Assembly: GCA_024178355.1 (NCBI GenBank)
Contig: JAMZNZ010000006.1
Coordinates: 1 to 64,000 of the forward strand
Length of the DNA: 64,000 bases
Direction: 5' to 3'
DNA from: Maricaulaceae bacterium EIL42A08
GTDB taxonomy: Bacteria > Pseudomonadota > Alphaproteobacteria > Caulobacterales > Maricaulaceae
Shown: one piece after another, positions 1-64,000 of the stretch
Layout: each line of letters starts with the position of its first letter
How positions within the stretch are numbered: the first letter of the stretch is position 1
Position numbers and translations under genes: made by a program
The notes under the pieces: generated by a model
What the model was told of the DNA's origin: nothing
The model's database searches: none
What the model saw: the letters and a program-made list of their open reading frames with translations, nothing else

Positions 1-126
1 CTGCTGCTGGTCGTCGATGACGGCGATGCCGGAGCTGTCATAGCCGCGATATTCCAGACGCTTGAGGCCTTCTAAAAGCCTGTCGCGAACCGGGTTCGAC
101 CCGACAATACCCACGATACCGCACAT
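1..126 (-). CDS. glmS: Glutamine-fructose-6-phosphate aminotransferase, N-terminal fragment
   Basis: This is the first 42 codons of a minus-strand gene that runs off the window edge. The N-terminus starts MCGIVGIVG, where Cys2 becomes the N-terminal nucleophile of the class II glutamine amidotransferase domain after Met removal. It continues with the [15 protein letters not shown] block typical of GlmS. The enzyme makes glucosamine-6-phosphate from fructose-6-phosphate and glutamine, the entry to UDP-GlcNAc for peptidoglycan and LPS. An upstream in-register ATG is ignored because Cys must follow the initiator Met. A run of Gs just upstream on the coding strand serves as ribosome binding site. 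Only the amidotransferase start is visible; the sugar-isomerase domains are outside. Confidence 0.93.
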
Positions 127-288
127 GCATTCCCCCCTTAAATGTTTTCCCGTATAAAGTGTCCTAATACCAACTTCAAGGTCAACGCTGAGAAGCGCCA
201 TCGAAAATTTCATTTCTCTGTTTAAGGACGGTGTGGGTGTTGGATGTCCTGCTGGCATAATTAGTCAAACATGAATAGAGGTAATAGG

Positions 289-1360
289 ATGCGTTTCGTT
301 TCAATCGTCGGCGCAAGGCCGAATTTCATTAAACTGGCACCTATCGTACGCGAGGCGGCCGGTCGCGGACTTGATCATCGCATCATCAATTCCAATCAAC
401 ACTCTGATGAAGAGATGAACCGGCGTTTTTTTCAGGCTTTATCACTTCCAGAACCAAATTTTATTTGTAAAGCGTTTAATGGTTCGCCGGCAGCACGGTT
501 CGGACGCATGATAGAAACCATAGGCATAGGACTAAATACGATCAGACCGGATATGGTACTAGTATATGGCGACGTAGCAACAACTGCAGCTGGAGCAATA
601 GCAGCGAGGCTCATCAACCTACCAGTCGCCCATTACGGGGCGGGGGTAAGGTCTGGCGATGACAATATGCTGGAAGAATTTAACCGCAAGCTGGTAGACT
701 CAGTCTCAGACCTTCTTCTGACACCCCACGAAAGCTGCGCAAGCAATCTCATCGCTGAGGGGGTATCAGGGCGGCAAATCTTTAATGTTGGAAATTTGTT
801 GGTCGACGCCGCTGAGCTGTTCGATGAAAGATTTGCGGCTGACCAATCATTTGGTAGCCCATACGTGCTTGTCACCCTTCATCGACCGGAAACAGTTGAT
901 GACCCAGACCGGTTTATTACTATTTTTGAAGCGATCTGCGAGGGATGTGAAGGGCTAGATATCGTCTTTCCGATCCATCCAAGAACTGAGCGATTAATCA
1001 ACGAACACCGACTGAATTTGCGCCAAGTCCACAAGTCAGGCCAGGTTCATGCTATCCCCACCACAGGGATACTTTCAAATTATGGGCCTTCAAAAAGGAG
1101 CTGACCTCATCATTACAGACAGTGCATGCCTTAGGGAGGAGGCGCTCATACTTGGTCGCCCATGCCTAACAGTTCGCGAAAGTAGCGAGTGGCCTCTGGA
1201 TCTGAAATTCAATTCAAACCTTATCTCGGGTCACAACCCTAACAAAATAGTTGAAATAGCAAAGCATCTTCGTGCCTTGGATATACGGCCAGACCCACTT
1301 CCAGAGAATTGGGATGGCAAGGCCGCGGAACGGATTTTAGATGCAGTGACCGGCTTTTAG
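289..1360 (+). pseudogene. UDP-N-acetylglucosamine 2-epimerase-like gene, frameshifted
   Basis: The reading frame from ATG 289 (AGAGG about 7 nt upstream) resembles non-hydrolysing UDP-GlcNAc 2-epimerases (WecB/MnaA): VGARPNFIKLAPIV at the N-terminus, YGDVATTAAGAIAA, HYGAGVRSGD, EEFNRKLVDS and LVTLHRPET. It runs out of frame near 1056-1059, a CCCC run. Removing one C restores an unbroken product of about 356 aa that continues PPQGYFQIMGLQKGADLIITDSACLREEA to a stop at 1360. The epimerase signature is also eroded: GG of the usual TDSGG is AC here, and the HVEAG Glu is Gly. The DNA is visibly AT-richer than the rest of the window, suggesting recent acquisition. It may be a decaying pseudogene, a sequencing error in a homopolymer, or a divergent sugar-nucleotide enzyme. 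Confidence 0.7.
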
Positions 1361-1846
1361 GGGGCACTTTTTGCTCGCTTGATTTGCCCAAAGAGCGGAA
1401 GAGCAAACACTTACCCTCGGAACGCGGGTATTCGCTATAATTCCTATTATATCCCACTGCACTTGCGAGGATGATTTTCCGTTATTGGCAGTAGTCTATT
1501 GTCAGATGAGAGCTAGCGCCCCAGTAGTAGCCACGGCACACCTTGATTTTTCTGGGAGTGTTCTACGAGCATCATCTAATGCTTTGCCGGTGCTAGTGAT
1601 ACACAGTGCTCGCATACGCACTCTCTATCTAGCGCGCAACCAACGCTAGCGGAGTCCAGCTGCCGTAACACCTGCAAGCAGGTCAAATCAATTGACTGGC
1701 ATACACTAACCTTCAGAAATCGGACCGCGCCTGCACCGGTCACTTCACCGCGCATCTTTGCCTTAATCGTTCAGTGACACAAAAATTCTGCCTACGCTTC
1801 TGCGCGTTAGGCCCTGGCATTGCGAAGGGGCAACATCCTGGACACC
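1361..1846. other. 486-bp stretch without a recognisable gene
   Basis: No reading frame here looks like a protein, and I see no tRNA, strong terminator or long repeat. Base composition is mixed and less GC-rich than the core genes. Because it lies between a decayed gene and an integrase, it may contain a recombination junction or attachment site. I cannot define core sequences by eye. Confidence 0.5.
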
Positions 1847-2803
1847 TCAGGCAAGTGCGCTACGACGCGTTGAAGATGGCAGCGCTTGCAGACTTGCCCA
1901 GCGGCGACGCTGCAAGTCGCCGGCCTGGGCGTGTTCAACATAGCGAAGCACCATATTCGGGGTGGTCCAGCCACCCGCCTGCATAATGGCTAGCGCATCA
2001 AATCCAGTCACCAACATATCCTGCGCCCCACCAACACGCATGGAGTGAGCTGAGAGCCTTGTCGCGCTCTCCTTAAGGCCGGCTCGGCGTGCCGCCTTTT
2101 TAACAGCGCGCCTAACTGAGCTAGTTTGCAGCGGTGAGCCTGAAGGCACCCGGCGATTGACGGCTCGAAAGACTGGCCCGCGGTTAATGCCTGCTGCCTC
2201 AAGCCAATCGCGCACTCGTTCAGCTGTATCATCTGAAAGCCAGGCGATCCGTCCATCCCCCGCCTGGTCAGACTTTGCCCGTCGGATCAAGACGGATGAG
2301 GCTCCGTCACGTAGATTAAAATCCTCAACTTCCATAGCCACGAGCTCGCATGAGCGTGTGAGGGTGTCGTATCCAACAGATATCAGCGCTGCGTCGCGGT
2401 ATCCCTCCAAATTTGGCGGGCAGGCTTTAAGGATTTTTTGAAGCGTATCGAAGGTTAGCCCTTCAGCCTGACGCGGCCGGCGCGCCTTCAACATAGTCGC
2501 ACGCCGCATTGCTAATCGGACAGAGCTCGCCTTCGTTGGATCGGCAAGATCTCCGTAAACATGAACAAATCGGATCGCTGCAAGTCGGCGCTTTAAGGTG
2601 CTTGGCAGGACCCGCGCAGTTTCGTCAGAGATAAATCGAGCAACAGTTTCGCTGTCGGCGGGATAGGCACTTACGCCCTCGCGATCACACCACGCGCAAA
2701 ATACGACGAGGTCGGACCGGTAGCCCTTGAGGGTCATTTCCGAGAATGCCCCTTCACAGCATACCAGAACTGCATCAACCTTATCATCGATGAAATAACT
2801 CAT
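1847..2803 (-). CDS. Tyrosine recombinase / site-specific integrase
   Basis: This 318-aa protein has the two-part layout of phage-type integrases. An N-terminal SAM-like core-binding domain (about residues 10-100) is followed by a catalytic domain. The visible active-site set is Arg150 (DTLTRSCEL), Lys177 (RRAKSDQ), His253 and Arg256 (SAHSMRVGGA), Trp279 in the usual His/Trp position (AGGWTTPNM) and the nucleophile Tyr288 (LRYVEHA). It would cut and rejoin DNA through a 3'-phosphotyrosine intermediate. It looks intact. Its start codon abuts an inverted repeat and a divergent HTH gene, which suggests shared control. It is the main evidence that the left part of the window is mobile. No excisionase or clear att pair was found. 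Confidence 0.9.
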   Translation of the reverse strand: MSYFIDDKVDAVLVCCEGAFSEMTLKGYRSDLVVFCAWCDREGVSAYPADSETVARFISDETARVLPSTLKRRLAAIRFVHVYGDLADPTKASSVRLAMRRATMLKARRPRQAEGLTFDTLQKILKACPPNLEGYRDAALISVGYDTLTRSCELVAMEVEDFNLRDGASSVLIRRAKSDQAGDGRIAWLSDDTAERVRDWLEAAGINRGPVFRAVNRRVPSGSPLQTSSVRRAVKKAARRAGLKESATRLSAHSMRVGGAQDMLVTGFDALAIMQAGGWTTPNMVLRYVEHAQAGDLQRRRWASLQALPSSTRRSALA

Positions 2804-2822
2804 GTGAGCTATTTTCGCTCAC
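2804..2822. promoter_or_regulatory. Inverted repeat at the integrase start
   Basis: A perfect 6-bp inverted repeat, GTGAGC-N7-GCTCAC, lies immediately upstream of the integrase start codon and ahead of the likely start of the divergent HTH gene. Its position suits an operator for the HTH protein that would control both genes. This is inferred from symmetry and location only. Confidence 0.35.
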
Positions 2823-2839
2823 TAGGGACTTGGTGTAAA

Positions 2840-3097
2840 GTGATTGCGGGCAGTCAAATCCGTTCAGCGAGGGCCATACTTGGTATTTCGTCAGAAGAAT
2901 TGTCTTCCTTGAGTGGGGTTGGTTGGGCAACCATTCGGCGGTTCGAAGAGGTACATGGCATACCGCCATCACGTTCCGGCACATTAGAGCGCGTAAAACA
3001 AACCCTCGAAGCCCAAGGCATTGAGTTTATCGGCGACCCCGAAACGAGCCCCGGCGTCATCCTTCACCGATCAAAACAAAAGCCTGACGACGCTTAA
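2840..3097 (+). CDS. Small helix-turn-helix (Xre-like) regulator
   Basis: The product of about 85 aa contains a compact HTH: IRSARAILGISSEELSSLSGVGWATIRRFEEVHG. This fits the Xre/Cro pattern of small alphaproteobacterial regulators that begin IxGxQIRAARALLG. An in-frame GTG at 2804 would touch the integrase start codon and leave no room for a ribosome binding site. I therefore prefer GTG 2840, which gives VIAGSQIRSARA as the N-terminus and has AGGGA upstream. The C-terminal part (LEAQGIEFIGDPETSPGVILHR) is the typical short tail of this family. Divergence from the integrase suggests a role in controlling the element, but the target is unknown. Confidence 0.75.
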   Translation: MIAGSQIRSARAILGISSEELSSLSGVGWATIRRFEEVHGIPPSRSGTLERVKQTLEAQGIEFIGDPETSPGVILHRSKQKPDDA

Positions 3098-3119
3098 ATG
3101 CGGAGGCCGGTGGCAACGC

Positions 3120-3893
3120 CTACCGCCCCGTCGCATCCTCGACGACACGGTCGATCAGGCCGCGATACTCGTCTGGGGACTTATCCTCTGGCTGGCTTTC
3201 GACCTGATCTTTCGCCGACCTAAAGCCGTCAAGAACCGCACGCATGCGCTTCAAGCCACCCCATATCTCAGTCATAACAACAACAGAGAATAAGACCGCG
3301 GGACCGCTGACCCACTTAAAGAGGGCGGCAAGCGTTGAGAACACGCTAGCCTCTGGATTGAGGGCGATCGCTGGCTCGTGGTTCATGGTCGCGACGAGAG
3401 ACGCCAAGGCGGGTATATCAGCCGCCAGGTCATCGCCCGCGACGGCGACGAAGAAATTGCCTGAGACGAAGAAATAACCCGCGATTTCAGTAAAGGTGGC
3501 GTCAGTGGGCGAGCCATCACTTGCGTCGACAAAGGCCGCAACGGCCCCTGGAGCAAGATACGCCTGAAAGCTTGCGTAAACACCCAACGCGACGGCAGGC
3601 GCAAAGACAGCCGCGACATAGCCCGCCGTGTAAAGCGTACGCCCCCTTAAGACCTTCTCTGCGTGCTCGATATCCCGGTCAAGATTATCGATGAAGCACT
3701 GGCGTCGCTCACAGGGGCGCCCTCGACGCGATCGATGACGGTAATAGCCCATCGCCTCCCCAAGACCGCCACCGAAACGCTCCCGCAGCGCCCACGCGAG
3801 GGGGCCCACACCGAGGAGGGTCACGCCGATCCACGACGCGATCCATAGGCCAGTCCGGGTCACATCTGAGGTCAGGATCGTCTCAAGCATCAT
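3120..3893 (-). CDS. Unrecognised multi-pass membrane protein
   Basis: I do not recognise this 257-aa protein. It has an N-terminal membrane segment (about residues 16-36), a basic, Arg-rich cytoplasmic-looking stretch with two Cys (RGRPCERRQCF, about 58-67), a long hydrophobic region (about 88-122), a further one around 138-155, and one near residues 193-212 before a charged C-terminal tail. Its start (ATGATG, GGAG just upstream) overlaps the end of the upstream 388-aa gene by 11 bp, so the two are almost certainly translated together. Lying next to an integrase and an HTH gene, the pair is probably cargo of the element. A defence or toxin role is possible, but no motif supports one. Confidence 0.6.
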   Translation of the reverse strand: MMLETILTSDVTRTGLWIASWIGVTLLGVGPLAWALRERFGGGLGEAMGYYRHRSRRGRPCERRQCFIDNLDRDIEHAEKVLRGRTLYTAGYVAAVFAPAVALGVYASFQAYLAPGAVAAFVDASDGSPTDATFTEIAGYFFVSGNFFVAVAGDDLAADIPALASLVATMNHEPAIALNPEASVFSTLAALFKWVSGPAVLFSVVVMTEIWGGLKRMRAVLDGFRSAKDQVESQPEDKSPDEYRGLIDRVVEDATGR

Positions 3894-5049
3894 CTCGCTC
3901 CGCAGTTAGGACCGTCGTTGGCGTTGGTGATTGGATGGCGGGCTTCTCACTGCTCTGCGCCGCGAGATCGCTCATGTAACCGCCAGGCCCAGGCGTGTAG
4001 CTCTGCATCGAGGCGATGAGACTTTTATCGTCGTCTGACAGAGCGGCGTCTCCAGACCCGGGACTGATCGATCCAAGGGAAGCAATGAGCTTTGGGTTGA
4101 GGTCGCCTGCTCTAAGGCGGCGGCCGACAAGTTGGCCGTGGCGCTCACCATCCAAGAATGCGCCCAAGATTTTTCCGGGACTGCGGGTGCGAACTGATAA
4201 AAAGCCGAGGCGGTTGGATTGGGTTTGAGCTCTCTGAGGTCGCTCCGCGACATCGTCTGCGCTAAAGAGCGGCTCGTCTCCCCCCTCGAATGTCTCTCGC
4301 AGCCAGGCGTCGGCAGTTTCACTGTCTAGGCCCTGTGAAAGTGTCATGGCATCGTGGCCCTGGTTGGGGATGACCACGCCGGCGCGTACGATAAGGTCGC
4401 CGTCCTCCCTCGATAATTCGACGGCGCGTACGGCACCGTCGTAGCGGAAGCGTTGGTCGAGGAGCGCCCACGCCAAAACCCGCCGCTCGACAATACCCGA
4501 CCCACTCTCCTTTAAATAAACTTGGTAGGCACCGGCGATATCTGTCGTCCGCGCGCTGTTATGATAGTCAACAGCCTCCCGGCCTCCGTAAGCGAAACGG
4601 TAAATGGCCGCCGTCAACATCGCCTCGAAACCTTCGCCCTCTAGGGCATCGAGGGGAAGGTCGAGAACGTCAAGAAGCGTCTCGCGCAAGGCCATCTCGA
4701 TCGCGGAGAGCTGCCAGTGCTCAGTAACGAGACCCTCGAGTTTGGAGAGGGTTTTTAACTCGCCCGCCTCGCCCGCTCCAGCCATGACGGCGTGAAAACG
4801 CTCTGCAAAAGTCCGCGCAAGAGTGTCGGGGCCTTTACTGAGCCCAAGCCGTCGACCGGCAGACGCCTTTAGTCTCCCAAGCCAAGTCTGTGACCGCCCC
4901 CTCCTGACCGCATCTGTGCGCAGGAGACGAAAAGCTTTTGAACGGATTTTTTCGCGCAGCCACTGTGGACGGATAATACCGGCTTTATCGAGCTCACAGA
5001 GACGGCCCGCGAGGCTTTCAAGCCGCTCGCGCCGATTTGTATTCAGCAT
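3883..5049 (-). CDS. Unrecognised 388-aa protein, partner of the membrane protein
   Basis: No family is recognised. The start is ATG 5049 because GAGGGGG lies about 5 nt upstream; an in-frame GTG 18 nt further out lacks this. The N-terminal 80 residues are strongly basic (LREKIRSKAFRLLR, RLKASAGRRLG). A helical middle (about 85-170) follows, then a more beta-rich part that includes RFRYDGAVRAVELSREDGDLIVRAGVVIP. The C-terminus (after about 330) is Ser/Pro-rich and probably disordered. There is no signal peptide or membrane segment. The basic N-terminus could bind nucleic acid or phospholipid head groups. It overlaps the membrane-protein gene by 11 bp, so the products likely act together. Confidence 0.6.
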   Translation of the reverse strand: MLNTNRRERLESLAGRLCELDKAGIIRPQWLREKIRSKAFRLLRTDAVRRGRSQTWLGRLKASAGRRLGLSKGPDTLARTFAERFHAVMAGAGEAGELKTLSKLEGLVTEHWQLSAIEMALRETLLDVLDLPLDALEGEGFEAMLTAAIYRFAYGGREAVDYHNSARTTDIAGAYQVYLKESGSGIVERRVLAWALLDQRFRYDGAVRAVELSREDGDLIVRAGVVIPNQGHDAMTLSQGLDSETADAWLRETFEGGDEPLFSADDVAERPQRAQTQSNRLGFLSVRTRSPGKILGAFLDGERHGQLVGRRLRAGDLNPKLIASLGSISPGSGDAALSDDDKSLIASMQSYTPGPGGYMSDLAAQSSEKPAIQSPTPTTVLTAERDDA

Positions 5050-5340
5050 GCTTCCCCCTCGAAACACAGGCCGCTAGTTTACGCCGCGTTAACTAAACCG
5101 CTTCCCATGGGGCGAAGTCAATGCAATCAATAAATTCCAAGCCTACTCAAAAAGGGCCGCCACACCTACTAACAGCCCATCTAAGAGGAGGTGGCGCGGT
5201 TACGGCGCAGGCTTGGCAAAAAGCCTTGACCGACCCGTTATCGCAGGATTGCCAGGACTTACTTTAGACATGCAACCCATGCACAGCGCACTGGGGTCGT
5301 TCTGTGCCCACTGGCGCTGGAAAAGTTCAGCCGATGGGTC

Positions 5341-5610
5341 TTACTTTAACTCTTTCAGCGTCGCCCGGCCGGAGCGCAGGATCTCGTTGACCTCACGGCG
5401 CATCTCCACGAACTCAGCTGAGTACCAGCCATGTTTGAGGGCATTGGTATTGCCTCTTTGAGCCCCAGACCCCTTGGCACCGCCATGCATGCGGCAGCGC
5501 TTCTTGCCAGACACAGCAGGCGACTTGCATGGGGTGCCGCTGCGGGTTTTTGCGCCACAGCGAGAGCTTTCCATCATGGGCCCCGTATTGCGGGGGTGAT
5601 CGCCTGCCAT
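5341..5610 (-). CDS. HGG-motif small protein (phage/plasmid-associated family)
   Basis: The 89-aa product has a CxxxTRSGTPCKSPAVxGKKRCRMHGG core followed by GSGAQRGNTNALKHGWYS. This pattern is common in short proteins of alphaproteobacterial prophages and integrated elements, often near terminase-type genes. Four Cys/His positions suggest a small zinc-binding fold. I take the ATG at 5610, which lies 3 nt after the stop of the upstream gene; two ATGs at 5574-5577 would give a 78- or 77-aa product. The molecular role is not known to me. It forms a two-gene unit with the next gene. Confidence 0.75.
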   Translation of the reverse strand: MAGDHPRNTGPMMESSRCGAKTRSGTPCKSPAVSGKKRCRMHGGAKGSGAQRGNTNALKHGWYSAEFVEMRREVNEILRSGRATLKELK

Positions 5611-5613
5611 GGA

Positions 5614-6282
5614 TTAGGTGCCCCCGCGTCCGCGACCCGCCTTAACCCTCTCGCCGTCCAGGGGGAGCGGGGCGACGACGTCACCGCTGTCATGTCCGAG
5701 GGCGGCCCGATCAGCTTGCGTCGACGCACCAGCCCCGCCGCGCGAATGGGCGTGCACATCACCGACGATAGCCTGAGCGCCCTTCTCAACGGTAATATGT
5801 TTGACGATGACGGTCTGATCGCGCTTGCCTCTGCGTTTGTCGTATGCGGCAAGCTGCTTTTCGTAGAGGGCCGACATCTTCGCAGCGTGTTTGAGCGCCA
5901 TGTCGCGCCCCTCAAAGCTTTGGCCGGGATACATGGCCCGCCGATGGCACTCCATCGCGGCATTGTGGCTTGCCACCATCTGTACACACAACATCGCCTC
6001 TGCCTCATCGCGAGGGTCCAGACGCGCAAACATAAGAAGCGCCGCATCAATTATTTTAGCCTGCTGCTCCGGCGGGGTACCCTCTGGTATCCACAACGAG
6101 CCTATGACATCGCGAGCGAAGCGGTCTTGAAGCGCCTTCAAATCAGAGCCCAGGGCTCTGCCTTCTGGCCGACGCTCCTGATCACTCTGCGCCCGGGCAC
6201 CCTCGCTAACATCTAACCCAATCACGCCATCCTCATTAAGGCCCGCAATTTTTGGATCGCGGTCAGATTTCGATTGAGCCAT
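5614..6282 (-). CDS. Conserved hypothetical protein of the HGG-protein operon
   Basis: This 222-aa, mostly charged and soluble protein has a middle section (ALLMFARLDPRDEAEAMLCVQMVASHNAAMECHRRA) and a QTVIVKHITVEKGAQAIVGDV segment. I associate these with a conserved alphaproteobacterial gene that sits directly before HGG-motif proteins. There is no signal peptide, membrane segment or catalytic motif. The C-terminus is Gly/Arg/Ala-rich. It ends 3 nt before the next start, so the two are cotranscribed. Function is unknown; a link to mobile elements is likely from context. The plus strand also has a long open frame here, rejected because the minus frame has the family match. Confidence 0.7.
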   Translation of the reverse strand: MAQSKSDRDPKIAGLNEDGVIGLDVSEGARAQSDQERRPEGRALGSDLKALQDRFARDVIGSLWIPEGTPPEQQAKIIDAALLMFARLDPRDEAEAMLCVQMVASHNAAMECHRRAMYPGQSFEGRDMALKHAAKMSALYEKQLAAYDKRRGKRDQTVIVKHITVEKGAQAIVGDVHAHSRGGAGASTQADRAALGHDSGDVVAPLPLDGERVKAGRGRGGT

Positions 6283-6657
6283 GACTTGCCCACCAAGTTA
6301 GAACAAATCACGAATACACCGATTCTCCATCAACGCGTCAGCCCTCGCCGTAGGCGTATAGGGTCCCCATTTAGGCTAAGCGTGTTGACCAGCCTGTGAG
6401 CGATACCTTTTCAAAATCAAAAGACTAGGCAAACACGTCTCATCGCGTGAAGCCTCCAAGTTTACTGTGCATGGGCTCGTTCCTCGGTTTTTGTTATTTC
6501 CCCTCCCCCCACCGACGCCCGATAACGCCAGATGGAGTGCGTCGACCAGTGCCGGTAAGCACCGATCCTTTGATCGGTTGGCGACGATCGCCTCTAATTT
6601 CGTTGGTGACCGACGGCTCGGGTCAGGGTGTTGGCGGAGGCAACGATGCCGTCCTGC
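6283..6657. other. 375-bp intergenic stretch, no gene recognised
   Basis: No convincing coding frame or RNA gene. It contains a short perfect hairpin at 6561-6578 (ACCGATC-CTTT-GATCGGT) without a T-run. That could be a weak terminator for the minus-strand TIGR03643 gene or a relic of the element boundary. Confidence 0.4.
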
Positions 6658-6855
6658 CTAACCCCGCCTTTCATGCTTGGCTTTGCGACCGCTGACGCGC
6701 TTGCGCCACATACGAAAGCTCGACGGTTTCATCTCCCGGCGCATGAGGGCAATGACCTCTGGCTCGGACAGGCCGGTCTGGACTTCAATGGCGTCAAAGC
6801 TGATATCATCCAGCCACGCCATTTCGATGATTTCGCTAACGTCGGCGTCGGTCAT
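6658..6855 (-). CDS. TIGR03643 family (DUF2805-like) protein
   Basis: This 65-aa protein matches a small family spread through marine bacteria: EIIEMAWLDDISFDAIEVQTGLSEPEVIALMRREMKPSSFRMWRKRVSGRKAKH. The order is an acidic helical start, an HTH-like LSEPEVIALMRRE segment and a very basic end. The fold suggests DNA or RNA contact, but no function has been shown to my knowledge. GGAGTAGGGG precedes the ATG. It begins 9 nt after the stop of the PepSY gene, so the two are probably one transcript. Confidence 0.85.
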   Translation of the reverse strand: MTDADVSEIIEMAWLDDISFDAIEVQTGLSEPEVIALMRREMKPSSFRMWRKRVSGRKAKHERRG

Positions 6856-6864
6856 GCATCGCCC

Positions 6865-7410
6865 CTACTCCGCTGCGGCAGCCTTCGCTGCGCGCCGCTT
6901 TTTGCGTTGATAGTGCTTGATATAGGGCTCGAAGAACATCCAGATACCGGTTAGCCACAAGAAGAGCAGCACCACGCCCACGGGCAGGAAGATAAAGGTC
7001 TTCACCCAGTCGGCAAAAAAGCTGCCGTCATGGATCTGCTCAAACAGGTCCGAGCGCCGGTACTCCAGCGACAACACCTCCAGCGTGGTCATGTCGATCT
7101 GGGCCTCCCAGCGATTGGGGGCAATGAATTTGATGACACCGCGGTCTGACTTCACATCGATGCGGTCAAACTGATCCCAGGCGGTGATTTCCAGCTCTTC
7201 GATCGCGGCGGCGGCCTCATAAAGCTGCGCCAGCGTAACGTCGGGTGGCCCGTCCACGGCGATAGCGCTGCGCTGGGTGGGCGGCTGGATCCAGTCGACA
7301 TCCTTTTTGAGCATCAAGAACAGCCCGGCGATAATGATAACGCCGAGCGGCAGCATCAGGATGGGGGAGCCCCAGTGGTGAATGTCGCGGATAAGCTTGT
7401 TGATTTTCAT
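6865..7410 (-). CDS. PepSY-type membrane protein
   Basis: The product is about 181 aa if it starts at ATG 7410 (MKINKLIRDIHHWGSPILMLPLG). The RxxHHW-type start leads straight into the first membrane segment (about residues 15-35). A PepSY-like periplasmic domain follows, containing YEAAAAIEELEITAWDQFDRIDVKSDRG. A second membrane segment lies near 138-160 and the tail is very basic (YQRKKRRAAKAAAAE). Such proteins resemble reduced versions of the PepSY-TM proteins linked to iron or siderophore reduction. The substrate is not evident here. A longer N-terminus to 7536 is open but overlaps the divergent gene's leader and has no family support. Confidence 0.75.
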   Translation of the reverse strand: MKINKLIRDIHHWGSPILMLPLGVIIIAGLFLMLKKDVDWIQPPTQRSAIAVDGPPDVTLAQLYEAAAAIEELEITAWDQFDRIDVKSDRGVIKFIAPNRWEAQIDMTTLEVLSLEYRRSDLFEQIHDGSFFADWVKTFIFLPVGVVLLFLWLTGIWMFFEPYIKHYQRKKRRAAKAAAAE

Positions 7411-7552
7411 GCCGCCCATCGTCGCCAGAGGCTCGCCACGGTCAAGCGACAAACCCTCAGGAAAATTGAGCCTTTTCGTCGCGCCAGACTTCTTTTTTCT
7501 CACAAAGAGCGTAGGGTCTTTACCAACATTGACCACCAGGGGCTGTTTTGTG

Positions 7553-10500
7553 ATGAGAAAACTGATTACCGCCGCCGTGCTGCTGGGCGCATTTGCGCCT
7601 GTCGCGTGCGGGGCTCAACAGGCTGAAGACACCGAAGATCAGGGCGTGATGAGCGCCGGTAATTTTAACGGCTTTGAATTCCGCTCCATTGGTCCAGCCT
7701 TCATGTCAGGGCGCCTTAGCGATATCGAAATCATGCAGGACGACCCCTCGACCTGGATCGTGGGCGTGGGCTCTGGCGGCGTCTGGCGCACCGATAATGC
7801 GGGCACGACCTGGACGCCGATCTTTGACGATACCGGCATGTATTCCATCGGCACGGTCACCATCGACCCGTCCAACCCGCACCATATCTGGGTGGGAACC
7901 GGTGAAAACCATGGTGGTCGCCACCTGGGCTATGGCGATGGCGTCTATCGCTCCCGCGACGGGGGCCAGAACTGGGAGCATGTGGGGCTCGAGAATTCAG
8001 AGCATATCTCTGAAATCATTATCCACCCTGAAGACCCCAACACCATCTGGGTCGCCAGCCAGGGGCCGCTCTGGTCTTCAGGCGGTGAGCGGGGTCTCTA
8101 CAAATCCACCGATGGCGGTGAGAGCTGGAATCTGGTGCTTTCGGCCGGTGAGTGGACTGGCGTCACCGATATTGTCATGGATCCGCGCAATCCAGATCGC
8201 CTGGTTGCCGCGACCTGGCAGCGTCACCGCACCGTGGCCGCCTATATGGGCGCGGGCCCGGAAAGCGGCCTGCATGTGTCGGACGATGGGGGCGAGACCT
8301 GGCGCGAAGTGACCACCGGCCTGCCAAGCGGAAACATGGGCAAGATTGGTCTGGCGATCTCGCCGCAAAACCCGGACATCGTCTACGCCGCGATTGAAAC
8401 CAATCGGCGCGAGGGCGGAGTCTATCGCTCCACCGACCGGGGCGAGAGCTGGACGATGATGTCCGACACCGTCTCGGGCGGCACCGGGCCGCACTACTAT
8501 CAGGAGCTCTACGCCCACCCGCACCATTTCGACCGGATCATCCTGGTGTCCAATACGACCCAGATTTCCGACGATGGCGGCGCGACCTTCCGCGATATCA
8601 ATAACGACAACAAGCACGTGGACGACCACGCCATCGGCTTCCACCCCACCGATCCCGACTACATGCTGGTCGGTTCCGACGGTGGTCTTTATGAAACCGT
8701 GGACGATGAGCAGACGTGGCGTTTCATCGATAATCTGCCGATCACTCAGTTCTACGACATCGCCATTGATGACGCGGAACCCTTCTATAACGTGTATGGC
8801 GGCACCCAGGATAACAACACCCAGATGGGCCCGTCGCGCACCGACAGCCGCCACGGCATCCGCAATTCAGACTGGGTGGTGACCCTGTTTGGCGATGGCC
8901 ATGAGCCGGATATTGAGCCGGGCAACCCGGACATTGCCTATTCCAGCTGGCAGCAGGGCAATCTGGTGCGCTTTGACCGCACCACAGGCGAGATCGTCTA
9001 TATCCGCGCCCAGCCGGAGCCCGGTGAACCGGCCGAGCGCTTTAACTGGGATGCGCCCATTGTTGTGTCGTCTCACCAGCCGACCCGGCTTTATCACGCC
9101 TCACAGCGCGTCTGGCGATCCAATGATCGCGGCGATAGCTGGGAACCGATCTCAGGCGATCTGACCCGCAATCAGGACCGCATGCTGCTGCCCATCATGG
9201 GCCGCCAATGGTCCTGGGATGCTGGTTGGGACATCTATGCGATGTCAGTCTACAACACGATCAGCGCGCTGGCCGAAAGCCCGGTAGACGAAAACGTCAT
9301 TTATGCCGGCACTGATGATGGTCTGGTTCAGATCACCACCGACGGCGGTGAAACCTGGACCGAGACCGAAGCCGGTGACATTCGCGGCGTGCCGGACATG
9401 GCCTATGTCAATGATTTCGAGCCATCGCGCTTTGAGGCTGGCACCGTCTACATGGCGCTGGACAATCACAAATACGGCGATTTCTCACCTTACCTCTTGC
9501 GGTCCACCAATTATGGCCGCAGCTGGCAGATGATCACCGATGGCCTGCCCGAAGATCAGCAGATCTGGCGCATCGTTCAGGACCATGAGGACCCTGATCT
9601 GCTCTTTGTGGGCGGGGAGTTTGGCGTCTACTTCACCATTGATGGCGGGGACAACTGGACCCAGCTGCAAAACGGCATGCCGCCCATCCCGGCGCGCGAT
9701 CTTCTGATCCACGAGCGTGAAGACGATCTGGTCGTCGGCACCTTTGGCCGCTCCATCTATGTGATGGACGACATCTCTCCCCTGCGCGATGTCACCGAAG
9801 ACATGCTGGAGAGCGAAACCACCCTCTTCCCGGTGCGCCGAGCCTGGTGGTACCAGGAACAGCATGAGCTGAATTTTGGCCCGCGTGGCTACCAGGGTCA
9901 TGGCTACTATCAGGCTGAGAACCCGGCCTTTGGTGCCACGATCACCTACTACATGCCCGAAGCGCTCCAGACGTCTGAACAGGTGCGTCAGGAAGCCGAG
10001 CGTGAAGCCAACGAAGCCATGGAAGACACACCCTTCCCGGGATTTGACGTGGTCGAGGCTGAGCGCCGCGAAGCACCGCCGCGCATGTGGCTAGTGATCC
10101 GGGACGCCGAGGACAATGTGGTCCGCCGTATCTCCGGCCCGACGGGGAAGGGCTTCCACCGTGTAGCCTGGGACCTGACCTACCCAAGCCCCAGCGCAGT
10201 GACACAGCCTGATGGCCCGGACGCCGACACGTCCGGCTTCCTGGTGGCTCCGGGCACCTATTCGGTGGAGCTGGTACGTCACCATAATGGCGAGGCAACC
10301 GTCATGGGCGAGCGCCAGACCATCGAGGTTGAACGCCTGACCGAAGGGGCCCTGCCAGGCTCACCCGATGACGAAGTGGTCGCCTTCTGGGAGCGGATAG
10401 GTGAGCTGCAGCGCGGCGTATCCGCAGCCAACGCCACCATATCTGAAACCCGTGAGCGCATTCAGACGCTCCAGTCGGCGCTGAACCGGTCGCGGACCGC

Positions 10501-10831
10501 ACCGGGGGCTCTCGATCAGCAGCTGGAGGCCCTGCGCCAGGAGCTGTTTGAGATCGAAGAAGCCCTGAACGGCAACCAGACCACGCAAGGCATGTATGGC
10601 GCTGAACCGTCCACGGTCAGCTCCCGTCTGGGCTTTGCCAATCTGGGCACCTCGAACGCCACCTATGGCCCGAACCCGGCCCACCGGGCTCAGCTGGGCT
10701 ATGCAGAAGCGGACTTCGGACCCCTGCGCGATCGCCTGACCACACTGGTGGATGAAGACCTGCCCGCGTTTGAAGCCGCGCTTGACGGTGACGTGCCCTG
10801 GACGCCAGGTCGCGCTATCGGCCCGCGTTAA
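7553..10831 (+). CDS. Large exported Asp-box (BNR/VPS10-like) beta-propeller protein
   Basis: This product of about 1092 aa begins MRKLITAAVLLGAFAPVACG, a signal peptide and possibly a lipoprotein signal (VAC). I chose ATG 7553 because the hydrophobic leader starts there. The body carries at least nine Asp-box motifs of the S-x-D-x-G-x-T-W kind (SRDGGQNW, STDGGESW, SDDGGETW, TTDGGETW, TIDGGDNW and others) across about residues 60-720. These are the signature of sialidase-type and sortilin-type propellers. A C-terminal FN3/FlgD-like part (RRISGPTGKGFHRVAWDL) and a short coiled coil (about residues 955-1000) follow. The family is often labelled glycosyl hydrolase, but I see no catalytic set. 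It is probably a cell-surface or periplasmic scaffold. Confidence 0.8.
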   Translation: MRKLITAAVLLGAFAPVACGAQQAEDTEDQGVMSAGNFNGFEFRSIGPAFMSGRLSDIEIMQDDPSTWIVGVGSGGVWRTDNAGTTWTPIFDDTGMYSIGTVTIDPSNPHHIWVGTGENHGGRHLGYGDGVYRSRDGGQNWEHVGLENSEHISEIIIHPEDPNTIWVASQGPLWSSGGERGLYKSTDGGESWNLVLSAGEWTGVTDIVMDPRNPDRLVAATWQRHRTVAAYMGAGPESGLHVSDDGGETWREVTTGLPSGNMGKIGLAISPQNPDIVYAAIETNRREGGVYRSTDRGESWTMMSDTVSGGTGPHYYQELYAHPHHFDRIILVSNTTQISDDGGATFRDINNDNKHVDDHAIGFHPTDPDYMLVGSDGGLYETVDDEQTWRFIDNLPITQFYDIAIDDAEPFYNVYGGTQDNNTQMGPSRTDSRHGIRNSDWVVTLFGDGHEPDIEPGNPDIAYSSWQQGNLVRFDRTTGEIVYIRAQPEPGEPAERFNWDAPIVVSSHQPTRLYHASQRVWRSNDRGDSWEPISGDLTRNQDRMLLPIMGRQWSWDAGWDIYAMSVYNTISALAESPVDENVIYAGTDDGLVQITTDGGETWTETEAGDIRGVPDMAYVNDFEPSRFEAGTVYMALDNHKYGDFSPYLLRSTNYGRSWQMITDGLPEDQQIWRIVQDHEDPDLLFVGGEFGVYFTIDGGDNWTQLQNGMPPIPARDLLIHEREDDLVVGTFGRSIYVMDDISPLRDVTEDMLESETTLFPVRRAWWYQEQHELNFGPRGYQGHGYYQAENPAFGATITYYMPEALQTSEQVRQEAEREANEAMEDTPFPGFDVVEAERREAPPRMWLVIRDAEDNVVRRISGPTGKGFHRVAWDLTYPSPSAVTQPDGPDADTSGFLVAPGTYSVELVRHHNGEATVMGERQTIEVERLTEGALPGSPDDEVVAFWERIGELQRGVSAANATISETRERIQTLQSALNRSRTAPGALDQQLEALRQELFEIEEALNGNQTTQGMYGAEPSTVSSRLGFANLGTSNATYGPNPAHRAQLGYAEADFGPLRDRLTTLVDEDLPAFEAALDGDVPWTPGRAIGPR

Positions 10832-10863
10832 GCCCAAGGCTTAAAACCTGAAGAGCCTGCCTC

Positions 10864-10893
10864 AGCGGCGTTCGCTAACCAGCGGACGCCGCT
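10864..10893 (+). terminator. Possible terminator after the Asp-box gene
   Basis: A 13-bp stem with one G-T pair (AGCGGCGTTCGCT / AGCGGACGCCGCT, loop AACC) begins 33 bp after the stop codon. The downstream T content is modest, so termination may be weak or Rho-assisted. Confidence 0.5.
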
Positions 10894-11072
10894 GGTGTTT
10901 ATGCACCTGCATCAATGATTTGAGAAACCGCATAAAGCCAAGCGCTATAGGATTTCGCTATCGCAGCATTTGAAACTATCGATTGGTCCTTTGCGTCGCA
11001 CCTGCATAGGTCCGTCGGCACGCCGCCTGCCCCTTTTCAGGCGCGCCAATTCATTTGGGAGTGACATCGACC

Positions 11073-13373
11073 ATGAAATCTTTCGCAAAATCTCTGGTGG
11101 CTTCAGCCTCTGCTGCCGCAATCATCGCTGGTGCTGCGCAAGCTGCGACCCCGCCGGGCTTTGCCCAGAGTGCCGATCCGCAGGCCGCTGAAGCCATGGC
11201 TGGCCAGCCGCGCTCCAACCAGTATTGGTGGCCAGAAACCCTGAACCTGTCTGAACTGCGCCGCAACGCCTATGCCGGTGAGCTCGCCCAGGACGCCGCT
11301 GACTATCGTGCGCGCTTCGAGGCGCTGGACCTGGATGAGGTCAAAGCCGATATCGGTGAGGTTCTGACGACCTCTCAGGACTGGTGGCCGGCCGACTATG
11401 GCGCGTATTTTGGTCTAATGATCCGCCTGTCCTGGCACAGCGCGGGCACCTATCGCGCCGGTGACGGTCGCGGGGGCTCTGATGGTGGTCAAATCCGCTT
11501 TGATCCGCTCCGCAGCTGGCCAGACAACGGCAATCTCGACAAAGCCCGCCAGCTCCTGTGGCCGGTGAAGGAAAAATACGGCGACAGTCTGTCCTGGTCA
11601 GACCTGATCATCCTGGCCGGTAACGTCTCGCTGGAAATGGCCGGCTTTGAGACGCTGGGCTTTGCCGGTGGCCGTGTCGACCACTGGGAGCCGGAGCTCG
11701 TCTACTGGGGCCCGGAATCCCGCATGCTGTCTGACGAAGGCCGCTATGACGAAGACGGCAACATGGAAGAGCCCCTCGCGGCCTCTGAAATGGGCCTGAT
11801 CTACGTGAACCCGGAAGGCCCGGGCGGCAATCCGGACATTCTCGGCGCGGCTCGTGAAATCCGCACCACCTTCACCCGCATGGGTATGGATGATGAGGGC
11901 ACGGTGGCCCTGATCGTTGGCGGCCACACGCTGGGTAAAGCCCACGGCGCTCGCCCCGCCGCAGACTGCGTCGGACCCGAGCCAGCCGCTGAAGGCGTTG
12001 AAGCCCAGGGCATGGGCTGGGAAAACAGCTGCGGCACCGGTAATGCCGGTGACACCACCACGTCCGGCCTTGAAGGCGCGTGGACGGCAACCCCGGCGGC
12101 CTGGTCCAACAACTATGTTGAGAACCTCTATAACTTTGAGTGGGTGCAGACCGAGAGCCCGGCCGGTACCATCCAGTGGATTCCGGAAAATGCCGAGGAC
12201 GCCCGCTTTGTGCCGGACGCCCACAACCCGGAAACCTACCACCCGCCAGTGATGCAGACGACCGACCTGGCGCTGCGCTATGACCCGTCCTATGGCGAGA
12301 TCACGCGCCGCTGGCTGGAAAACCCGGGCGAGATGGATCAGGCCTTTGCTGAAGCCTGGTTCCAGCTGACCCACCGTGATCTGGGTCCTCGCGCGCGCTA
12401 TGCCGGTTCGGAAGTCCCTGAAGAGAGCTTCATCTGGCAGGACCCGCTTCCTGAAGCGGACTATGATCAGATCGACGCAGACGACATCGAGCGTCTGGAA
12501 GCCATGATCCGCGACACCGACCTGACCCCGGCAGAGCTGGTGCGGACGGCCTGGGCATCGGCCTCCACCTTCCGTGACACCGACATGCGTGGCGGCGCCA
12601 ACGGTGCGCGCATCCGCTTTGCACCGCAAAACGGGTGGGACGTGAACGACGCTGAAGAGCTGAACCGTGTTCTGGACACGCTGGAAGAGGTCCAGTCGGA
12701 CTTTAACGGCAACGGCATCATGAACCGTCTGCGCCGCAACAACACCAAGGTGTCCATGGCCGATCTCATCGTGCTGGCTGGGGGTGTTGGCATCGAGGAT
12801 GCCGCTGCTGCAGCCGGTCACGAGATCGAAGTTCCGTTCACCCCGGGCCGCGTTGATGCCCTGGAAGAGCAGACCGATCCGGCTTCGTTTGAGTATTTGC
12901 GCCCGGCCGCTGACGGCTTCCGCAACTACTACTCGGACCGCGCCCGTCTCGATCCGGCAGAGATGCTGGTGGACCGCGCTGATCTTCTGACCCTGACGGT
13001 GCCTGAGATGACGGTGCTGGTCGGTGGCATGCGTGCCCTCGATGCCAACACTGGCGGCGCTGAGCACGGTGTGTTCACCGACACACCAGGCCAGCTGACC
13101 AATGACTTCTTCACTAACCTTCTCGACATGTCGGTTGAGTGGGAAGCTTCAGACGACAACGAGATGGTCTATGTCGGCACCGATGTTTCGACCGGCGAAA
13201 CTCGCTGGACGGCAACAGAAGTCGACCTGATCTTCGGTTCCAATCCAGAACTGCGAGCCGTGGCCGAGTACTATGCCGTGAACGGGGCCGAGGAGCGCTT
13301 CCTGAGCGACTTCGTCGACGCCTGGGTAAAGGTGATGGAGCTTGATCGCTTCGACCTGGAAGAAGCCTCCTAA
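11073..13373 (+). CDS. katG: Catalase-peroxidase with an export signal
   Basis: The 766-aa protein has both KatG halves. The active heme domain shows Arg118, Trp121 and His122 in [11 protein letters not shown]. It also has [11 protein letters not shown] (Tyr of the Met-Tyr-Trp adduct), RMGMDDEGT (adduct Met), [11 protein letters not shown] (proximal His) and TSGLEG (equivalent of Ser315 in M. tuberculosis). The degenerate C-terminal half follows from about residue 430. It starts [24 protein letters not shown], a classic Sec signal cleaved after AQA, so it should detoxify H2O2 in the periplasm, unlike most KatG. GGGAG lies about 11 nt upstream of the chosen ATG. A strong terminator follows. 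No OxyR gene is adjacent. Confidence 0.95.
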
Positions 13374-13397
13374 GAAGTCAGCCGACCTCTGACGAGG

Positions 13398-13436
13398 AAG
13401 GGCGGCGCAAGGGTTTGCGCCGCCCTTTTCTTTTTG
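13398..13436 (+). terminator. Rho-independent terminator of katG
   Basis: A perfect GC-rich stem (AAGGGCGGCGCAA / TTGCGCCGCCCTT, loop GGGT) is followed by TTCTTTTT on the plus strand, 25 bp after the katG stop. It is a textbook intrinsic terminator. Confidence 0.93.
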
Positions 13437-13442
13437 TTGGGT

Positions 13443-14873
13443 CTATTCGGTCGCCTGGTGCCCCTGCCGTTCAGCTTCGGCGGCAAAGATTGCTTCCATG
13501 CCTGTATCAATCCCTCGCGCGTAATCGGCAAAGGTCAGAGCCGCTGGCAGGTCGACTTCAACCTGACCGACTGCGACGCCAAACAGCGTGTTGATCCAGA
13601 AGCAGCGCGACCAGTCTGAACAGCCGTTTTCCCAGTCATGATAGCCGGTTGAGACATAGACGCGGATGTCCGAATTGGGCAGACGCATGGGCGTGCCGCC
13701 ACCTTCGGCCCAGAACTGCATGTCATCGCCCATGGGCGCGCCGACCAGCACCGCGCGTTCACCAGCACCATGCAGCGCGTAAAAGGCCGTTACGATCCCA
13801 GCGGAGAAGGTGTCACCGTCGGTCAGCACATAAACGCGGCCATTCTGGGTAATAAGCTCGCCGATATTGCGAGCCACCTGCATCGCGCGGGTGTAATCGC
13901 CCCCTTCATTGGCCCTGAGATCCAGCACCAGATACTCCGCCGGGTCATCGCGCAGCGCGGCCGCCTGGTCATCTAGCCAGCCGGGCAGGGGCGTGTCTTC
14001 GTTGCCAAAGACATTGCGCATTCGCCAGTAGGCACCGCCGCGCTCCAGCGTATCGGACCAAAGCGCCTGTTCAGGATAACGACCAAACCACGTGGCCTGC
14101 GTCATGGCTGGATCAAGGAAGCGCCAGTCATGGCCGCTGTCGTCTTCGGTCCGGTAGGGCCTCGACACCGCATTGCGCTGAGCGCCGAAAAAGCCGGTTG
14201 GCTCTGTTTCAACCGGTAAGGTCTCAGTCGAGACTTCGCCGTCCAGACCCACAAGATCGAGCGTGACTTCATCAGGCACCGCAACGAGGCCAGCGGCATG
14301 CAGCGACGCCGGAGCCGCAAAGAAGCTGGCCGAATTCTGGCGAAGGAAGGCATCATTGCCGCCAAAAAACGCGTCCATTTGCGGGTATAGCGCTTCGGGG
14401 GCCACGCCCCCATAAGTAACCACTCGCATGCCGATCAGGTCGGCATGTTCGGCGCGCGCGCGGACGATATGGAGACCGTCGTCAAACCAGTAAAAGCGCA
14501 CCGGCAGGCTATTCAGGCGGTTCATCGTGCCGCTCATGCTGACGCCGCTATGCCCGTTCTCCGTCACCGCGCCCGCTGCAGAAACGCCCATTACAAACTC
14601 CGCCTCGGTCATGGTCGAAGCGCGCGCTTCAAGATCGTCAATCAAGGCGTTGAAGGTGATCAGCTCATCGTCTGAAAAGCTCTTGTCGGCCTCCGGCATG
14701 CGGCGCAGATAATCAAGATCCTGCAACCGCGCTTCGGTTCTGTCTGCAGGTTCTCCATAGCTGGCTTCGGGGATATGCGGCGTGAACTTCCACAGGAAGG
14801 CTCCAAAGGCACCTGCGATCACAAGGGAGATGACGCCGAGAACGCCGAGGATGATGAGAACAATACGAAGCAC
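13443..14873 (-). CDS. Membrane-anchored S41 peptidase-like protein
   Basis: This 476-aa protein has one N-terminal membrane anchor (about residues 4-30) and a large periplasmic part. The C-terminal half resembles the catalytic core of C-terminal processing proteases: YLVLDLRANEGGDYTRAM, then VYVLTDGDTFSAGIVTAF, where the Ser in DTFSAG is in the nucleophile position. Lys/Glu partners are not obvious to me and no clear PDZ domain is seen, so it may be an unusual or inactive member. A later Cys pair (NGCSDWSRCFW) could form a disulfide. It converges on katG. Substrate is unknown. Confidence 0.65.
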   Translation of the reverse strand: MLRIVLIILGVLGVISLVIAGAFGAFLWKFTPHIPEASYGEPADRTEARLQDLDYLRRMPEADKSFSDDELITFNALIDDLEARASTMTEAEFVMGVSAAGAVTENGHSGVSMSGTMNRLNSLPVRFYWFDDGLHIVRARAEHADLIGMRVVTYGGVAPEALYPQMDAFFGGNDAFLRQNSASFFAAPASLHAAGLVAVPDEVTLDLVGLDGEVSTETLPVETEPTGFFGAQRNAVSRPYRTEDDSGHDWRFLDPAMTQATWFGRYPEQALWSDTLERGGAYWRMRNVFGNEDTPLPGWLDDQAAALRDDPAEYLVLDLRANEGGDYTRAMQVARNIGELITQNGRVYVLTDGDTFSAGIVTAFYALHGAGERAVLVGAPMGDDMQFWAEGGGTPMRLPNSDIRVYVSTGYHDWENGCSDWSRCFWINTLFGVAVGQVEVDLPAALTFADYARGIDTGMEAIFAAEAERQGHQATE

Positions 14874-15049
14874 GATGCGAAACCTATAACCTTGCGACAG
14901 GCGTCCAGCTTGGCAGGCGAAACCGGCACAGCCAATAAAATCTGAGCGATCTTTGAGGTTTATGCGCGAACGGGGCGGTTCAGTTCGCCAGTTGCACAGG
15001 TGAGCGGGCGTTTTAAGCTGCCGCCGTGATCTGACCGAAGGCCAAGACC

Positions 15050-15958
15050 ATGCCCCTGCCCATTTCCCTCGCCGACTGGCGTGCCGCTGGATCGGCTTTC
15101 ACTTATCGAGGCCACGAGATTTTTGTGCGCACCGGGGGTGACTGGTCGAGCGACCAGCCGGCCCTGGTTCTCATCCATGGCTTTCCCACCGCCAGCTGGG
15201 ACTGGGCCCATCAGTGGGAGGCGCTGTGCGAGCGCTACCGCGTGGCGACGCTGGACATGATCGGCTTTGGCTTTTCCGACAAGCCGCGCGATTACGACTA
15301 CTCGATCATGGACCAGGCTGATCTGTTTGAGGCCTGGCTGGCCAAGCTGGGCGTCAGTGAGGCGCATATCCTGGCCCACGACTATGGCGACACGGTCGCG
15401 CAGGAATTGCTGGCTCGCCATATTGATCGCAAGGCTTCCGGTGAGGCCGGCCTGAGGCTTCAATCTGTCTGCTTTCTCAATGGCGGCCTGTTTCCCGAAC
15501 AGCACCGCGCCACCTTCACACAGCGCCTGCTCCATTCCCCGCTTGGGCCGGTCGTATCATCCCTGATGACGCGCAAGCGTTTTGAAAAAGGACTGAGTGA
15601 GGTCTTCGGACCCGATACCCAACCCTCATCTGAAGAGGTCGACGCCTTCTGGACGCTGGCCACAGAAAGGGGTGGCATGCCCGCCATCGGCCACAAGCTG
15701 ATCCGCTACATTGCCGAGCGCCGCGTCAACCGTGACCGCTGGGTAGGCGCGCTAATTGAAAGTCCAGTGCCTTTGCGGGTCATTGATGGGGCGCTGGACC
15801 CGGTTTCAGGTGCGCACATGGTCGCACATTATCGCTTGCTCATACCCTCGCCGGACACTGTCCTGATTGACGATGTCGGCCACTGGCCCCAGCTGGAAGC
15901 GCCCACCCGCGTTCTTGACGCCTTTCTCGATTTCCAGTCGGGTATGACGAACGCCTGA
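15050..15958 (+). CDS. Alpha/beta-hydrolase (MEST/epoxide-hydrolase-like)
   Basis: The 302-aa protein has the alpha/beta-hydrolase order: oxyanion HGFPT (His43), nucleophile elbow AHDYGDTVAQEL with Asp111 instead of Ser, acid Asp in IDGALDPVSG, and His in DDVGHWPQLEAP. An Asp nucleophile is the hallmark of haloalkane dehalogenases and epoxide hydrolases. The HDYGDTVAQELL string is especially like the animal MEST/PEG1 family and its bacterial relatives, whose substrate is unknown. It has no signal peptide. The next gene begins about 50 bp downstream on the same strand, so the two may be cotranscribed. Confidence 0.85.
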   Translation: MPLPISLADWRAAGSAFTYRGHEIFVRTGGDWSSDQPALVLIHGFPTASWDWAHQWEALCERYRVATLDMIGFGFSDKPRDYDYSIMDQADLFEAWLAKLGVSEAHILAHDYGDTVAQELLARHIDRKASGEAGLRLQSVCFLNGGLFPEQHRATFTQRLLHSPLGPVVSSLMTRKRFEKGLSEVFGPDTQPSSEEVDAFWTLATERGGMPAIGHKLIRYIAERRVNRDRWVGALIESPVPLRVIDGALDPVSGAHMVAHYRLLIPSPDTVLIDDVGHWPQLEAPTRVLDAFLDFQSGMTNA

Positions 15959-16011
15959 TCCAGATCAGGCCATGAGCGGTGACAACACCGCCAGCGGGGA
16001 GGAGTGAGGCC

Positions 16012-17919
16012 ATGGCGAAGGCCTTTGATTATGTAATCACCGGCGGTCTTGTGTTCGACGGCCTGGGAAATGCGCCGGTTCGCGAGGATGTTGCAGTGAA
16101 GAATGGACGCATCGTCCAGCGCGCAGCCTCGATTGACCAGAACGAAGCCGACGAGATCATTGATGCCAAAGGCCAGTGGGTGATGCCCGGCCTGATGGAT
16201 ATTCACACTCATCTCGATCTGGAAGTGGAGTTTGATCCGGCCCTGAAAGAAGCGGTCCGCCACGGCACGACCAGTGTTCTGATGTCCAACTGCTCGCTGG
16301 GGCTGGCTTACGGAAACCAGCGCCGCAATGGCGAAGACCCGCTGGTCGATTGCTTTGCGCGCGTTGAAAACATGCCAAAACCTGTGCTGCGCAAGATCGC
16401 CGAGAAGGCAAGCTGGAAGACTTCAGCGGGCTATTACCAGCATCTCGATGAATTGCCGCTGGGGTGCAATGTCATCCCGATGATCCCCCACTCCATGCTG
16501 CGCACCGAGGTGATGGGCCTGAAGGGCTCGGTCAGCCGGACCGCCAGCAAGGATGATCTGGCGCAGATGGAGGCGCTGCTCGAAAAGGCCATGGCGGAAG
16601 GCTATCCCGGCTTCTCCACCGACGCGCTGCCTTTCCACTTTTTATCGGAAGACCCGAACCGCCGGGTGAAAATTCCCTCCCAGTTCGGCCAGTACAAAGA
16701 GCTGAAAGCGCTGACCGGTGTGTTGCGCAGGCATGACCGGCTCTGGCAGGCGACGCCGCCCAAGGACTCGCCGCTGGCGGTTATCCGCAACTTCCTTCTA
16801 ACCTCTGGCGCGCTTTACAAAAAGCCGCTGAAAATCACAGCGGTCGCGGCCCTTGATGTGGCCGCGAACACATCGATCCGCCGGCTTGCGCTGACGCTGA
16901 CCGCGATTTTCAACTCCAGTCTATTAAAGGGCCGCTTCCGGCTGCAGGCGCTGGCGGCACCCTTCAAGGTGTATTGGGATGGGCCCATCAATCCGCTAGC
17001 TGAAGAGATCCCGGCCCTGCGTGAGCTCAATGAACTTGATCTTGAGGACGCTGAGGGTCGCCGGGCGCTGCTGGACGATCCCGCCTTCATCAAGCGCTTT
17101 TCAAGAATGTGGATGACGGGCAAGACCGGCTTCGGGCTGGCCCGCCTGAAACGCCTGATGAAGATGGAAACCCTCGCATTTGATCGCGATTTCAACGAGA
17201 TGGTCTTCTATTCCGGTGGCCCGGATATCTGGACCGGCGAGACCTTTGCCCAGGTGATGGGGCGCTACCAGGCGTGGCGCAAAGATGCGTCCATGGCCCG
17301 CACCGATGAGGAACGTGCGGCATTCGAGGCGATGCCGGACGACGCCAGCGAAGAGCCGGGATTCATGCTGCACCTGTTGCGCACCTATGATCTGGGCCTG
17401 CGCTGGTGGACGATCTCGGCCAATCGCGATCCGGAGATTGTGCGCGATCTGTTAAACCACCCCAAGATCATGCCCGGCTTTAACGATAGCGGGGCTCACA
17501 TCACCAATATGGCCTTTTATGACGGCAATCTGCGCTGCCTGCAGATCGCTCTGAGCGAGGGCATGGAGCGTGTCGCCAGTCAGATCCAGAGACTGACGTC
17601 TGAACCAGCGGACTTCATTGGCGTCGACGCCGGTCGACTTGAGGAGGGGGCGCGCGCAGATATCACTGTGGTCGACCCCGAAGCCCTCCAAAGCTATGAT
17701 TCAGAAGCTCATTCCCGCTTCATCTGGCGGGAGGACTATGAGCATGAACAGATGGTCAATCGCTCCGACGGTGTGGTCAGCGCAGTGATTGTCGGCGGGG
17801 GTCTGGTGTGGGATGGCCAGCGCTTCACAGAGGCTGCCGGGCGGACCCGCCTTGGCCGGGCTTTACGCCATCGCGACTGGACGCCAAAGTCACAGCCAGA
17901 AGCGCTCGCGGCTGAGTAA
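16012..17919 (+). CDS. Amidohydrolase, N-acyl-D-amino-acid deacylase family
   Basis: This protein of about 635 aa is a metal-dependent amidohydrolase. Features are AFDYVITGGLVFDGLGN (N-terminal beta-sandwich), the DIHTHLD metal motif (His65, His67), a long TIM-barrel, FNDSGAHITNM near the end of the barrel, and a C-terminal ADITVVDPEAL return to the sandwich. It fits the D-aminoacylase/dihydroorotase-like group, which removes acyl groups from D-amino acids or related amides. Start ATG 16012 is chosen for the GGGAGGAG ribosome site 8 nt upstream; GTG 15979 lacks one. It lies between an alpha/beta-hydrolase and a penicillin-acylase homologue, so the three may process acylated amides. The natural substrate is unknown. 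Confidence 0.85.
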   Translation: MAKAFDYVITGGLVFDGLGNAPVREDVAVKNGRIVQRAASIDQNEADEIIDAKGQWVMPGLMDIHTHLDLEVEFDPALKEAVRHGTTSVLMSNCSLGLAYGNQRRNGEDPLVDCFARVENMPKPVLRKIAEKASWKTSAGYYQHLDELPLGCNVIPMIPHSMLRTEVMGLKGSVSRTASKDDLAQMEALLEKAMAEGYPGFSTDALPFHFLSEDPNRRVKIPSQFGQYKELKALTGVLRRHDRLWQATPPKDSPLAVIRNFLLTSGALYKKPLKITAVAALDVAANTSIRRLALTLTAIFNSSLLKGRFRLQALAAPFKVYWDGPINPLAEEIPALRELNELDLEDAEGRRALLDDPAFIKRFSRMWMTGKTGFGLARLKRLMKMETLAFDRDFNEMVFYSGGPDIWTGETFAQVMGRYQAWRKDASMARTDEERAAFEAMPDDASEEPGFMLHLLRTYDLGLRWWTISANRDPEIVRDLLNHPKIMPGFNDSGAHITNMAFYDGNLRCLQIALSEGMERVASQIQRLTSEPADFIGVDAGRLEEGARADITVVDPEALQSYDSEAHSRFIWREDYEHEQMVNRSDGVVSAVIVGGGLVWDGQRFTEAAGRTRLGRALRHRDWTPKSQPEALAAE

Positions 17920-17943
17920 TCTGAACGCCGACAAGGAAACACC

Positions 17944-20097
17944 ATGGCTCGTCACTTCTGGATCGCTGGCATTGCCGGCGCGCTTGCTATTGTTATTGCA
18001 GCACTTTTCGCATTCGGACTCCGGTTCGCTCCGCTCCATACGCGCAGCTTTGATGCCAACGCGGCCATTACTCAGGCTCAAGCCTATGATGTTGAAATCA
18101 CACGTGATGCGCTGGGTATCCCGCGCGTGATTGGCCAGACCGATGCCGATGCCGCCTTTGGTATCGCGTGGGCCCATTCTGAAGACGATTTTGCCACCAT
18201 TCAGGAGTCCCTGCGCGCCTCCTTAGGCCCTGAAATGCTTGCGAAAAATGAGAGTGAGGCGCGCACGGCCTATCTTGTTCAGCTCCTTCGCATTCGCGAA
18301 GACGTTAACGAGCGTTTCGAAACCGACCTGTCGCCAGAAGTACAAGCGGTTCTAGAGGGTTATGCTGATGGCCTGAACTTTTACGCCGCCCACCACCGCG
18401 ATGAAGCTGAGCCCGATCTCTTCCCGGTCACGGCGCGTGATGTTGCGACCCTGTCGGGCTTTTTTTCGCCCCTGTTTTATGGACTAGGACAGACGCTGGC
18501 TGACCTTGCTTCCCCTGAAACCCGACCCGACCCTTCGCGCGGCCAGGAGTTGCAGGTCATGCTGCAGGATGGACCGGCCACTGAGTTAGGCTCGAACGCG
18601 TTTGCGGTGGCACCGACCAGGTCCGATGATGACCACACCCGGGTGATCGTAAACTCGCACCAGCCGGTAGACGGCGCGCTTGCCTGGTATGAAGGCCACC
18701 TGATCTCTGAGGAAGGCCTGAACATTGCCGGCGGCATGTTCCCGGGTGCGCCTGCCGTGCATCTGGGAGTCAATCCGGGTCTCGCTCAGGCAGCCACGGT
18801 GAACTATCCCGATCTCATTGACGTCTATGAGCTGGCGCTTGAGGGCGAGGGTTATGTGATGGATGGGCTGGTGCACGAGTTTAACCGCCGGAGTGCGTCC
18901 ATGACGGTGCGCCTGTTTGGTCCGTTTGCCTGGCGGGTGACCATGGATGCCGACTGGAGCGAGCATGGCCCGGTGCTTCATACCGAGCAGGGCAGCTATG
19001 CCATTCGGTACGCCACGATGGGCGATATACGCTTTATCGAGCAGGCCTATCGCATGATGCGGGCTCAGACACTGGCAGAATTTGAAGCCGCGCTGTCCCT
19101 GCAGGCGATGGGTAATACCAACCGGATTGTCGGCGACAGCCAGGGCCGGATTGCGCGCTATTACATCGCCCGCATGCCATCTCGCAATCCAGACGCCGAT
19201 GTGGACTGGACGGGCACGCTTCCCGGCGATCGCTCCGACCTGATCTGGACAGGGTTCGAGCCGTTTGAGTCGACGCCGCACATGATCGACCCGCAGGCCG
19301 GTTATGTGCTCGATGCCAACCATTCCCCCTTTGAAGTGACATTGACCGCTGAAGACCCGGATCCGGCCTTAGTGCCTGACTGGTATGGGGTGGAGACCCA
19401 TATGACCAATCGCGGACTTCGTGCGACGCGCCTGATGTCTGAGCTCAATGCGGTCAGTCGCGAGGCCCTGCTGGCGGTCAAATATGACGATGTTTTCGCT
19501 GAAGAAAGCTATGCCGGACAGGTCCAGACCCGCGTTGGCGAAATCCTGTTCCGGGATGAAGATGCAGACCTCGCCGCCGTCGTTGTCGACTGGGACCGCA
19601 GCACCACGCTGGATAACCGAGAGGCCGCGCTGTCTGTTATGATGACACTGCGCCTGTTTAACCAGCAGCCGAACGCCAATGCGCTGACCGATGGCGATAT
19701 TCGCGAGGCTCTGGCCGAGACCGCAGACCTGTTGATCACCCACCATGGCCGGATTGATCCGCCCTGGTCGGACGTCAACTTCCTGCATCGCGGCGAGCAT
19801 TTCGTGGCCCTTGAAGGCGGCCCCGACACGCTGCGTGCGGTTAACTCGGCCATTGATGAGCAAACCGGTACGCTGACCATGCTGTCGGGCGACGGCCTTC
19901 ACATGCTGGCTGAATGGGGCCCGGACGCAGCGTATCCCGAGGTCTTTGCCGTGCACCAGTTTGGCGCCAGCCAGGACCCGGCCTCACCCCATTATGCCGA
20001 TCAGATAGAGGCCTTCGCCGCAGAAGAGCTGCGGCGTGTGCCCATGCGTGTTGAGGATGTCAGAGCCGCAGCGGTGCGGACCTATCGCCCGGGCTAG
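17944..20097 (+). CDS. Penicillin acylase / AHL acylase family Ntn hydrolase
   Basis: The 717-aa precursor starts with a membrane or signal segment (about residues 5-28). An alpha-chain region follows, then the self-cleavage site ELGSNAFAVAP, where Ser217 becomes the N-terminal nucleophile of the beta chain. DALGIPRVIGQTDADAAFGIAWAHSEDDF is the usual penicillin-acylase N-terminal block, and YVLDANHSPF holds a conserved Asn region. Relatives (PvdQ, QuiP, cephalosporin acylases) hydrolyse acyl-amides in the periplasm, including acyl-homoserine lactones. It begins 24 bp after the amidohydrolase stop and overlaps the convergent TetR gene's end by 4 bp. Quorum quenching is possible but unproven. 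Confidence 0.88.
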   Translation: MARHFWIAGIAGALAIVIAALFAFGLRFAPLHTRSFDANAAITQAQAYDVEITRDALGIPRVIGQTDADAAFGIAWAHSEDDFATIQESLRASLGPEMLAKNESEARTAYLVQLLRIREDVNERFETDLSPEVQAVLEGYADGLNFYAAHHRDEAEPDLFPVTARDVATLSGFFSPLFYGLGQTLADLASPETRPDPSRGQELQVMLQDGPATELGSNAFAVAPTRSDDDHTRVIVNSHQPVDGALAWYEGHLISEEGLNIAGGMFPGAPAVHLGVNPGLAQAATVNYPDLIDVYELALEGEGYVMDGLVHEFNRRSASMTVRLFGPFAWRVTMDADWSEHGPVLHTEQGSYAIRYATMGDIRFIEQAYRMMRAQTLAEFEAALSLQAMGNTNRIVGDSQGRIARYYIARMPSRNPDADVDWTGTLPGDRSDLIWTGFEPFESTPHMIDPQAGYVLDANHSPFEVTLTAEDPDPALVPDWYGVETHMTNRGLRATRLMSELNAVSREALLAVKYDDVFAEESYAGQVQTRVGEILFRDEDADLAAVVVDWDRSTTLDNREAALSVMMTLRLFNQQPNANALTDGDIREALAETADLLITHHGRIDPPWSDVNFLHRGEHFVALEGGPDTLRAVNSAIDEQTGTLTMLSGDGLHMLAEWGPDAAYPEVFAVHQFGASQDPASPHYADQIEAFAAEELRRVPMRVEDVRAAAVRTYRPG

Positions 20098-20705
20098 GCG
20101 GCTACCGGCTGGAAGATCAGATTGATCCGCTCGCGCAACAGATTGCTGGCCGCAAACAGCTCCAGCTCTTCTGACGCACACCGGCGCAGCACACCCAGAT
20201 AAGCGTCCTGCAAAAAGCTCATCAGCGCGTGGATATTCACATCACCGCGCAGCGCCCCGGCGTCGCGCGCCTCACGCAGCAGGTCCCGGATGGGCCCCCA
20301 GGCCCGGTCCATATTGGCGTAGAAACGTTCAAACTCGCCGCCTTCGGAAATCCAGCACTCGGCCAGCAGCGGACCAATCATTGGCTGGATGTCGTAGTGG
20401 CGGTTCAAATGCAGCTCCAGAAGCGCAGCAAGCGTGGCATCAAAGCCGCCAGACAGGCCGGCGCGCATATTTTCCGTGTCGTGGCCAAGCGCCTCGAATT
20501 CCTCGGCCATAACCAAGTTCAGCAGTGCGATTTTCGTCGGCGCGGCATTGAGCACCGTTCCGGGCGAAACGCTGGCTTCATCGGCAATGACGGCGATGGT
20601 GGCGGCTGCATACCCGCGCTGGCGAAAAACACGCCCTGCTGCGGCGATCACGGCGGCGCGCGTCGCTGCCTTTTGTAGCGTTCGCTTGTTAACCGGCATA
20701 TCCAT
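20094..20705 (-). CDS. TetR family transcriptional regulator
   Basis: This 203-aa protein has the N-terminal TetR HTH (about residues 12-58): ATRAAVIAAAGRVFRQRGYAAATIAVIADEASVSPGTVLNAAPTKIALL. The usual F/Y-F turn of helix 3 is NAAP here rather than YYHFxxK, a mild deviation. The variable ligand domain follows. Its divergent neighbour is the lycopene-cyclase-like gene, and the acylase converges from the other side. By the usual TetR logic it may repress itself and the divergent gene through the 142-bp gap, but I found no clear palindromic operator there. Confidence 0.88.
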   Translation of the reverse strand: MDMPVNKRTLQKAATRAAVIAAAGRVFRQRGYAAATIAVIADEASVSPGTVLNAAPTKIALLNLVMAEEFEALGHDTENMRAGLSGGFDATLAALLELHLNRHYDIQPMIGPLLAECWISEGGEFERFYANMDRAWGPIRDLLREARDAGALRGDVNIHALMSFLQDAYLGVLRRCASEELELFAASNLLRERINLIFQPVAA

Positions 20706-20847
20706 TTAAAAAAGTCACTCAAGCTGCTAGGGCGGTAAAAACCCCTAAGGCTGTATGTTCTTTGAAGCTGTGTGGTATGAAAAGGCGTTCAAACGCCGCA
20801 TGCGACACTCTTGACGCAACCGAAGCGAAAGCCACCCCTGCCGAACC

Positions 20848-21951
20848 ATGGATCAGCCCGTCGCCCTTGGATCCGATCTGGAAGTCGACCTGGCCATTAT
20901 CGGGGCGGGCGCAGCTGGCTTGATGCTGGCCGCTGCGCTGGCTTCGCGAGGACGCCGGCTGCGCCTGATCGTGCTGGAACCGCGCCAGCTGACCCCAAAC
21001 CCGCGCCTTTGGGTCTTTCCGGCCCAGCCCCGCCACGCGCTGGAGCGCTTCGTCCTCCATCGGCTGGATCAGGTGCGAATCCTGGATCGCGTCCGCCCTT
21101 TAAGCCGCACTCGCCTCGATGTGGTCCGCGCCGGAGATGTACAATCGGCCGCCCTTGATCGGCTGAGCGCTGCAGGCTTCAACCCGGTGGAAGAACAGGT
21201 CCGCATTGACGGGATGCTCGCGGTTCAAAGCGGCGCGGTGGTCCAGACCGGCCGGGGCACCATCCACGCCAATTGTGTGGTCGATACCCGGCCGGGTGCC
21301 TTTGGTGCGGTGCGTGATGGGCTGTGGACGCAGATTGGCTGGTTTGCGGCAATCAGGTCTGGCGCGGTGCCGCCCGGGTTTGCCCTGTCGCGAGCCCACG
21401 CCGTCGGGCGATCAGTGATGCTTGATCAATCGCTGAGCCTTGATGATGGAACGACCCTGGTTGAAGTCGTCGGTCTGTGCCCTCCCGGTGATGACGGGCA
21501 GGCGGTGAAGGTGCGACTGGAGCAGCGCCTTGCAGGCCTCGGCGTTGACCTTGAAACCACAAAGCTGATCCGCGCGGTGCTGCCGCTGGAGTTTGGTATC
21601 CGCGCCAATGCGCGCGGCCCCATCGTGCACGCTCCGGCGGGTGCCGGTGGCTTGCGCTTCGGGCCAGGCCTGGCGGCGCTGCAGTTGGCGCGCTGGGCCG
21701 ACGTGGCCGCTGAAAGCTTTACCCAGACCGGCCGCCTCATCGCGCCGCCCACCGCACCGCGCGCCCAGCGCATGGCCGCAGCCCAGCTCATCAAGCGGCT
21801 TCAAGCCGGGCCGGACTCAACCGCGCGCTGGCTTAATGAAACGGTGGAGGCTCTGCCCGCCGGGGCTGCGCTGCGCTTTTTGGGCGGCGTGCCGGGCTGG
21901 GGCGATGCCTTCACCCAGATCCGCCATCGCTGGCTGAACCGGCCATCCTGA
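20848..21951 (+). CDS. Lycopene cyclase-like FAD/NAD-binding protein
   Basis: The 367-aa protein opens with a dinucleotide-binding fold, VDLAIIGAGAAGLMLAAALASRG (GxGxxG, about residues 15-20). It shares the outline of CrtY-type lycopene beta-cyclases: PRLWVFPA early, VVDTRPG near residue 145, an IGWFAAI strand, SVMLDQSLSLDDGTTLVEVVGLCPP, IRAVLPLEFG near 250, and a terminal helical part ending FLGGVPGW. Typical CrtY motifs are only loosely kept, so another substrate is possible. No other carotenoid genes are nearby. It diverges from the TetR gene. Confidence 0.6.
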   Translation: MDQPVALGSDLEVDLAIIGAGAAGLMLAAALASRGRRLRLIVLEPRQLTPNPRLWVFPAQPRHALERFVLHRLDQVRILDRVRPLSRTRLDVVRAGDVQSAALDRLSAAGFNPVEEQVRIDGMLAVQSGAVVQTGRGTIHANCVVDTRPGAFGAVRDGLWTQIGWFAAIRSGAVPPGFALSRAHAVGRSVMLDQSLSLDDGTTLVEVVGLCPPGDDGQAVKVRLEQRLAGLGVDLETTKLIRAVLPLEFGIRANARGPIVHAPAGAGGLRFGPGLAALQLARWADVAAESFTQTGRLIAPPTAPRAQRMAAAQLIKRLQAGPDSTARWLNETVEALPAGAALRFLGGVPGWGDAFTQIRHRWLNRPS

Positions 21952-21960
21952 ACCGCAAAT

Positions 21961-21998
21961 GGGCCCCGCCGTGATAGCTTGGGGAGCAAGCGGGGCCC
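21961..21998 (+). terminator. Hairpin after the cyclase-like gene
   Basis: A perfect 9-bp GC stem (GGGCCCCGC / GCGGGGCCC, 20-nt loop) begins 9 bp after the stop codon. There is no T-run, so it may act as an mRNA 3'-end stabiliser or a Rho-linked end rather than an intrinsic terminator. Confidence 0.45.
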
Positions 21999-22130
21999 TG
22001 ACGCGTTGTGAGCGACATGGACGAACCGCAAGCGGCCCGTCAAAAGCTAGATGCGCGGGGGCAGGTGTTTGGATGCAGGGTTGTAGCGGTTCGAGAAACA
22101 AAGAACGCTGGTCGCGATCGCAATTTCACC

Positions 22131-22213
22131 TGTCATCCCGGACGCGAAGCGATCCGGGACCTTTTGCAATTGCAGGATAATTCTGTAGGTCCCGGATCAA
22201 GTCCGGGATGACA
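22131..22213. repeat. Palindromic intergenic repeat with TGTCATCCCGG ends
   Basis: An 83-bp element bounded by TGTCATCCCG and its exact complement CGGGATGACA. Each end has an inner hairpin (TCCCGGA.../...TCCGGGA) around a GCAATTGC centre. It belongs to the REP/BIME-like intergenic repeats of this genome; related TGTCAT-ended elements occur elsewhere in the window. The rest of 21999-22389 holds no gene I can see. Confidence 0.75.
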
Positions 22214-22301
22214 GATGTTGGAGACCAGAAGCTCGGCACCCCGACCCCATTTGGCGTCGCAAGGCGAACAATCGCGCTCAGGCTATGACCAAACCCTACT
22301 T

Positions 22302-22368
22302 TCCCAAACTTGATTTGGGATCCAGAGATCACAAAGCACAGAGTTATGGGCCCCAGCTTTCGCTGGGG
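22302..22368. repeat. Pair of REP-like hairpins
   Basis: Two short perfect hairpins lie side by side: TCCCAAACTTGATTTGGGA (22302-22320) and CCCCAGC-TTTC-GCTGGGG (22351-22368). The first has the same core as the repeat at 43294, so this is probably a degraded copy of that element at the 3' end of the COQ9 gene. Confidence 0.6.
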
Positions 22369-22389
22369 AAGAGGCGGAAGCTTCGAGCT

Positions 22390-23061
22390 TTATCTCCGCT
22401 CGAACCCGTAGCGCAGGCGTGAGGCGAGGCCGGTGAGGTCGGGCAGGTTGGAGGTCATCTTGATCGCCTGGGCCTTCACCTTCTCAAACTGCATGACATT
22501 GTCGATCCGCCGATCGAGAAACTCGCGGGTGCGCGCCTTGTCCGGATCGGTGTCCTCCACCCAGACCATGAAGGTGGTGGTGTAGACGCCCGAAAGAATG
22601 GTGCGCTTGGTATAAAAATTATAATCCGTCGACTTATCGCCAATCGCGCGCCAGATCATGTCCGACGTGGCCCAGGTCAGCTTCCGGCCGCGGTCCAGGG
22701 CGTCAGGCAGCAAAAGCCGGCCGCGAGCGCGCGAGGCCGCGTCCTCATATCCGTCCATCTGCTCCAGCCGGGCGAGCACTGCGCCAGCCACCTTGTCGCG
22801 AATGCGATTGGCGTTGCTGGCCTGAATGACCTCGCGCGCGCCCTCATCGCACTGGCGCGACCACCACTCGATCAGGTCCAGCACACCATTAGGGCAGTAG
22901 AGCTGAACCTCACCGTCTGAATAGCCAGCGGCAGCCGCGGCGCGTGACAGGGTGCGGGCGTTCCAGCCATCAAAGGCGGCTTCATCCAGCGCAGCGTCCA
23001 GGACGCCATTACGCACGGCATCAGCACGGGGAGTCGAAGAGTCAGTTTCTTTTTCAGTCAT
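22390..23061 (-). CDS. COQ9 family protein
   Basis: This 223-aa protein matches the COQ9 family, a TetR-like fold that lost DNA binding and serves ubiquinone biosynthesis as a lipid-binding partner of the COQ7-type hydroxylase. Diagnostic parts are AIGDKSTDYNFYTKRTILSGVYTTTFMVWVEDTDPDKARTREFLDRRIDNVMQFEKVK and the helical N-terminus DAALDEAAFDGWNARTLSRAAAAAGYSDGEV. No signal peptide is present. It diverges from rpsU across a 211-bp gap. Presence of a COQ9 homologue is itself a marker of alphaproteobacteria. Confidence 0.92.
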   Translation of the reverse strand: MTEKETDSSTPRADAVRNGVLDAALDEAAFDGWNARTLSRAAAAAGYSDGEVQLYCPNGVLDLIEWWSRQCDEGAREVIQASNANRIRDKVAGAVLARLEQMDGYEDAASRARGRLLLPDALDRGRKLTWATSDMIWRAIGDKSTDYNFYTKRTILSGVYTTTFMVWVEDTDPDKARTREFLDRRIDNVMQFEKVKAQAIKMTSNLPDLTGLASRLRYGFERR

Positions 23062-23228
23062 AACCGTCTAAATAGTGCGCATCCGGGCGCGCGTCACGGG
23101 CGTTTTCGCCCTGCATGCATGCTAGACAGGGCGCGAAGGCTCTGCTAGATCGCCCGGCCTGTGTTGGAAGCGAACCGGCGCGAGACCGATGGGATAAACC
23201 CGCTGGTCCTCGCCAGTCATTGTTTTTT

Positions 23229-23246
23229 CGGTGGTTTTCGCCACCG
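23229..23246 (+). promoter_or_regulatory. rpsU leader hairpin
   Basis: A perfect 6-bp stem, CGGTGG-TTTTCG-CCACCG, sits 12 nt before the rpsU Shine-Dalgarno sequence. It could modulate translation or mRNA stability of S21. This is inferred from position only. Confidence 0.35.
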
Positions 23247-23272
23247 CTTTGAGGATCTAGGGAGAGTACGCC

Positions 23273-23506
23273 ATCGTTCAGATCGTCGTGCGCGATAACA
23301 ATGTCGAGCAAGCGCTCAAGGCATTGAAAAAGAAAATGCAGCGGGAAGGGACTTTCCGCGAGATGAAGCGCCGTAATCACTACGAAAAGCCGTCCGAGAA
23401 AAAAGCACGCCAGAAGGCCGAGGCGATCCGTCGTGCTCGCAAGCTTGCTCGCAAGCGCGCCCAGCGTGAGGGCCTTCTGCCCAAGCGCGGTGGTGGCCGC
23501 CGCTAG
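23273..23506 (+). CDS. rpsU: 30S ribosomal protein S21, apparent AUC start
   Basis: The protein is basic and matches S21: [45 protein letters not shown], ending KRGGGRR. S21 sits in the 30S platform and helps mRNA binding. The first canonical in-frame start is GTG 23288, but this would delete the family's usual MVQIV N-terminus. The missing codons are present upstream as ATC-GTT-CAG-ATC-GTC, with ATC where ATG is expected. AGGGAGAG lies 6 nt before that ATC but 21 nt before the GTG. I therefore place the start at ATC 23273 (77 aa). If AUC does not work in vivo, the product would be the 72-aa form from GTG. A strong terminator follows. Confidence 0.88.
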
Positions 23507-23583
23507 ACACTGTTTTGAGCGCGGCTGAAGCCAGCGCTCAACAGGTCTTGCGCCTCAACGCTTTCCACTAAGCGACACAAAAG

Positions 23584-23622
23584 CGCCGCGCTGATGAGAG
23601 TCAGCGCGGCGTTTGTGTTTGT
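23584..23622 (+). terminator. Rho-independent terminator of rpsU
   Basis: An 11-bp perfect stem (CGCCGCGCTGA / TCAGCGCGGCG, 6-nt loop) is followed by TTTGTGTTTGT, about 80 bp after the rpsU stop and just before the end of the convergent gene. Confidence 0.88.
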
Positions 23623-23642
23623 GCGCTTGGGGTAAAATGCCC

Positions 23643-24359
23643 TTAACCGCACCAAGCGTCGTAGGCAGCCTGATCGAACGGCTCCATGCCGATCTCGGCG
23701 CGGAAGGCATCCACAGCGTCGGGGTCTTCAAAGGTGAAGTCGGCTACCCCATCAGTACAGAAAACCTGCGTCCCATAGCGTTGAGGCTCGCCCGCCGTCG
23801 TGCGAATTCGATCAAACATCGCCGCATAGGCCCAAGGGTTGAGCTCATCGGCCTGAACCGCGTCCATCACGTCAGGCAAGATGCTCGTCGCAAACTCGGT
23901 ATCCCACTGGGTCCTGCCACCTTCATCGATATACTGACCATGCTGGGCGAGATACCAGGCCGCGCGCTGAACCTCGTTTGAGAAGGTGGGCGGGCTCGGC
24001 CAGCCATGAACCGCCATGATCTCCTTCAGACGCGCCAGATTCGGCACATCACCATTAAACGCGGCTGTACCCAGCGATTGCATCTGGCACTGCATGGGGT
24101 GGGACTGACCAAACTCACCACAGAGCGTTGCAGCGTTCTCGGGCGTTCTGACCCACTGATCGACGCGAAAGCGCTCCAGAATCTCATCGGACAGGCAGGC
24201 GATGTCATCGTCAGCGCAGTCAAATTGCGCAATGGCCGCGCTTTCAGCCGCGTAGGCGGCCCGGATCGTCTCGCCCAGCTCAGCCGGCGGTGGATTCATG
24301 GTCATCATTTGCGGCTGGCTCAGCGCCACCGCGCCCAGAATGGCGTATAATACGGTCAT
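23643..24359 (-). CDS. DUF6624-like exported protein
   Basis: The 238-aa product has a short hydrophobic N-terminus (MTVLYAILGAVALSQ) consistent with a signal peptide. Its second half follows the DUF6624 pattern: LKEIMAVHGWPSPPTFSNEVQRAAWYLAQHGQY, then YAAMFDRIRTTAGEPQRYGTQVFC. Several Cys (FDCADDDIAC, TLCGEFGQSHPMQC) suggest disulfides in the periplasm. Function of the family is unknown. It converges on rpsU. Confidence 0.72.
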   Translation of the reverse strand: MTVLYAILGAVALSQPQMMTMNPPPAELGETIRAAYAAESAAIAQFDCADDDIACLSDEILERFRVDQWVRTPENAATLCGEFGQSHPMQCQMQSLGTAAFNGDVPNLARLKEIMAVHGWPSPPTFSNEVQRAAWYLAQHGQYIDEGGRTQWDTEFATSILPDVMDAVQADELNPWAYAAMFDRIRTTAGEPQRYGTQVFCTDGVADFTFEDPDAVDAFRAEIGMEPFDQAAYDAWCG

Positions 24360-24470
24360 GAATTGTGCTCCCTCAAGCCTGATATCGGGGGTATATCAAG
24401 CGAGGGTGGCCGCGCCGCGTTACAATTTTATCATGACATCTGAGTAAGTTATCAAGGCGTCTGAGAGTTC

Positions 24471-25937
24471 TCAGCTCTTCTTGCGCCCCAACTTGAAGAT
24501 CCGGCGCACGGTGTCGGCATCGGCCTGTCGCAGAGCCCCCTGGCGGAAGACGGCCGCTGCGATCCACAAGACCAGCACTGTGGTCAGGACCATTAGACCA
24601 CCCGCACCCAGAAGCTCCCAGAGCGGTGGTTCGGTGGGCAGGCGCGCCATCATCACAAAGGGCGTCCACAGCGGCACCCAGCTGGCGATACGCACGAAAT
24701 TGGAGTCGCTGGCCTCGATGGAGAAGAAGAGGAAGAGCATCGGCAGCATCAAAGTCCAGATGACCGGACCCATCAGCGTCTGGGCATCCTGAAGCGTGTC
24801 GCAGAGCGAGCCCATGGCGAGGAAAATCGCGCCATACATCAGATAGCCAAAGACAAAGAAAACCAGGGCTGCGAGCAGCAGAACCGGATCGAAGATCGCG
24901 CCGATCAGCCCGGCAATCTCCGGATTGACGGTGGCAAGCGCCGCGCCGCCGATGGCACTCAGCACCGAGCCCACAAAGCCCCAGATGCCAAACAGGGTGA
25001 GGGATACCCCTGCCACACCCGCCAGCTTTCCGATCAGGATTTCGTGGAAGCGCGCGGTGGAAAGCAGGACCTCAATAATCTTGCCGCCCTTCTCCTCGAT
25101 CAGGCTTGTCAGCAGCATGTTGGCGACCGAGAACACGGCCAGCCACAAAATAAAGCCGAACATGATTGCCACAATGAATGGCGCGCGATCTGCCATGGTT
25201 ATTTCTGCATCCTCGCCCGCATCAGCGCTTGCGTTAAGCGAGGTCACCTTTGGTTCAAGCGACAAAAGGCGATCCACCTCCTGCGGGCTCAGGCCCTGTT
25301 CGATGAGTGCCTGGTCGCGGACATAGCCTGTCAGAATGCGGTCAATCTCCCGGCGCAGGTCTGAATAGTTCACGTTTTCAGAGAGGTAGAGAATTTCGAC
25401 CGGGTGGGTGTCTGAGGCCCGAAGCACAAAAGCCGCAAACAGCTGACGCTCACCTTCAGGTGTGTCCAGCAGCTGATCACCGCTAATATAGGGGCGCAAA
25501 TCGTCAAGGCTGGCCCCCGGTGCTGCCACCATCACCGCATCGCGCCCTTCCAGATTAAGGCTGTCCTCAAGGCCGGGAACACCTGCAGCTTCAAGGGCAT
25601 CACTGATCGCCTCGCCAGTGTCCGGATTGGAGTCAAACGCGTCCAGCGCGGCCCGCCGGGCGGCATCATCGCCGGTCAGACGGGACATCATGGACAGCTG
25701 TTCGCGGATTTGCTCGCGCCGACTGGCATCGCGGCGCTCTTCGATGACCTGATCAAGCCCCAGCCCGGTCTCGTCAATAATGGCGAAATATCGCGTCGGC
25801 TGTGAGTTTTCGATCAGCGCCGGAAGCGACGCCCCAATGGTGGCAAAGATCGGCACCGCCAACAGCGACAGCCAGAAGCCCCACGTGGCCACATAGGACA
25901 GGTATTCGCGCCGGGCGATGAGAAGGATGGCTCGCAT
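24471..25937 (-). CDS. ABC-2 type transporter permease (NatB-like)
   Basis: The product is about 488 aa. It begins MRAILLIARREYLSYVATWGFWLSLLAVPIF with the first membrane helix, followed by a large extracytoplasmic domain (about residues 40-265). Five further hydrophobic segments lie in the C-terminal half, including IVAIMFGFILWLAVFSVANMLL followed by TSLIEEKGGKIIEVLLSTARFHEILIGK, the conserved loop of NatB/YhaP-type ABC-2 permeases. Its ATG lies 1 nt after the stop of the ATPase gene (TGATATG), so translation is coupled. Family members export sodium, antibiotics or peptides; the substrate here is not evident. Confidence 0.9.
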   Translation of the reverse strand: MRAILLIARREYLSYVATWGFWLSLLAVPIFATIGASLPALIENSQPTRYFAIIDETGLGLDQVIEERRDASRREQIREQLSMMSRLTGDDAARRAALDAFDSNPDTGEAISDALEAAGVPGLEDSLNLEGRDAVMVAAPGASLDDLRPYISGDQLLDTPEGERQLFAAFVLRASDTHPVEILYLSENVNYSDLRREIDRILTGYVRDQALIEQGLSPQEVDRLLSLEPKVTSLNASADAGEDAEITMADRAPFIVAIMFGFILWLAVFSVANMLLTSLIEEKGGKIIEVLLSTARFHEILIGKLAGVAGVSLTLFGIWGFVGSVLSAIGGAALATVNPEIAGLIGAIFDPVLLLAALVFFVFGYLMYGAIFLAMGSLCDTLQDAQTLMGPVIWTLMLPMLFLFFSIEASDSNFVRIASWVPLWTPFVMMARLPTEPPLWELLGAGGLMVLTTVLVLWIAAAVFRQGALRQADADTVRRIFKLGRKKS

Positions 25938-25938
25938 A

Positions 25939-26898
25939 TCAGGCGTCCTCCGCCGAGGCTTCAAGCTCCCGCGCGCCTTCTTCACCCACCAGCGCCACAA
26001 AGGCGTCGTGCAGGTGAGGACGTCGCGGTTCGAAATGAGTGAGTTTCAAGCTTGCGTCCACACAGGCGCGCAGCACCGCCTGGGCATCGGTCCCGGGGTT
26101 GAGTGTCAAACGCCATTGGATTTCGGTCCCGTCGTCAGACCGGCTTTGCTCGGCCAGCTCGCCAAACTGGCACAGGGTCTCCTGCATGGGTTCGCCGGGC
26201 GGAGCAGCGAGGAAGACCTGACGCGGTACCTGCGCCAGTGCTTCATCGACCGTGCCATCGAACACTTTCTGGCCGCGGGCCATCAGGATGATGCGATTAC
26301 ACAGGCGCTCGGCATGTTCCATCACATGGGTGGAGAAGAGCACGGTGCGACCGGCTTCGGCCTGCTCGCGGATCATGTGCTCCAAAAGCGACTGGTTGAC
26401 CGGGTCGAGGCCTGAAAACGGCTCATCGAGGATGATGAATTCGGGCTCGTGGATAATCGCGGAGATGATCTGAACCTTCTGGGCCATCCCCTTGGACAGC
26501 TCCTTGATCTTCTTCCTGGCCGCATCGCCCAGACCGAAGCGCTCCAGATAGGCTCGCGCCCGCTTGCGGGCCTCACCGGCCGGAACGCCTTTAAGGCGCG
26601 CAAAAAAGATGATCACGGCCTCAGCCGTCATCTTGCGATAGACGCCGCGCTCTTCAGGCAGAAAGCCCACGCGATCCATGCCGGCAGCGTCGGGTGCCTG
26701 ACCAAACAGTTCGGCTCGGCCGCTATCGGGCGCGATCACACCCAGTGACATGCGCAAAGTCGTTGTTTTTCCAGCGCCATTGGGCCCCAGAAAACCGGTA
26801 ATCTCACCACGGGCCGCCTTGAAGGACACGTTACGAACCGCTGGCTTGCCGCCAAAGCTTTTCGTCAGGCCCTCCACCTCCAGGGCGTATTCAGTCAT
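25939..26898 (-). CDS. ABC transporter ATP-binding protein (NatA-like)
   Basis: The 319-aa ATPase shows Walker A GPNGAGKTT (about residues 38-46), an LSKGMAQK signature in place of LSGGQ, Walker B FIILDEPFSGLDP and the switch His in STHVMEHA. The LSKGM signature and the C-terminal extension after residue 215 are usual for the NatA/YhaQ group that pairs with NatB permeases. It is the first gene of a two-gene operon with the permease and energises export. It diverges from the DUF1499 gene across a 102-bp gap. Confidence 0.93.
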   Translation of the reverse strand: MTEYALEVEGLTKSFGGKPAVRNVSFKAARGEITGFLGPNGAGKTTTLRMSLGVIAPDSGRAELFGQAPDAAGMDRVGFLPEERGVYRKMTAEAVIIFFARLKGVPAGEARKRARAYLERFGLGDAARKKIKELSKGMAQKVQIISAIIHEPEFIILDEPFSGLDPVNQSLLEHMIREQAEAGRTVLFSTHVMEHAERLCNRIILMARGQKVFDGTVDEALAQVPRQVFLAAPPGEPMQETLCQFGELAEQSRSDDGTEIQWRLTLNPGTDAQAVLRACVDASLKLTHFEPRRPHLHDAFVALVGEEGARELEASAEDA

Positions 26899-27000
26899 GG
26901 CTCGATCCCTGTTGTTAACGCTGTATCGTGTTTAGGGTGTAATGAAAGCCTGATCCAGTTTTCAATCAGGATCCCGTGCCCGAACAGCTAAGGACCCCTC

Positions 27001-27402
27001 ATGGCTGATCAAACCTTTCCGATCGATTTCGCCACGCTGGAGCTGACCAGCAAGCCCAATCAGTTTCTGGTGCTGCCCGAAGGCTTCACCGCCCGGTCAA
27101 AGGCCCACCACACCAGCCGGGTGTGGCGTGGCACCGACCCGGCCACCCTGCTGGCAAACTTCAAGAGCGTCGCGCTGGATGCGCCGCGCACTGAAGTCAC
27201 CAACGAAAACGAGACCCAGGTCGAGCTTTGCCAGAAAAGCGCGCTGTTCAAATTCCCTGACTTCATCACCGTAGAAGCGGTGGAAGTGCCCGGCGGTTCA
27301 GCGCTGTGCGTCTACTCACGCTCAAAGGTCGGCTATTCCGATCTCGGCGTGAACGCCAAACGGATCCAGGGCTGGCTGGAACAACTGGACGTGCGTCTGT
27401 AG
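27001..27402 (+). CDS. DUF1499 family protein
   Basis: This 133-aa protein fits DUF1499: a start rich in small beta elements (SKPNQFLVLPEGF), RGTDPATLLANFKSVALDAPRTEV, KSALFKFPDFITVEAVEVPGGSALCVYSRSKVGYSDLGVNAKRIQGWLEQL. The YSRSxxGYSDxGxNxxRxxxW block is the family signature. There is no signal peptide, unlike some members. The biochemical role is unknown. It converges on the DinB-like gene with 6 bp between stops. Confidence 0.87.
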   Translation: MADQTFPIDFATLELTSKPNQFLVLPEGFTARSKAHHTSRVWRGTDPATLLANFKSVALDAPRTEVTNENETQVELCQKSALFKFPDFITVEAVEVPGGSALCVYSRSKVGYSDLGVNAKRIQGWLEQLDVRL

Positions 27403-27408
27403 CGCCAA

Positions 27409-27957
27409 TCAGGCCGTCGGCAGCGCGAAGTATAGAAGATCAAGCGCCGGCGGCTCTGCCACCCCGAGCTGTCGCATCATCTGTGTGGCCTGACCGCGAT
27501 GATGGGTCTGGTGATTGAGCAGATGAGACAGGATCACCTGACGCGGCAGGACTTTGTCCTCGCCGCGGGTGTTGGTGTAGGCAAGCTCCGATGCCAGCAC
27601 CGCATCATCCAGTGTCGCGACAAAGTCTGACAGGCGCTGGTCCTCAGCCTCGCGGGCCTCACGCAGATCTTCAAACTTCTCGTAGTGGATCGCAGTCAGC
27701 GTGGTGGGCAGCGGCCCCTCCCCGGTCAGGCGATGAAGCCAGATGCGATCAGCCCCGATCAGATGGTTCAACGTGCCATGCAGGCTGCCGAAATAGCCTT
27801 TGATATCGCGCTTGCGCTCAAAGTCTGTCAGCGCGGTGGCGGCATCGTATAGGCGGGCATTGGCCCAGGCGTTGTAAGACGCAAGACGCTTGAAATGATC
27901 CAGCACGGCAGTCCAACTCTTGTTGCTCGGCCCCCATGATGCAAAGTCTTGAGCCAT
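27409..27957 (-). CDS. DinB family protein
   Basis: This 182-aa four-helix-bundle protein carries the DinB metal triad: His in TLNHLIGADRIWLHRL (about residue 64) and the pair in LLNHQTHHRGQ (about 150-155). Relatives include bacillithiol and mycothiol S-transferases and maleylpyruvate-isomerase-type enzymes; the thiol partner here is unknown. ATG 27957 overlaps the divergent DksA-like start by two bases. GTG 27906 (VLDHFKRLASYNAWANARL) is a plausible alternative start that matches the usual family N-terminus better and would free the junction. Confidence 0.87.
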   Translation of the reverse strand: MAQDFASWGPSNKSWTAVLDHFKRLASYNAWANARLYDAATALTDFERKRDIKGYFGSLHGTLNHLIGADRIWLHRLTGEGPLPTTLTAIHYEKFEDLREAREAEDQRLSDFVATLDDAVLASELAYTNTRGEDKVLPRQVILSHLLNHQTHHRGQATQMMRQLGVAEPPALDLLYFALPTA

Positions 27958-28285
27958 GACGGAACCGGAAAATACCGCGCGTGACCGCTTATTAGGTTTA
28001 AAGGCCGAATTGATCAGCCTGTCTGAGACCGCTTCCGACGATCGAAAGCCGGTCGGGCTGGACCAGCAATCGGTGGGCCGCCTGTCGCGCCAGGACAGTC
28101 TTCAGGTGCAAGCCATGGCCAAGGCCGCCGATGCCCGCCGCGCCCAGGAAATCCGCCGCATCGAGGCTGCGCTCGCCCGTCTTGATGAGGGCGAATACGG
28201 CTTCTGTGTCGAATGCGGCGAGGAGATTGCACCCAAAAGGCTGGAAATTGACCCAGCCGCGCCGCGGTGTTCAGGATGTGCATGA
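27956..28285 (+). CDS. TraR/DksA-type zinc-finger protein
   Basis: The 109-aa protein has a helical N-terminal two-thirds and a C-terminal C4 zinc finger, CVECGEEI...APRCSGCA (Cys-x2-Cys-x17-Cys-x2-Cys). This is the TraR/DksA/YbiI layout. Such proteins enter the RNA polymerase secondary channel; short forms lack the full coiled coil, and their effect on transcription varies. The start codon overlaps that of the divergent DinB-like gene (CATG), so the true start of one of the two may be further in. The 97-bp compound repeat begins 70 bp downstream. Confidence 0.85.
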   Translation: MTEPENTARDRLLGLKAELISLSETASDDRKPVGLDQQSVGRLSRQDSLQVQAMAKAADARRAQEIRRIEAALARLDEGEYGFCVECGEEIAPKRLEIDPAAPRCSGCA

Positions 28286-28354
28286 TTTTGCTTGTCCTCA
28301 GGGACATCTGTCCCTTCGGGTCCGGGGTGCTAAATCCTGAAGCCGCCATCCCAC

Positions 28355-28451
28355 TGTCATCCCCCGGCTAGTCCGGGGGACCCATTCTGTGACGGTTCAG
28401 TCTGTTCCAGCCCAACCGGCATGGGTGGCCCGAATAAATCGGGCCATGACA
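28355..28451 (+). repeat. 97-bp compound palindromic repeat, copy 1
   Basis: This element starts TGTCATCCCCCGG and ends GGGCCATGACA. It has two internal hairpins (CCCCCGGCTAGTCCGGGGG and GGCCCGAATAAATCGGGCC) and a conserved middle, GACCCATTCTGTGACG. Two further copies lie at 31804-31900 (inverted) and 45526-45621. It follows the DksA-like gene and may end its transcript. The remaining bases to 28557 contain only another short hairpin (CGAGCCCACCGGGCTCG, 28478-28494). Confidence 0.85.
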
Positions 28452-28557
28452 GGGATAAGGTGAATAACGCAAGTCTACGAGCCCACCGGGCTCGCAAGGG
28501 CGACCGCCCGCTCGCAGCGTCAGCGAGGACTACCGAGCGGAAGGGGGGCAGGACAGG

Positions 28558-29172
28558 TTAAACCGCACTCCCCGCATAATTGAACGCGGCAAACTTGGGT
28601 GATTTGGGCAGGTAGTCCGCCGTCAGATGTTCGATCTTGAACCCGGCCTCTTCAATCATCTGGTCAGGCTTGCGGGTCAGGTGGCATCCACCGGCCATGG
28701 GTTTCCAGATCGGCTCAATCCGCCGCTGCCATTTGGCCACCGCTTCATCGGGGGCTGCGCCATGTTCTGAGAACAAAAGCTTGCCGCCCGGCTTCAACAC
28801 CCGGCGCATCTGTTTTAGCGCGGTCGCCGCATCCGGGATCGTGCAGGCGGTATAGGTCAGCACCACAGTATCGACGCTGTGATCATCAAGCGGAATGTCT
28901 TCACCGGGAAGGCCCAGCCATTCGATATCCAGAGACGAGGCGTCAACCGCCCTGGCCGCCTTGCGGCGCATGCCCTCGCTGGGCTCCAGCGCGAACAGGT
29001 GATCGACTTTCCCAGGATCGTAAAAGCCCAGATTGGTGCCCGACCCGAAACCGATTTCCAGAACGCGCCCCTCAGCGGCCGGAACGACCAGGCTGCGCTG
29101 CTTCATGATTTGTGGGCTGGCACAGGCAAAGCCGATCAGGTGGGGCAGAATATGATTTTCATAAAAGGACAT
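28558..29172 (-). CDS. Class I SAM-dependent methyltransferase
   Basis: This 204-aa protein has motif I VLEIGFGSGTNLGFY (about residues 37-51), the acidic FALEPSEGM, the VDTVVLTYTACTIPD motif-II region and LKQMRRVLKPGGKLLFSEHG. The FCPIPD-like TACTIPD, together with the overall layout, points to the METTL7/thiol-S-methyltransferase-like group or phospholipid methyltransferases. There is no signal peptide. It sits alone between two repeat regions; the substrate is not evident. Confidence 0.87.
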   Translation of the reverse strand: MSFYENHILPHLIGFACASPQIMKQRSLVVPAAEGRVLEIGFGSGTNLGFYDPGKVDHLFALEPSEGMRRKAARAVDASSLDIEWLGLPGEDIPLDDHSVDTVVLTYTACTIPDAATALKQMRRVLKPGGKLLFSEHGAAPDEAVAKWQRRIEPIWKPMAGGCHLTRKPDQMIEEAGFKIEHLTADYLPKSPKFAAFNYAGSAV

Positions 29173-29188
29173 ACGCGCAAACTAGCGC

Positions 29189-29464
29189 CTAAGGCTCGCC
29201 AGGGAAACTCTCCACAAACTCGATCTTGAAATCTGGAAAGCTGGTGACGAATTGCACGGTGAAATCGGGAAAGCTGTCCACAAATTCCCATTCCCCACAG
29301 CTATCGGCAAAGCTCTCGACCGCGCGCACTTTCAGATCGGAGAAGCTCTCCACGATCTGAACCTTGAAGTCCGGAAAGCTGTCGACAACCTGCACCTCGC
29401 CATAAAGCGGCACGCCGTTGAAGGCGCAGTTTTCGATGTCGTCGAGGATCAGGGCTTCGAGCAT
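29189..29464 (-). CDS. Septoil-knot (7_1 knot) repeat protein
   Basis: This protein of about 91 aa is built from a tandem beta motif with consensus V-x-x-V-x-S-F-x-D-F/L: VQVVDSFPDFKVQIVESFSDLKV, a break with a Cys (SCGEWEF), then FVDSFPDFTVQFVTSFPDFKIEFVESFPG. This matches the Septknot family, which is predicted to form a 7_1 knotted beta fold and often has an export signal. The start at ATG 29464 gives MLEALILDDIENCAFNG without a clear signal peptide. The frame is open further upstream to 29605 but enters a repeat and has no family support. Two Cys could form a disulfide. Role unknown. Confidence 0.75.
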   Translation of the reverse strand: MLEALILDDIENCAFNGVPLYGEVQVVDSFPDFKVQIVESFSDLKVRAVESFADSCGEWEFVDSFPDFTVQFVTSFPDFKIEFVESFPGEP

Positions 29465-29542
29465 TGCGTGACAGTGCTTGCGCGCTGCTGAACGGCGGAT
29501 GAAGCATCGCCGGAACCAAAAATAAGGTGCCGCGTGGATGCC

Positions 29543-29668
29543 CCCTCTCCCCCTTGGCCAAGGGGGAGAGGGTAAGGATGAGGGGGTGCGTTTGAATGGG
29601 CTCATGACGGGCCGGATGAAATGTCGAAAGACCCCTCACCTGACCTCTCCCCTTCAGAAAGGGAGAGG
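29543..29668. repeat. CCCTCTCCC-type palindromes
   Basis: A perfect 30-bp palindrome centred on TTGGCCAA (29543-29572) and a smaller hairpin, CCTCTCCC / GGGAGAGG (29644-29668), enclose about 70 bp. Such CCCTCTCCC elements are scattered in many proteobacterial genomes between genes. They fill most of 29465-29783, where no gene is seen. Confidence 0.7.
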
Positions 29669-29783
29669 GATGGCCACAGCGTCGAAAGAACGTGCCTCCA
29701 ACTTCACCCGCCCCCTCGCCATCTTGAACCGCCCTCGCTAGGGTCTGGCGCAAATCAATTCGCCACATCGGGGAGGAATATCG

Positions 29784-30563
29784 ATGGCTGACAAGGATCT
29801 TTCGCTGGACGGTAAAGTCGCACTGGTGGCCGGGGCCAGCCGGGGCATTGGCGAAGCGGCGGCCAAGCGCCTGGCGCGCAATGGGGCGATGGTCATCTGC
29901 TCCAGCCGCAAGATCGGCGATTGTGAGCGCGTGGCCAATGAAATCATCGAGGCAGGCGGCCAGGCCCGCGCCATGGTCCTGCACCTGGGCGAAGCTGAAC
30001 ACCGCGAAGCGGCCATCGCCAACATCAAGGACACCGAAGGCCGACTGGATATTCTGATCAATAACGGCGCGACTTCACCGCATTTTGGTGAAGCCATCGA
30101 TTGCCCTGACTCAGCCTGGGACAAGACGTTTGATGTGAACGTCAAAGGGCCGTTCTACCTGTCCTCGCTGGCCATCAAGGAATTCATGAAGCCACAAATG
30201 TCCGGGGCCATCGTCAATGTCGCCTCGATCAACGGCATGCGTCCGGGCTTCTTCCAGGGTGTGTATTCCATCACCAAGGCGTCGGTCATCTCCATGACCC
30301 AGGTGCTGGCCCAGGAATGCGGCGGCTTTGGCGTTCGCGTGAACGCGCTTTGCCCTGGCCTGACCGAAACCAAGCTGGCTTCGGCCCTGACCGGCAATCC
30401 GGAGCTGGAAGACATGATGAAGCGTAACTTCTCCATCCAGCGCGTGGGCCAGCCTGAAGATATGGCCGCGGCAATCCATTATCTCGCCAGCGATGCCTCC
30501 AGCTACATGACCGGCCAGTGCCATATTGTGGATGGCGGCATCACCGCGCGCGGACCGCTTTGA
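29784..30563 (+). CDS. SDR family oxidoreductase
   Basis: The 259-aa enzyme shows the classical short-chain dehydrogenase set. These are GASRGIGEAAAKRL (TGxxxGxG cofactor motif near residue 17), NNGA in the NNAG position, VASINGMRPG (Ser), YSITKASVISMTQ (YxxxK catalytic pair), CPGLTETKLA, and a C-terminal IVDGGITA. GGGAGGA precedes the ATG. It is likely NADP(H)-dependent and resembles 3-oxoacyl-ACP/glucose dehydrogenase-like members without a firm substrate. The kynureninase gene starts 4 bp after its stop, so they are one operon. Confidence 0.9.
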   Translation: MADKDLSLDGKVALVAGASRGIGEAAAKRLARNGAMVICSSRKIGDCERVANEIIEAGGQARAMVLHLGEAEHREAAIANIKDTEGRLDILINNGATSPHFGEAIDCPDSAWDKTFDVNVKGPFYLSSLAIKEFMKPQMSGAIVNVASINGMRPGFFQGVYSITKASVISMTQVLAQECGGFGVRVNALCPGLTETKLASALTGNPELEDMMKRNFSIQRVGQPEDMAAAIHYLASDASSYMTGQCHIVDGGITARGPL

Positions 30564-30567
30564 TCCC

Positions 30568-31779
30568 ATGTTGACCCGCGACGACTGCCTGGCGCTGGAT
30601 GCTGCTGATCCGCTTGCGAAAAAGCGCAATGAATTCTCTATGCCCGAAGGTGTCATCTATCTCGATGGCAATTCGCTGGGCGTGCCGCCGAAAGCCGCGC
30701 TGGAGCGTTTGCGCCATACTGCCGAAACCGAATGGGGCGTGGGCCTGATCCGGTCCTGGAATGACGCGGGCTGGATGGACCTGCCCCAGACACTCGGCGC
30801 AAAGCTTGCCCGGCTGATGGGGGTAGGCACCGACGAAGTGCTGGCGGTGGATACCGTCACCATCAATCTTTTCAAGCTGGCCGGGGCGCTGCTGGGGCGC
30901 ACACCCGGCGGTATTGCCGCTGAACAGGGTGAATTTCCCACCGACAACCATGTGATGGAGGGCCTGTCGCGCTTTACCGGGGCCCACATGCACCGCGTGC
31001 CGCCAGGCACCCGACCCAAAGACCTGCCTGAAGGCGTCACCGTCTTCATCAAGAGCGGCGTGCATTATCGCTCGGCTGAAATCGCCGATTTTGAAGGCTA
31101 TGAACGCGAAGCGGCCCAGCGCGGTATCGCCATCATCTGGGATTTGAGCCACGCCACAGGTCTGGTGGACCTGAAGCTGAAAGATTGGGGCGCGAAATAC
31201 GCGGTGGGCTGCGGGTATAAATTCCTGTCCGGCGGTCCGGGCGCTCCCGCCTTCCTTTATTGCGATGCCGGCGAAAATGGCGTGCTGGAACATCCAATCC
31301 CGGGCTGGCTGGGCCATAAGCGGCCCTTCGGCTTTGAAGACGCGTACGAGCCAGACAGCTCCATCGTGCGCTGGCGCACCAGCTCACCGCCGATCCTGGG
31401 GCTCGCGGCGCTGGATGGAGCCGTCAGCGTTTATGACGATGTGGACATGGCCGAGGTCGAGGCCAAAGCACAAAAGCTGGGCGATCTGTTTATTGAGCGC
31501 GCCAATGCGCTGGGCCTGCAGATTGCCTGCGCCGGTGTGGGCCAGCGTCGCGGCGGTCACGTGGTGATCTCCCACGATGACGGCTACGCCATCGTACAGG
31601 CCCTGATTGCCCGCAATATCATCGGCGATTTCCGCGAGCCGGACATCATGCGCTTCGGCTTCAACCCGCTTTATAACGGCTACACAGAGGTCTTTGATGC
31701 CGGGCTGGCGCTGGCAGAGGTGATCGAAACCCGCCAGTGGGATCAGCCGCAGTTTACGGCGAAGAAGGCCGTAACCTAA
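30568..31779 (+). CDS. kynU: Kynureninase
   Basis: The 403-aa PLP enzyme matches kynureninase throughout: YLDGNSLGVPP, W-x-D-AGW, FPTDNHVMEGL, AIIWDLSHATGLVDL (PLP-contacting Asp192), GYKFLSGGPGAPAFLY with the Schiff-base Lys218, and W-R-TSSPPILGLAAL. It cleaves kynurenine or 3-hydroxykynurenine to anthranilate or its 3-hydroxy form plus alanine. Start ATG 30568 gives the normal N-terminus. No tryptophan dioxygenase or kynurenine formamidase gene is in the window. The SDR upstream is translationally close, with an unclear link to the pathway. Confidence 0.95.
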   Translation: MLTRDDCLALDAADPLAKKRNEFSMPEGVIYLDGNSLGVPPKAALERLRHTAETEWGVGLIRSWNDAGWMDLPQTLGAKLARLMGVGTDEVLAVDTVTINLFKLAGALLGRTPGGIAAEQGEFPTDNHVMEGLSRFTGAHMHRVPPGTRPKDLPEGVTVFIKSGVHYRSAEIADFEGYEREAAQRGIAIIWDLSHATGLVDLKLKDWGAKYAVGCGYKFLSGGPGAPAFLYCDAGENGVLEHPIPGWLGHKRPFGFEDAYEPDSSIVRWRTSSPPILGLAALDGAVSVYDDVDMAEVEAKAQKLGDLFIERANALGLQIACAGVGQRRGGHVVISHDDGYAIVQALIARNIIGDFREPDIMRFGFNPLYNGYTEVFDAGLALAEVIETRQWDQPQFTAKKAVT

Positions 31780-31803
31780 GGCGTCTCTCAGATGCTAAAA
31801 CCA

Positions 31804-31900
31804 TGTCATGGCCCGGCTTGTCGGGGCCACCCATTCCGGTCGGGTTGAGGCTGGGACAGACGTCACAGAATGGGTCCCCCGGATGAACCGGGGGATGACA
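31804..31900 (-). repeat. 97-bp compound palindromic repeat, copy 2 (inverted)
   Basis: Reverse-complement copy of the element at 28355, again 97 bp between TGTCAT and ATGACA ends. The hairpins and the ACCCATTCTGTGACG centre are conserved. It lies 25 bp after the kynU stop and upstream of the alpha-2-macroglobulin gene. Confidence 0.85.
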
Positions 31901-32039
31901 GGTTGGCGGTAAGCGACCCTCCCCATCAAGGGAGGGAAAAGGCTCCAAACCAAAATCTCCCAACTCCTGCCTTGGCTTTGCCGAATTGTATGCCATTCTG
32001 CCTGACGGGAATGCATTAACGGCAGGCAGGAGCGACTTC

Positions 32040-35000
32040 ATGCGCATTTGGGCTCATTTCACCGGGGCAGCATGCGCTGCTCTGCTCGTGGCAGCATGTG
32101 GAAATGAGGGCGGTAGCCCGCCAGCACCCTCGCCTGACGGAGCCCCACTCGAAGCGCGGTCAGCCGACGCGCCGCGCGCAGAAGCTGACGTCAGCACATC
32201 CTTTGAATATCTGCGCTTCAGCGTCGATGCCTCGGCGGCCACGCCAGAGCTTTGCCTGACCTTCTCCGCTCCACTGGATCCGGCGGTAGACTATAGCCCC
32301 TATCTGGCGATCGATGATGCGGTTGCGGTGTCTGTGAGCGGGTCTGAGCTGTGCCTGGGCGGTCTGTCCTATGGCGGCTCCCACGCGATCACCTTGCGCG
32401 AAGGCCTGCCCGCAGCCGATGGCCGGGCGCTGGAGCGCGACATCCAGACTGAACTGAGCTTTGAGGACCGGCCGCCACGCGTGGCCTTTTCCGGTAATGG
32501 CATCATCCTGCCGCGCGTTGATGCCGACGGGCTGGCAATTGAAACAGTAAATGTGGACGAGGTTGAGGTCACCGTGCGCCGGGTCAATGACCGGGCTCTG
32601 GTCTTCCGCCAGATCGGGGAGGGCTACACGGCCGGGCGCGGAGAGTGGTACTGGTCGGGGGGCAATGAAAGCCCCGGCGAGCTGGGCGTCACCGTCTTTG
32701 AAGGCCGGGTGGGGACTGAAGGCGCGCCCAACGCTCGTGAAATCACCGTGCTGCCCGTGGCGGAGATGCTCGGCACGCTGCAGCCTGGCGCATACTACGT
32801 CTCGCTGCGCGATGCGACGGCCATTGACCAGAATCAGCGCCAGGACCCGGCCAGGGCCGCGCGCTGGCTGATCGTCACCGATCTTGCCTTTACCGCCTAT
32901 CGAGGAGAAACCGGCCTTGATGTCGTCGTGCGCTCGCTCGACACCGCAGCGCCTGTGGCCGGCGTTGAGGTGCAGCTGGTGTCCCGTGCCAATGAGATTC
33001 TGGCGACCGCGCGGTCTGGCCGCGACGGGCGCGTTCGCTTTGATGCGCCGCTTCTGGCCGGTGATGAGGGCGATGCCCCCCGGCTTCTGACCGGCTATGG
33101 CCCGGCGGGCGACTTTGCCATCCTCGATCTCAATCGCTCCCCGGTGGACCTCAGCGATGAGCCGATCGGCGGACGTCGCCCATCCGGCGCTGTGGAGTCT
33201 TATGTCTACCTCGATCGCGGGATCTACCGCCCCGGTGAGACCGTGCAGGCCAGCGCGCTTCTGCGCGGGCCGGCAGGCAATGCAATCGAGGATCGGGCCG
33301 GCGCGCTGATGGTCTACCAGCCCAATGGTCTGGAACAGGCGCGCCATCGCTTTGAGCGCGCGGAAGATGCTGGCGGCATCGTGCACAGCTTTGACATCCC
33401 CAGCGCCGCCGCTCGGGGTAGCTGGCGCATCGCAACCCAGATCGACGGTATCGGTCAGGTGGGCAGCGTCAGCTTCCAGGTGGAAGACTTCGTGCCCCAG
33501 CGCGTGGCGCTTGAGCTCGACACCGAAACTCAGACCCCGCTGCGCGCTGGCGAAACGCGCATGATCGACGCCAATGTGCGCTTCCTTTATGGCGCGCCGG
33601 GCGCAGGCCTGCCCCTTGAAGGCGAAGGCCGCCTGCAGCGTGAGCCCAATCCCTTCCCGCAGTGGCAGGGCTTTAGCTTTGGTCTGCATGATGAGCGCTT
33701 TTCCGAGCTGTTTGTGCCGTTTGAGCCCACCGTCGCGGACGGGGCGGGCAATGCACAAATCCCCGTCACCATGGGACGGCGAGGCTCTGACTCCACCCTG
33801 CCGCTGCGTGTGCGCGCCGTGGTGCGGGTACAGGAGCCCGGCGGTCGGGCCGTTGCCGACGATGTTCGCATCCCCTATCGCCCGCGCGACCTCTATGTCG
33901 GCCTCAGCGCCGCTTTTGAGGGCCGGGTCCGCCGCAATCAGAACGCCAGCTTCTCCCTCATCGGCGTCGATGCCATGGGTGAGGCGCGCGAGACAGAGTT
34001 CGCCTGGCGCCTGGTGCGCCGCGACTATGAATACGACTGGTATCGCACCGATGGCGGTGAGTGGCGCTGGCGCCGGTCAGAGCGCATTGTGCCCATCAGT
34101 GAGGGCGTGGGCATGACTGAAGGCGGAGAGCCCGCCACGGTCACGACGCCTCAGCTTGATTGGGGCAATTATCGCCTGATCGTGTCGGTGGATGGCGAGG
34201 ATATCGCCTCGCGCGCCTTCTGGGTTGGCTGGGGCGGTCAGACGCGCACCGGCGATCCGGCCCCCGATCAGGTTCAGGTCTCTGGCCCTGACGTGCCGGT
34301 CAGCGTCGGAGACACCACCAGCGTCGTCATTCAGGCGCCTTATGCCGGCCTTGCCGATATCGTTGTGGCCACTGACCGGGTGCAGAGCGTCCAGCAGGTG
34401 GTCTTGAGCAATGGCGGCGTCGAAGTTGAATTGCCCGTTACCGCAGACTGGGGCCAGGGCACCTATGTCATGGTCACCGTGCACACGCCGCGTGATCCGG
34501 TGGACCAGCCCTTGCCACGCCGCGCGGTGGGCGTGACCTACATTCCGGTCGACATTGGCGCGCGCACCTTTGAGGTCTCTCTTACCGCGCCAGACGTGGT
34601 GGCGCCCAATCAGAGCCTTGAGATCGAAATTGCCGCTGAGGGCGGTCCGCGCGAGGCGGTTTATCTAACGCTGGCGGCCGTGGATGAGGGCGTGCTCCTG
34701 CTGACCGGGCATCAATCACCCGACCCGGTAGCTGCGCTTCTTGGCAAGGAAGAGCTGGGCGTTGATCTGCTCGACGATTATGGCCGCGTCCTTGATCCCA
34801 ACCAAGGCGCAGCCGCCGCGCTACGCTCTGGTGGTGACCAGATTGGCGGCGCAGGCCTGTCGGTGGTGCCCACCCGCACGGTCGCCCTGTTCTCAGGAAA
34901 GGTGGATCTGGGCCGCGATGGTCGAGGCGTTGTGACGCTCGATCTGCCCGACTTTAATGGCGAGCTGCGCCTGATGGCAGTGGCCTGGTCTGAGACCGGG

Positions 35001-36905
35001 CTTGGCTCTGGCTCTCGTCCGCTAACCGTGCGTGACGATGTCCCGGCCGAGCTGATCCTGCCGCGCTTCCTGGCACCGGGCGATCAGGCCCAGGCCACGG
35101 TTACGCTGGACAATATCGACGGGCCTGAAGGCGAATACGCCGTTGCGGTGAGTGCCGATGGCCCGGTTTCAGTGGATGGCGGTGCTGTCTCCCTGGGCCT
35201 GCGCCAGGGCGAACGTGAGGATGCCCGGACCCGCATCTCGGGCACCGAAGAAGGCGTCGCGCAACTGGCCCTTCAGGTCTCAGGCCCGAACGGCTTTGAA
35301 GCTGCTAGCGACTACCCCATCGAGGTACGCTCGCCCTTCCTGCCCGAAAGCCGTCTGGAAACGACCGTATTACGGGCCGGGCAAAGCTATACGCCGGATC
35401 CGAATTTCCTGGCCGGTTATGCCCCAGGATCAGCCCGGCTGACCGTCACCGCTTCGGCCAGTCCGATCAACGCCGTGCCGCTCTACCAGTCGCTTTATCG
35501 CTACCCCTATGCCTGTACTGAACAGCTGGTCAGCCGCACCATGCCGCTGATCTATGCAAGCAATCTGGCTGAGCTGGCCAATGTGGATGGCCCAGACGGG
35601 GCCAGCAGTGAAATTCAGGCGGCCATTGAAACCCTGCTGTCACGCCAAGATGGCGGCGGGGCCTTTGGCCTGTGGCGTGTGGGCGACCGCGATGCGCGGC
35701 CGTGGATCGGGGCTTATGCCGCTGACTTCCTCTACCGCGCCCATCAGGCGGGTTACCCCGTGCCGGAAGCGGCCCTGGACCGCGCGCTTGCGGCCATGCA
35801 GCCGATCAGCCAGGGCGAGCTATGGCGCGCCTCAGGCTATGACGATTCCAGTCCCAACCCGCGCTGGTCCAGTGACACGATGCAGCGCATCGAAGACCGC
35901 AGCGCAGCGTACGCCCTTTACGTGCTCGCCCGCGCCGGTGAGGTGGATCGGTCCCGCCTGCGCTACATGCATGATGAGCGGCTCTCCTCTATCGAAAGCC
36001 CGCTGGCCCGTGCCCATATCGGGGCCGCGCTGGCCGCCATTGGCGACCGGGCCCGGTCGCTTAGCGCCTTTGACGCGGCGGTCGATGCGCTTGGCTATGA
36101 AAACGCGGGCGACTGGTATCAGTCCGCCCTGCGTGATCGGGCCGCTGTGCTGGCGCTGGCCTCTGAAGCCGGGCTTGAAGATCTGGTTGCAGAGCTCGCC
36201 CAGCCTCTGGCCCGCGATGTGCCCGAGCCGCGTGAGCTTCATACTCAGGAAAAAGCCTGGCTGGTGCTGGCGGCAGCAGCCCTTTCCGGTGGTGAGGATC
36301 GTGTTTCCGTCACCTATGCAGGCGAACCGGGCAATCCCTATGGCGTGACCTTTGACCAGACTGAAATTGGCGAGGCGCAGGCCTTCACCAATACCGGCGA
36401 TCGGCCAATCTTCCTGTCCATGCTCAGCCGCGGCACGCCGGGTAGCCCAACCGCTGCGGTGTCTGCCGATCTTCAGATCACCAAGCAGATTGCCGACACC
36501 AATGGCCAACTCGTCGACCTGTCTGAGGTACGTCAGGGCGATCGCCTGATCGTGGTGCTGGATGTCCGGCCCCAGCGCCGCGCACTCGCAAGCTATGTGG
36601 TGGCCGACCTGCTACCGGCCGGCTTCGAGATCGAGGCCGTGCTCAGCAATGCCGACACCGGCGAGGATCGGCCCTACAGCTTTATCGGCAATGTGGCTTT
36701 CACCCAGGTGGCCGAGGCCCGCGATGACCGCTTCGTCGCCGCACTCAACGCCTCGAATTGGCAGAACCGGACCTATCGCCTGGCCTATCTGGTGCGCGCG
36801 GTGACGCCCGGTGATTTTGCCATGCCCGGCGCGGTAGCCGAAGACATGTACGCTCCCACCGTCTTTGCCCGCTCCAACGCCCAGCGCGTCCGGATCGAGC
36901 CGTGA
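32040..36905 (+). CDS. Bacterial alpha-2-macroglobulin (YfhM-like) lipoprotein
   Basis: The protein of about 1621 aa starts MRIWAHFTGAACAALLVAACGN, a lipoprotein signal with lipobox VAAC; AGGAG lies about 8 nt upstream. It contains MG-type beta domains and a GGxG-poor bait region. The thioester region is YPYACTEQLVSR (Cys-x-Glu-Gln, near residue 1160), followed by an alpha-toroid. Bacterial A2Ms sit in the periplasm, where the Cys-Gln thioester covalently traps invading proteases. The PBP1C gene starts 4 bp after its stop, the known partner in many proteobacteria. They likely act together to protect or repair the envelope. A GTG-type extension upstream is ignored. Confidence 0.93.
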   Translation: MRIWAHFTGAACAALLVAACGNEGGSPPAPSPDGAPLEARSADAPRAEADVSTSFEYLRFSVDASAATPELCLTFSAPLDPAVDYSPYLAIDDAVAVSVSGSELCLGGLSYGGSHAITLREGLPAADGRALERDIQTELSFEDRPPRVAFSGNGIILPRVDADGLAIETVNVDEVEVTVRRVNDRALVFRQIGEGYTAGRGEWYWSGGNESPGELGVTVFEGRVGTEGAPNAREITVLPVAEMLGTLQPGAYYVSLRDATAIDQNQRQDPARAARWLIVTDLAFTAYRGETGLDVVVRSLDTAAPVAGVEVQLVSRANEILATARSGRDGRVRFDAPLLAGDEGDAPRLLTGYGPAGDFAILDLNRSPVDLSDEPIGGRRPSGAVESYVYLDRGIYRPGETVQASALLRGPAGNAIEDRAGALMVYQPNGLEQARHRFERAEDAGGIVHSFDIPSAAARGSWRIATQIDGIGQVGSVSFQVEDFVPQRVALELDTETQTPLRAGETRMIDANVRFLYGAPGAGLPLEGEGRLQREPNPFPQWQGFSFGLHDERFSELFVPFEPTVADGAGNAQIPVTMGRRGSDSTLPLRVRAVVRVQEPGGRAVADDVRIPYRPRDLYVGLSAAFEGRVRRNQNASFSLIGVDAMGEARETEFAWRLVRRDYEYDWYRTDGGEWRWRRSERIVPISEGVGMTEGGEPATVTTPQLDWGNYRLIVSVDGEDIASRAFWVGWGGQTRTGDPAPDQVQVSGPDVPVSVGDTTSVVIQAPYAGLADIVVATDRVQSVQQVVLSNGGVEVELPVTADWGQGTYVMVTVHTPRDPVDQPLPRRAVGVTYIPVDIGARTFEVSLTAPDVVAPNQSLEIEIAAEGGPREAVYLTLAAVDEGVLLLTGHQSPDPVAALLGKEELGVDLLDDYGRVLDPNQGAAAALRSGGDQIGGAGLSVVPTRTVALFSGKVDLGRDGRGVVTLDLPDFNGELRLMAVAWSETGLGSGSRPLTVRDDVPAELILPRFLAPGDQAQATVTLDNIDGPEGEYAVAVSADGPVSVDGGAVSLGLRQGEREDARTRISGTEEGVAQLALQVSGPNGFEAASDYPIEVRSPFLPESRLETTVLRAGQSYTPDPNFLAGYAPGSARLTVTASASPINAVPLYQSLYRYPYACTEQLVSRTMPLIYASNLAELANVDGPDGASSEIQAAIETLLSRQDGGGAFGLWRVGDRDARPWIGAYAADFLYRAHQAGYPVPEAALDRALAAMQPISQGELWRASGYDDSSPNPRWSSDTMQRIEDRSAAYALYVLARAGEVDRSRLRYMHDERLSSIESPLARAHIGAALAAIGDRARSLSAFDAAVDALGYENAGDWYQSALRDRAAVLALASEAGLEDLVAELAQPLARDVPEPRELHTQEKAWLVLAAAALSGGEDRVSVTYAGEPGNPYGVTFDQTEIGEAQAFTNTGDRPIFLSMLSRGTPGSPTAAVSADLQITKQIADTNGQLVDLSEVRQGDRLIVVLDVRPQRRALASYVVADLLPAGFEIEAVLSNADTGEDRPYSFIGNVAFTQVAEARDDRFVAALNASNWQNRTYRLAYLVRAVTPGDFAMPGAVAEDMYAPTVFARSNAQRVRIEP

Positions 36906-36909
36906 TGGC

Positions 36910-38985
36910 ATGAGCCTCGCCCTGCCCACAACTCGCTGGAGGCGATGGGGTGCCTGTGCTGGTGCCGCGCTGCTCACAGGCGTGCTCACGCTCATCGCCC
37001 TAGACCTGCATTTCCCGCCGCCGATCAAGCGCGGACAAGTCGTGTCCTTTGTGGCTGAGGACCGCGAAGGGCGTCCCTTGCGCGCCTTTCCGGTGGAAAA
37101 CGGGCGCTGGCGGCTGGCAGCTGATCTGGAGCGGATTGATCCAGACTTCATAGACGCTCTGCTTTTGATCGAGGATCAGCGGTTTTATGACCATTGGGGC
37201 GTAGATCCGCTCGCGGTCCTGCGCGCATCTGGTCAGGCCATCCAGCGTGGGCGCATTGTATCAGGCGCTTCGACCATCACCATGCAGACGGCGCGCCTTC
37301 TGGAGCCAAGGCCGCGCGATTTAGGCTCCAAGATCATTGAAGCGTTTCGCGCGATCCAGCTGGAACGACGGCTAAGCAAAGATGAAATCCTGGCGCTCTA
37401 CCTCACCCACACGCCCTATGGCGGCAATCTGCAAGGGGTGAGGGCGGCAAGCTGGGCCTGGTTTGGGCGAGAGCCGGATACGCTGACGCCTGACCAGATC
37501 GCGCTGCTGATCGCTTTGCCACAAAGCCCGGAAGTGCGTCGGCCTGATCTTCGCCCGGCCTATGCTGAAGCCTCGCGCGCCGCCATCCTGACGCGCCTTG
37601 CAGATGCAGGCTGGATCAGTGCTGCACGCGCTGATGATGCGGCGACCGAAGCCTTGCCGCGTCAGCGCAACGCCTTTCCGGCTGACGCCTGGCACGCAGC
37701 TGAAGCTGTGCGGCGACGCGCCGGTGATGCGCCCTTTGCCCGCTCCACACTGGACATGCGGCTCCAGGCTGAAGCTGAACGCATTGTCGAACAGATCGCC
37801 AGTGCAGGCGGGTCAGGGGTCCAGGCGTCGGCCCTGGTGATCGAGATTGAAACCCGCGCGGTGCGGGCGCTTGTGGGCTCTGCCGGGCGAAATCGCGCAG
37901 GCGGCTGGCTCGATCTCACCGCTGCGCCACGCTCGCCAGGGTCTACGCTGAAGCCACTGGTTTATGGTCTGGCGTTTGAAGACGGGATTGCAGCTCCCGA
38001 AACCCTGATTGAGGACCTGCCCGCCCGCTTTGCCAATTACCGGCCAGAGAATTTTGACCGCAGTTTTCGCGGTGAAGTGACCATTGCCGACGCCCTGCAG
38101 CACTCGCTGAACGTCCCAGCGGTAAGGGTGCTGGATGAGGTGGGGGCCGCGCGCTTTGCCTCGGTCCTCGACCATGCCGGTGCCCGTCCTCAAATTCCCG
38201 GCGCACTGGAAGGTGCCTCTGGTCTTGCGGTCGCGCTGGGCGGTCTGGGCCTGTCAGCACAAGATCTGGGCGTGATCTATGCAGCGCTGGGCGATAGCGG
38301 ACGAGCCCGGCCGTTAGCCTTTCTCCAGAACGACGCAACGACTATCGACGGTGCGCCGCGGCGGCTACTGAGCGCTGAGAGCGCGGATGACATCGTCGAT
38401 GTGCTCTACGGCTCTCCGGCACCACCGGGCCGTATGCCTGCGCACCTGTCGCAGTCTGCGCCGGACATCGCCTACAAGACCGGCACCAGCTATGGGTTCC
38501 GCGATGCGTGGGCGGCTGGGATTAGCGGCGGCTATGCCGTAGTCGTCTGGACCGGCCGTCCCGATGGCGCGCCACGCGCTGGCGTGACCGGGCGCAGCGC
38601 AGCTTTGCCCGCCCTGTTTGATCTGGTGGATGCCATTGCTCGCACCGACCCTCACTTCAACCCGCGCCGCCCGGCCCGACAGACCGCACAGACGCCCAGC
38701 GCGCTTGATCGCTTTGCCCGGGACGGAGAGCCGCCGGTCATCCTGTTTCCGCCTGAAGATGCCGAGCTTTGGGCTGAACATGAGGGTCGAGGCTTCGTCC
38801 TGTCGGCCCGTGGCGAGGGCGCACTCAGCTGGTATGCCGATGGTGAGCCTGTGACGCGCGATGCAGGCGGTTCGCCTGTCTTCACGCCGTCAGGGCCAGG
38901 ATTTTATGAGCTGGCCGTTGTGGACGAGGCGGGGCGCACAACGCGCTCAAACGTCCAGGTGCGCATGCCCGACGCCGCGTCCTGA
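36910..38985 (+). CDS. pbpC: Penicillin-binding protein 1C
   Basis: This bifunctional peptidoglycan synthase of about 691 aa has an N-terminal anchor (about residues 14-32). A GT51 glycosyltransferase follows, with Glu88 in LIEDQRFYDHWGVDP. Then comes a transpeptidase with SPGSTLKP (Ser345-Lys348), SLN in LQHSLNVPA and KTGTSYGFRDAW. A C-terminal BiPBP_C domain (about residues 600-690) closes it. ATG 36910 lies 4 bp after the macroglobulin stop, so the upstream in-frame starts inside that gene are rejected. PBP1C has weak synthetic activity in E. coli and is thought to work in repair alongside the macroglobulin. Confidence 0.94.
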   Translation: MSLALPTTRWRRWGACAGAALLTGVLTLIALDLHFPPPIKRGQVVSFVAEDREGRPLRAFPVENGRWRLAADLERIDPDFIDALLLIEDQRFYDHWGVDPLAVLRASGQAIQRGRIVSGASTITMQTARLLEPRPRDLGSKIIEAFRAIQLERRLSKDEILALYLTHTPYGGNLQGVRAASWAWFGREPDTLTPDQIALLIALPQSPEVRRPDLRPAYAEASRAAILTRLADAGWISAARADDAATEALPRQRNAFPADAWHAAEAVRRRAGDAPFARSTLDMRLQAEAERIVEQIASAGGSGVQASALVIEIETRAVRALVGSAGRNRAGGWLDLTAAPRSPGSTLKPLVYGLAFEDGIAAPETLIEDLPARFANYRPENFDRSFRGEVTIADALQHSLNVPAVRVLDEVGAARFASVLDHAGARPQIPGALEGASGLAVALGGLGLSAQDLGVIYAALGDSGRARPLAFLQNDATTIDGAPRRLLSAESADDIVDVLYGSPAPPGRMPAHLSQSAPDIAYKTGTSYGFRDAWAAGISGGYAVVVWTGRPDGAPRAGVTGRSAALPALFDLVDAIARTDPHFNPRRPARQTAQTPSALDRFARDGEPPVILFPPEDAELWAEHEGRGFVLSARGEGALSWYADGEPVTRDAGGSPVFTPSGPGFYELAVVDEAGRTTRSNVQVRMPDAAS

Positions 38986-39079
38986 CGCGCGCTTTTGGGC
39001 CTGGAAACGGGCCCGGGTTGAAGTCGGGGGCGGTATTCGTGCTAGGCTCAGGCTTTCTGTTTAGCGGTTAGGATAATCG

Positions 39080-40522
39080 ATGGCCGGATCTGGCCTCTTC
39101 GACGATTGCACCCTGCCCGACACCTTTTGTGAGGTCTCGGGGCGAAAATCTGACTCTGAAATTGATCGCCTCTTCACCCGGCGTCTGGCCAGGCAGAGCC
39201 GTGCTGGCCTTGACCGTCGAAAGGCGCGCGCCGAGGAGGAGATGTATAATCTGGGTATCACCTTCACGCTTTATTTCGGTGAAGAGACGGTGGACCGGGT
39301 TCTGCCCTTTGACGTGATCCCGCGCCCGATCATCGCCAAGGACTGGGCGGTACTGGAAGAAGGCGTGCAGCAGCTTATCGAAGCGCTCAACCATTTCCTG
39401 CACGACATCTATCACGACCGCAAAATCCTGAACGATGGTGTCGTTCCGGCCGATCTGGTGCTGGATAACAAATATTATCTTGAACAAATGGTTGGCGTGG
39501 ACCCGCCCGGCGGCGTTTACACCCATATCTGCGGCACCGACATGATCCGCGATCACGACGGCCGCTTCCTCATCCTGGAAGATAACTGCCGCACGCCATC
39601 TGGCGTGTCCTATGTGATCGAGAACCGGCATCTGATGATGCGCTCCTTTCCCGACCTGATGGAAAACGCCCGCGTACGTCCGGTCTCAGACTATGGCGTT
39701 CGTTTGCGCGAGAAGCTGGCCGATTGTGCACCGGCGGGCGTAACCGACCCTTCAGTCGTTCTGCTGACGCCGGGGCTCTATAACTCGGCCTATTTCGAGC
39801 ACGTCTTCCTCGCCCGTGAGATGGGTGTACCGCTGGTGGAGGGGCGCGACCTCTATGTCGACGAGAACGACGAGGTCTTCATGAAGACGGTGTGCGGGCC
39901 AGCACCGGTGCACGTCATCTATCGGCGCATTGACGATGCCTTCCTGGACCCTGAAGCCTTTCGCAAGGACTCCATGCTGGGCACGCCGGGGCTGATGCGC
40001 GCCATGAAAGCTGGCAAGCTTGCGATCGCCAACGCACCGGGTACCGGTGTTGCCGACGACAAGGCAGTCTACGCCTACATGCCTGATATCATGCGCTATT
40101 ATCTCGATCAGGAGCCGATCATCTCCAACGTGAAGACCTATGTCTGTCGGCGTCCGGACGAGTGCAAATACGTGCTTGAGCATCTTGATGAGCTGGTGGT
40201 CAAACCGGTGGGCGAAAGCGGCGGATACGGCATCGTGGTCGGCCCCAAAGCCACCAAAAAGGAGATCGCCGAGGTCGCTGAGGCGATTAAAAAAGACCCG
40301 GCCAACTATATCGCCCAGCCGATGATCAGCCTATCCACCTCGCCCACGCTCACCAAGGAAGGGGTGCAGCCCCGCCATGTGGACCTCAGGCCGTTTGCCG
40401 TGACGGGTAAAGGCACCTGGGTGCTGCCTGGCGGTCTTACGCGCGTGGCCGTGAAGAAGGGCAGCATCATCGTCAATTCCAGCCAAGGCGGAGGGTCAAA
40501 AGATACCTGGGTCCTCTCCTAA
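39080..40522 (+). CDS. Circularly permuted ATP-grasp protein
   Basis: The 480-aa protein matches the permuted ATP-grasp family (former DUF404/DUF407). Markers are YNLGITFTLYF, HDIYHDRKILNDGVVP, GTDMIRDHDGRFLILEDNCRTPSGVSYVIENR (metal and ATP contacts), FRKDSMLGTPGL, LVVKPVGESGGYGIVVGP and HVDLRPFAV. Such enzymes probably form an amide bond on an unknown acid. It is the first gene of the conserved ATP-grasp / alpha-E / transglutaminase trio. The next gene's likely start lies inside its last 20 bases, so translation is coupled. Confidence 0.92.
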   Translation: MAGSGLFDDCTLPDTFCEVSGRKSDSEIDRLFTRRLARQSRAGLDRRKARAEEEMYNLGITFTLYFGEETVDRVLPFDVIPRPIIAKDWAVLEEGVQQLIEALNHFLHDIYHDRKILNDGVVPADLVLDNKYYLEQMVGVDPPGGVYTHICGTDMIRDHDGRFLILEDNCRTPSGVSYVIENRHLMMRSFPDLMENARVRPVSDYGVRLREKLADCAPAGVTDPSVVLLTPGLYNSAYFEHVFLAREMGVPLVEGRDLYVDENDEVFMKTVCGPAPVHVIYRRIDDAFLDPEAFRKDSMLGTPGLMRAMKAGKLAIANAPGTGVADDKAVYAYMPDIMRYYLDQEPIISNVKTYVCRRPDECKYVLEHLDELVVKPVGESGGYGIVVGPKATKKEIAEVAEAIKKDPANYIAQPMISLSTSPTLTKEGVQPRHVDLRPFAVTGKGTWVLPGGLTRVAVKKGSIIVNSSQGGGSKDTWVLS

Positions 40523-41468
40523 ACTTCTCGCACGCTACGCAGAGCACGCCTTCTGGCTCGGTCGCTATGTGGAGCGGGCCGATAATCTGGCGCGCCTGTT
40601 ATCGGTCGCAGAAGGCTTTGCGACCGGCGATGACGACAAGGCCGCGTGGCGCGGTGTGCTCGACACCTTTTCCGACGGGCCAGCCTTCGCCAAAACCGGC
40701 AAACAGCTCACCGGGCTGAACGTTGTGCGCTGGTATTTCATCGACAAGAAAAATCCCAACTCAATCGCCAGCGCCCTGGCTGCTGCGCGGGAGAACGCGC
40801 GCGCCCTGCGCCACATCACCCCCACGGAAACGTGGAAGCAGATCAACATGCTCAACGGGATCATCGCCAGACTCACCGCGCGCCAGGTGACTTTGCCCAA
40901 GCTGGCGGATCTGTGTGAGCAGGTCCGGCTGGGTTGTCAGGCGCATCAGGGCGGCGTTGATGGTGCTTGGTATCGCGACGAGGCCTGGCTCTTCCATCGT
41001 CTTGGATGTGAGCTGGAACGTGCGGACCAGACGACCCGTCTGGTGGACGTGAAATACTACCAGATCACTGAGCCGGGCGACGATGGTGACGCCATCATTC
41101 CGCCGGACATTGTCTGGTGGAACTCGCTTTTGCGCTCTGCCTCCTCCTATCACGCCTTCCGTCGCCGCCACGCGCTCAGTGCCGGTCCGACCGAAGCCGC
41201 CTCTTTCCTCCTGTTTGATGAAGACTGCCCACGCTCGGTACGCCTGTCGGTCAATGAAGCGGCTGAACGCCTGCGCGAACTGGAGGACGATTATGGTGCT
41301 GCGCCGAGCCCGGAGCTGCGCCAGATCTGCCATTCACTTGTGGATTTACTGGCACGAACCGAGCCGGTTAAACCCGGTCGTGCGCTGCATCGATATCTTG
41401 ATGACGTGCAATTACAGCTCATTAGCTTCGCCGAGGCCCTGTCCGAACGCTATTTTGGACCCGATTGA
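40503..41468 (+). CDS. Alpha-E domain protein, apparent AUA start
   Basis: This all-helical protein (former DUF403) has GRYVERADNLARLLSVAEGF and ENARALRHITPTETWKQIN near the N-terminus, and LGCELERADQTTRLVDVKYY later. The first canonical start in frame is GTG 40569, but conserved family residues KLLARYAEHAFWLGRY are encoded upstream of it. No ATG, GTG or TTG occurs between that GTG and the in-frame stop at 40452. The only suitable codon is ATA 40503, with GGAGGG ending about 7 nt upstream and the start nested in the end of the ATP-grasp gene. A start there gives 321 aa, a normal length. The protein's role is unknown; it always accompanies the neighbouring two genes. Confidence 0.82.
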   Translation: MPGSSPKLLARYAEHAFWLGRYVERADNLARLLSVAEGFATGDDDKAAWRGVLDTFSDGPAFAKTGKQLTGLNVVRWYFIDKKNPNSIASALAAARENARALRHITPTETWKQINMLNGIIARLTARQVTLPKLADLCEQVRLGCQAHQGGVDGAWYRDEAWLFHRLGCELERADQTTRLVDVKYYQITEPGDDGDAIIPPDIVWWNSLLRSASSYHAFRRRHALSAGPTEAASFLLFDEDCPRSVRLSVNEAAERLRELEDDYGAAPSPELRQICHSLVDLLARTEPVKPGRALHRYLDDVQLQLISFAEALSERYFGPD

Positions 41469-41471
41469 CTG

Positions 41472-42473
41472 ATGGGTGACGCGGTCTCCACGGACGGGAG
41501 CGAATCAGCGCAGTCTCAAAGCTCCCACGGACCGCGCGAAAGTCTATACATGGGCCAGCAGCCTCAGGTCACAACAGACCTCTTCCGGGTGCGCCACATC
41601 ACCCGCTATCGCTATGCCCGACCGGTGCAATTCAGTCAGCACAAAGCCATGTTCCGACCTCACGAGACGCAGGATCTGCGCCTTCTTTCGATGAATGTGT
41701 CCTCCTCGCCCGCCTCCATGGTGCACTGGATCCACGACGCCTTTTCAAACTCGGTCACACTTTTCGATTTCTCTGAAGCCTCCGATCACCTTGAAATCGT
41801 TTGTGAGTTCGATCTGATCCGGACCAGCTTCAAGGATGTCGAATTTCCGATCTCCGCCAACGCGCAGAATTATCCGTTCGATTACTCGATGGAGGCCCTT
41901 CCCGATCTGGCTCCGTGCCGTGTACCCCACTATCCCGACCCTGACCGCAAGCTTGCCGCCTATGCCCAGCGCTTCGTGGAAGAGAGCAAGGGTAACACCT
42001 GGATGCTGCTCGCCGGCATGACACAGGCCATCCAGCGCGATTTCAGCTACCAGCGCCGCGAAGAGCCTGGCGTAAACCCGCCGCTCCACACGCTTGAGAC
42101 CGGTGTCGGTTCCTGCCGGGATTTTGCCGAACTGATGTGTGAAACCGTGCGCCATCTGGGCCTCGCCGCCCGTTTTGTGACCGGCTATCTCTATGATCCT
42201 GCGCTGGATGGCCAGGCCGACGCGAACGGCAATGTGGTCGGTGCCGGTGCCACCCATGCCTGGGTGCAGGTCTTCCTGCCGGGTGCAGGCTGGATCGAGT
42301 TTGATCCGACCAATGGCGATGTAGCATCCAGCAATCTGATACGGACCGGGGTCGGGCGGATGCCAAGCCAGGTCGCGCCAGTAACCGGCAGCTATTTTGG
42401 AGCAGCCGAAGACGCGCTGGGCCTTGAGGTGGAGGTGGAAGTCACCACCCTCGCCCCCAGCATCAGTCAGTGA
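41472..42473 (+). CDS. Transglutaminase-like cysteine protease domain protein
   Basis: This 333-aa protein has an N-terminal beta domain (HITRYRYARPVQFSQHKAMFRPHETQDLRLL) typical of bacterial transglutaminase N-domains. The core carries the catalytic Cys in GVGSCRDFAELM, His in GATHAWVQVFLPG and Asp in IEFDPTNG. It lacks a signal peptide. The start ATG lies 3 bp after the alpha-E stop. With the ATP-grasp and alpha-E genes it forms a widespread trio, thought to make and cut an unknown peptide-like product. Confidence 0.92.
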   Translation: MGDAVSTDGSESAQSQSSHGPRESLYMGQQPQVTTDLFRVRHITRYRYARPVQFSQHKAMFRPHETQDLRLLSMNVSSSPASMVHWIHDAFSNSVTLFDFSEASDHLEIVCEFDLIRTSFKDVEFPISANAQNYPFDYSMEALPDLAPCRVPHYPDPDRKLAAYAQRFVEESKGNTWMLLAGMTQAIQRDFSYQRREEPGVNPPLHTLETGVGSCRDFAELMCETVRHLGLAARFVTGYLYDPALDGQADANGNVVGAGATHAWVQVFLPGAGWIEFDPTNGDVASSNLIRTGVGRMPSQVAPVTGSYFGAAEDALGLEVEVEVTTLAPSISQ

Positions 42474-43261
42474 GCCCCAAAGCCATGGGACAAGCCGACC
42501 TGACCGCTGAAAACCGCATCGAGCTCAAACCGCGCCTGGTGCTGGTGGCGACGCCCATCGGCAATCCGGGCGACCTCTCGGCCCGGGCTCGCGAGACGCT
42601 GGAGGCCGCCGATGCCATCGCCTGTGAGGATACCCGCACGACACGCACCCTGCTGGACAAGGTGGGGATCACCAACAAGCGCCTGATCGCCTGTCACGAC
42701 CATAATGAAGCCCAGAGCGCAGCGGGGATCGTGAAGCTGATTGAGGATGGCGCCACTGTGGCGCTCGTCTCCGATGCAGGTACCCCGGCGATCTCTGATC
42801 CCGGCTACCGCGTTGTCAAAACCGTGATTGATGCCGGACTGCCGGTGACCGCAATTCCGGGGGCAAATTCGGCGATCATGGCCCTGACCCTGTCGGGCCT
42901 TCCCACTGATCGCTTTGTTTTTCTGGGCTTTCCGCCGCGCAAGGGCGGCAAGCGCAAAGCCTTTTTCGAGCCCTACGCCCAGCTGCCCGCCAGCCTGATC
43001 GTTATGGAAAGCCCCCAGCGTCTGGCCGACATGATAGGCGACGCGATCCCGGTTCTGGGCGACCGTGACGCGGCGCTTTGCCTTGAGATGACGAAGACTT
43101 TCGAGCGTGTCTGGCGCGAACCCTTAAGCGCCCTCGCCACCCGCCTTGCTGAGCCCCCTAAAGGCGAAGCCGTGCTCGTCATTGATGGCATCAAGCAGAC
43201 CCGTGAGCGCAAAAACAAATACGCTGAGTTCTCAAAAGCGCCGGAGCGGGGTTCGGCCTAG
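42470..43261 (+). CDS. rsmI: 16S rRNA 2'-O-ribose C1402 methyltransferase
   Basis: The enzyme is 263 aa from GTG 42470, whose GTGA overlaps the previous stop; 258 aa from ATG 42485 is the alternative. RsmI hallmarks are LVATPIGNPGDLSARARETLEAADAIACEDTRTTRTLL, ALVSDAGTPAISDPGYRVV, AIPGANSAIMALTLSGLPTDRFVFLGFPPRKGGKR, and MTKTFERVWREPL. It uses SAM to methylate the ribose of C1402 in the decoding centre together with RsmH. The four-base overlap suggests it is cotranscribed with the transglutaminase gene. Confidence 0.95.
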   Translation: MSPKAMGQADLTAENRIELKPRLVLVATPIGNPGDLSARARETLEAADAIACEDTRTTRTLLDKVGITNKRLIACHDHNEAQSAAGIVKLIEDGATVALVSDAGTPAISDPGYRVVKTVIDAGLPVTAIPGANSAIMALTLSGLPTDRFVFLGFPPRKGGKRKAFFEPYAQLPASLIVMESPQRLADMIGDAIPVLGDRDAALCLEMTKTFERVWREPLSALATRLAEPPKGEAVLVIDGIKQTRERKNKYAEFSKAPERGSA

Positions 43262-43293
43262 GTCTGGCTTGTAGAAGACACGCCCTTAACAAC

Positions 43294-43367
43294 CGTCATC
43301 CCAAACTTGATTTGGGACCCAGCGGCTCCGACCGTTCAACTTGGTCCTGAATGTCGTCAGGATGACG
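43294..43367. repeat. Palindromic intergenic repeat with CGTCATCC ends
   Basis: A 74-bp element between CGTCATCC and GGATGACG. It has an inner hairpin, TCCCAAACTTGATTTGGGA, identical to the one at 22302. It lies after rsmI and may end its transcript. Confidence 0.7.
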
Positions 43368-43487
43368 TGATGGGGTTAAGAGGTAAGCTTTTAAACATGC
43401 CCCTCAGGCTCGACGCCATGCACCTGCCTGTTATGGTCGCGCTCAGCCCATCCGGGACCCGTTTTTCTTTATGGAGTGAGCCCACCC

Positions 43488-44357
43488 ATGACCCGACTTC
43501 TGCTTGCCGCGTCCGTATCTGTCCTGGCGCTGGCCGCCTGTTCCAACGATGCCGAGACCGAAGCCAATACCGAAACCGCTGGCATTGAAGCCAGCGTTGG
43601 TGCCGGTGAAACCATCGACGCCCAGTCGCTGGAAGACATCCTCGCCATTGAAGATGCTGCCGAACGCCGCGATGCGCTTCTGGCGCGCGGTGATGCAGTA
43701 CAGGCCGCCATGCAGGCCCGCTTTGAGAACCGCATTGCACCCCTGCGCGACGAGCTGAACCAGATCGTGGAGGCCATCGAGGCAGCCGAAAGCGATCTCG
43801 CCGCACAGTCGCTTGATGCAGCCCAGCCGATTATTGCCGAGGCGCGCGCCTGTGAGGGTGGAAATCCGGATGGCCCAGACTTCAGCCCGCCCATGGTTGA
43901 TGAAGGTCTGGCCCCGGCTGAAAGCAATGCCCTGATCGGTGAGGCGTTTCTGGCTGCCGCAGATGCCGCGCCGTGCGTCTATCAGCTGCCATCGGGCCTG
44001 CGCCTGCGTGTGGACGTCGCCAATCCGGACGGGCAGAGCCCGCAATCGGGCGAAACCGTGCGCGTGCATTATGAAGGTACGCTTCCCGATGGGACCGTGT
44101 TTGATAGCTCCTATGCGCGTGGCCAACCGGCTGAATTTCCGTCTGACCGCCTGATCCGCGGCTGGGTGGAAGCCCTCGCGCTGATGAATACCGGTGAGAC
44201 CTGGTCGCTCTTCATTCCGTCCGATCTGGCCTATGGCGCACAAGGTGCCGGCGGGGATATCGGCCCGAACGCGACCCTGCGCTTCAAAGTGGAGCTTCTG
44301 GCCCTGCCCATGCGTGAAGAGGCACCGGTCGAGCTGAGTGAGCCCAGCGATGGCTAG
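43488..44357 (+). CDS. FKBP-type peptidyl-prolyl isomerase, lipoprotein
   Basis: The protein of about 289 aa starts MTRLLLAASVSVLALAACSN, a lipoprotein signal with lipobox LAAC; GGAG is 11 nt upstream. A helical linker region (about residues 40-110) precedes the FKBP domain (about 165-275). That domain shows VRVHYEGTLPDGTVFDSSYARGQPAEFP, LIRGWVEALALMNTGETWSLFIPSDLAYG and GPNATLRFKVELL. The binding-pocket Tyr, Phe, Asp and Trp positions are largely kept. It likely assists folding of envelope proteins. Its end overlaps the argE start by 8 bp. Confidence 0.92.
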   Translation: MTRLLLAASVSVLALAACSNDAETEANTETAGIEASVGAGETIDAQSLEDILAIEDAAERRDALLARGDAVQAAMQARFENRIAPLRDELNQIVEAIEAAESDLAAQSLDAAQPIIAEARACEGGNPDGPDFSPPMVDEGLAPAESNALIGEAFLAAADAAPCVYQLPSGLRLRVDVANPDGQSPQSGETVRVHYEGTLPDGTVFDSSYARGQPAEFPSDRLIRGWVEALALMNTGETWSLFIPSDLAYGAQGAGGDIGPNATLRFKVELLALPMREEAPVELSEPSDG

Positions 44358-45519
44358 GGCCTGGCCCACCGACAGCCGGGGGTGGCTTGAGCGTCTGGTG
44401 GCGTTCGACACCACCTCCCGGCATTCCAACCTCGCCCTCATTGAGGATGTGGAGGCCTTCCTGACCGAACTTGGCGCGCGCTGTGAGCGCACCGTCAGTG
44501 ACGATGGCGAGAAGGCCAATCTGCACGCCGTGCTGGGCCCGGATGTGGATGGCGGCGTGGTATTGTCCGGCCACTCCGACGTGGTCCCGGTGGACGGTCA
44601 GGACTGGTCCACCGACCCATGGGTGCTGACCGAAAAATACGGTAAGCTCTACGGGCGCGGCAGCTGTGACATGAAGGGCTTCATCGCCTGCGCGCTGGCC
44701 GCAGCCCCCAAATTTGCCGAGACCGACCTGGAACGCCCGGTCCACTTTGCCTTTTCCTATGACGAGGAAGTCGGCTGTCAGGGCGCGCCGAAAATGATTG
44801 CGCGCATGGCCCAAAGCCAGCCGCGCCCATCCTGTGTGATCGTGGGCGAACCCACCGAAATGCAGGTCATTACCAGCCACAAGGGGCTGTATTCCGTGCG
44901 CGTGACGCTGACCGGTAAGGAAGCTCATTCAAGCCTGGTCGAAGACGGGGCCTGTGCCGTCACCCACGCTGCCAAGCTTATGCACCAATTGGTGGAAGAA
45001 GCCGCAGCGCTGAAAGCCGCTGCGCCCGCCGACAGCCCGTTTGATCCGCCCTACGGCACCCTGACCATCGGGCGCATGGGCGGCGGAACAGCGATGAATA
45101 TCCTGGCTAAAGACGCCTGGTTTGAAGCGCTGATGCGCCCTGCGCCGTGGGATGATGGCCCAGGCCTCGGGCAACGCCTGACCCAGCGCGCCGCCGAGGT
45201 GCAGGCCGAAATGCGTCAGACCGCGCCGGAGGCTGAGGTCCGCGTGGAGCTGATTTCCAACGTGCCGCCGCTTATGCCTGAAGACATGGGCGAAGCCGAA
45301 ACCCTCGCCCGTTCCCTCACCGGTGATAATGCAAGGCGCGTCGTTGCCTACGGCACCGAAGGCGGGCAGTTTCAGGAAGCGGGTTTCTCCACCGTCGTCT
45401 GCGGACCGGGGTCCATCGCCCAGGCCCACCAGCCAGACGAATTCGTCGCAATCAGCGAGCTGAAGGCGTGTGATGCGTTTCTGGAGAAGTTGCGCGTGCG
45501 ATTGGGGCTTAAAAGTTGA
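44350..45519 (+). CDS. argE: Acetylornithine deacetylase
   Basis: This M20 metallopeptidase of about 389 aa shows VVLSGHSDVVPVDGQDW (zinc His-x-Asp), YGRGSCDMKGFIACALAA (bridging Asp), FSYDEEVGCQGAP (Glu-Glu pair), VGEPTEMQVITSHKG, and GPGSIAQAHQPDEFVAISEL with the late zinc His. These are typical of ArgE, which releases ornithine from N-acetylornithine for arginine synthesis. ATG 44350 overlaps the FKBP end by 8 bp; the upstream GTG 44338 is less likely. No other arg genes are near. DapE-like activity cannot be excluded. Confidence 0.9.
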   Translation: MARAWPTDSRGWLERLVAFDTTSRHSNLALIEDVEAFLTELGARCERTVSDDGEKANLHAVLGPDVDGGVVLSGHSDVVPVDGQDWSTDPWVLTEKYGKLYGRGSCDMKGFIACALAAAPKFAETDLERPVHFAFSYDEEVGCQGAPKMIARMAQSQPRPSCVIVGEPTEMQVITSHKGLYSVRVTLTGKEAHSSLVEDGACAVTHAAKLMHQLVEEAAALKAAAPADSPFDPPYGTLTIGRMGGGTAMNILAKDAWFEALMRPAPWDDGPGLGQRLTQRAAEVQAEMRQTAPEAEVRVELISNVPPLMPEDMGEAETLARSLTGDNARRVVAYGTEGGQFQEAGFSTVVCGPGSIAQAHQPDEFVAISELKACDAFLEKLRVRLGLKS

Positions 45520-45525
45520 AGCGGT

Positions 45526-45621
45526 TGTCATCCCCCGGCTTGTCCGGGGGACCCATTCTGTGATGCTTCAACCAGCGGCAAACAACCGGCAAGGGTGGCC
45601 CGGACAAGCCGTGCCATGACA
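45526..45621 (+). repeat. Compound palindromic repeat, copy 3
   Basis: A 96-bp element with the same order as the copies at 28355 and 31804. It has a TGTCATCCCCCGG start, the CCGGGGGACCCATTCTGTGA centre, a GGTGGCCCGGACAAGCCGTGCC hairpin split by one mismatch, and a CCATGACA end. It lies 6 bp after the argE stop. Confidence 0.85.
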
Positions 45622-45671
45622 TTTCGGGTGACTGCTCTCCCGTTAGTCGGCCGGGACAGGGACACACTTTC

Positions 45672-46094
45672 TTACGTCGCAAACACCTGACCATCGTCGG
45701 CGAAGGCTTTGAATTCCAGAGCGTTACCGCTGGGGTCGCGGACGAACATGGTCTTTTGCTCGCCCGGTTCCCCGGCAAAGCGCAGATAGGGCTCGATAAC
45801 AAAGTCTGCACCGGCCTTTTTCAGACGCTCCGCCAGCGCATCGAATCCATCGTAGTCGAGCAGCAGGCCGAAATGGCGCACGGGGACCTGCTTGCCATCG
45901 ACCGCATTGCTGGGTCCGGTTTCACACAGCTCTGGCGACAGGTGGGCGACGATCTGATGGCCGTGGAAGTCAAAATCGATCCAGTGATCGCTCTCTCGGC
46001 CCTGCGCACATCCCAGCGTTCCGGCATAAAAGCTGCGCGCGGCCTCCAGGTCGTGAACCGGGAAGGCGAGGTGGAAGCGGGGGCGATCTGACAT
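45672..46094 (-). CDS. VOC family (glyoxalase/dioxygenase-like) protein
   Basis: The 140-aa protein has the vicinal-oxygen-chelate fold. It begins [27 protein letters not shown] with a metal His early, then [46 protein letters not shown] and [15 protein letters not shown], with the late Glu metal ligand. Start ATG 46094 is preferred because AAGGGATG lies about 6 nt upstream. Single-domain members act on varied small molecules; the substrate is unknown. It is divergent from hslU. Confidence 0.88.
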
Positions 46095-46105
46095 GGCGGG
46101 CATCC

Positions 46106-46138
46106 CTTGAAAATCAGCTGTAAGCTTTGCGCATTGAT
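46106..46138 (+). promoter_or_regulatory. Possible heat-shock (sigma-32) promoter of hslU
   Basis: CTTGAAA (46106-46112) and GCGCATTGAT (46129-46138), 16 bp apart, resemble the -35 and -10 of sigma-32 promoters. They lie 54 bp upstream of hslU, a gene of the heat-shock regulon in other proteobacteria. The -10 match is weak. Confidence 0.35.
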
Positions 46139-46191
46139 CGGCAAGGCCCTAGATGGACGGTGTAACCCCTTGCTGGCAAGAGCACCGATCC

Positions 46192-47499
46192 ATGACCGAC
46201 TTCTCTCCGCGCGAAATTGTCCACGAGCTGGACCGTTACATCATCGGCCAGGCCGACGCCAAGAAAGCCGTCGCTATTGCGCTGCGCAATCGCTGGCGCC
46301 GCAAGCGTGTGGACGAAGGTCTGCGTGAAGAGATCACGCCGAAGAATATCCTCATGATCGGCCCGACCGGCGTGGGCAAAACCGAGATTTCCCGCCGCCT
46401 CGCCAAGCTGGCAGGTGCGCCCTTCCTGAAAGTCGAGGCCACCAAGTTTACTGAAGTTGGCTATGTCGGGCGCGATGTGGACTCCATCGCCCGCGATCTG
46501 GTGGAAGTCTCCCTGGGTCTGGTGCGTGAAAAGAAGCGCGAAGAAGTCAAAGCCAAGGCGCATGGAGCGGCGGAGGACCGGGTGCTCGACGCACTTGTGG
46601 GGCCCAATGCCAGCAGCGGGACCCGCGAAAGCTTCCGCAAGAAACTCAACGCGGGTGATCTCGACGACAAGGAAATCGAGATTCAGGTTGCCGACGATGC
46701 TTCACCGCTGCAAGGGCTCGATATTCCCGGCATGCCTCAGGGCGGGGCCAGCATGATCAATCTTTCCGATCTGCTCGGAAAAGGCTTTGGCGGTCGGACA
46801 AAGTCGCTGCGTACGACCGTGAAGGAAGCCTATGAGCCGCTGATCAATGAAGAAGCCGACAAGCTGCTGGACGAAAGCCAGCTGCAGGCCGATGCGATCA
46901 AGCTGGCAGAGGAAGAGGGTATTGTCTTCCTTGATGAAATCGACAAGGTCGCCGCCCGCGCCGAAGCCAAGGGTGCCGATGTCAGCCGCGAAGGCGTGCA
47001 GCGTGACCTGCTGCCTTTGATCGAGGGTGCGACGGTCTCAACCAAATATGGACCGATGAAGACCGACCACGTTCTCTTCATTGCTTCCGGTGCCTTCCAC
47101 GTGAACAAGCCGAGCGACCTTCTGCCTGAGCTGCAGGGCCGCCTGCCGATCCGGGTGGAGCTGCGCGCCCTGACCCGTGAGGACTTCAAGCGTATCCTGA
47201 CCGAGCCGGAAGCGAGCCTCGTCACGCAATATGTGGCGTTGATGGCCACCGAGGGTGTGGAGCTGAGCTTTGATGACAGCGCCATTGATGCGCTGGCCGA
47301 TTTTGCGGCCGAAGTGAATGCCAATGTGGAAAACATTGGGGCTCGCCGCCTCCAGACCATAATGGAAAAGGTGGTTGAGGAAATCAGCTACACGGCGTCT
47401 GACCGCGATGGCGAAGTGCTGGCCATCGATGCAGCCTACGTGAAGGACAAGGTCGAGGCGCTGACGAAGAACGCCGATCTGTCGAAGTTTATTTTGTAG
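46192..47499 (+). CDS. hslU: ATP-dependent protease ATPase subunit HslU
   Basis: The AAA+ unfoldase of 435 aa starts [20 protein letters not shown], with Walker A GPTGVGKT (residues 57-64), the pore loop [11 protein letters not shown], the I-domain (about 105-235), Walker [11 protein letters not shown], the sensor region [12 protein letters not shown], and the C-terminal tail DLSKFIL that docks into HslV. The intact tail implies an HslV peptidase partner, although hslV is not adjacent: the upstream gene is a VOC protein on the other strand. HslUV degrades unfolded and regulatory proteins in the cytoplasm. Confidence 0.97.
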
Positions 47500-47504
47500 G
47501 CGCT

Positions 47505-48080
47505 TTAGGCGCGTAGCATCACGTAGAAAGCCCCTGACCCGCCGTGACGGCGATGGCTTTCGGCATAGCCTGAGACCAGCGACGCGAAGGCAGGATCGTC
47601 CATCCACTGGGTGAAGGAGCGGCGCAGGACACCCGGCAGAGCGCGGTCTTCCGGATTCCACGGCTCAAACCGGCGCTGGTCGATGGCGCGGGCTCCAGCC
47701 CCCTTGCCAGTGATCACCAGCACTTGGCGGCAGCCGTTTTCATGGGCACGCCGCAGAAAGTTTAAAAGCTGGGAACGGGCCTTCTTCTGGGTCATGCCGT
47801 GAAGGTCAATACGGGCCTCTATTTCAACCCGTCCCCGGCGAATTTTCTTCTCTGAGCCCCGGTCAACCGGTGTGCGTTTGACCGGTGCAGGATCGCGATA
47901 CCCGGCACCATCCTTCAAAGGCGCAGACTGGCGCATCAAATCGGATTTGCTAGAAGGCGGCGCTGGGTCCTCCAGCCGCTTTAACCGGCTTTCATCAAGC
48001 GGCTTGAAGCCCTTGGCCGTGCGCCGCCACAGCTCGTGCTCCTCAGCAGACAAAGGCCTATGGGGGGAGCGGCGAGCCAT
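47505..48080 (-). CDS. Smr/MutS2-type endonuclease domain protein
   Basis: This 191-aa protein has a basic, probably disordered N-terminal half. A C-terminal Smr domain follows (about residues 85-190): EARIDLHGMTQKKARSQLLNFL, QVLVITGKGAGARA and HGGSGAFYVMLR. IDLHGMT and TGKG are the Smr signature seen in MutS2 C-termini and stand-alone SmrA/B nucleases; SmrB cuts mRNA between collided ribosomes in E. coli. It starts 6 bp after the mltA stop, so mltA and smr are one transcript. Its end converges on hslU with a 5-bp gap. Confidence 0.92.
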   Translation of the reverse strand: MARRSPHRPLSAEEHELWRRTAKGFKPLDESRLKRLEDPAPPSSKSDLMRQSAPLKDGAGYRDPAPVKRTPVDRGSEKKIRRGRVEIEARIDLHGMTQKKARSQLLNFLRRAHENGCRQVLVITGKGAGARAIDQRRFEPWNPEDRALPGVLRRSFTQWMDDPAFASLVSGYAESHRRHGGSGAFYVMLRA

Positions 48081-48085
48081 GACAC

Positions 48086-49369
48086 CTAGCGAAGCCGGTT
48101 AGCCAAATCATTGGGAAGCAGGATGATCCAGCTGGCGTCCGGATCATTCTGGCGTCCTGCGCGAGCGCCGGCTGCGTTACCCCAGCCGTAAAACAGATCG
48201 CCGCGCGTCTGACCTGTGATGGCGCCGCCTGTGTCCTGGGAAATCACCAGGCCGGTCCAGTTTGGCGCATCGGGAAGATCGGCGGTCAGCAAAATCGGTA
48301 CACCCCAGGCATGGTATTGCGGATCAATCGCCAACGACGCCATGGGCGTCAGCGGCGCGCCTTGTGCACCGGTCGGCCCCAAGGTGGGGTCTTCCAGCGT
48401 ATCCAGCGTGAAGAAGACATAGCGCGGGTTTTCGTTGAACAAAGCCTCCCAAGCACGCGGCCCGCGGCGCTGAAGCCAGTCTTCGATATCCTGCTTGGAG
48501 GCGTTGTGGGGCGACAGTTCACCGCGCTCGATCAAAATTCGCCCAATGGAGACGTATTCAAGGCCATTATGGGCTGCAAAGCGGACCCGCGCCTGGCTTC
48601 CGTCGGGATAGAGCAGACGCCCTGAGCCTTGAATCTGCAGGAAGAAGACATCGATGGGCCGGCCCCAGGCCAGCGGAACACCGAGGTTCAGCGCTTCGAT
48701 TTCGCGCCGGGTTCGATAAGGCTCAAAGCGCTGCTGGTTGGCGCGCCCAACAATGCGCTGGCCCTCTAGTCCGGCAATAAACTGGCCAAGATCACCCGTT
48801 AGCAAATCATCGGGAAGCGCCCGTATCGCCATGGAAAATTCCTGCGTCGGGTGAGCGCGCACGTCCAGGTATGGCTCATAATATCCCGTCAGGCGGCCGG
48901 TCGGCCTCCAGTTTAACGGGCTGAAATTGCGCTCAAAGAAAGCGCGAGCGGCCTCTGCGTCTGGATTGGCCGGAGCAATCATGGCCGCTTGCAGACAGGC
49001 ACCGCGCCAGTCACCCGCCGTGCCGGCATAGGGCGCGTTGGGATTCATCGGTGCCGCGTCAGGGCGGTCTTGAATGCGCTGGCAGCTCTGGACAAAGGCG
49101 CTTAAAGCGCCGCGCGCATCAATTTGTGACCAGCCGGCGAGGAGATCAAAGCTGGAAGCCTGCGCCGGTGCTTCAGCGCGTGGCGTTGGGCGCACAGGGG
49201 TTATCGGCTGCGGTACGGGCCGGGTTTGCGGTGCAGGAATTGGCGTCGGTGTCGAAGGCGGCGGTGTCGAACCGCAGGCAGCAAGACCCACCAGCGCAAA
49301 GGTGAAGAGAAGGGCCCTAGGCAGGCTTAACGGCAGACAGGCGCCAATTCGGGTTTTCGCTGGTGACAT
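48086..49369 (-). CDS. mltA: Membrane-bound lytic murein transglycosylase A
   Basis: The product of about 427 aa has a leader ending LVGLAACGS (lipobox LAAC) and a Pro-rich linker. The MltA domain shows RLTGYYEPYLDVR, FFLQIQGSGRL, VRFAAHNGLEYVSIGR and the C-terminal 3D domain QDTGGAITGQTRGDLFYGWGNAAGARAG, which holds the catalytic Asp. It cleaves glycan strands, leaving 1,6-anhydro ends, at the outer membrane. ATG 49369 is chosen over TTG 49378 because GGAG lies 11 nt upstream. It overlaps the Tim44-like gene by 53 bp. In other alphaproteobacteria tim44-mltA-smr is also a common order. Confidence 0.94.
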   Translation of the reverse strand: MSPAKTRIGACLPLSLPRALLFTFALVGLAACGSTPPPSTPTPIPAPQTRPVPQPITPVRPTPRAEAPAQASSFDLLAGWSQIDARGALSAFVQSCQRIQDRPDAAPMNPNAPYAGTAGDWRGACLQAAMIAPANPDAEAARAFFERNFSPLNWRPTGRLTGYYEPYLDVRAHPTQEFSMAIRALPDDLLTGDLGQFIAGLEGQRIVGRANQQRFEPYRTRREIEALNLGVPLAWGRPIDVFFLQIQGSGRLLYPDGSQARVRFAAHNGLEYVSIGRILIERGELSPHNASKQDIEDWLQRRGPRAWEALFNENPRYVFFTLDTLEDPTLGPTGAQGAPLTPMASLAIDPQYHAWGVPILLTADLPDAPNWTGLVISQDTGGAITGQTRGDLFYGWGNAAGARAGRQNDPDASWIILLPNDLANRLR

Positions 49370-49964
49370 CGCGTTCAAAGCTCCAGATCTCCTCGACCGT
49401 CTGCAGGGTGGTCAGATCACCATCCACAACCTTGTCGTCGGAGTCCCGGGTCTCCCGGGCGAGCTCCACGCTAAAGGCCACCTTCACCTTGGCCCGATTA
49501 TCGTTAAGAGAGGCTTCAACAATTTCGCTGCGCATCAGTCGCTCGATTTCGATGGTCAGCGTGTGATTTTCCGCTTCGCGCGCAGCGATGGAGGCTTCAT
49601 AGGCTTTGTAGACCCGCTCGCTGAGAAGCGGTTCAAGTGCTTCGCGGTCACCACGGGCATAGGCCTCCACAATCATGGTATAGGCCTGCTTGGCCCCTTT
49701 TGCGAAGCCATCTGGATCAAAGCTCGGGTCGGCTTTGGCGATGGAGACAAGCCCCTCACCTGCCGGGCCACTAAACGCAGCGGCTAGCGGGCGCGCTTCG
49801 GTCTCGTCACCGGCCTGTGCTACAGGATTTGCGGCGGCGCGTTCCTGTTCTTCGCGCACATGCTCTTCATGGGTCCGTCCCACCGGGCGGCCCAGGACCC
49901 GATAGAGCTGTACGCCCAGGAATACTGCAAGTCCTGCAAAGAAAAGGATCTGTAGGATATCCAT
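49317..49964 (-). CDS. Tim44/TimA-like domain protein
   Basis: The product of about 215 aa starts MDILQILFFAGLAVFLGVQLYRVLGRPVG, a single N-terminal membrane segment. The linker is charged and the C-terminal Tim44-like domain reads FAKGAKQAYTMIVEAYARGDREALEPLLSERVYKAYEASIAAREAENH...VEEIWSFERDVTSENPNWRLSAVKPA. Bacterial homologues (TimA) are inner-membrane proteins whose partners are mostly unknown. Divergence from secB fits a protein-targeting neighbourhood. Start ATG 49964 removes 17 upstream residues without support. Confidence 0.92.
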   Translation of the reverse strand: MDILQILFFAGLAVFLGVQLYRVLGRPVGRTHEEHVREEQERAAANPVAQAGDETEARPLAAAFSGPAGEGLVSIAKADPSFDPDGFAKGAKQAYTMIVEAYARGDREALEPLLSERVYKAYEASIAAREAENHTLTIEIERLMRSEIVEASLNDNRAKVKVAFSVELARETRDSDDKVVDGDLTTLQTVEEIWSFERDVTSENPNWRLSAVKPA

Positions 49965-50175
49965 CGGTTTTAACGCATCCGCTTGATCAGGGGCCAATCC
50001 CCTCTGGCTTAACATATAGGCGGTCCCTGCCGTGGCGTCACGCGCTGCAGTGCAATGTCGTCACCTTGCGAGGCGTGTGCGGCCATGCTACGCGCCCCAG
50101 CCTGATAAAGTTTCACTGTGTTCAGGTTGTTTGGCGCTCGCCACAGCCCGGACCCTCAATCGACGAGTATTAGAA

Positions 50176-50670
50176 ATGACCGACGCGCCTGCCACTCCGC
50201 CTGCTGGCGACACCCAAGCACCGGTGATCCGGGTCCTGGGCCAGTATGTGAAAGACCTTTCCTTTGAAAACCCGAACGCGCCGGCAAGCCTGCGCGGTGG
50301 CGGCCAGCCGCAGATTGATGTGGCTGTCGACGTGCGCGCCCAGCCGCTGGAGCAGGACAGCTATGAAGTTGAACTGATCCTCAGCGCCAAGGCTGACCGT
50401 GATGGCGCGTCGCTCTTCATTGGCGAATTGACCTATGGCGGCATGTTCCTGGTTCAGAACATGGATGATCGCGCTCGCGACGCTTTCCTGCTCATCGAAG
50501 GCCCGCGCCTGCTCTTCCCATTTGCGCGCCGCATTCTCGCTGACGCAACGCGCGATGGTGGCTTCCCGCCACTTATGCTTGAGCCGATCGATTTTGCAGC
50601 GCTCTATCGCCAGAAGGCAGCGCAGGCCCAGGGTGGCGCTGCACCGGAAAGCCCGGCCGGCAATGCCTAA
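50176..50670 (+). CDS. secB: Protein-export chaperone SecB
   Basis: The 164-aa protein matches SecB: VIRVLGQYVKDLSFENPNAP, VDVRAQPLEQDSYEVELILSAKA, GELTYGGMFLVQNM and RLLFPFARRILADATRDGGFPPLMLEPIDFAALYRQ. As a tetramer it holds secretory preproteins unfolded and hands them to SecA. ATG 50176 gives the normal N-terminus; the longer upstream frame is not conserved. Its stop codon overlaps that of the convergent dnaQ gene (CTAA). Being close to the origin, it should be in high copy during growth. Confidence 0.96.
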   Translation: MTDAPATPPAGDTQAPVIRVLGQYVKDLSFENPNAPASLRGGGQPQIDVAVDVRAQPLEQDSYEVELILSAKADRDGASLFIGELTYGGMFLVQNMDDRARDAFLLIEGPRLLFPFARRILADATRDGGFPPLMLEPIDFAALYRQKAAQAQGGAAPESPAGNA

Positions 50671-51395
50671 CTGACGTCTTCAGGCTCAGCCTTCGGCTGA
50701 TCCTTCAATAGACCCAGCATCCTCCAGAGCGGGGTGTCCATTTCGCCAATAAAGGCGGCATGGGCAGCCCGCTCTTCTTTTGTGGCTCGCGATACCAGCG
50801 TCTTCGGGCGCGCAGCCCGAGGCGGGTAGACCACGTCAGTGCCTTCAGACCCCGATCCGCTAAAGCTCAAGCCCTGTTCGCGCCCGCCATTAAGCTCCAG
50901 ATAAACCTCAGCCAGCAGATAGGCGTCAATGAGCGCGCCGTGCTTGGTCCGGCTTTCCAGTGAAATATCAAAGCGCTTACACAGGGCATCAAGGCTGGCG
51001 GGCGCGCCAGGAAATTTTTTGCGCGCCATGGCCGCCGTATCGATGAAGCGTTCGGACGCAATCGGCGCTTTTCCGCAACGCTTGAGCTCCATATTGATAA
51101 AGCCCATGTCAAAGCCCGCATTGTGCGCAACAAGCTCACTATCCTGGACAAAATCAAGGAACTGATCGGCCACCTGAGCAAAAAGCGGCTCGTCTTTGAG
51201 CATCTCCCAGGTATGGCCGGTCACTTTTGTGACTTCGGGCGGGATATCTCGTTCCGGATTGACCAGAATTCGCAATTCCTTGCCGGTCGGGATCAGGTCA
51301 ATGACCTCCACACAACCCAGTTCGGTGATCCGGTCATCCCCGTCATGATGAAAGCCGGTTGTTTCGGTATCGAAGATAATTTGGCGGCCGGTCAT
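50667..51395 (-). CDS. dnaQ: DNA polymerase III epsilon subunit (proofreading exonuclease)
   Basis: This 242-aa 3'-5' exonuclease has Exo[23 protein letters not shown] (metal Asp and Glu), Exo[19 protein letters not shown] and Exo[24 protein letters not shown] with the active-site His and Asp. Residues after about 190 form the linker and alpha-binding tail. It proofreads for the replicative polymerase. It is the last gene of a five-gene run (ppsR-maf-aroE-coaE-dnaQ) in which each start overlaps the previous stop by 4 bp, transcribed away from the putative origin. Confidence 0.96.
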
Positions 51396-51991
51396 TGATC
51401 GCGCTCCAGCAAGGCTGTCATGACCTGTTCAACCTGCCCTCTGGCATGGTCGAGACCCTGGCTGGTATCGATGACGAAATCAGCCTTGTCCCGCTTGGTC
51501 GAATCAGGGGTCTGACGATCCAGTATGGCGTTGAACTTGGCCTCTGTCATACCGTCTCGGGCCAAGACGCGCTCTCGCTGCAGCTGAGGCGGCGCGCTGA
51601 CCACGATAACTGCATCAACCTGATCGGCCTGACCCGTTTCAAACAAGAGAGGTACGTCCAGGATGACGACTTCATGCCCTTCAGCGTCGGCTTTTTCGAA
51701 AAAATTGGCACGAGACTGAGCGACCAGCGGGTGAACAATATGCTCCAGGACCTCAAAACCTTCTGGTGTAGATTGCAGTAAAGCAGAGAGCTTTGCCCGA
51801 TCTACGCCGCTCTCTGGGTCAGCGCAGCCTGGAAAGGCCTTCGCTATGGGTTCAACAGCTGCGCCGCCAGGCCCGTAGAGCTCAGCAACGGCCTTGTCGG
51901 CGTCAAACACGGCCGCACCGGCCTTTGCGAACATCGCCGCCGTTGTAGATTTTCCCATCCCGATAGAGCCGGTCAGTCCAACAACAATCAT
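51392..51991 (-). CDS. coaE: Dephospho-CoA kinase
   Basis: The 199-aa kinase has a P-loop near the N-terminus ([12 protein letters not shown]), the dephospho-CoA region [22 protein letters not shown] and the lid [20 protein letters not shown], then [18 protein letters not shown]. It phosphorylates the 3'-OH of dephospho-CoA, the last step of CoA synthesis. Four-base ATGA overlaps tie it to aroE upstream and dnaQ downstream. Confidence 0.96.
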
Positions 51992-52809
51992 GCCTGTTGC
52001 CCCAGCGCTTTAAGCAGTGTGGATTTGATCGGGGTGTCAGCTGGCGGTCGCACGCCGAAGAACGCTTCAAAGCTCGGCCTGGCCTGACCGATCAACATCT
52101 CAAGCCCATCCACACATCGCCGTCCTGATCGCGCACCCTGCTTGAGCAGTCCGGTTTCAAGCGGTGCGTAGACCATGTCGAAGATGAGAGCATCGCTTTC
52201 AGTCGTCGAAAGATCAGGTACCAGAGCCGGCTGCCCTGACATTCCCAGCGACGTGGCATTGATAACAAGGCCAGCACCCATCAGCGCCTCGTTAAGGTTG
52301 GTCGAGATCTGGATCGACACCGGGCAGGTCGCAGCTAGCGCCTCCGCCCTCTTCCGTGTTCGATTGACGATGGTGATTTGTCGATCCTGTCGGGCGAGAT
52401 AGTAAAGCGCAGCTCGCGCCGCCCCGCCTGCACCGATCAGAACCGCAGGCGTATCAGTTTTATCCCCAGCCAGAGCCGCTTCGATCCCAATGATATCGGT
52501 ATTGTCAGCTTTCAATGTACCTTCTGGCGTTGCAGTCAAAAGATTAGCGGCACCAATCGCTTTTACTGCATCCGTCGCGTGATCAGCACATTGAAGCGCA
52601 ATCTCCTTGTGGGGAACCGTGACATTGACCCCGGCCCAACCCAGCTCCGGCAGAGCTTTGAAGAAGCGCTCTGCGTAGCTTGGCGCAATTTCAACCCGGC
52701 CATACTCACCAGGACACTTCGCATCATCCAGCCAGCGCCGCATCATCACGGGCGAAAGTGAATGATTGACCGGAAACCCGGCGACAGCGGCGAACGGCGC
52801 GTCTTTCAT
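51988..52809 (-). CDS. aroE: Shikimate dehydrogenase
   Basis: The 273-aa enzyme shows [17 protein letters not shown] (substrate Ser residues), [14 protein letters not shown] with the catalytic Lys, [14 protein letters not shown] (Asn-x-x-Asp), the NADP-binding [16 protein letters not shown] and [12 protein letters not shown], and a closing [14 protein letters not shown]. It reduces 3-dehydroshikimate to shikimate for aromatic amino acids. It sits in the middle of the near-origin operon with 4-bp overlaps on both sides. Confidence 0.96.
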
Positions 52810-53387
52810 GGGGTCAGGACACCCTGCTCTCGCAGCGCATCAAGTACGGGTAAAAGCGGCAAGCCAAGGATCGAGAAAAAGTCGCCCTCCACAGACTGAA
52901 AAAGCTGAGCGCCGAGGCCCTCAAAGGCATAGGCCCCGACGCCCTTGGTCAGGATATCGCCAGCTTCAGCCATGTAACGCTCGTGGAAGGCGTCCGACCA
53001 TGTGCGCATTGTCAGCTTGGCAGAGCTTTTATGCTCCCAGACGATTGTATCGCCCCGGGCCAGGACCACGCCGCCTTGAAGATAGTGAACGCCGCCGCGC
53101 AGCATTTTCAGGCGCTCACTCGCCTCGTCTGTCGATCTGGCCTTGTCATAGGCCTTGCCATCAAATTCCAGCACCTGGTCAGCGCCCAGAATCAAGCCCT
53201 CACGCCGGGTTGAAACCGCTAGCGCCTTGGCTTTCGCCAGATGAAGCGCGAGATCTGACGGGCCGCCATCGAACATCTCTTTGAGTGCGCCTTCATCCAC
53301 ATCTGCAGGGTCGACTTCAAACTCGACGCCTGCATTTGTCAGAAGCGATCGACGGGACGCTGATCCAGACGCGAGGATAAAACTCAT
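52806..53387 (-). CDS. maf: Maf family nucleotide pyrophosphatase
   Basis: The 193-aa protein has the Maf signature: FILASGSASRRSLLTNAG, KALAVSTRREGLILGADQVLEFDGKAYDKARS, ASERLKMLRGGVHYLQGGVV and KGVGAYAFEGLGAQLFQSVEGDFFSILGLPL. Maf proteins hydrolyse non-canonical or UTP/dTTP-type nucleotides and affect division in some bacteria. ATGA overlaps join it to ppsR upstream and aroE downstream. Confidence 0.95.
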   Translation of the reverse strand: MSFILASGSASRRSLLTNAGVEFEVDPADVDEGALKEMFDGGPSDLALHLAKAKALAVSTRREGLILGADQVLEFDGKAYDKARSTDEASERLKMLRGGVHYLQGGVVLARGDTIVWEHKSSAKLTMRTWSDAFHERYMAEAGDILTKGVGAYAFEGLGAQLFQSVEGDFFSILGLPLLPVLDALREQGVLTP

Positions 53388-54217
53388 GACAGTTGCCGTT
53401 TGTGCTCGTTGATAAGATTGATTATTTTTGCCGCGGTTTCTTCGATTGAACGGCGGGTGACATCAATATAGGGCCAGCCCTGGCGCGCAAACAGGCGCTT
53501 GGCGAACACCACTTCTTCTTTCACAGAAGATTCGTCGACATAGTCCGTGGATCGATCCTCCTTCAGATTTAGCAAGCGGTTGCGCCTGATCTGTACGATC
53601 CGGTCCGGTGAGGCCGTCAGGCCAACAATCAGCGGCTTTTTAAGTGTGTAGATTTCATCTGGTAGCGGCACACCTGGGACCAGCGGAATGTTCGCGGCCC
53701 TGAAGCCCCGATGCCCCAAATAGACGCTCGTTGGCGTCTTTGAGGTACGGCTGATCCCTAGCAGGATCACATCAGCACTCGCAAAATCATCACCCTGCCC
53801 GTCATCATGGGCCATGGAATAATTCATCGCCTCAATGCGCTGATAATATTCAGCGTCGAGCACCCGCTGGGCCCCGGCCTTGCCCCGGATCGGAGCGCCC
53901 AGATAGCTCGAAAGCGTCGCCTGAATCGGATCCAGTACGGCAATCGCCGGGATATCAAGCCGCGCGCAGAAGTCTTCCAGCTCCCGCCGCAGCTCAAAAT
54001 TTACCAGCGTATACATGACAATACCCGGATACTCGGAAATATGCTTCAGGGCGCGTTCCAGCTGCTTGGAACTTCGAACCAGCGCAAACAGATGCTCGAT
54101 CGGTTCGACCCGCTCAAATTGGGCGACCGATGCATGCATGACTTCGATCAGGGTCTCACCGGTCGAGTCCGAAATCATGTGAACATGGAAATGAATAAGA
54201 GAGTCACTACGCGACAT
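53384..54217 (-). CDS. Pyruvate, phosphate dikinase regulatory protein
   Basis: The protein of about 277 aa starts MSRSDSLIHFHVHMISDSTGETLIEVMHASVAQF, a family-typical N-terminus. It contains a P-loop-like DVILLGISRTSKTPTSVYLGHRGFRAANIPLVPG and DYVDESSVKEEVVFAKRLFARQGWPYIDVTRRSIEETAAKI. PPSR proteins phosphorylate with ADP and dephosphorylate the dikinase (or PEP synthase), but no ppdK gene is in view. ATG 54223 is an equally possible start; the longer frame to 54295 is not conserved. It is the first gene left of the putative origin. Confidence 0.92.
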   Translation of the reverse strand: MSRSDSLIHFHVHMISDSTGETLIEVMHASVAQFERVEPIEHLFALVRSSKQLERALKHISEYPGIVMYTLVNFELRRELEDFCARLDIPAIAVLDPIQATLSSYLGAPIRGKAGAQRVLDAEYYQRIEAMNYSMAHDDGQGDDFASADVILLGISRTSKTPTSVYLGHRGFRAANIPLVPGVPLPDEIYTLKKPLIVGLTASPDRIVQIRRNRLLNLKEDRSTDYVDESSVKEEVVFAKRLFARQGWPYIDVTRRSIEETAAKIINLINEHKRQLS

Positions 54218-54287
54218 GGCCATCACCGATCTGGGTCGTTTCAAAACGCGAAAAGCCTCGCGCCCAGCTGTGAACAAGTCACGAGCT

Positions 54288-54300
54288 TTTTCCACGCTAA
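54288..54300 (+). repeat. 13-bp direct repeat, left copy
   Basis: TTTTCCACGCTAA occurs here and again at 54589-54601, at the two edges of the putative origin. Each includes a DnaA-box-like TTTTCCACG. Confidence 0.7.
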
Positions 54301-54437
54301 CCCGATTTGAGACCGCTTTGGCAGGCTTTCATCCAGCCCATACCCATTTGGCGCCCAGACTCTCACAGCGAGCAGCATGAATGGCTGTGGGTATTTGCAG
54401 GCCTGTGGATCGAAGCCCGTGAACCGATTTAAAAAAG

Positions 54438-54452
54438 TTAACGGTCGTTTAA
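54438..54452. promoter_or_regulatory. CtrA box (perfect TTAA-N7-TTAA)
   Basis: TTAACGGTCGTTTAA matches the full CtrA recognition sequence. In Caulobacter such boxes in the origin let phosphorylated CtrA silence replication in swarmer cells. Confidence 0.75.
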
Positions 54453-54463
54453 TCTGTTCACAG

Positions 54464-54478
54464 TTAACACTTTGTTTA
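54464..54478. promoter_or_regulatory. CtrA box (one mismatch)
   Basis: TTAACACTTTGTTTA fits TTAA-N7-TTAA except for one base. It lies 26 bp from the first box and 21 bp from the third, so the three are on nearly regular helical spacing. Confidence 0.55.
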
Positions 54479-54484
54479 CGCGGG

Positions 54485-54499
54485 TTAAGAAAGCGTTAA
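54485..54499. promoter_or_regulatory. CtrA box (perfect TTAA-N7-TTAA)
   Basis: TTAAGAAAGCGTTAA is a second full match to the CtrA recognition sequence within 62 bp. Confidence 0.75.
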
Positions 54500-54588
54500 T
54501 CCGGAATTTGCCAACAGTGCCTATTGCGCTGTGGAGAAGATTTTCCCACAGGCTGTGAATTTCGGGCGCCAACATGATTTATAAGTGG

Positions 54589-54601
54589 TTTTCCACGCTA
54601 A
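54589..54601 (+). repeat. 13-bp direct repeat, right copy
   Basis: Second TTTTCCACGCTAA, 301 bp from the left copy, between the CtrA cluster and hemE. Confidence 0.7.
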
Positions 54602-54710
54602 GCGCTGCTCTACTCCTAATCACCCCTTTTTCAAAAGGGAAAAAGAACGGTAAGAGACCGGACAGGTGATTGGGGAAAACTCCCAACGAATGGCGTATGA
54701 GGACCACTAT

Positions 54711-55748
54711 ATGGCTAGCCAGACGACGAAACCCTTCCTGCGTGCACTGGCTGGAGAGACAGTTTCGCCACCGCCCATCTGGCTCATGCGCCAGGCTGGA
54801 CGTTATCTGTCTGAATATCGGGAAATTCGCGCCACTCAGCCCAACTTCATCGATTTCTGCCTGAACCCGGAAGCCGCAGCCGAAGTGACCTTGCAACCAA
54901 TCCGGCGCTTTGGCTTTGATGCGGCTATCGTCTTCTCTGATATTCTGGTGATCCCCTATGGGCTCGGACAGAAAGTCTGGTTCGAGAAAGGCGAGGGGCC
55001 AAAACTTGACCCGATCGCACTGTCAGATATCGGCAAGCTGAGCCGTGATCGTTCCCGTGAGGTTCTGCAGCCGGTGGGTGAAACCCTCAGGCGGGTCAAA
55101 GCCGAACTTCCAGAAGAGGTGGCTCTGATCGGATTTTGTGGCGCACCGTGGACGGTAGCGACCTATATGATTGATGGCGGCGGTTCGAAGGATCGCTTCA
55201 ACCCGCGCCGTCTGGCCTGGTCAGATCCTGAAGGCTTCGATGCGCTGATGGATCTTCTGGCAGATGCCAGTGCTGATTATCTGATGGACCAGGTGGCCGC
55301 TGGAGCTGACGCGGTCAAAATCTTTGATAGCTGGGCAGACAGCCTTCCCGATCCGTTGTTTGATCGGGTCGTGATCCGACCCACCAAGCGCATTGTGGAT
55401 CGTTTGAGGTCTGAAGGTGTGACGGTGCCGATTATCGGCTTTCCGCGCGGGGCAGGTCCGCAGGGTGTGCGTTATGCTGCACAAACTGGTGTAACGGCAC
55501 TGGCGCTGGATCACGGCATGGATACCGGATGGGCATCATCTAACTTCCCGAAAACATTGCCGCTTCAGGGCCAGCTCGATCCAGCAGTCTTGCGTGCAGG
55601 TGGCTCGTTGCTGGATGACGAGATCGATCGGCTTCTTTCCGCGTGGGCCGGTCGGCCCTATGTGTTCAACCTCGGACACGGAATTCATCTGGAAACGCCG
55701 ACGGATCACGTCTCGCAGCTAATTGAGCGCGTACGGTCCCACGGCTAA
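54711..55748 (+). CDS. hemE: Uroporphyrinogen decarboxylase
   Basis: The enzyme of about 345 aa shows PPPIWLMRQAGRYLSEYREIR (substrate Arg residues), DAAIVFSDILVIPYGLG with the catalytic Asp, GFCGAPWTVATYMIDGG, AVKIFDSWADSLP, IIGFPRGAGPQ and FNLGHGIHLETP with the late His. It converts uroporphyrinogen III to coproporphyrinogen III. ATG 54711 has AGGA 8 nt upstream and gives the usual N-terminus. It is the first gene right of the putative origin, the same neighbour as Cori in Caulobacter, and starts a hemE-hemH-hemJ run. Confidence 0.96.
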   Translation: MASQTTKPFLRALAGETVSPPPIWLMRQAGRYLSEYREIRATQPNFIDFCLNPEAAAEVTLQPIRRFGFDAAIVFSDILVIPYGLGQKVWFEKGEGPKLDPIALSDIGKLSRDRSREVLQPVGETLRRVKAELPEEVALIGFCGAPWTVATYMIDGGGSKDRFNPRRLAWSDPEGFDALMDLLADASADYLMDQVAAGADAVKIFDSWADSLPDPLFDRVVIRPTKRIVDRLRSEGVTVPIIGFPRGAGPQGVRYAAQTGVTALALDHGMDTGWASSNFPKTLPLQGQLDPAVLRAGGSLLDDEIDRLLSAWAGRPYVFNLGHGIHLETPTDHVSQLIERVRSHG

Positions 55749-55764
55749 TCGCGAGGGTAGCCCC

Positions 55765-56829
55765 ATGGGCCGACGCATTGCAGTCGTCTTGTTCAATCTT
55801 GGTGGACCGGACGGTCCTGACAGCGTGCGCCCATTTCTGCGCAATCTGTTCAAGGACCCGGCCATTATCGGTGCGCCTGGCCCGATCCGCGAAGCGTTAG
55901 CCTGGTTGATTTCAACGACGCGCACCAAGGAAGCGTCGGAAAACTACGCCAAGATGGGGGGTGGCTCGCCGCTGGTGCCGGAGACTGAAAAACAGGCGGC
56001 GGCCCTGACAGAAGCCCTGAGCGGCGTGATGCCGGACGACGAAATCAAATGCTTCCTGGCCATGCGCTACTGGCATCCCTTCGTCGAAGAAGCTGTCGAG
56101 GCGGTCAAGGAGTGGGTACCGGATGAAACGGTGCTGCTACCGCTCTATCCGCAGTTTTCAACCACCACGACAGGCTCATCGCTCAAGGCCTGGAAGGATG
56201 CGGGCGGTCCTGAGGCCCGTACCGTATGCTGCTACCCGGAGCAGGATGATTTCATCACGGCCCATGCCAAGCTGATCGAAGAAGCCTACGAAAAGGCCGG
56301 TCGCCCGGCCGATCCGCGCATTCTGTTTTCAGCCCATGGCTTGCCGGAGATCACGATCAAGAAGGGTGATAGCTATCAGTGGCAGGTCGAACAGACCGTC
56401 GCCAAGGTGGTGGAGAAGCTCCCTGAGGATTTGAAAAACCACGAGATTTGCTACCAGTCGCGCGTCGGGCCGCTCAAATGGATTGGCCCGTCCACCGAAG
56501 AAGCGATCGAGCGAGCCTGTAGTGATGGCAAGCATATCTTCCTGACGCCGATTGCTTTTGTCTCCGAGCATATCGAAACGCTGGTTGAGCTGGATGAAGA
56601 ATATGCCGAGTTTGCCGAGGAGTTTGAAGCGCGTGGGTATGATCGCGTCGCGGCTCTTGGCGCGCACCCTTATTTTATTGAAGGCTTGAAATCACTGGTG
56701 ATTGGGGCTCTCAATGGGCGTGTCGGATTAAATCCGCCCAACGGTGCGCCTGTTTGCCCTGGCAAGTTCAAGCGCTGCCCGTGTCTTGAGGCCGGGATGG
56801 GTGTTGAAGAAGCGGAGAACGCTGCGTGA
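55765..56829 (+). CDS. hemH: Ferrochelatase
   Basis: The product of about 354 aa shows RIAVVLFNLGGPDGPDSVRPFLRNLF, MGGGSPLVPET, MRYWHPFVEEAVEAV, LPLYPQFSTTTTGSSLKAW, the active-site His in ILFSAHGLPE, WIGPSTEEAIE and FVSEHIETLVELDEEYAEFAEE. It inserts Fe(II) into protoporphyrin IX. A C-terminal Cys group (PVCPGKFKRCPC) could be ligands of the [2Fe-2S] cluster known in Caulobacter ferrochelatase; this is inference. ATG 55765 (GAGGG upstream) starts 16 bp after hemE, and the hemJ start overlaps its stop. Confidence 0.96.
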   Translation: MGRRIAVVLFNLGGPDGPDSVRPFLRNLFKDPAIIGAPGPIREALAWLISTTRTKEASENYAKMGGGSPLVPETEKQAAALTEALSGVMPDDEIKCFLAMRYWHPFVEEAVEAVKEWVPDETVLLPLYPQFSTTTTGSSLKAWKDAGGPEARTVCCYPEQDDFITAHAKLIEEAYEKAGRPADPRILFSAHGLPEITIKKGDSYQWQVEQTVAKVVEKLPEDLKNHEICYQSRVGPLKWIGPSTEEAIERACSDGKHIFLTPIAFVSEHIETLVELDEEYAEFAEEFEARGYDRVAALGAHPYFIEGLKSLVIGALNGRVGLNPPNGAPVCPGKFKRCPCLEAGMGVEEAENAA

Positions 56830-57278
56830 TTGAATGGCTGGGTTCGGGGTCGGTCTATCTGACCATTAAGGCACTTCACATTGCCGCTGTCATTTTCTGG
56901 ATGGCTGGCATGCTTTATCTGCCCCGGCTATTTGTGTACCACCATCAGGCGGAAAGCGGCGGTGAGCTGGAAGGCGCGCTTCAGACACAGGAGCGCAATC
57001 TTCTGAAAATCATCATGAACCCGGCGCTGATTGCAGTCTGGCTGCTGGCCATCACGATGATTGTGGCAAATCCGGCGCTGTTAAGCGCCGGCTGGTTCCA
57101 CGCCAAGCTACTCCTGGTCCTCATTCTTTCCGGCCTGCATGGCTTTTATGCCGCAACCGCCAGGAAATTCCTTGCTGGCGAGCGTCCGCGGACCGAGAAA
57201 TTCTGGCGTATGATCAATGAAGTACCGGCCATCGGCGCGATCATTATTGTCATCTTTGCTGTCGTGAAACCGTTCTAG
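56826..57278 (+). CDS. hemJ: Protoporphyrinogen oxidase HemJ
   Basis: This 150-aa membrane protein has four hydrophobic helices. It has the HemJ (UPF0093) pattern IKALHIAAVIFWMAGMLYLPRLFVYHH, with the heme/substrate His, then NPALIAVWLLAITMIV, WFHAKLLLVLILSGLHG and a short RxxxxxFWRMINEVPAI loop before the last helix. It oxidises protoporphyrinogen IX to protoporphyrin IX, the step before ferrochelatase. It starts at GTG 56826, whose GTGA overlaps the hemH stop. Confidence 0.93.
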   Translation: MIEWLGSGSVYLTIKALHIAAVIFWMAGMLYLPRLFVYHHQAESGGELEGALQTQERNLLKIIMNPALIAVWLLAITMIVANPALLSAGWFHAKLLLVLILSGLHGFYAATARKFLAGERPRTEKFWRMINEVPAIGAIIIVIFAVVKPF

Positions 57279-57546
57279 GACTGACTGTTGCCATCTTGAC
57301 CTGCCTGACAAGGCGTGGCACGGCTTAGATCAAGTTTCGCGCCCGCGCGAAATCCCTCCTTTAATCACCAGCGCGCTTTTCCAACGGACAGCAAGTTGCG
57401 TGATCTCAACCCAGATCCATAACCTGGCTTCGATCCGTCAAAGACAGGTGTTCAGTGTTGATCCGTGATCCTGGCTGGCGCCGGGCTTGCGGCGCGGTGT
57501 ACGCCTTTCCTGAAACGGTCCCGCCAGCCCATTTGAGATACGAGTG
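57279..57546 (+). promoter_or_regulatory. Leader region of rho
   Basis: This 268-bp untranslated stretch contains GC-rich hairpins (for example GCGCCGGGCTTGCGGCGC around 57480) and C-rich, G-poor segments. In other bacteria rho transcripts are autoregulated by Rho acting on a long C-rich leader. The arrangement fits, but no clear leader peptide is seen. Confidence 0.45.
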
Positions 57547-58893
<1,347 letters not shown>

Positions 58894-58936
58894 GGGCTCG
58901 GTCCAGCGGGGCCTTTGAGGCCCGCCAAATGGCTCG

Positions 58937-58994
58937 CACCTCAGGATGAGGATGGTGGCAAATGCCTTACCGTCTCTCATCCTGAGGTGTTTTT
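58937..58994 (+). terminator. Terminator of rho
   Basis: A 14-bp perfect stem, CACCTCAGGATGAG (58937-58950) with CTCATCCTGAGGTG (58976-58989), is followed by TTTTT. The 25-nt loop is long. The CCTCAGGATGAGG motif is also a known alphaproteobacterial intergenic repeat. Confidence 0.75.
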
Positions 58995-59090
58995 CGTTAG
59001 AAAAGGCTCGAAGGACGCACAGTTTCGGCCCTTGCCCTTTGGCTCAGCCCGTCGTCTCCTTGCCTGTCGCTACAACGCAGGAGCCGACTG

Positions 59091-59726
59091 ATGACCGATG
59101 CCCCAAACCTCACGCTTTATCATGGCCCCATGTCCCGCTCGATCCGGGCGCGCTGGTGTCTGGAAGAGATGGGGCTGCCTTACACGCTGGAGCGGCCGGA
59201 GTTCACCCACGGTAATGTGGGAGGTGAGGCGTATAAGGACGTCAATCCGCTTCAGAAAATTCCGGCCCTTAAGGATGGCGATGAGGTTCTGTTGGAATCG
59301 GTCGCCATCTGCGAATATCTCACCCATCGCTATGGCCCAACTGATCTGGTCTTGCAGCCGGAGGAGGCCGATTTTGGTCGCTATCTGGAATGGCTTCATT
59401 TTGGTGAGGCGACCATGTCCATGCCGGTCAATCTGATCCTGGCCCATACGCTCCTGCTTCCTGAAGACCGCCGCAACCCGGCATTGGCCGCGTGGGCGCG
59501 CCAGACGGTCGACAAGCAGCTTAAAGTGATTGCCGAGCGTGGCCTTGAAGATGGCAAGCGCATATTTTTCGCCGGCGAGCGACTCACGCTCGCCGATATG
59601 TCACTGATGTATATGCTTTTCCTGCTGAAGATCACCAAGCAGTTCGATGGCGCTCCCCAGGCTGTCACGGACTATTTCAACCGCATCCGCGAGATCGAAA
59701 GCTGGAAGCGCGCCAGCGCGGACTAG
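59091..59726 (+). CDS. Glutathione S-transferase family protein
   Basis: The 211-aa protein has a thioredoxin-like N-domain (LTLYHGPMSRSIRARWCLEEMGLPYTLE), cis-Pro in NPLQKIPALKDGDEVLLESVAICEYL (Ser of the glutathione site), and a helical C-domain with LTLADMSLMYMLFLL. AGGAG precedes the ATG. It probably conjugates or reduces with glutathione; the substrate is unknown. It converges on the phosphodiesterase gene with a 4-bp overlap of ends. Confidence 0.92.
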   Translation: MTDAPNLTLYHGPMSRSIRARWCLEEMGLPYTLERPEFTHGNVGGEAYKDVNPLQKIPALKDGDEVLLESVAICEYLTHRYGPTDLVLQPEEADFGRYLEWLHFGEATMSMPVNLILAHTLLLPEDRRNPALAAWARQTVDKQLKVIAERGLEDGKRIFFAGERLTLADMSLMYMLFLLKITKQFDGAPQAVTDYFNRIREIESWKRASAD

Positions 59727-60643
59727 GTTCGCGCAGCCGGACAATTTTCGAGGACAGCTCGCGCGGCATCGTACGCATCAAGAGCATCTGCGGCGGCGGG
59801 AACGTCATCGACACTGATCACTTCTGCGCCGTTGTCTGCCATCAGCTGGTAATCAACGTTGCCATCACGCTCGGCGCGGAAGTCGCCATAGCTGGTTTCG
59901 ATGCCATGTTCTGCCAGCGCCGCGTCGAGTTCGGGGTTACCCGTTCCCAGCCCGAGCCAGGCTTGCACCCGGGTCAGATCAACACCGGCCGTTTCCAGCG
60001 TCGCAAGATCATCGAGACTGCGGATGCCAACGGACATCATCACCTCCGGCAGAGCGGTGTGAAGGGCGATCGCATCTTCAATCGTGTAGGTGATGACGAT
60101 GGAGCGGTGGGCTGCGTCAGCTTGCGAGATCGCTGCTGCAATTGTTTCCATGTCGATATCCTTAAGATCGATCTGAGCGATCCCGACGCCATCGAGCGCA
60201 TTGAGGGTCTGATCAAGCGTCGGAGCGACTTCCTCAAGGGTAGTGCCGTCCATATCAACCAGTTGCAAAGCCGCTATATCTGCATAAGTCATCTCGGTGA
60301 CGGTTCCGGTCCCGGTTGTCGTACGATCAACCGTCCGATCATGCATCAAAACCAGTACACCGTCGCGAGTGCGAGCCACGTCGATCTCGGAAAAAACCGC
60401 CCCATCACCAAAAGAAGCCAGGCTCGCGCCAATGCTGTTTTCTGCTGCGCCTGGACGGTCACCGGCGCGGTGCGCTTGAAGTAGGGTGACGTCCTGTTCA
60501 CGGGCGCAATCCATGTACGCGGCAAGATCTACCCCTGACAGCCAGGCGTCTGGTGCCACTGGCACGGCCTGGCCTGAGTCAGAGCTTTCACAGGCAGAAA
60601 GCAGGGTGAGGGCGACGGTGGCCAGAAGAGCGCGGCGGACCAT
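59723..60643 (-). CDS. Glycerophosphodiester phosphodiesterase, lipoprotein
   Basis: The product of about 306 aa starts MVRRALLATVALTLLSACES (lipobox LSAC), with AGGAG 7 nt before ATG 60643. Its GDPD domain has QAHRAGDRPGAAENSIGAS (first His and Asn), FSEIDVARTRDGVLVLMHDRTVDRTTTGTG (Glu-x-Asp and second His), IAQIDLKD and ISVDDVPAAAD near the C-terminus. It would release glycerol-3-phosphate from phospholipid head groups in the periplasm. The upstream in-frame ATGs lack a signal peptide. Confidence 0.92.
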   Translation of the reverse strand: MVRRALLATVALTLLSACESSDSGQAVPVAPDAWLSGVDLAAYMDCAREQDVTLLQAHRAGDRPGAAENSIGASLASFGDGAVFSEIDVARTRDGVLVLMHDRTVDRTTTGTGTVTEMTYADIAALQLVDMDGTTLEEVAPTLDQTLNALDGVGIAQIDLKDIDMETIAAAISQADAAHRSIVITYTIEDAIALHTALPEVMMSVGIRSLDDLATLETAGVDLTRVQAWLGLGTGNPELDAALAEHGIETSYGDFRAERDGNVDYQLMADNGAEVISVDDVPAAADALDAYDAARAVLENCPAART

Positions 60644-60738
60644 AGGGTGGCTCCTGTAGTGGGATGCTTTGTCTATCGCAGGATGCGGCGTAGATTGGAA
60701 CGCTTGATGTAGCTCGGCGCAAGAAAGGCGAGGCAACC

Positions 60739-60981
60739 ATGAAGGTCAACATTGAAATTGAGTGCACCCCTGAGGAAGCGCGCGCCTTTATGGGTCTTCC
60801 GGATGTGACCTCACTCAACAATCAGATGGTTGAGGAGATGTCCAAGCGCATGGCGGCCAATGTTGGAGCCATGGAGCCTGAAGCACTGATGAAGAACTGG
60901 ATGAGTGTTGGCGGAGAGTGGCAAAAGCAAATGATGGACATGATGAAACAAGCGTCCAAGCCACCCAGCTTTAAGTCGTAG
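60739..60981 (+). CDS. DUF6489 family small protein
   Basis: The 80-aa protein KVNIEIECTPEEARAFMGLPDVTSLNNQMVEEMSKRMAANVGAMEPEALMKNW is typical of this alphaproteobacterial family. It is helical and Met-rich, with no signal peptide. It lies directly before mnmE (9 bp), as in related genomes, so it is probably cotranscribed with it. Function unknown. Confidence 0.85.
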   Translation: MKVNIEIECTPEEARAFMGLPDVTSLNNQMVEEMSKRMAANVGAMEPEALMKNWMSVGGEWQKQMMDMMKQASKPPSFKS

Positions 60982-60990
60982 CAATCACTT

Positions 60991-62322
60991 ATGCCAGATA
61001 CAATTTATGCTTTGGCGAGCGCACCTGGTCGTGCCGGTGTTGCTGTTATGCGGGTCAGTGGGCCTGAGGCGGGCAGGATTGCGTCTGATATTTCCGGCCC
61101 CCTGCCGCCTGCGCGAGTCGCGAGTCTGCGCGCGTTTAAGTCAGCCTCTGGCGAGGTCATCGACCAGGGTCTTTTGATCTGGTTTGAGGGTCCCAGGAGT
61201 TTCACCGCTGAAGATAGTGCCGAGTTTCATATCCATGGTGGCCCGGCTGTGGTCGCAGCGCTTGCTGATGCTCTTGGGGTAGCCGGGGCGAGGGCGGCAG
61301 AGGCTGGTGAGTTCACGCGCCGTGCGTTCTCGAATGGCAAGTTCGACTTAACCGAGGCTGAAGGCCTGGCGGATTTGATCGATGCAGAGACGGAGGGGCA
61401 GCGTGCCCAGGCGCTCGCACAGCTAACGGGATCGCTTAAAGATGTATACTCGAGCTGGCGGGACGACCTTATTGCGATCCTCGCGGCTTTAGAAGGCGAG
61501 ATTGATTTTCCCGATGAAGACGATGTTCCCGATCAATTAAGCGAGGCGGCCGGTCAGCCCCTCAAGGCTTTAATTGCGTCGGTGCGTGAGCATCTGGACG
61601 ATGGCCATCGAGGCGAAAGGGTCCGGGAGGGGTTTGTCGTTGCGTTGATAGGTGCTCCGAACGCCGGGAAATCCTCGCTTCTAAATCGGCTCGCCCGTCG
61701 CGAGGCGGCGATTGTGACCGATATACCGGGGACAACGCGTGACATCGTTGAGGTCCGACTGGTGTTGGGCGGCTTTCCGGTGATCCTGGCGGATACGGCA
61801 GGACTGCGCGAGGCAGCCGATGCGGTTGAAGCTGAGGGCGTGCGCCGTGCGCTCGCGAGAGCTGAAGATGCTGATTTGCGCCTCGCTGTGGTCGACGTTT
61901 CACGTGAAACACAAAACGGGGCGGCGATCAGTAAGCTGCGAGCTGGCGATGCGGTGATCTTTAACAAGATGGATATCGAGCCGGACCGGAGCCGATTCAA
62001 TCATAATTTTGAAGGCGAGAGTTTTGAGGTGTCGGCTCTGAAAGGAGGCGGGGTTGATAGGCTTGAGGCCTGGTTATCTGAGCAAGTTGCTGAGCGGCTC
62101 GGCAATCGTGAGGCTCCCGCCATCAGTCGCGCAAGGCATCGTGAGGGCGTGACACGGGCGCTCGATCATTTGAACGCCGCCCAGGACAGGCTTGGCGTAG
62201 CGCCTGAGCTCGCATCAGCTGAAATTCATTTAGCGCTTCGTTCGATCGAGAGCCTGACCGGGCGTATTGATGTTGAGGATGTTCTGGATCGGGTCTTCAG
62301 CCAGTTTTGTATAGGCAAATAG
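60991..62322 (+). CDS. mnmE: tRNA modification GTPase MnmE
   Basis: The 443-aa protein starts TIYALASAPGRAGVAVMRVSGP and has GEFTRRAFSNGKFDLTEAEGLADLIDAET. An inserted Ras-like G domain shows GAPNAGKSSLLNRL (P-loop), DIPGTTRDIVEV, DTAGLR and FNKMD. The C-terminus ends FSQFCIGK with the conserved Cys. With MnmG it installs carboxymethylaminomethyl on wobble U34 of certain tRNAs. A parS-like palindrome lies in its coding sequence at 61896. The mnmG start follows after 100 bp. Confidence 0.96.
   Translation: MPDTIYALASAPGRAGVAVMRVSGPEAGRIASDISGPLPPARVASLRAFKSASGEVIDQGLLIWFEGPRSFTAEDSAEFHIHGGPAVVAALADALGVAGARAAEAGEFTRRAFSNGKFDLTEAEGLADLIDAETEGQRAQALAQLTGSLKDVYSSWRDDLIAILAALEGEIDFPDEDDVPDQLSEAAGQPLKALIASVREHLDDGHRGERVREGFVVALIGAPNAGKSSLLNRLARREAAIVTDIPGTTRDIVEVRLVLGGFPVILADTAGLREAADAVEAEGVRRALARAEDADLRLAVVDVSRETQNGAAISKLRAGDAVIFNKMDIEPDRSRFNHNFEGESFEVSALKGGGVDRLEAWLSEQVAERLGNREAPAISRARHREGVTRALDHLNAAQDRLGVAPELASAEIHLALRSIESLTGRIDVEDVLDRVFSQFCIGK
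61896..61911. promoter_or_regulatory. parS-like ParB-binding site inside mnmE
   Basis: CGTTTCACGTGAAACA differs from the bacterial parS consensus TGTTTCACGTGAAACA only at the first base. It encodes VSRET of MnmE. ParB spreading from such sites loads SMC and directs origin segregation. It lies about 7.4 kb from the CtrA boxes. Confidence 0.85.
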
Positions 62323-62422
62323 ATTCGGGTCGAGGGTAACCGGCTCGACTCTGCCAGGCACACGGCCTATATGAGCGGTCCGCTGCGCTCGGATATGCCG
62401 TCGTGTCGAAGGCCAGACATCA

Positions 62423-64000
62423 ATGAAGATTTGCGACTTGAAGTTCGCCCAGTCTCAGACCTGGGACGTTATTGTTATCGGCGGCGGTCACGCAGGCTGT
62501 GAGGCTGCGAGTGCGGCCGCTCGGCTTGGTGCTCAGACGCTTCTTCTTACCCATAAGGCGGCCACGATTGGTGAGATGAGCTGCAACCCAGCCATCGGTG
62601 GCTTGGGCAAGGGTCATCTCGTGCGCGAGGTGGATGCGCTGGACGGTCTGATGGGCCGCGTTGCGGATGTCAGCGGGATCCAGTTTCGCCTGTTAAACCG
62701 GTCCAAGGGTCCGGCGGTGCGCGGGCCTCGTACGCAATCTGATCGTCGGCTGTATCGCGAGGCCATGCATAGTGAGCTCGGCGAGATCGCAAATCTTTCG
62801 GTTGCTGAGGCGGCTGTTGAAGATCTCCTTGTCATCAATGACCGGTGTTCGGGTGTAGTGGATTCACAAGGTGTCACTTATCGTGCGGCTTCTGTGGTCT
62901 TGACGACGGGCACCTTTCTAAAGGGCATTATTCATCGAGGCAGCGAGCGTATTTCCGCCGGCCGGGATGGAGAGCAACCTTCCATAGGGTTATCCGATCG
63001 TCTTTATGGTCTGGGTCTTCGCATGGGGCGCTTGAAGACGGGTACACCAGCGCGACTTGATGGATCGACGATCGATTGGGCCAGCCTGGAAATGCAGGCG
63101 GCCGATGAGAAGCCGGTGCCGTTTTCGTTCCTTAATGACCGGATTGAAGTGCCCCAGATCTCATGCGGCATCACGCGTACAACCGAAGAGACGCACGCAA
63201 TTATCTCAGCCAACCTCGATCAGTCGGCCGTTTACGGCGGCGGGATTTCCGGGAAGGGCCCGCGTTACTGCCCATCCATTGAAGACAAGGTGGTCCGGTT
63301 TGAGGACCGTACCGGCCATCAGGTCTTTCTCGAGCCAGAGGGGCTTGATGATGACACGGTTTATCCAAACGGCATTTCGACGTCGCTCCCGGCGCAGGTA
63401 CAGGACGCGTTTTTGCGCACAATTCCTGGGCTGAAGCGCGCGAAGGTGCGCCGATATGGCTATGCGATTGAATATGATTACGTCGACCCGCGCGAGCTGA
63501 CGGCCACGCTTCAGGTCAGGGCGTTGCCCGGTCTTTGGTTGGCTGGCCAGATCAATGGCACTACAGGGTACGAAGAGGCCGCGGCCCAGGGGCTCATGGC
63601 AGGCTTTAATGCAGCGCTGTCGGCGTCTGGGTCAAAGCCTTTTATCCTGGACCGATCTGAGGCGTATATCGGCGTCCTTATTGATGATCTGATTACGCGC
63701 GGCGTCACTGAACCCTATCGCATGTTTACCTCCCGGGCGGAGTATCGCCTGACCTTGCGGGCGGATAACGCCGACCAGCGCCTGACTGACAAGGCTGTTG
63801 CGCTCGGAGCCGCGAGTGTTTCACGTGAAACAACGTGGACTCAAAAGCGTGATGCGCTACAGCGCGCTCGCGCTCGAGCGGGTGAGCTTACGCTTACCCC
63901 CGCAGAGGCAACAAAGCTTGGCCTGAAGGTCAACCAGGACGGCAAGCGACGGGATGTCTTTGAGCTTTTGAGCTACCCTGATGTCAGGTGGGATCAGATT
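62423..64000 (+). CDS. mnmG: tRNA uridine modification enzyme MnmG (partial)
   Basis: The frame from ATG 62423 is open for 526 codons to the window end. It begins [36 protein letters not shown] (FAD-binding GxGxxG) and carries [92 protein letters not shown] and [22 protein letters not shown]. It works with MnmE on wobble uridines. The last roughly 90 residues lie outside. A perfect parS lies inside the gene. Confidence 0.96.
63817..63832. promoter_or_regulatory. parS ParB-binding site inside mnmG
   Basis: TGTTTCACGTGAAACA is a perfect 16-bp match to the bacterial parS consensus. It encodes SVSRET(T) of MnmG in the same frame as the parS-like site in mnmE. The gidB/parA/parB genes usually follow mnmG and would lie just beyond the window. 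Confidence 0.95.

Follow-up and report, generated by a model that had tools for sequence, protein, structure and literature searches.

The origin of replication of Caulobacter crescentus, Cori, is bounded by hemE and a DUF299 gene (passages of PMC1914354). Two cooperative CtrA sites occupy the -35 and -10 of the hemE promoter Ps, as described in parts of PMC11264516. The Caulobacter G-box reads TGATCCACA and the published Caulobacter IHF site, TAACGCTCTGTT, overlaps a CtrA site (both in passages of PMC4285127). Marine caulobacters, too, are reported to use CtrA at their origins, a trait that probably arose separately from that of freshwater Caulobacter (Shaheen, Ouimet and Marczynski 2009, as cited in passages of PMC4468827), and a CtrA ChIP-seq peak lies beside the origin of Hyphomonas neptunium (passages of PMC7200025). 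The locus described here is of the Cori type and thus known in kind. It shares with the C. crescentus origin the hemE/DUF299 boundary genes, a similar gap length, CtrA-like boxes and weak DnaA-like boxes, with H. neptunium a presumed association of CtrA with the origin, and with Sinorhizobium meliloti the presence of CtrA in an alphaproteobacterium.

The window, which is the whole stretch of 64,000 nucleotides analysed, carries a 493-bp gap between ppsR/DUF299 and hemE that is very probably the chromosomal replication origin (Table 1). This assignment is based on the Cori boundary genes, the GC-skew minimum of the window and the skew switches of the genome. The preliminary description had already proposed a probable origin beside hemE with flanking genes transcribed away from the gap; gene order and skew minimum both agree with it, and the two boundary genes diverge as it had stated. 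The genes further out also read away from the gap, mnmE being found beyond rho on the hemE side. A divergent DUF299/hemE gap is present in 101 of the 111 family loci examined. The genus of the host is Oceanicaulis-like on sequence grounds: its HemE and the one encoded by a named Oceanicaulis metagenome-assembled genome (MAG) share 96% identity, and two gaps of the window's genus are identical to named Oceanicaulis MAG records. At the far left of the window (1-3100) the GC content falls to about 0.51 at the window start, next to a tyrosine recombinase-like ORF (1847-2803, minus strand) and an epimerase-like gene split across two ORFs (271-1360), both named by eye; this segment is a possible island edge.

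Table 1. Features of the candidate origin and of its surroundings (positions in the window)
Feature	Positions	Strand	Basis
Chromosomal replication origin (candidate)	54218..54710	.	Gene order, skew switch, divergent DUF299/hemE gap
ppsR/DUF299 (COG1806), boundary gene	53384..54217	-	NF003742, 324.8 bits vs cut-off 225
hemE, boundary gene	54711..55748	+	TIGR01464, 384.8 bits vs cut-off 302.95
maf-like, aroE, coaE-like, dnaQ, reading away from origin	50667..53387	-	Gene list and profiles; coaE named from sequence only
hemH, hemJ, rho, reading away from origin	55765..58893	+	Profile matches
CtrA-like box, perfect, not conserved (third box)	54438..54452	.	Motif match only
CtrA-like box, left member of 21-bp tandem pair (TTAACACTTTGTTTA, 7/8)	54464..54478	.	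Motif match, conserved in alignment
CtrA-like box, right member of 21-bp tandem pair (TTAAGAAAGCGTTAA, 8/8)	54485..54499	.	Motif match, conserved
DnaA-like box TTGTTCACA near ppsR, conserved core	54269..54277	-	Relaxed match; TGTG core 25/25
DnaA-like box TTTTCCACG	54288..54296	+	2 mismatches
DnaA-like box ATACCCACA	54386..54394	-	2 mismatches
DnaA-like box CGATCCACA, one base off Caulobacter G-box TGATCCACA	54404..54412	-	Relaxed match
DnaA-like box TTCTCCACA	54530..54538	-	1 mismatch
DnaA-like box TTTCCCACA, then inverted partner CTGTGAA	54542..54550	+	Relaxed match, alignment
hemE-proximal DnaA-like box TTTTCCACG	54589..54597	+	Relaxed match; TCCAC 20/25
CTACTCCTA, candidate DnaA-trio/unwinding start	54610..54618	+	Position, partial conservation
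AT-rich imperfect palindrome adjoining hemE, candidate unwinding region	54624..54645	.	Sequence
DnaA-like box TTTTCCCCA	54671..54679	-	2 mismatches

The GC skew, put forward in the preliminary description as a check, has its cumulative minimum within the window at 54,903, about 400 bp from the CtrA-like boxes. The signal is weak, as this minimum is shallow (-407 vs -342 at 44.0 kb), and the cumulative TA skew of the window reaches its minimum at 31,955, away from the gap. Skew was also sampled over about 0.68 of 2.99 Mb of genome. Both left segments of contig C4 are negative in GC skew (-0.019, -0.005) and its right arm is positive in 15 of 20 stretches, the other five ranging from -0.001 to -0.030. 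Contig C1 turns from positive (all 8 stretches as far as 535 kb) to negative (11 of the 12 that start at 600 kb or later); elsewhere C3 is negative in 8/8, C5 positive in 3/3, C2 positive in 8/9 and the single C6 stretch negative. The sampled signs point to a main minus-to-plus switch at the gap and to a terminus in C1 (between 535 and 600 kb). A dif-like pattern, itself guessed, has no match in the genome. The single-contig relative G094 carries its hemE/DUF299 gap at 2.30 Mb, and its TA skew switches between 2.25 and 2.40 Mb: of 10 stretches between 0.9 and 2.25 Mb, 9 are negative, and of 10 on the opposite arm, 9 are positive. Its GC skew is weaker, the minus arm being negative in 6/10 stretches and the other arm positive in 9/10.

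Many bacteria initiate replication beside dnaA, and contig C2, whose first 10 kb are negative before an otherwise positive contig, provides the one competing minus-to-plus switch. Both facts, like the displaced TA-skew minimum of the window, would fit a true origin elsewhere, for example next to dnaA (C4:430,695) or within the initial 60 kb of C2. The stretches sampled closest to dnaA have GC skews of -0.001, -0.001 and +0.032 with no switch, however, and with the gap as origin the plus and minus arms measure about 1.6 and 1.4 Mb, so that an origin at another place is barely credible. The dnaA gene (G000:C4:430695-431171) lies about 376 kb from the origin gap, and about 246-313 kb from the same gap in three single-contig congeners (G093, G094, G097); in Caulobacter dnaA is near the origin. 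Its position in the congeners suggests that dnaA is simply displaced, which also counts against an origin beside it.

Three CtrA-like boxes of the form TTAA-N7-TTAA together span 62 bp inside the gap, two of them perfect and the left member of the pair with one mismatch, exactly as first described. The two perfect ones are the sole such matches in the window. Across the 2.99 Mb genome the bare motif shows no enrichment, as it occurs perfectly at 19 places, these two included, vs 20 for a reversed-pattern control, so it is the clustering in the 493-bp gap that counts: boxes with at most one mismatch number on average 2.00 across the 15 gaps of the genus vs 0.09 in dinucleotide shuffles. Raw genome-wide motif counts are not used as evidence in what follows; pairing, clustering and conservation are. 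By motif and conservation, the boxes at 54464 and 54485 are likely CtrA sites, and together they make up a conserved tandem pair. Their arrangement, TTAA-N7-TTAA-N6-TTAA-N7-TTAA with starts 21 bp (two helical turns) apart, was scored over 16 letters. No other tandem site of the genome matches as well as this pair, at 15/16. When up to 3 mismatches are allowed, the tandem pattern occurs at 3 genome places and its reversed version at 5; distinctiveness is therefore confined to the close match, and looser ones mean nothing. The second-best tandem site (14/16; L352, at G000:C1:49309-49344) lies between flgI-like and fliX-like ORFs identified by eye, and flagellar gene regions are the kind of place where CtrA acts in Caulobacter.

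Conservation was assessed in 111 family loci (the window, 30 and 80 relatives), with a DUF299 match in 127 of 137 genomes; 16 of the 126 family relatives with such a match lie outside this set. Among congeners, the 21-bp pair scores at least 14/16 in 11 of 14 and 13 in the remaining 3. Across the family, in which spacings of 12-60 were scanned, it reaches at least 14/16 in 33 of 101 gaps, the next spacing doing so in 5. The threshold was set after the data had been seen; at 13/16 the counts are 42 gaps for 21 bp vs 18 for the next spacing. Because related genomes do not count as independent cases, genera are given as well as loci: the pair is found in 11 of 18 family genera (next-best spacing, 4 genera), and 7 of the 18 have no pair reaching 14/16. 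In an alignment of 25 sequences, 19 of the 24 relatives have the pair at 14/16 or above, which is not an unbiased rate because the alignment joins the genus to ten gaps of four genera chosen after boxes had been seen at a similar place. None of the 24 has a box aligned with the one at 54438, and all three boxes as one conserved cluster are thereby ruled out. Conservation of the boxes in relatives, a check named in the preliminary description, thus holds for the pair and fails for the third box. Genera g4, g8, g13 and g18 of family f1 have no tandem pair; in nearly every locus listed for them a single CtrA-like box lies some 25-60 bp away from where DUF299 starts, and control may be placed differently there.

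The TTAA pairs might be a by-product of AT-rich origin DNA, or be bound by IHF or by a paralogous response regulator. The left CtrA-like box contains TAACACTTTGTT, which by eye is 10/12 like the Caulobacter IHF site TAACGCTCTGTT (passages of PMC4285127), and the genome has ten Trans_reg_C matches. Against this, 100 dinucleotide shuffles yield on average 0.28 and at most 2 gaps with the 21-bp pair vs 33 observed, with 5 at the next spacing, and several pair-bearing gaps are GC-rich (AT 0.34-0.38). We consider this explanation, in either form, very improbable. Note that neither form of the IHF consensus (WATCA-N5-WTR or WATCA-N4-TTR) has a match in the gap; the published Caulobacter site is itself degenerate, so that a missing consensus is weak evidence against an origin of the Cori type. 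The left box as a dual CtrA/IHF site is a lead only.

The DnaA-like boxes of the gap are clustered but degenerate. The pattern TTATCCACA with up to 2 mismatches has 117 matches in the window, 8 of which are inside the gap where about 0.9 would be expected at window density, and the strict DnaA box TTWTNCACA has none in the gap. The five DnaA-box-like sequences initially reported compare with these 8 relaxed matches and no strict one. Two cores are conserved among the aligned gaps, TGTG at 54269-54272 in 25/25 and TCCAC at 54592-54596 in 20/25. The distance from the pair to the next DnaA-like box varies: in genera g1, g6, g15 and g19 the box follows at 38-88 bp in 17 of 20 loci and at 5-8 bp in three, in g5, g9 and one g7 locus at 1-2 bp, and five further family loci have none after the pair by the same definition. 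AT-rich tracts, also part of the first account, are represented by the palindrome adjoining hemE, whose aligned place is likewise A/T-rich in relatives. The naming of CTACTCCTA at 54610 follows the DnaA-trio motif and serves as a lead only.

The 21-bp pair is also found in the Caulobacter-type gaps L319, L321 and L325 and in the named Caulobacter L101, the C. crescentus gap not being among those compared. In the Caulobacter-type gaps that carry it, the pair comes after the last DnaA-like box and 49-64 bp before hemE, and further CtrA-like boxes are spread over about 400 bp; here all three CtrA-like boxes are within 62 bp and the pair is upstream of the hemE-proximal DnaA-like box, ending 211 bp from hemE. 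The earlier statement that this organism couples replication to CtrA in the same way as Caulobacter is not borne out, given this placement. Its "more compact layout" applies to the clustering of the boxes but not to the gap, whose 493 bp fall within the 447-577 bp of 23 gaps of the Caulobacter-containing family f3. A description of the conservation of the 21-bp pair was not found in the titles, abstract starts and selected passages that make up the literature consulted; the geometry itself may already have been described in Shaheen, Ouimet and Marczynski 2009.

As the Caulobacter pair is the hemE promoter Ps (passages of PMC11264516), the gap could be the origin while its CtrA pair mainly times transcription of hemE, initiation being affected only indirectly. 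The gaps of family f5 lend themselves to this reading, since in the six that bear a pair it ends 11-17 bp from the hemE start. In the window, by contrast, 211 bp with DnaA-like boxes separate pair and hemE, and a sigma-70 promoter scan of 54190-54760, which does not cover CtrA promoters, found none. Genus g17 allows the two roles to be told apart. Among its nine fetched loci, eight (L066, L198, L211, L228, L229, L230, L235, L240) are without hemE in the 1.5-1.8 kb of sequence inspected upstream of DUF299; judged by eye, the plus-strand ORF that comes next reads as rho in 6 loci and as a GST-like gene in the other 2. The hemE profile finds the gene on another contig in four of these genomes and nowhere in the other four, which are drafts reported to be 92-100% complete and possibly heme dependent. 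Six of the eight loci nevertheless keep the pair at 14/16 or better, the other two scoring 13, and 3 of the 4 genomes with no detected hemE are among those that keep it. The pair thus follows the origin and would be an element of it, not only a hemE promoter; a hemE promoter role on its own is rejected on the strength of these six loci. In g17 the pair might also serve the new neighbour gene, and this tempers their weight against timing of hemE as its main role, a reading that we find improbable but less so than the other alternatives.

Direct control of initiation by CtrA is the reading we prefer. The genome encodes CtrA (C3:113,665; equivalog NF045991, 429 bits vs cut-off 350), whose receiver domain matches the CtrA chain of 4qpj, and GcrA and ChpT genes were found as well, giving the Cori-type feature of a CtrA orthologue with its phosphorelay, as judged from these genes. 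It is quite likely, taking the model as a whole, that the gap is the origin of an Oceanicaulis-like bacterium in which CtrA~P on the 21-bp pair blocks assembly of DnaA. DnaA would assemble on the weak boxes, its probable nucleation points being the conserved sites near 54270 and 54589, and would open the AT-rich hemE-proximal end, with CTACTCCTA and the palindrome (54610-54645) as candidate opening region. CtrA~P would bind cooperatively at 54464-54499, as two dimers on one face of the helix. Placed between the conserved DnaA-like sites at 54269 and 54589, it would exclude DnaA, and by analogy with Caulobacter the origin would fire only once CtrA has been cleared. In Caulobacter, when the affinity for CtrA was reduced at every one of the five Cori sites, replication in laboratory culture was disturbed only mildly, but the change mattered with nutrients and antibiotics together (passages of PMC4468827). 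Such a mild effect suggests that "control" by CtrA may mean fine adjustment, and the same may hold here.

The distribution of the pair outside the family was followed in convenience samples of four other families (69 loci from 229 genomes, 66 with a usable gap), the taxon names given here resting on gap similarity to named records. A pair at 14/16 or better is found in 4 of 23 f3 gaps (3 of 10 of genus g28 and one other), in 4 of 13 f4 gaps, where it is placed near DUF299, and in 6 of 15 gaps of f5, the family of Parvularcula maris, whose own gap has no pair. L319, L321, L325 and all six pair-bearing f5 gaps have no DnaA-like box after the pair, which stands at the hemE end. The sister family f2 shows a 31-bp and not a 21-bp spacing: the latter occurs in 0 of 15 gaps, the former in 5 (L292, L295, L297, L298 and L300, with boxes three turns apart). 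Named alphaproteobacterial gaps have the pair in 6 of 56 cases, namely two Oceanicaulis, one Caulobacter and three Cohaesibacter; the gaps of the two Oceanicaulis records (L092, L093) duplicate those of family loci included above. The Cohaesibacter loci L135, L138 and L143 are hemE/DUF299 gaps outside Caulobacterales with a 21-bp TTAA pair, at 16/16 in L135. Origins of this sort are said to show no CtrA sites.

That the same 21-bp geometry occurs at differing places suggests a functional unit that arose repeatedly or was moved. The two-turn tandem CtrA site could be a lock that recurs in alphaproteobacterial origins, having evolved several times and in different parts of them. In the Oceanicaulis group it lies upstream of the DnaA-like box closest to hemE, in some Caulobacter and some f5 it occupies the end towards hemE, in f4 it is near DUF299, and Cohaesibacter has it too. 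This proposal is tentative, and we rate it at somewhat less than an even chance. If it is true, selection would act on the paired geometry, not on position or on hemE. The tandem pair provides a specific, countable mark for testing, and genus g17, in which hemE was lost from the locus, is a natural experiment that parts origin control from hemE transcription.
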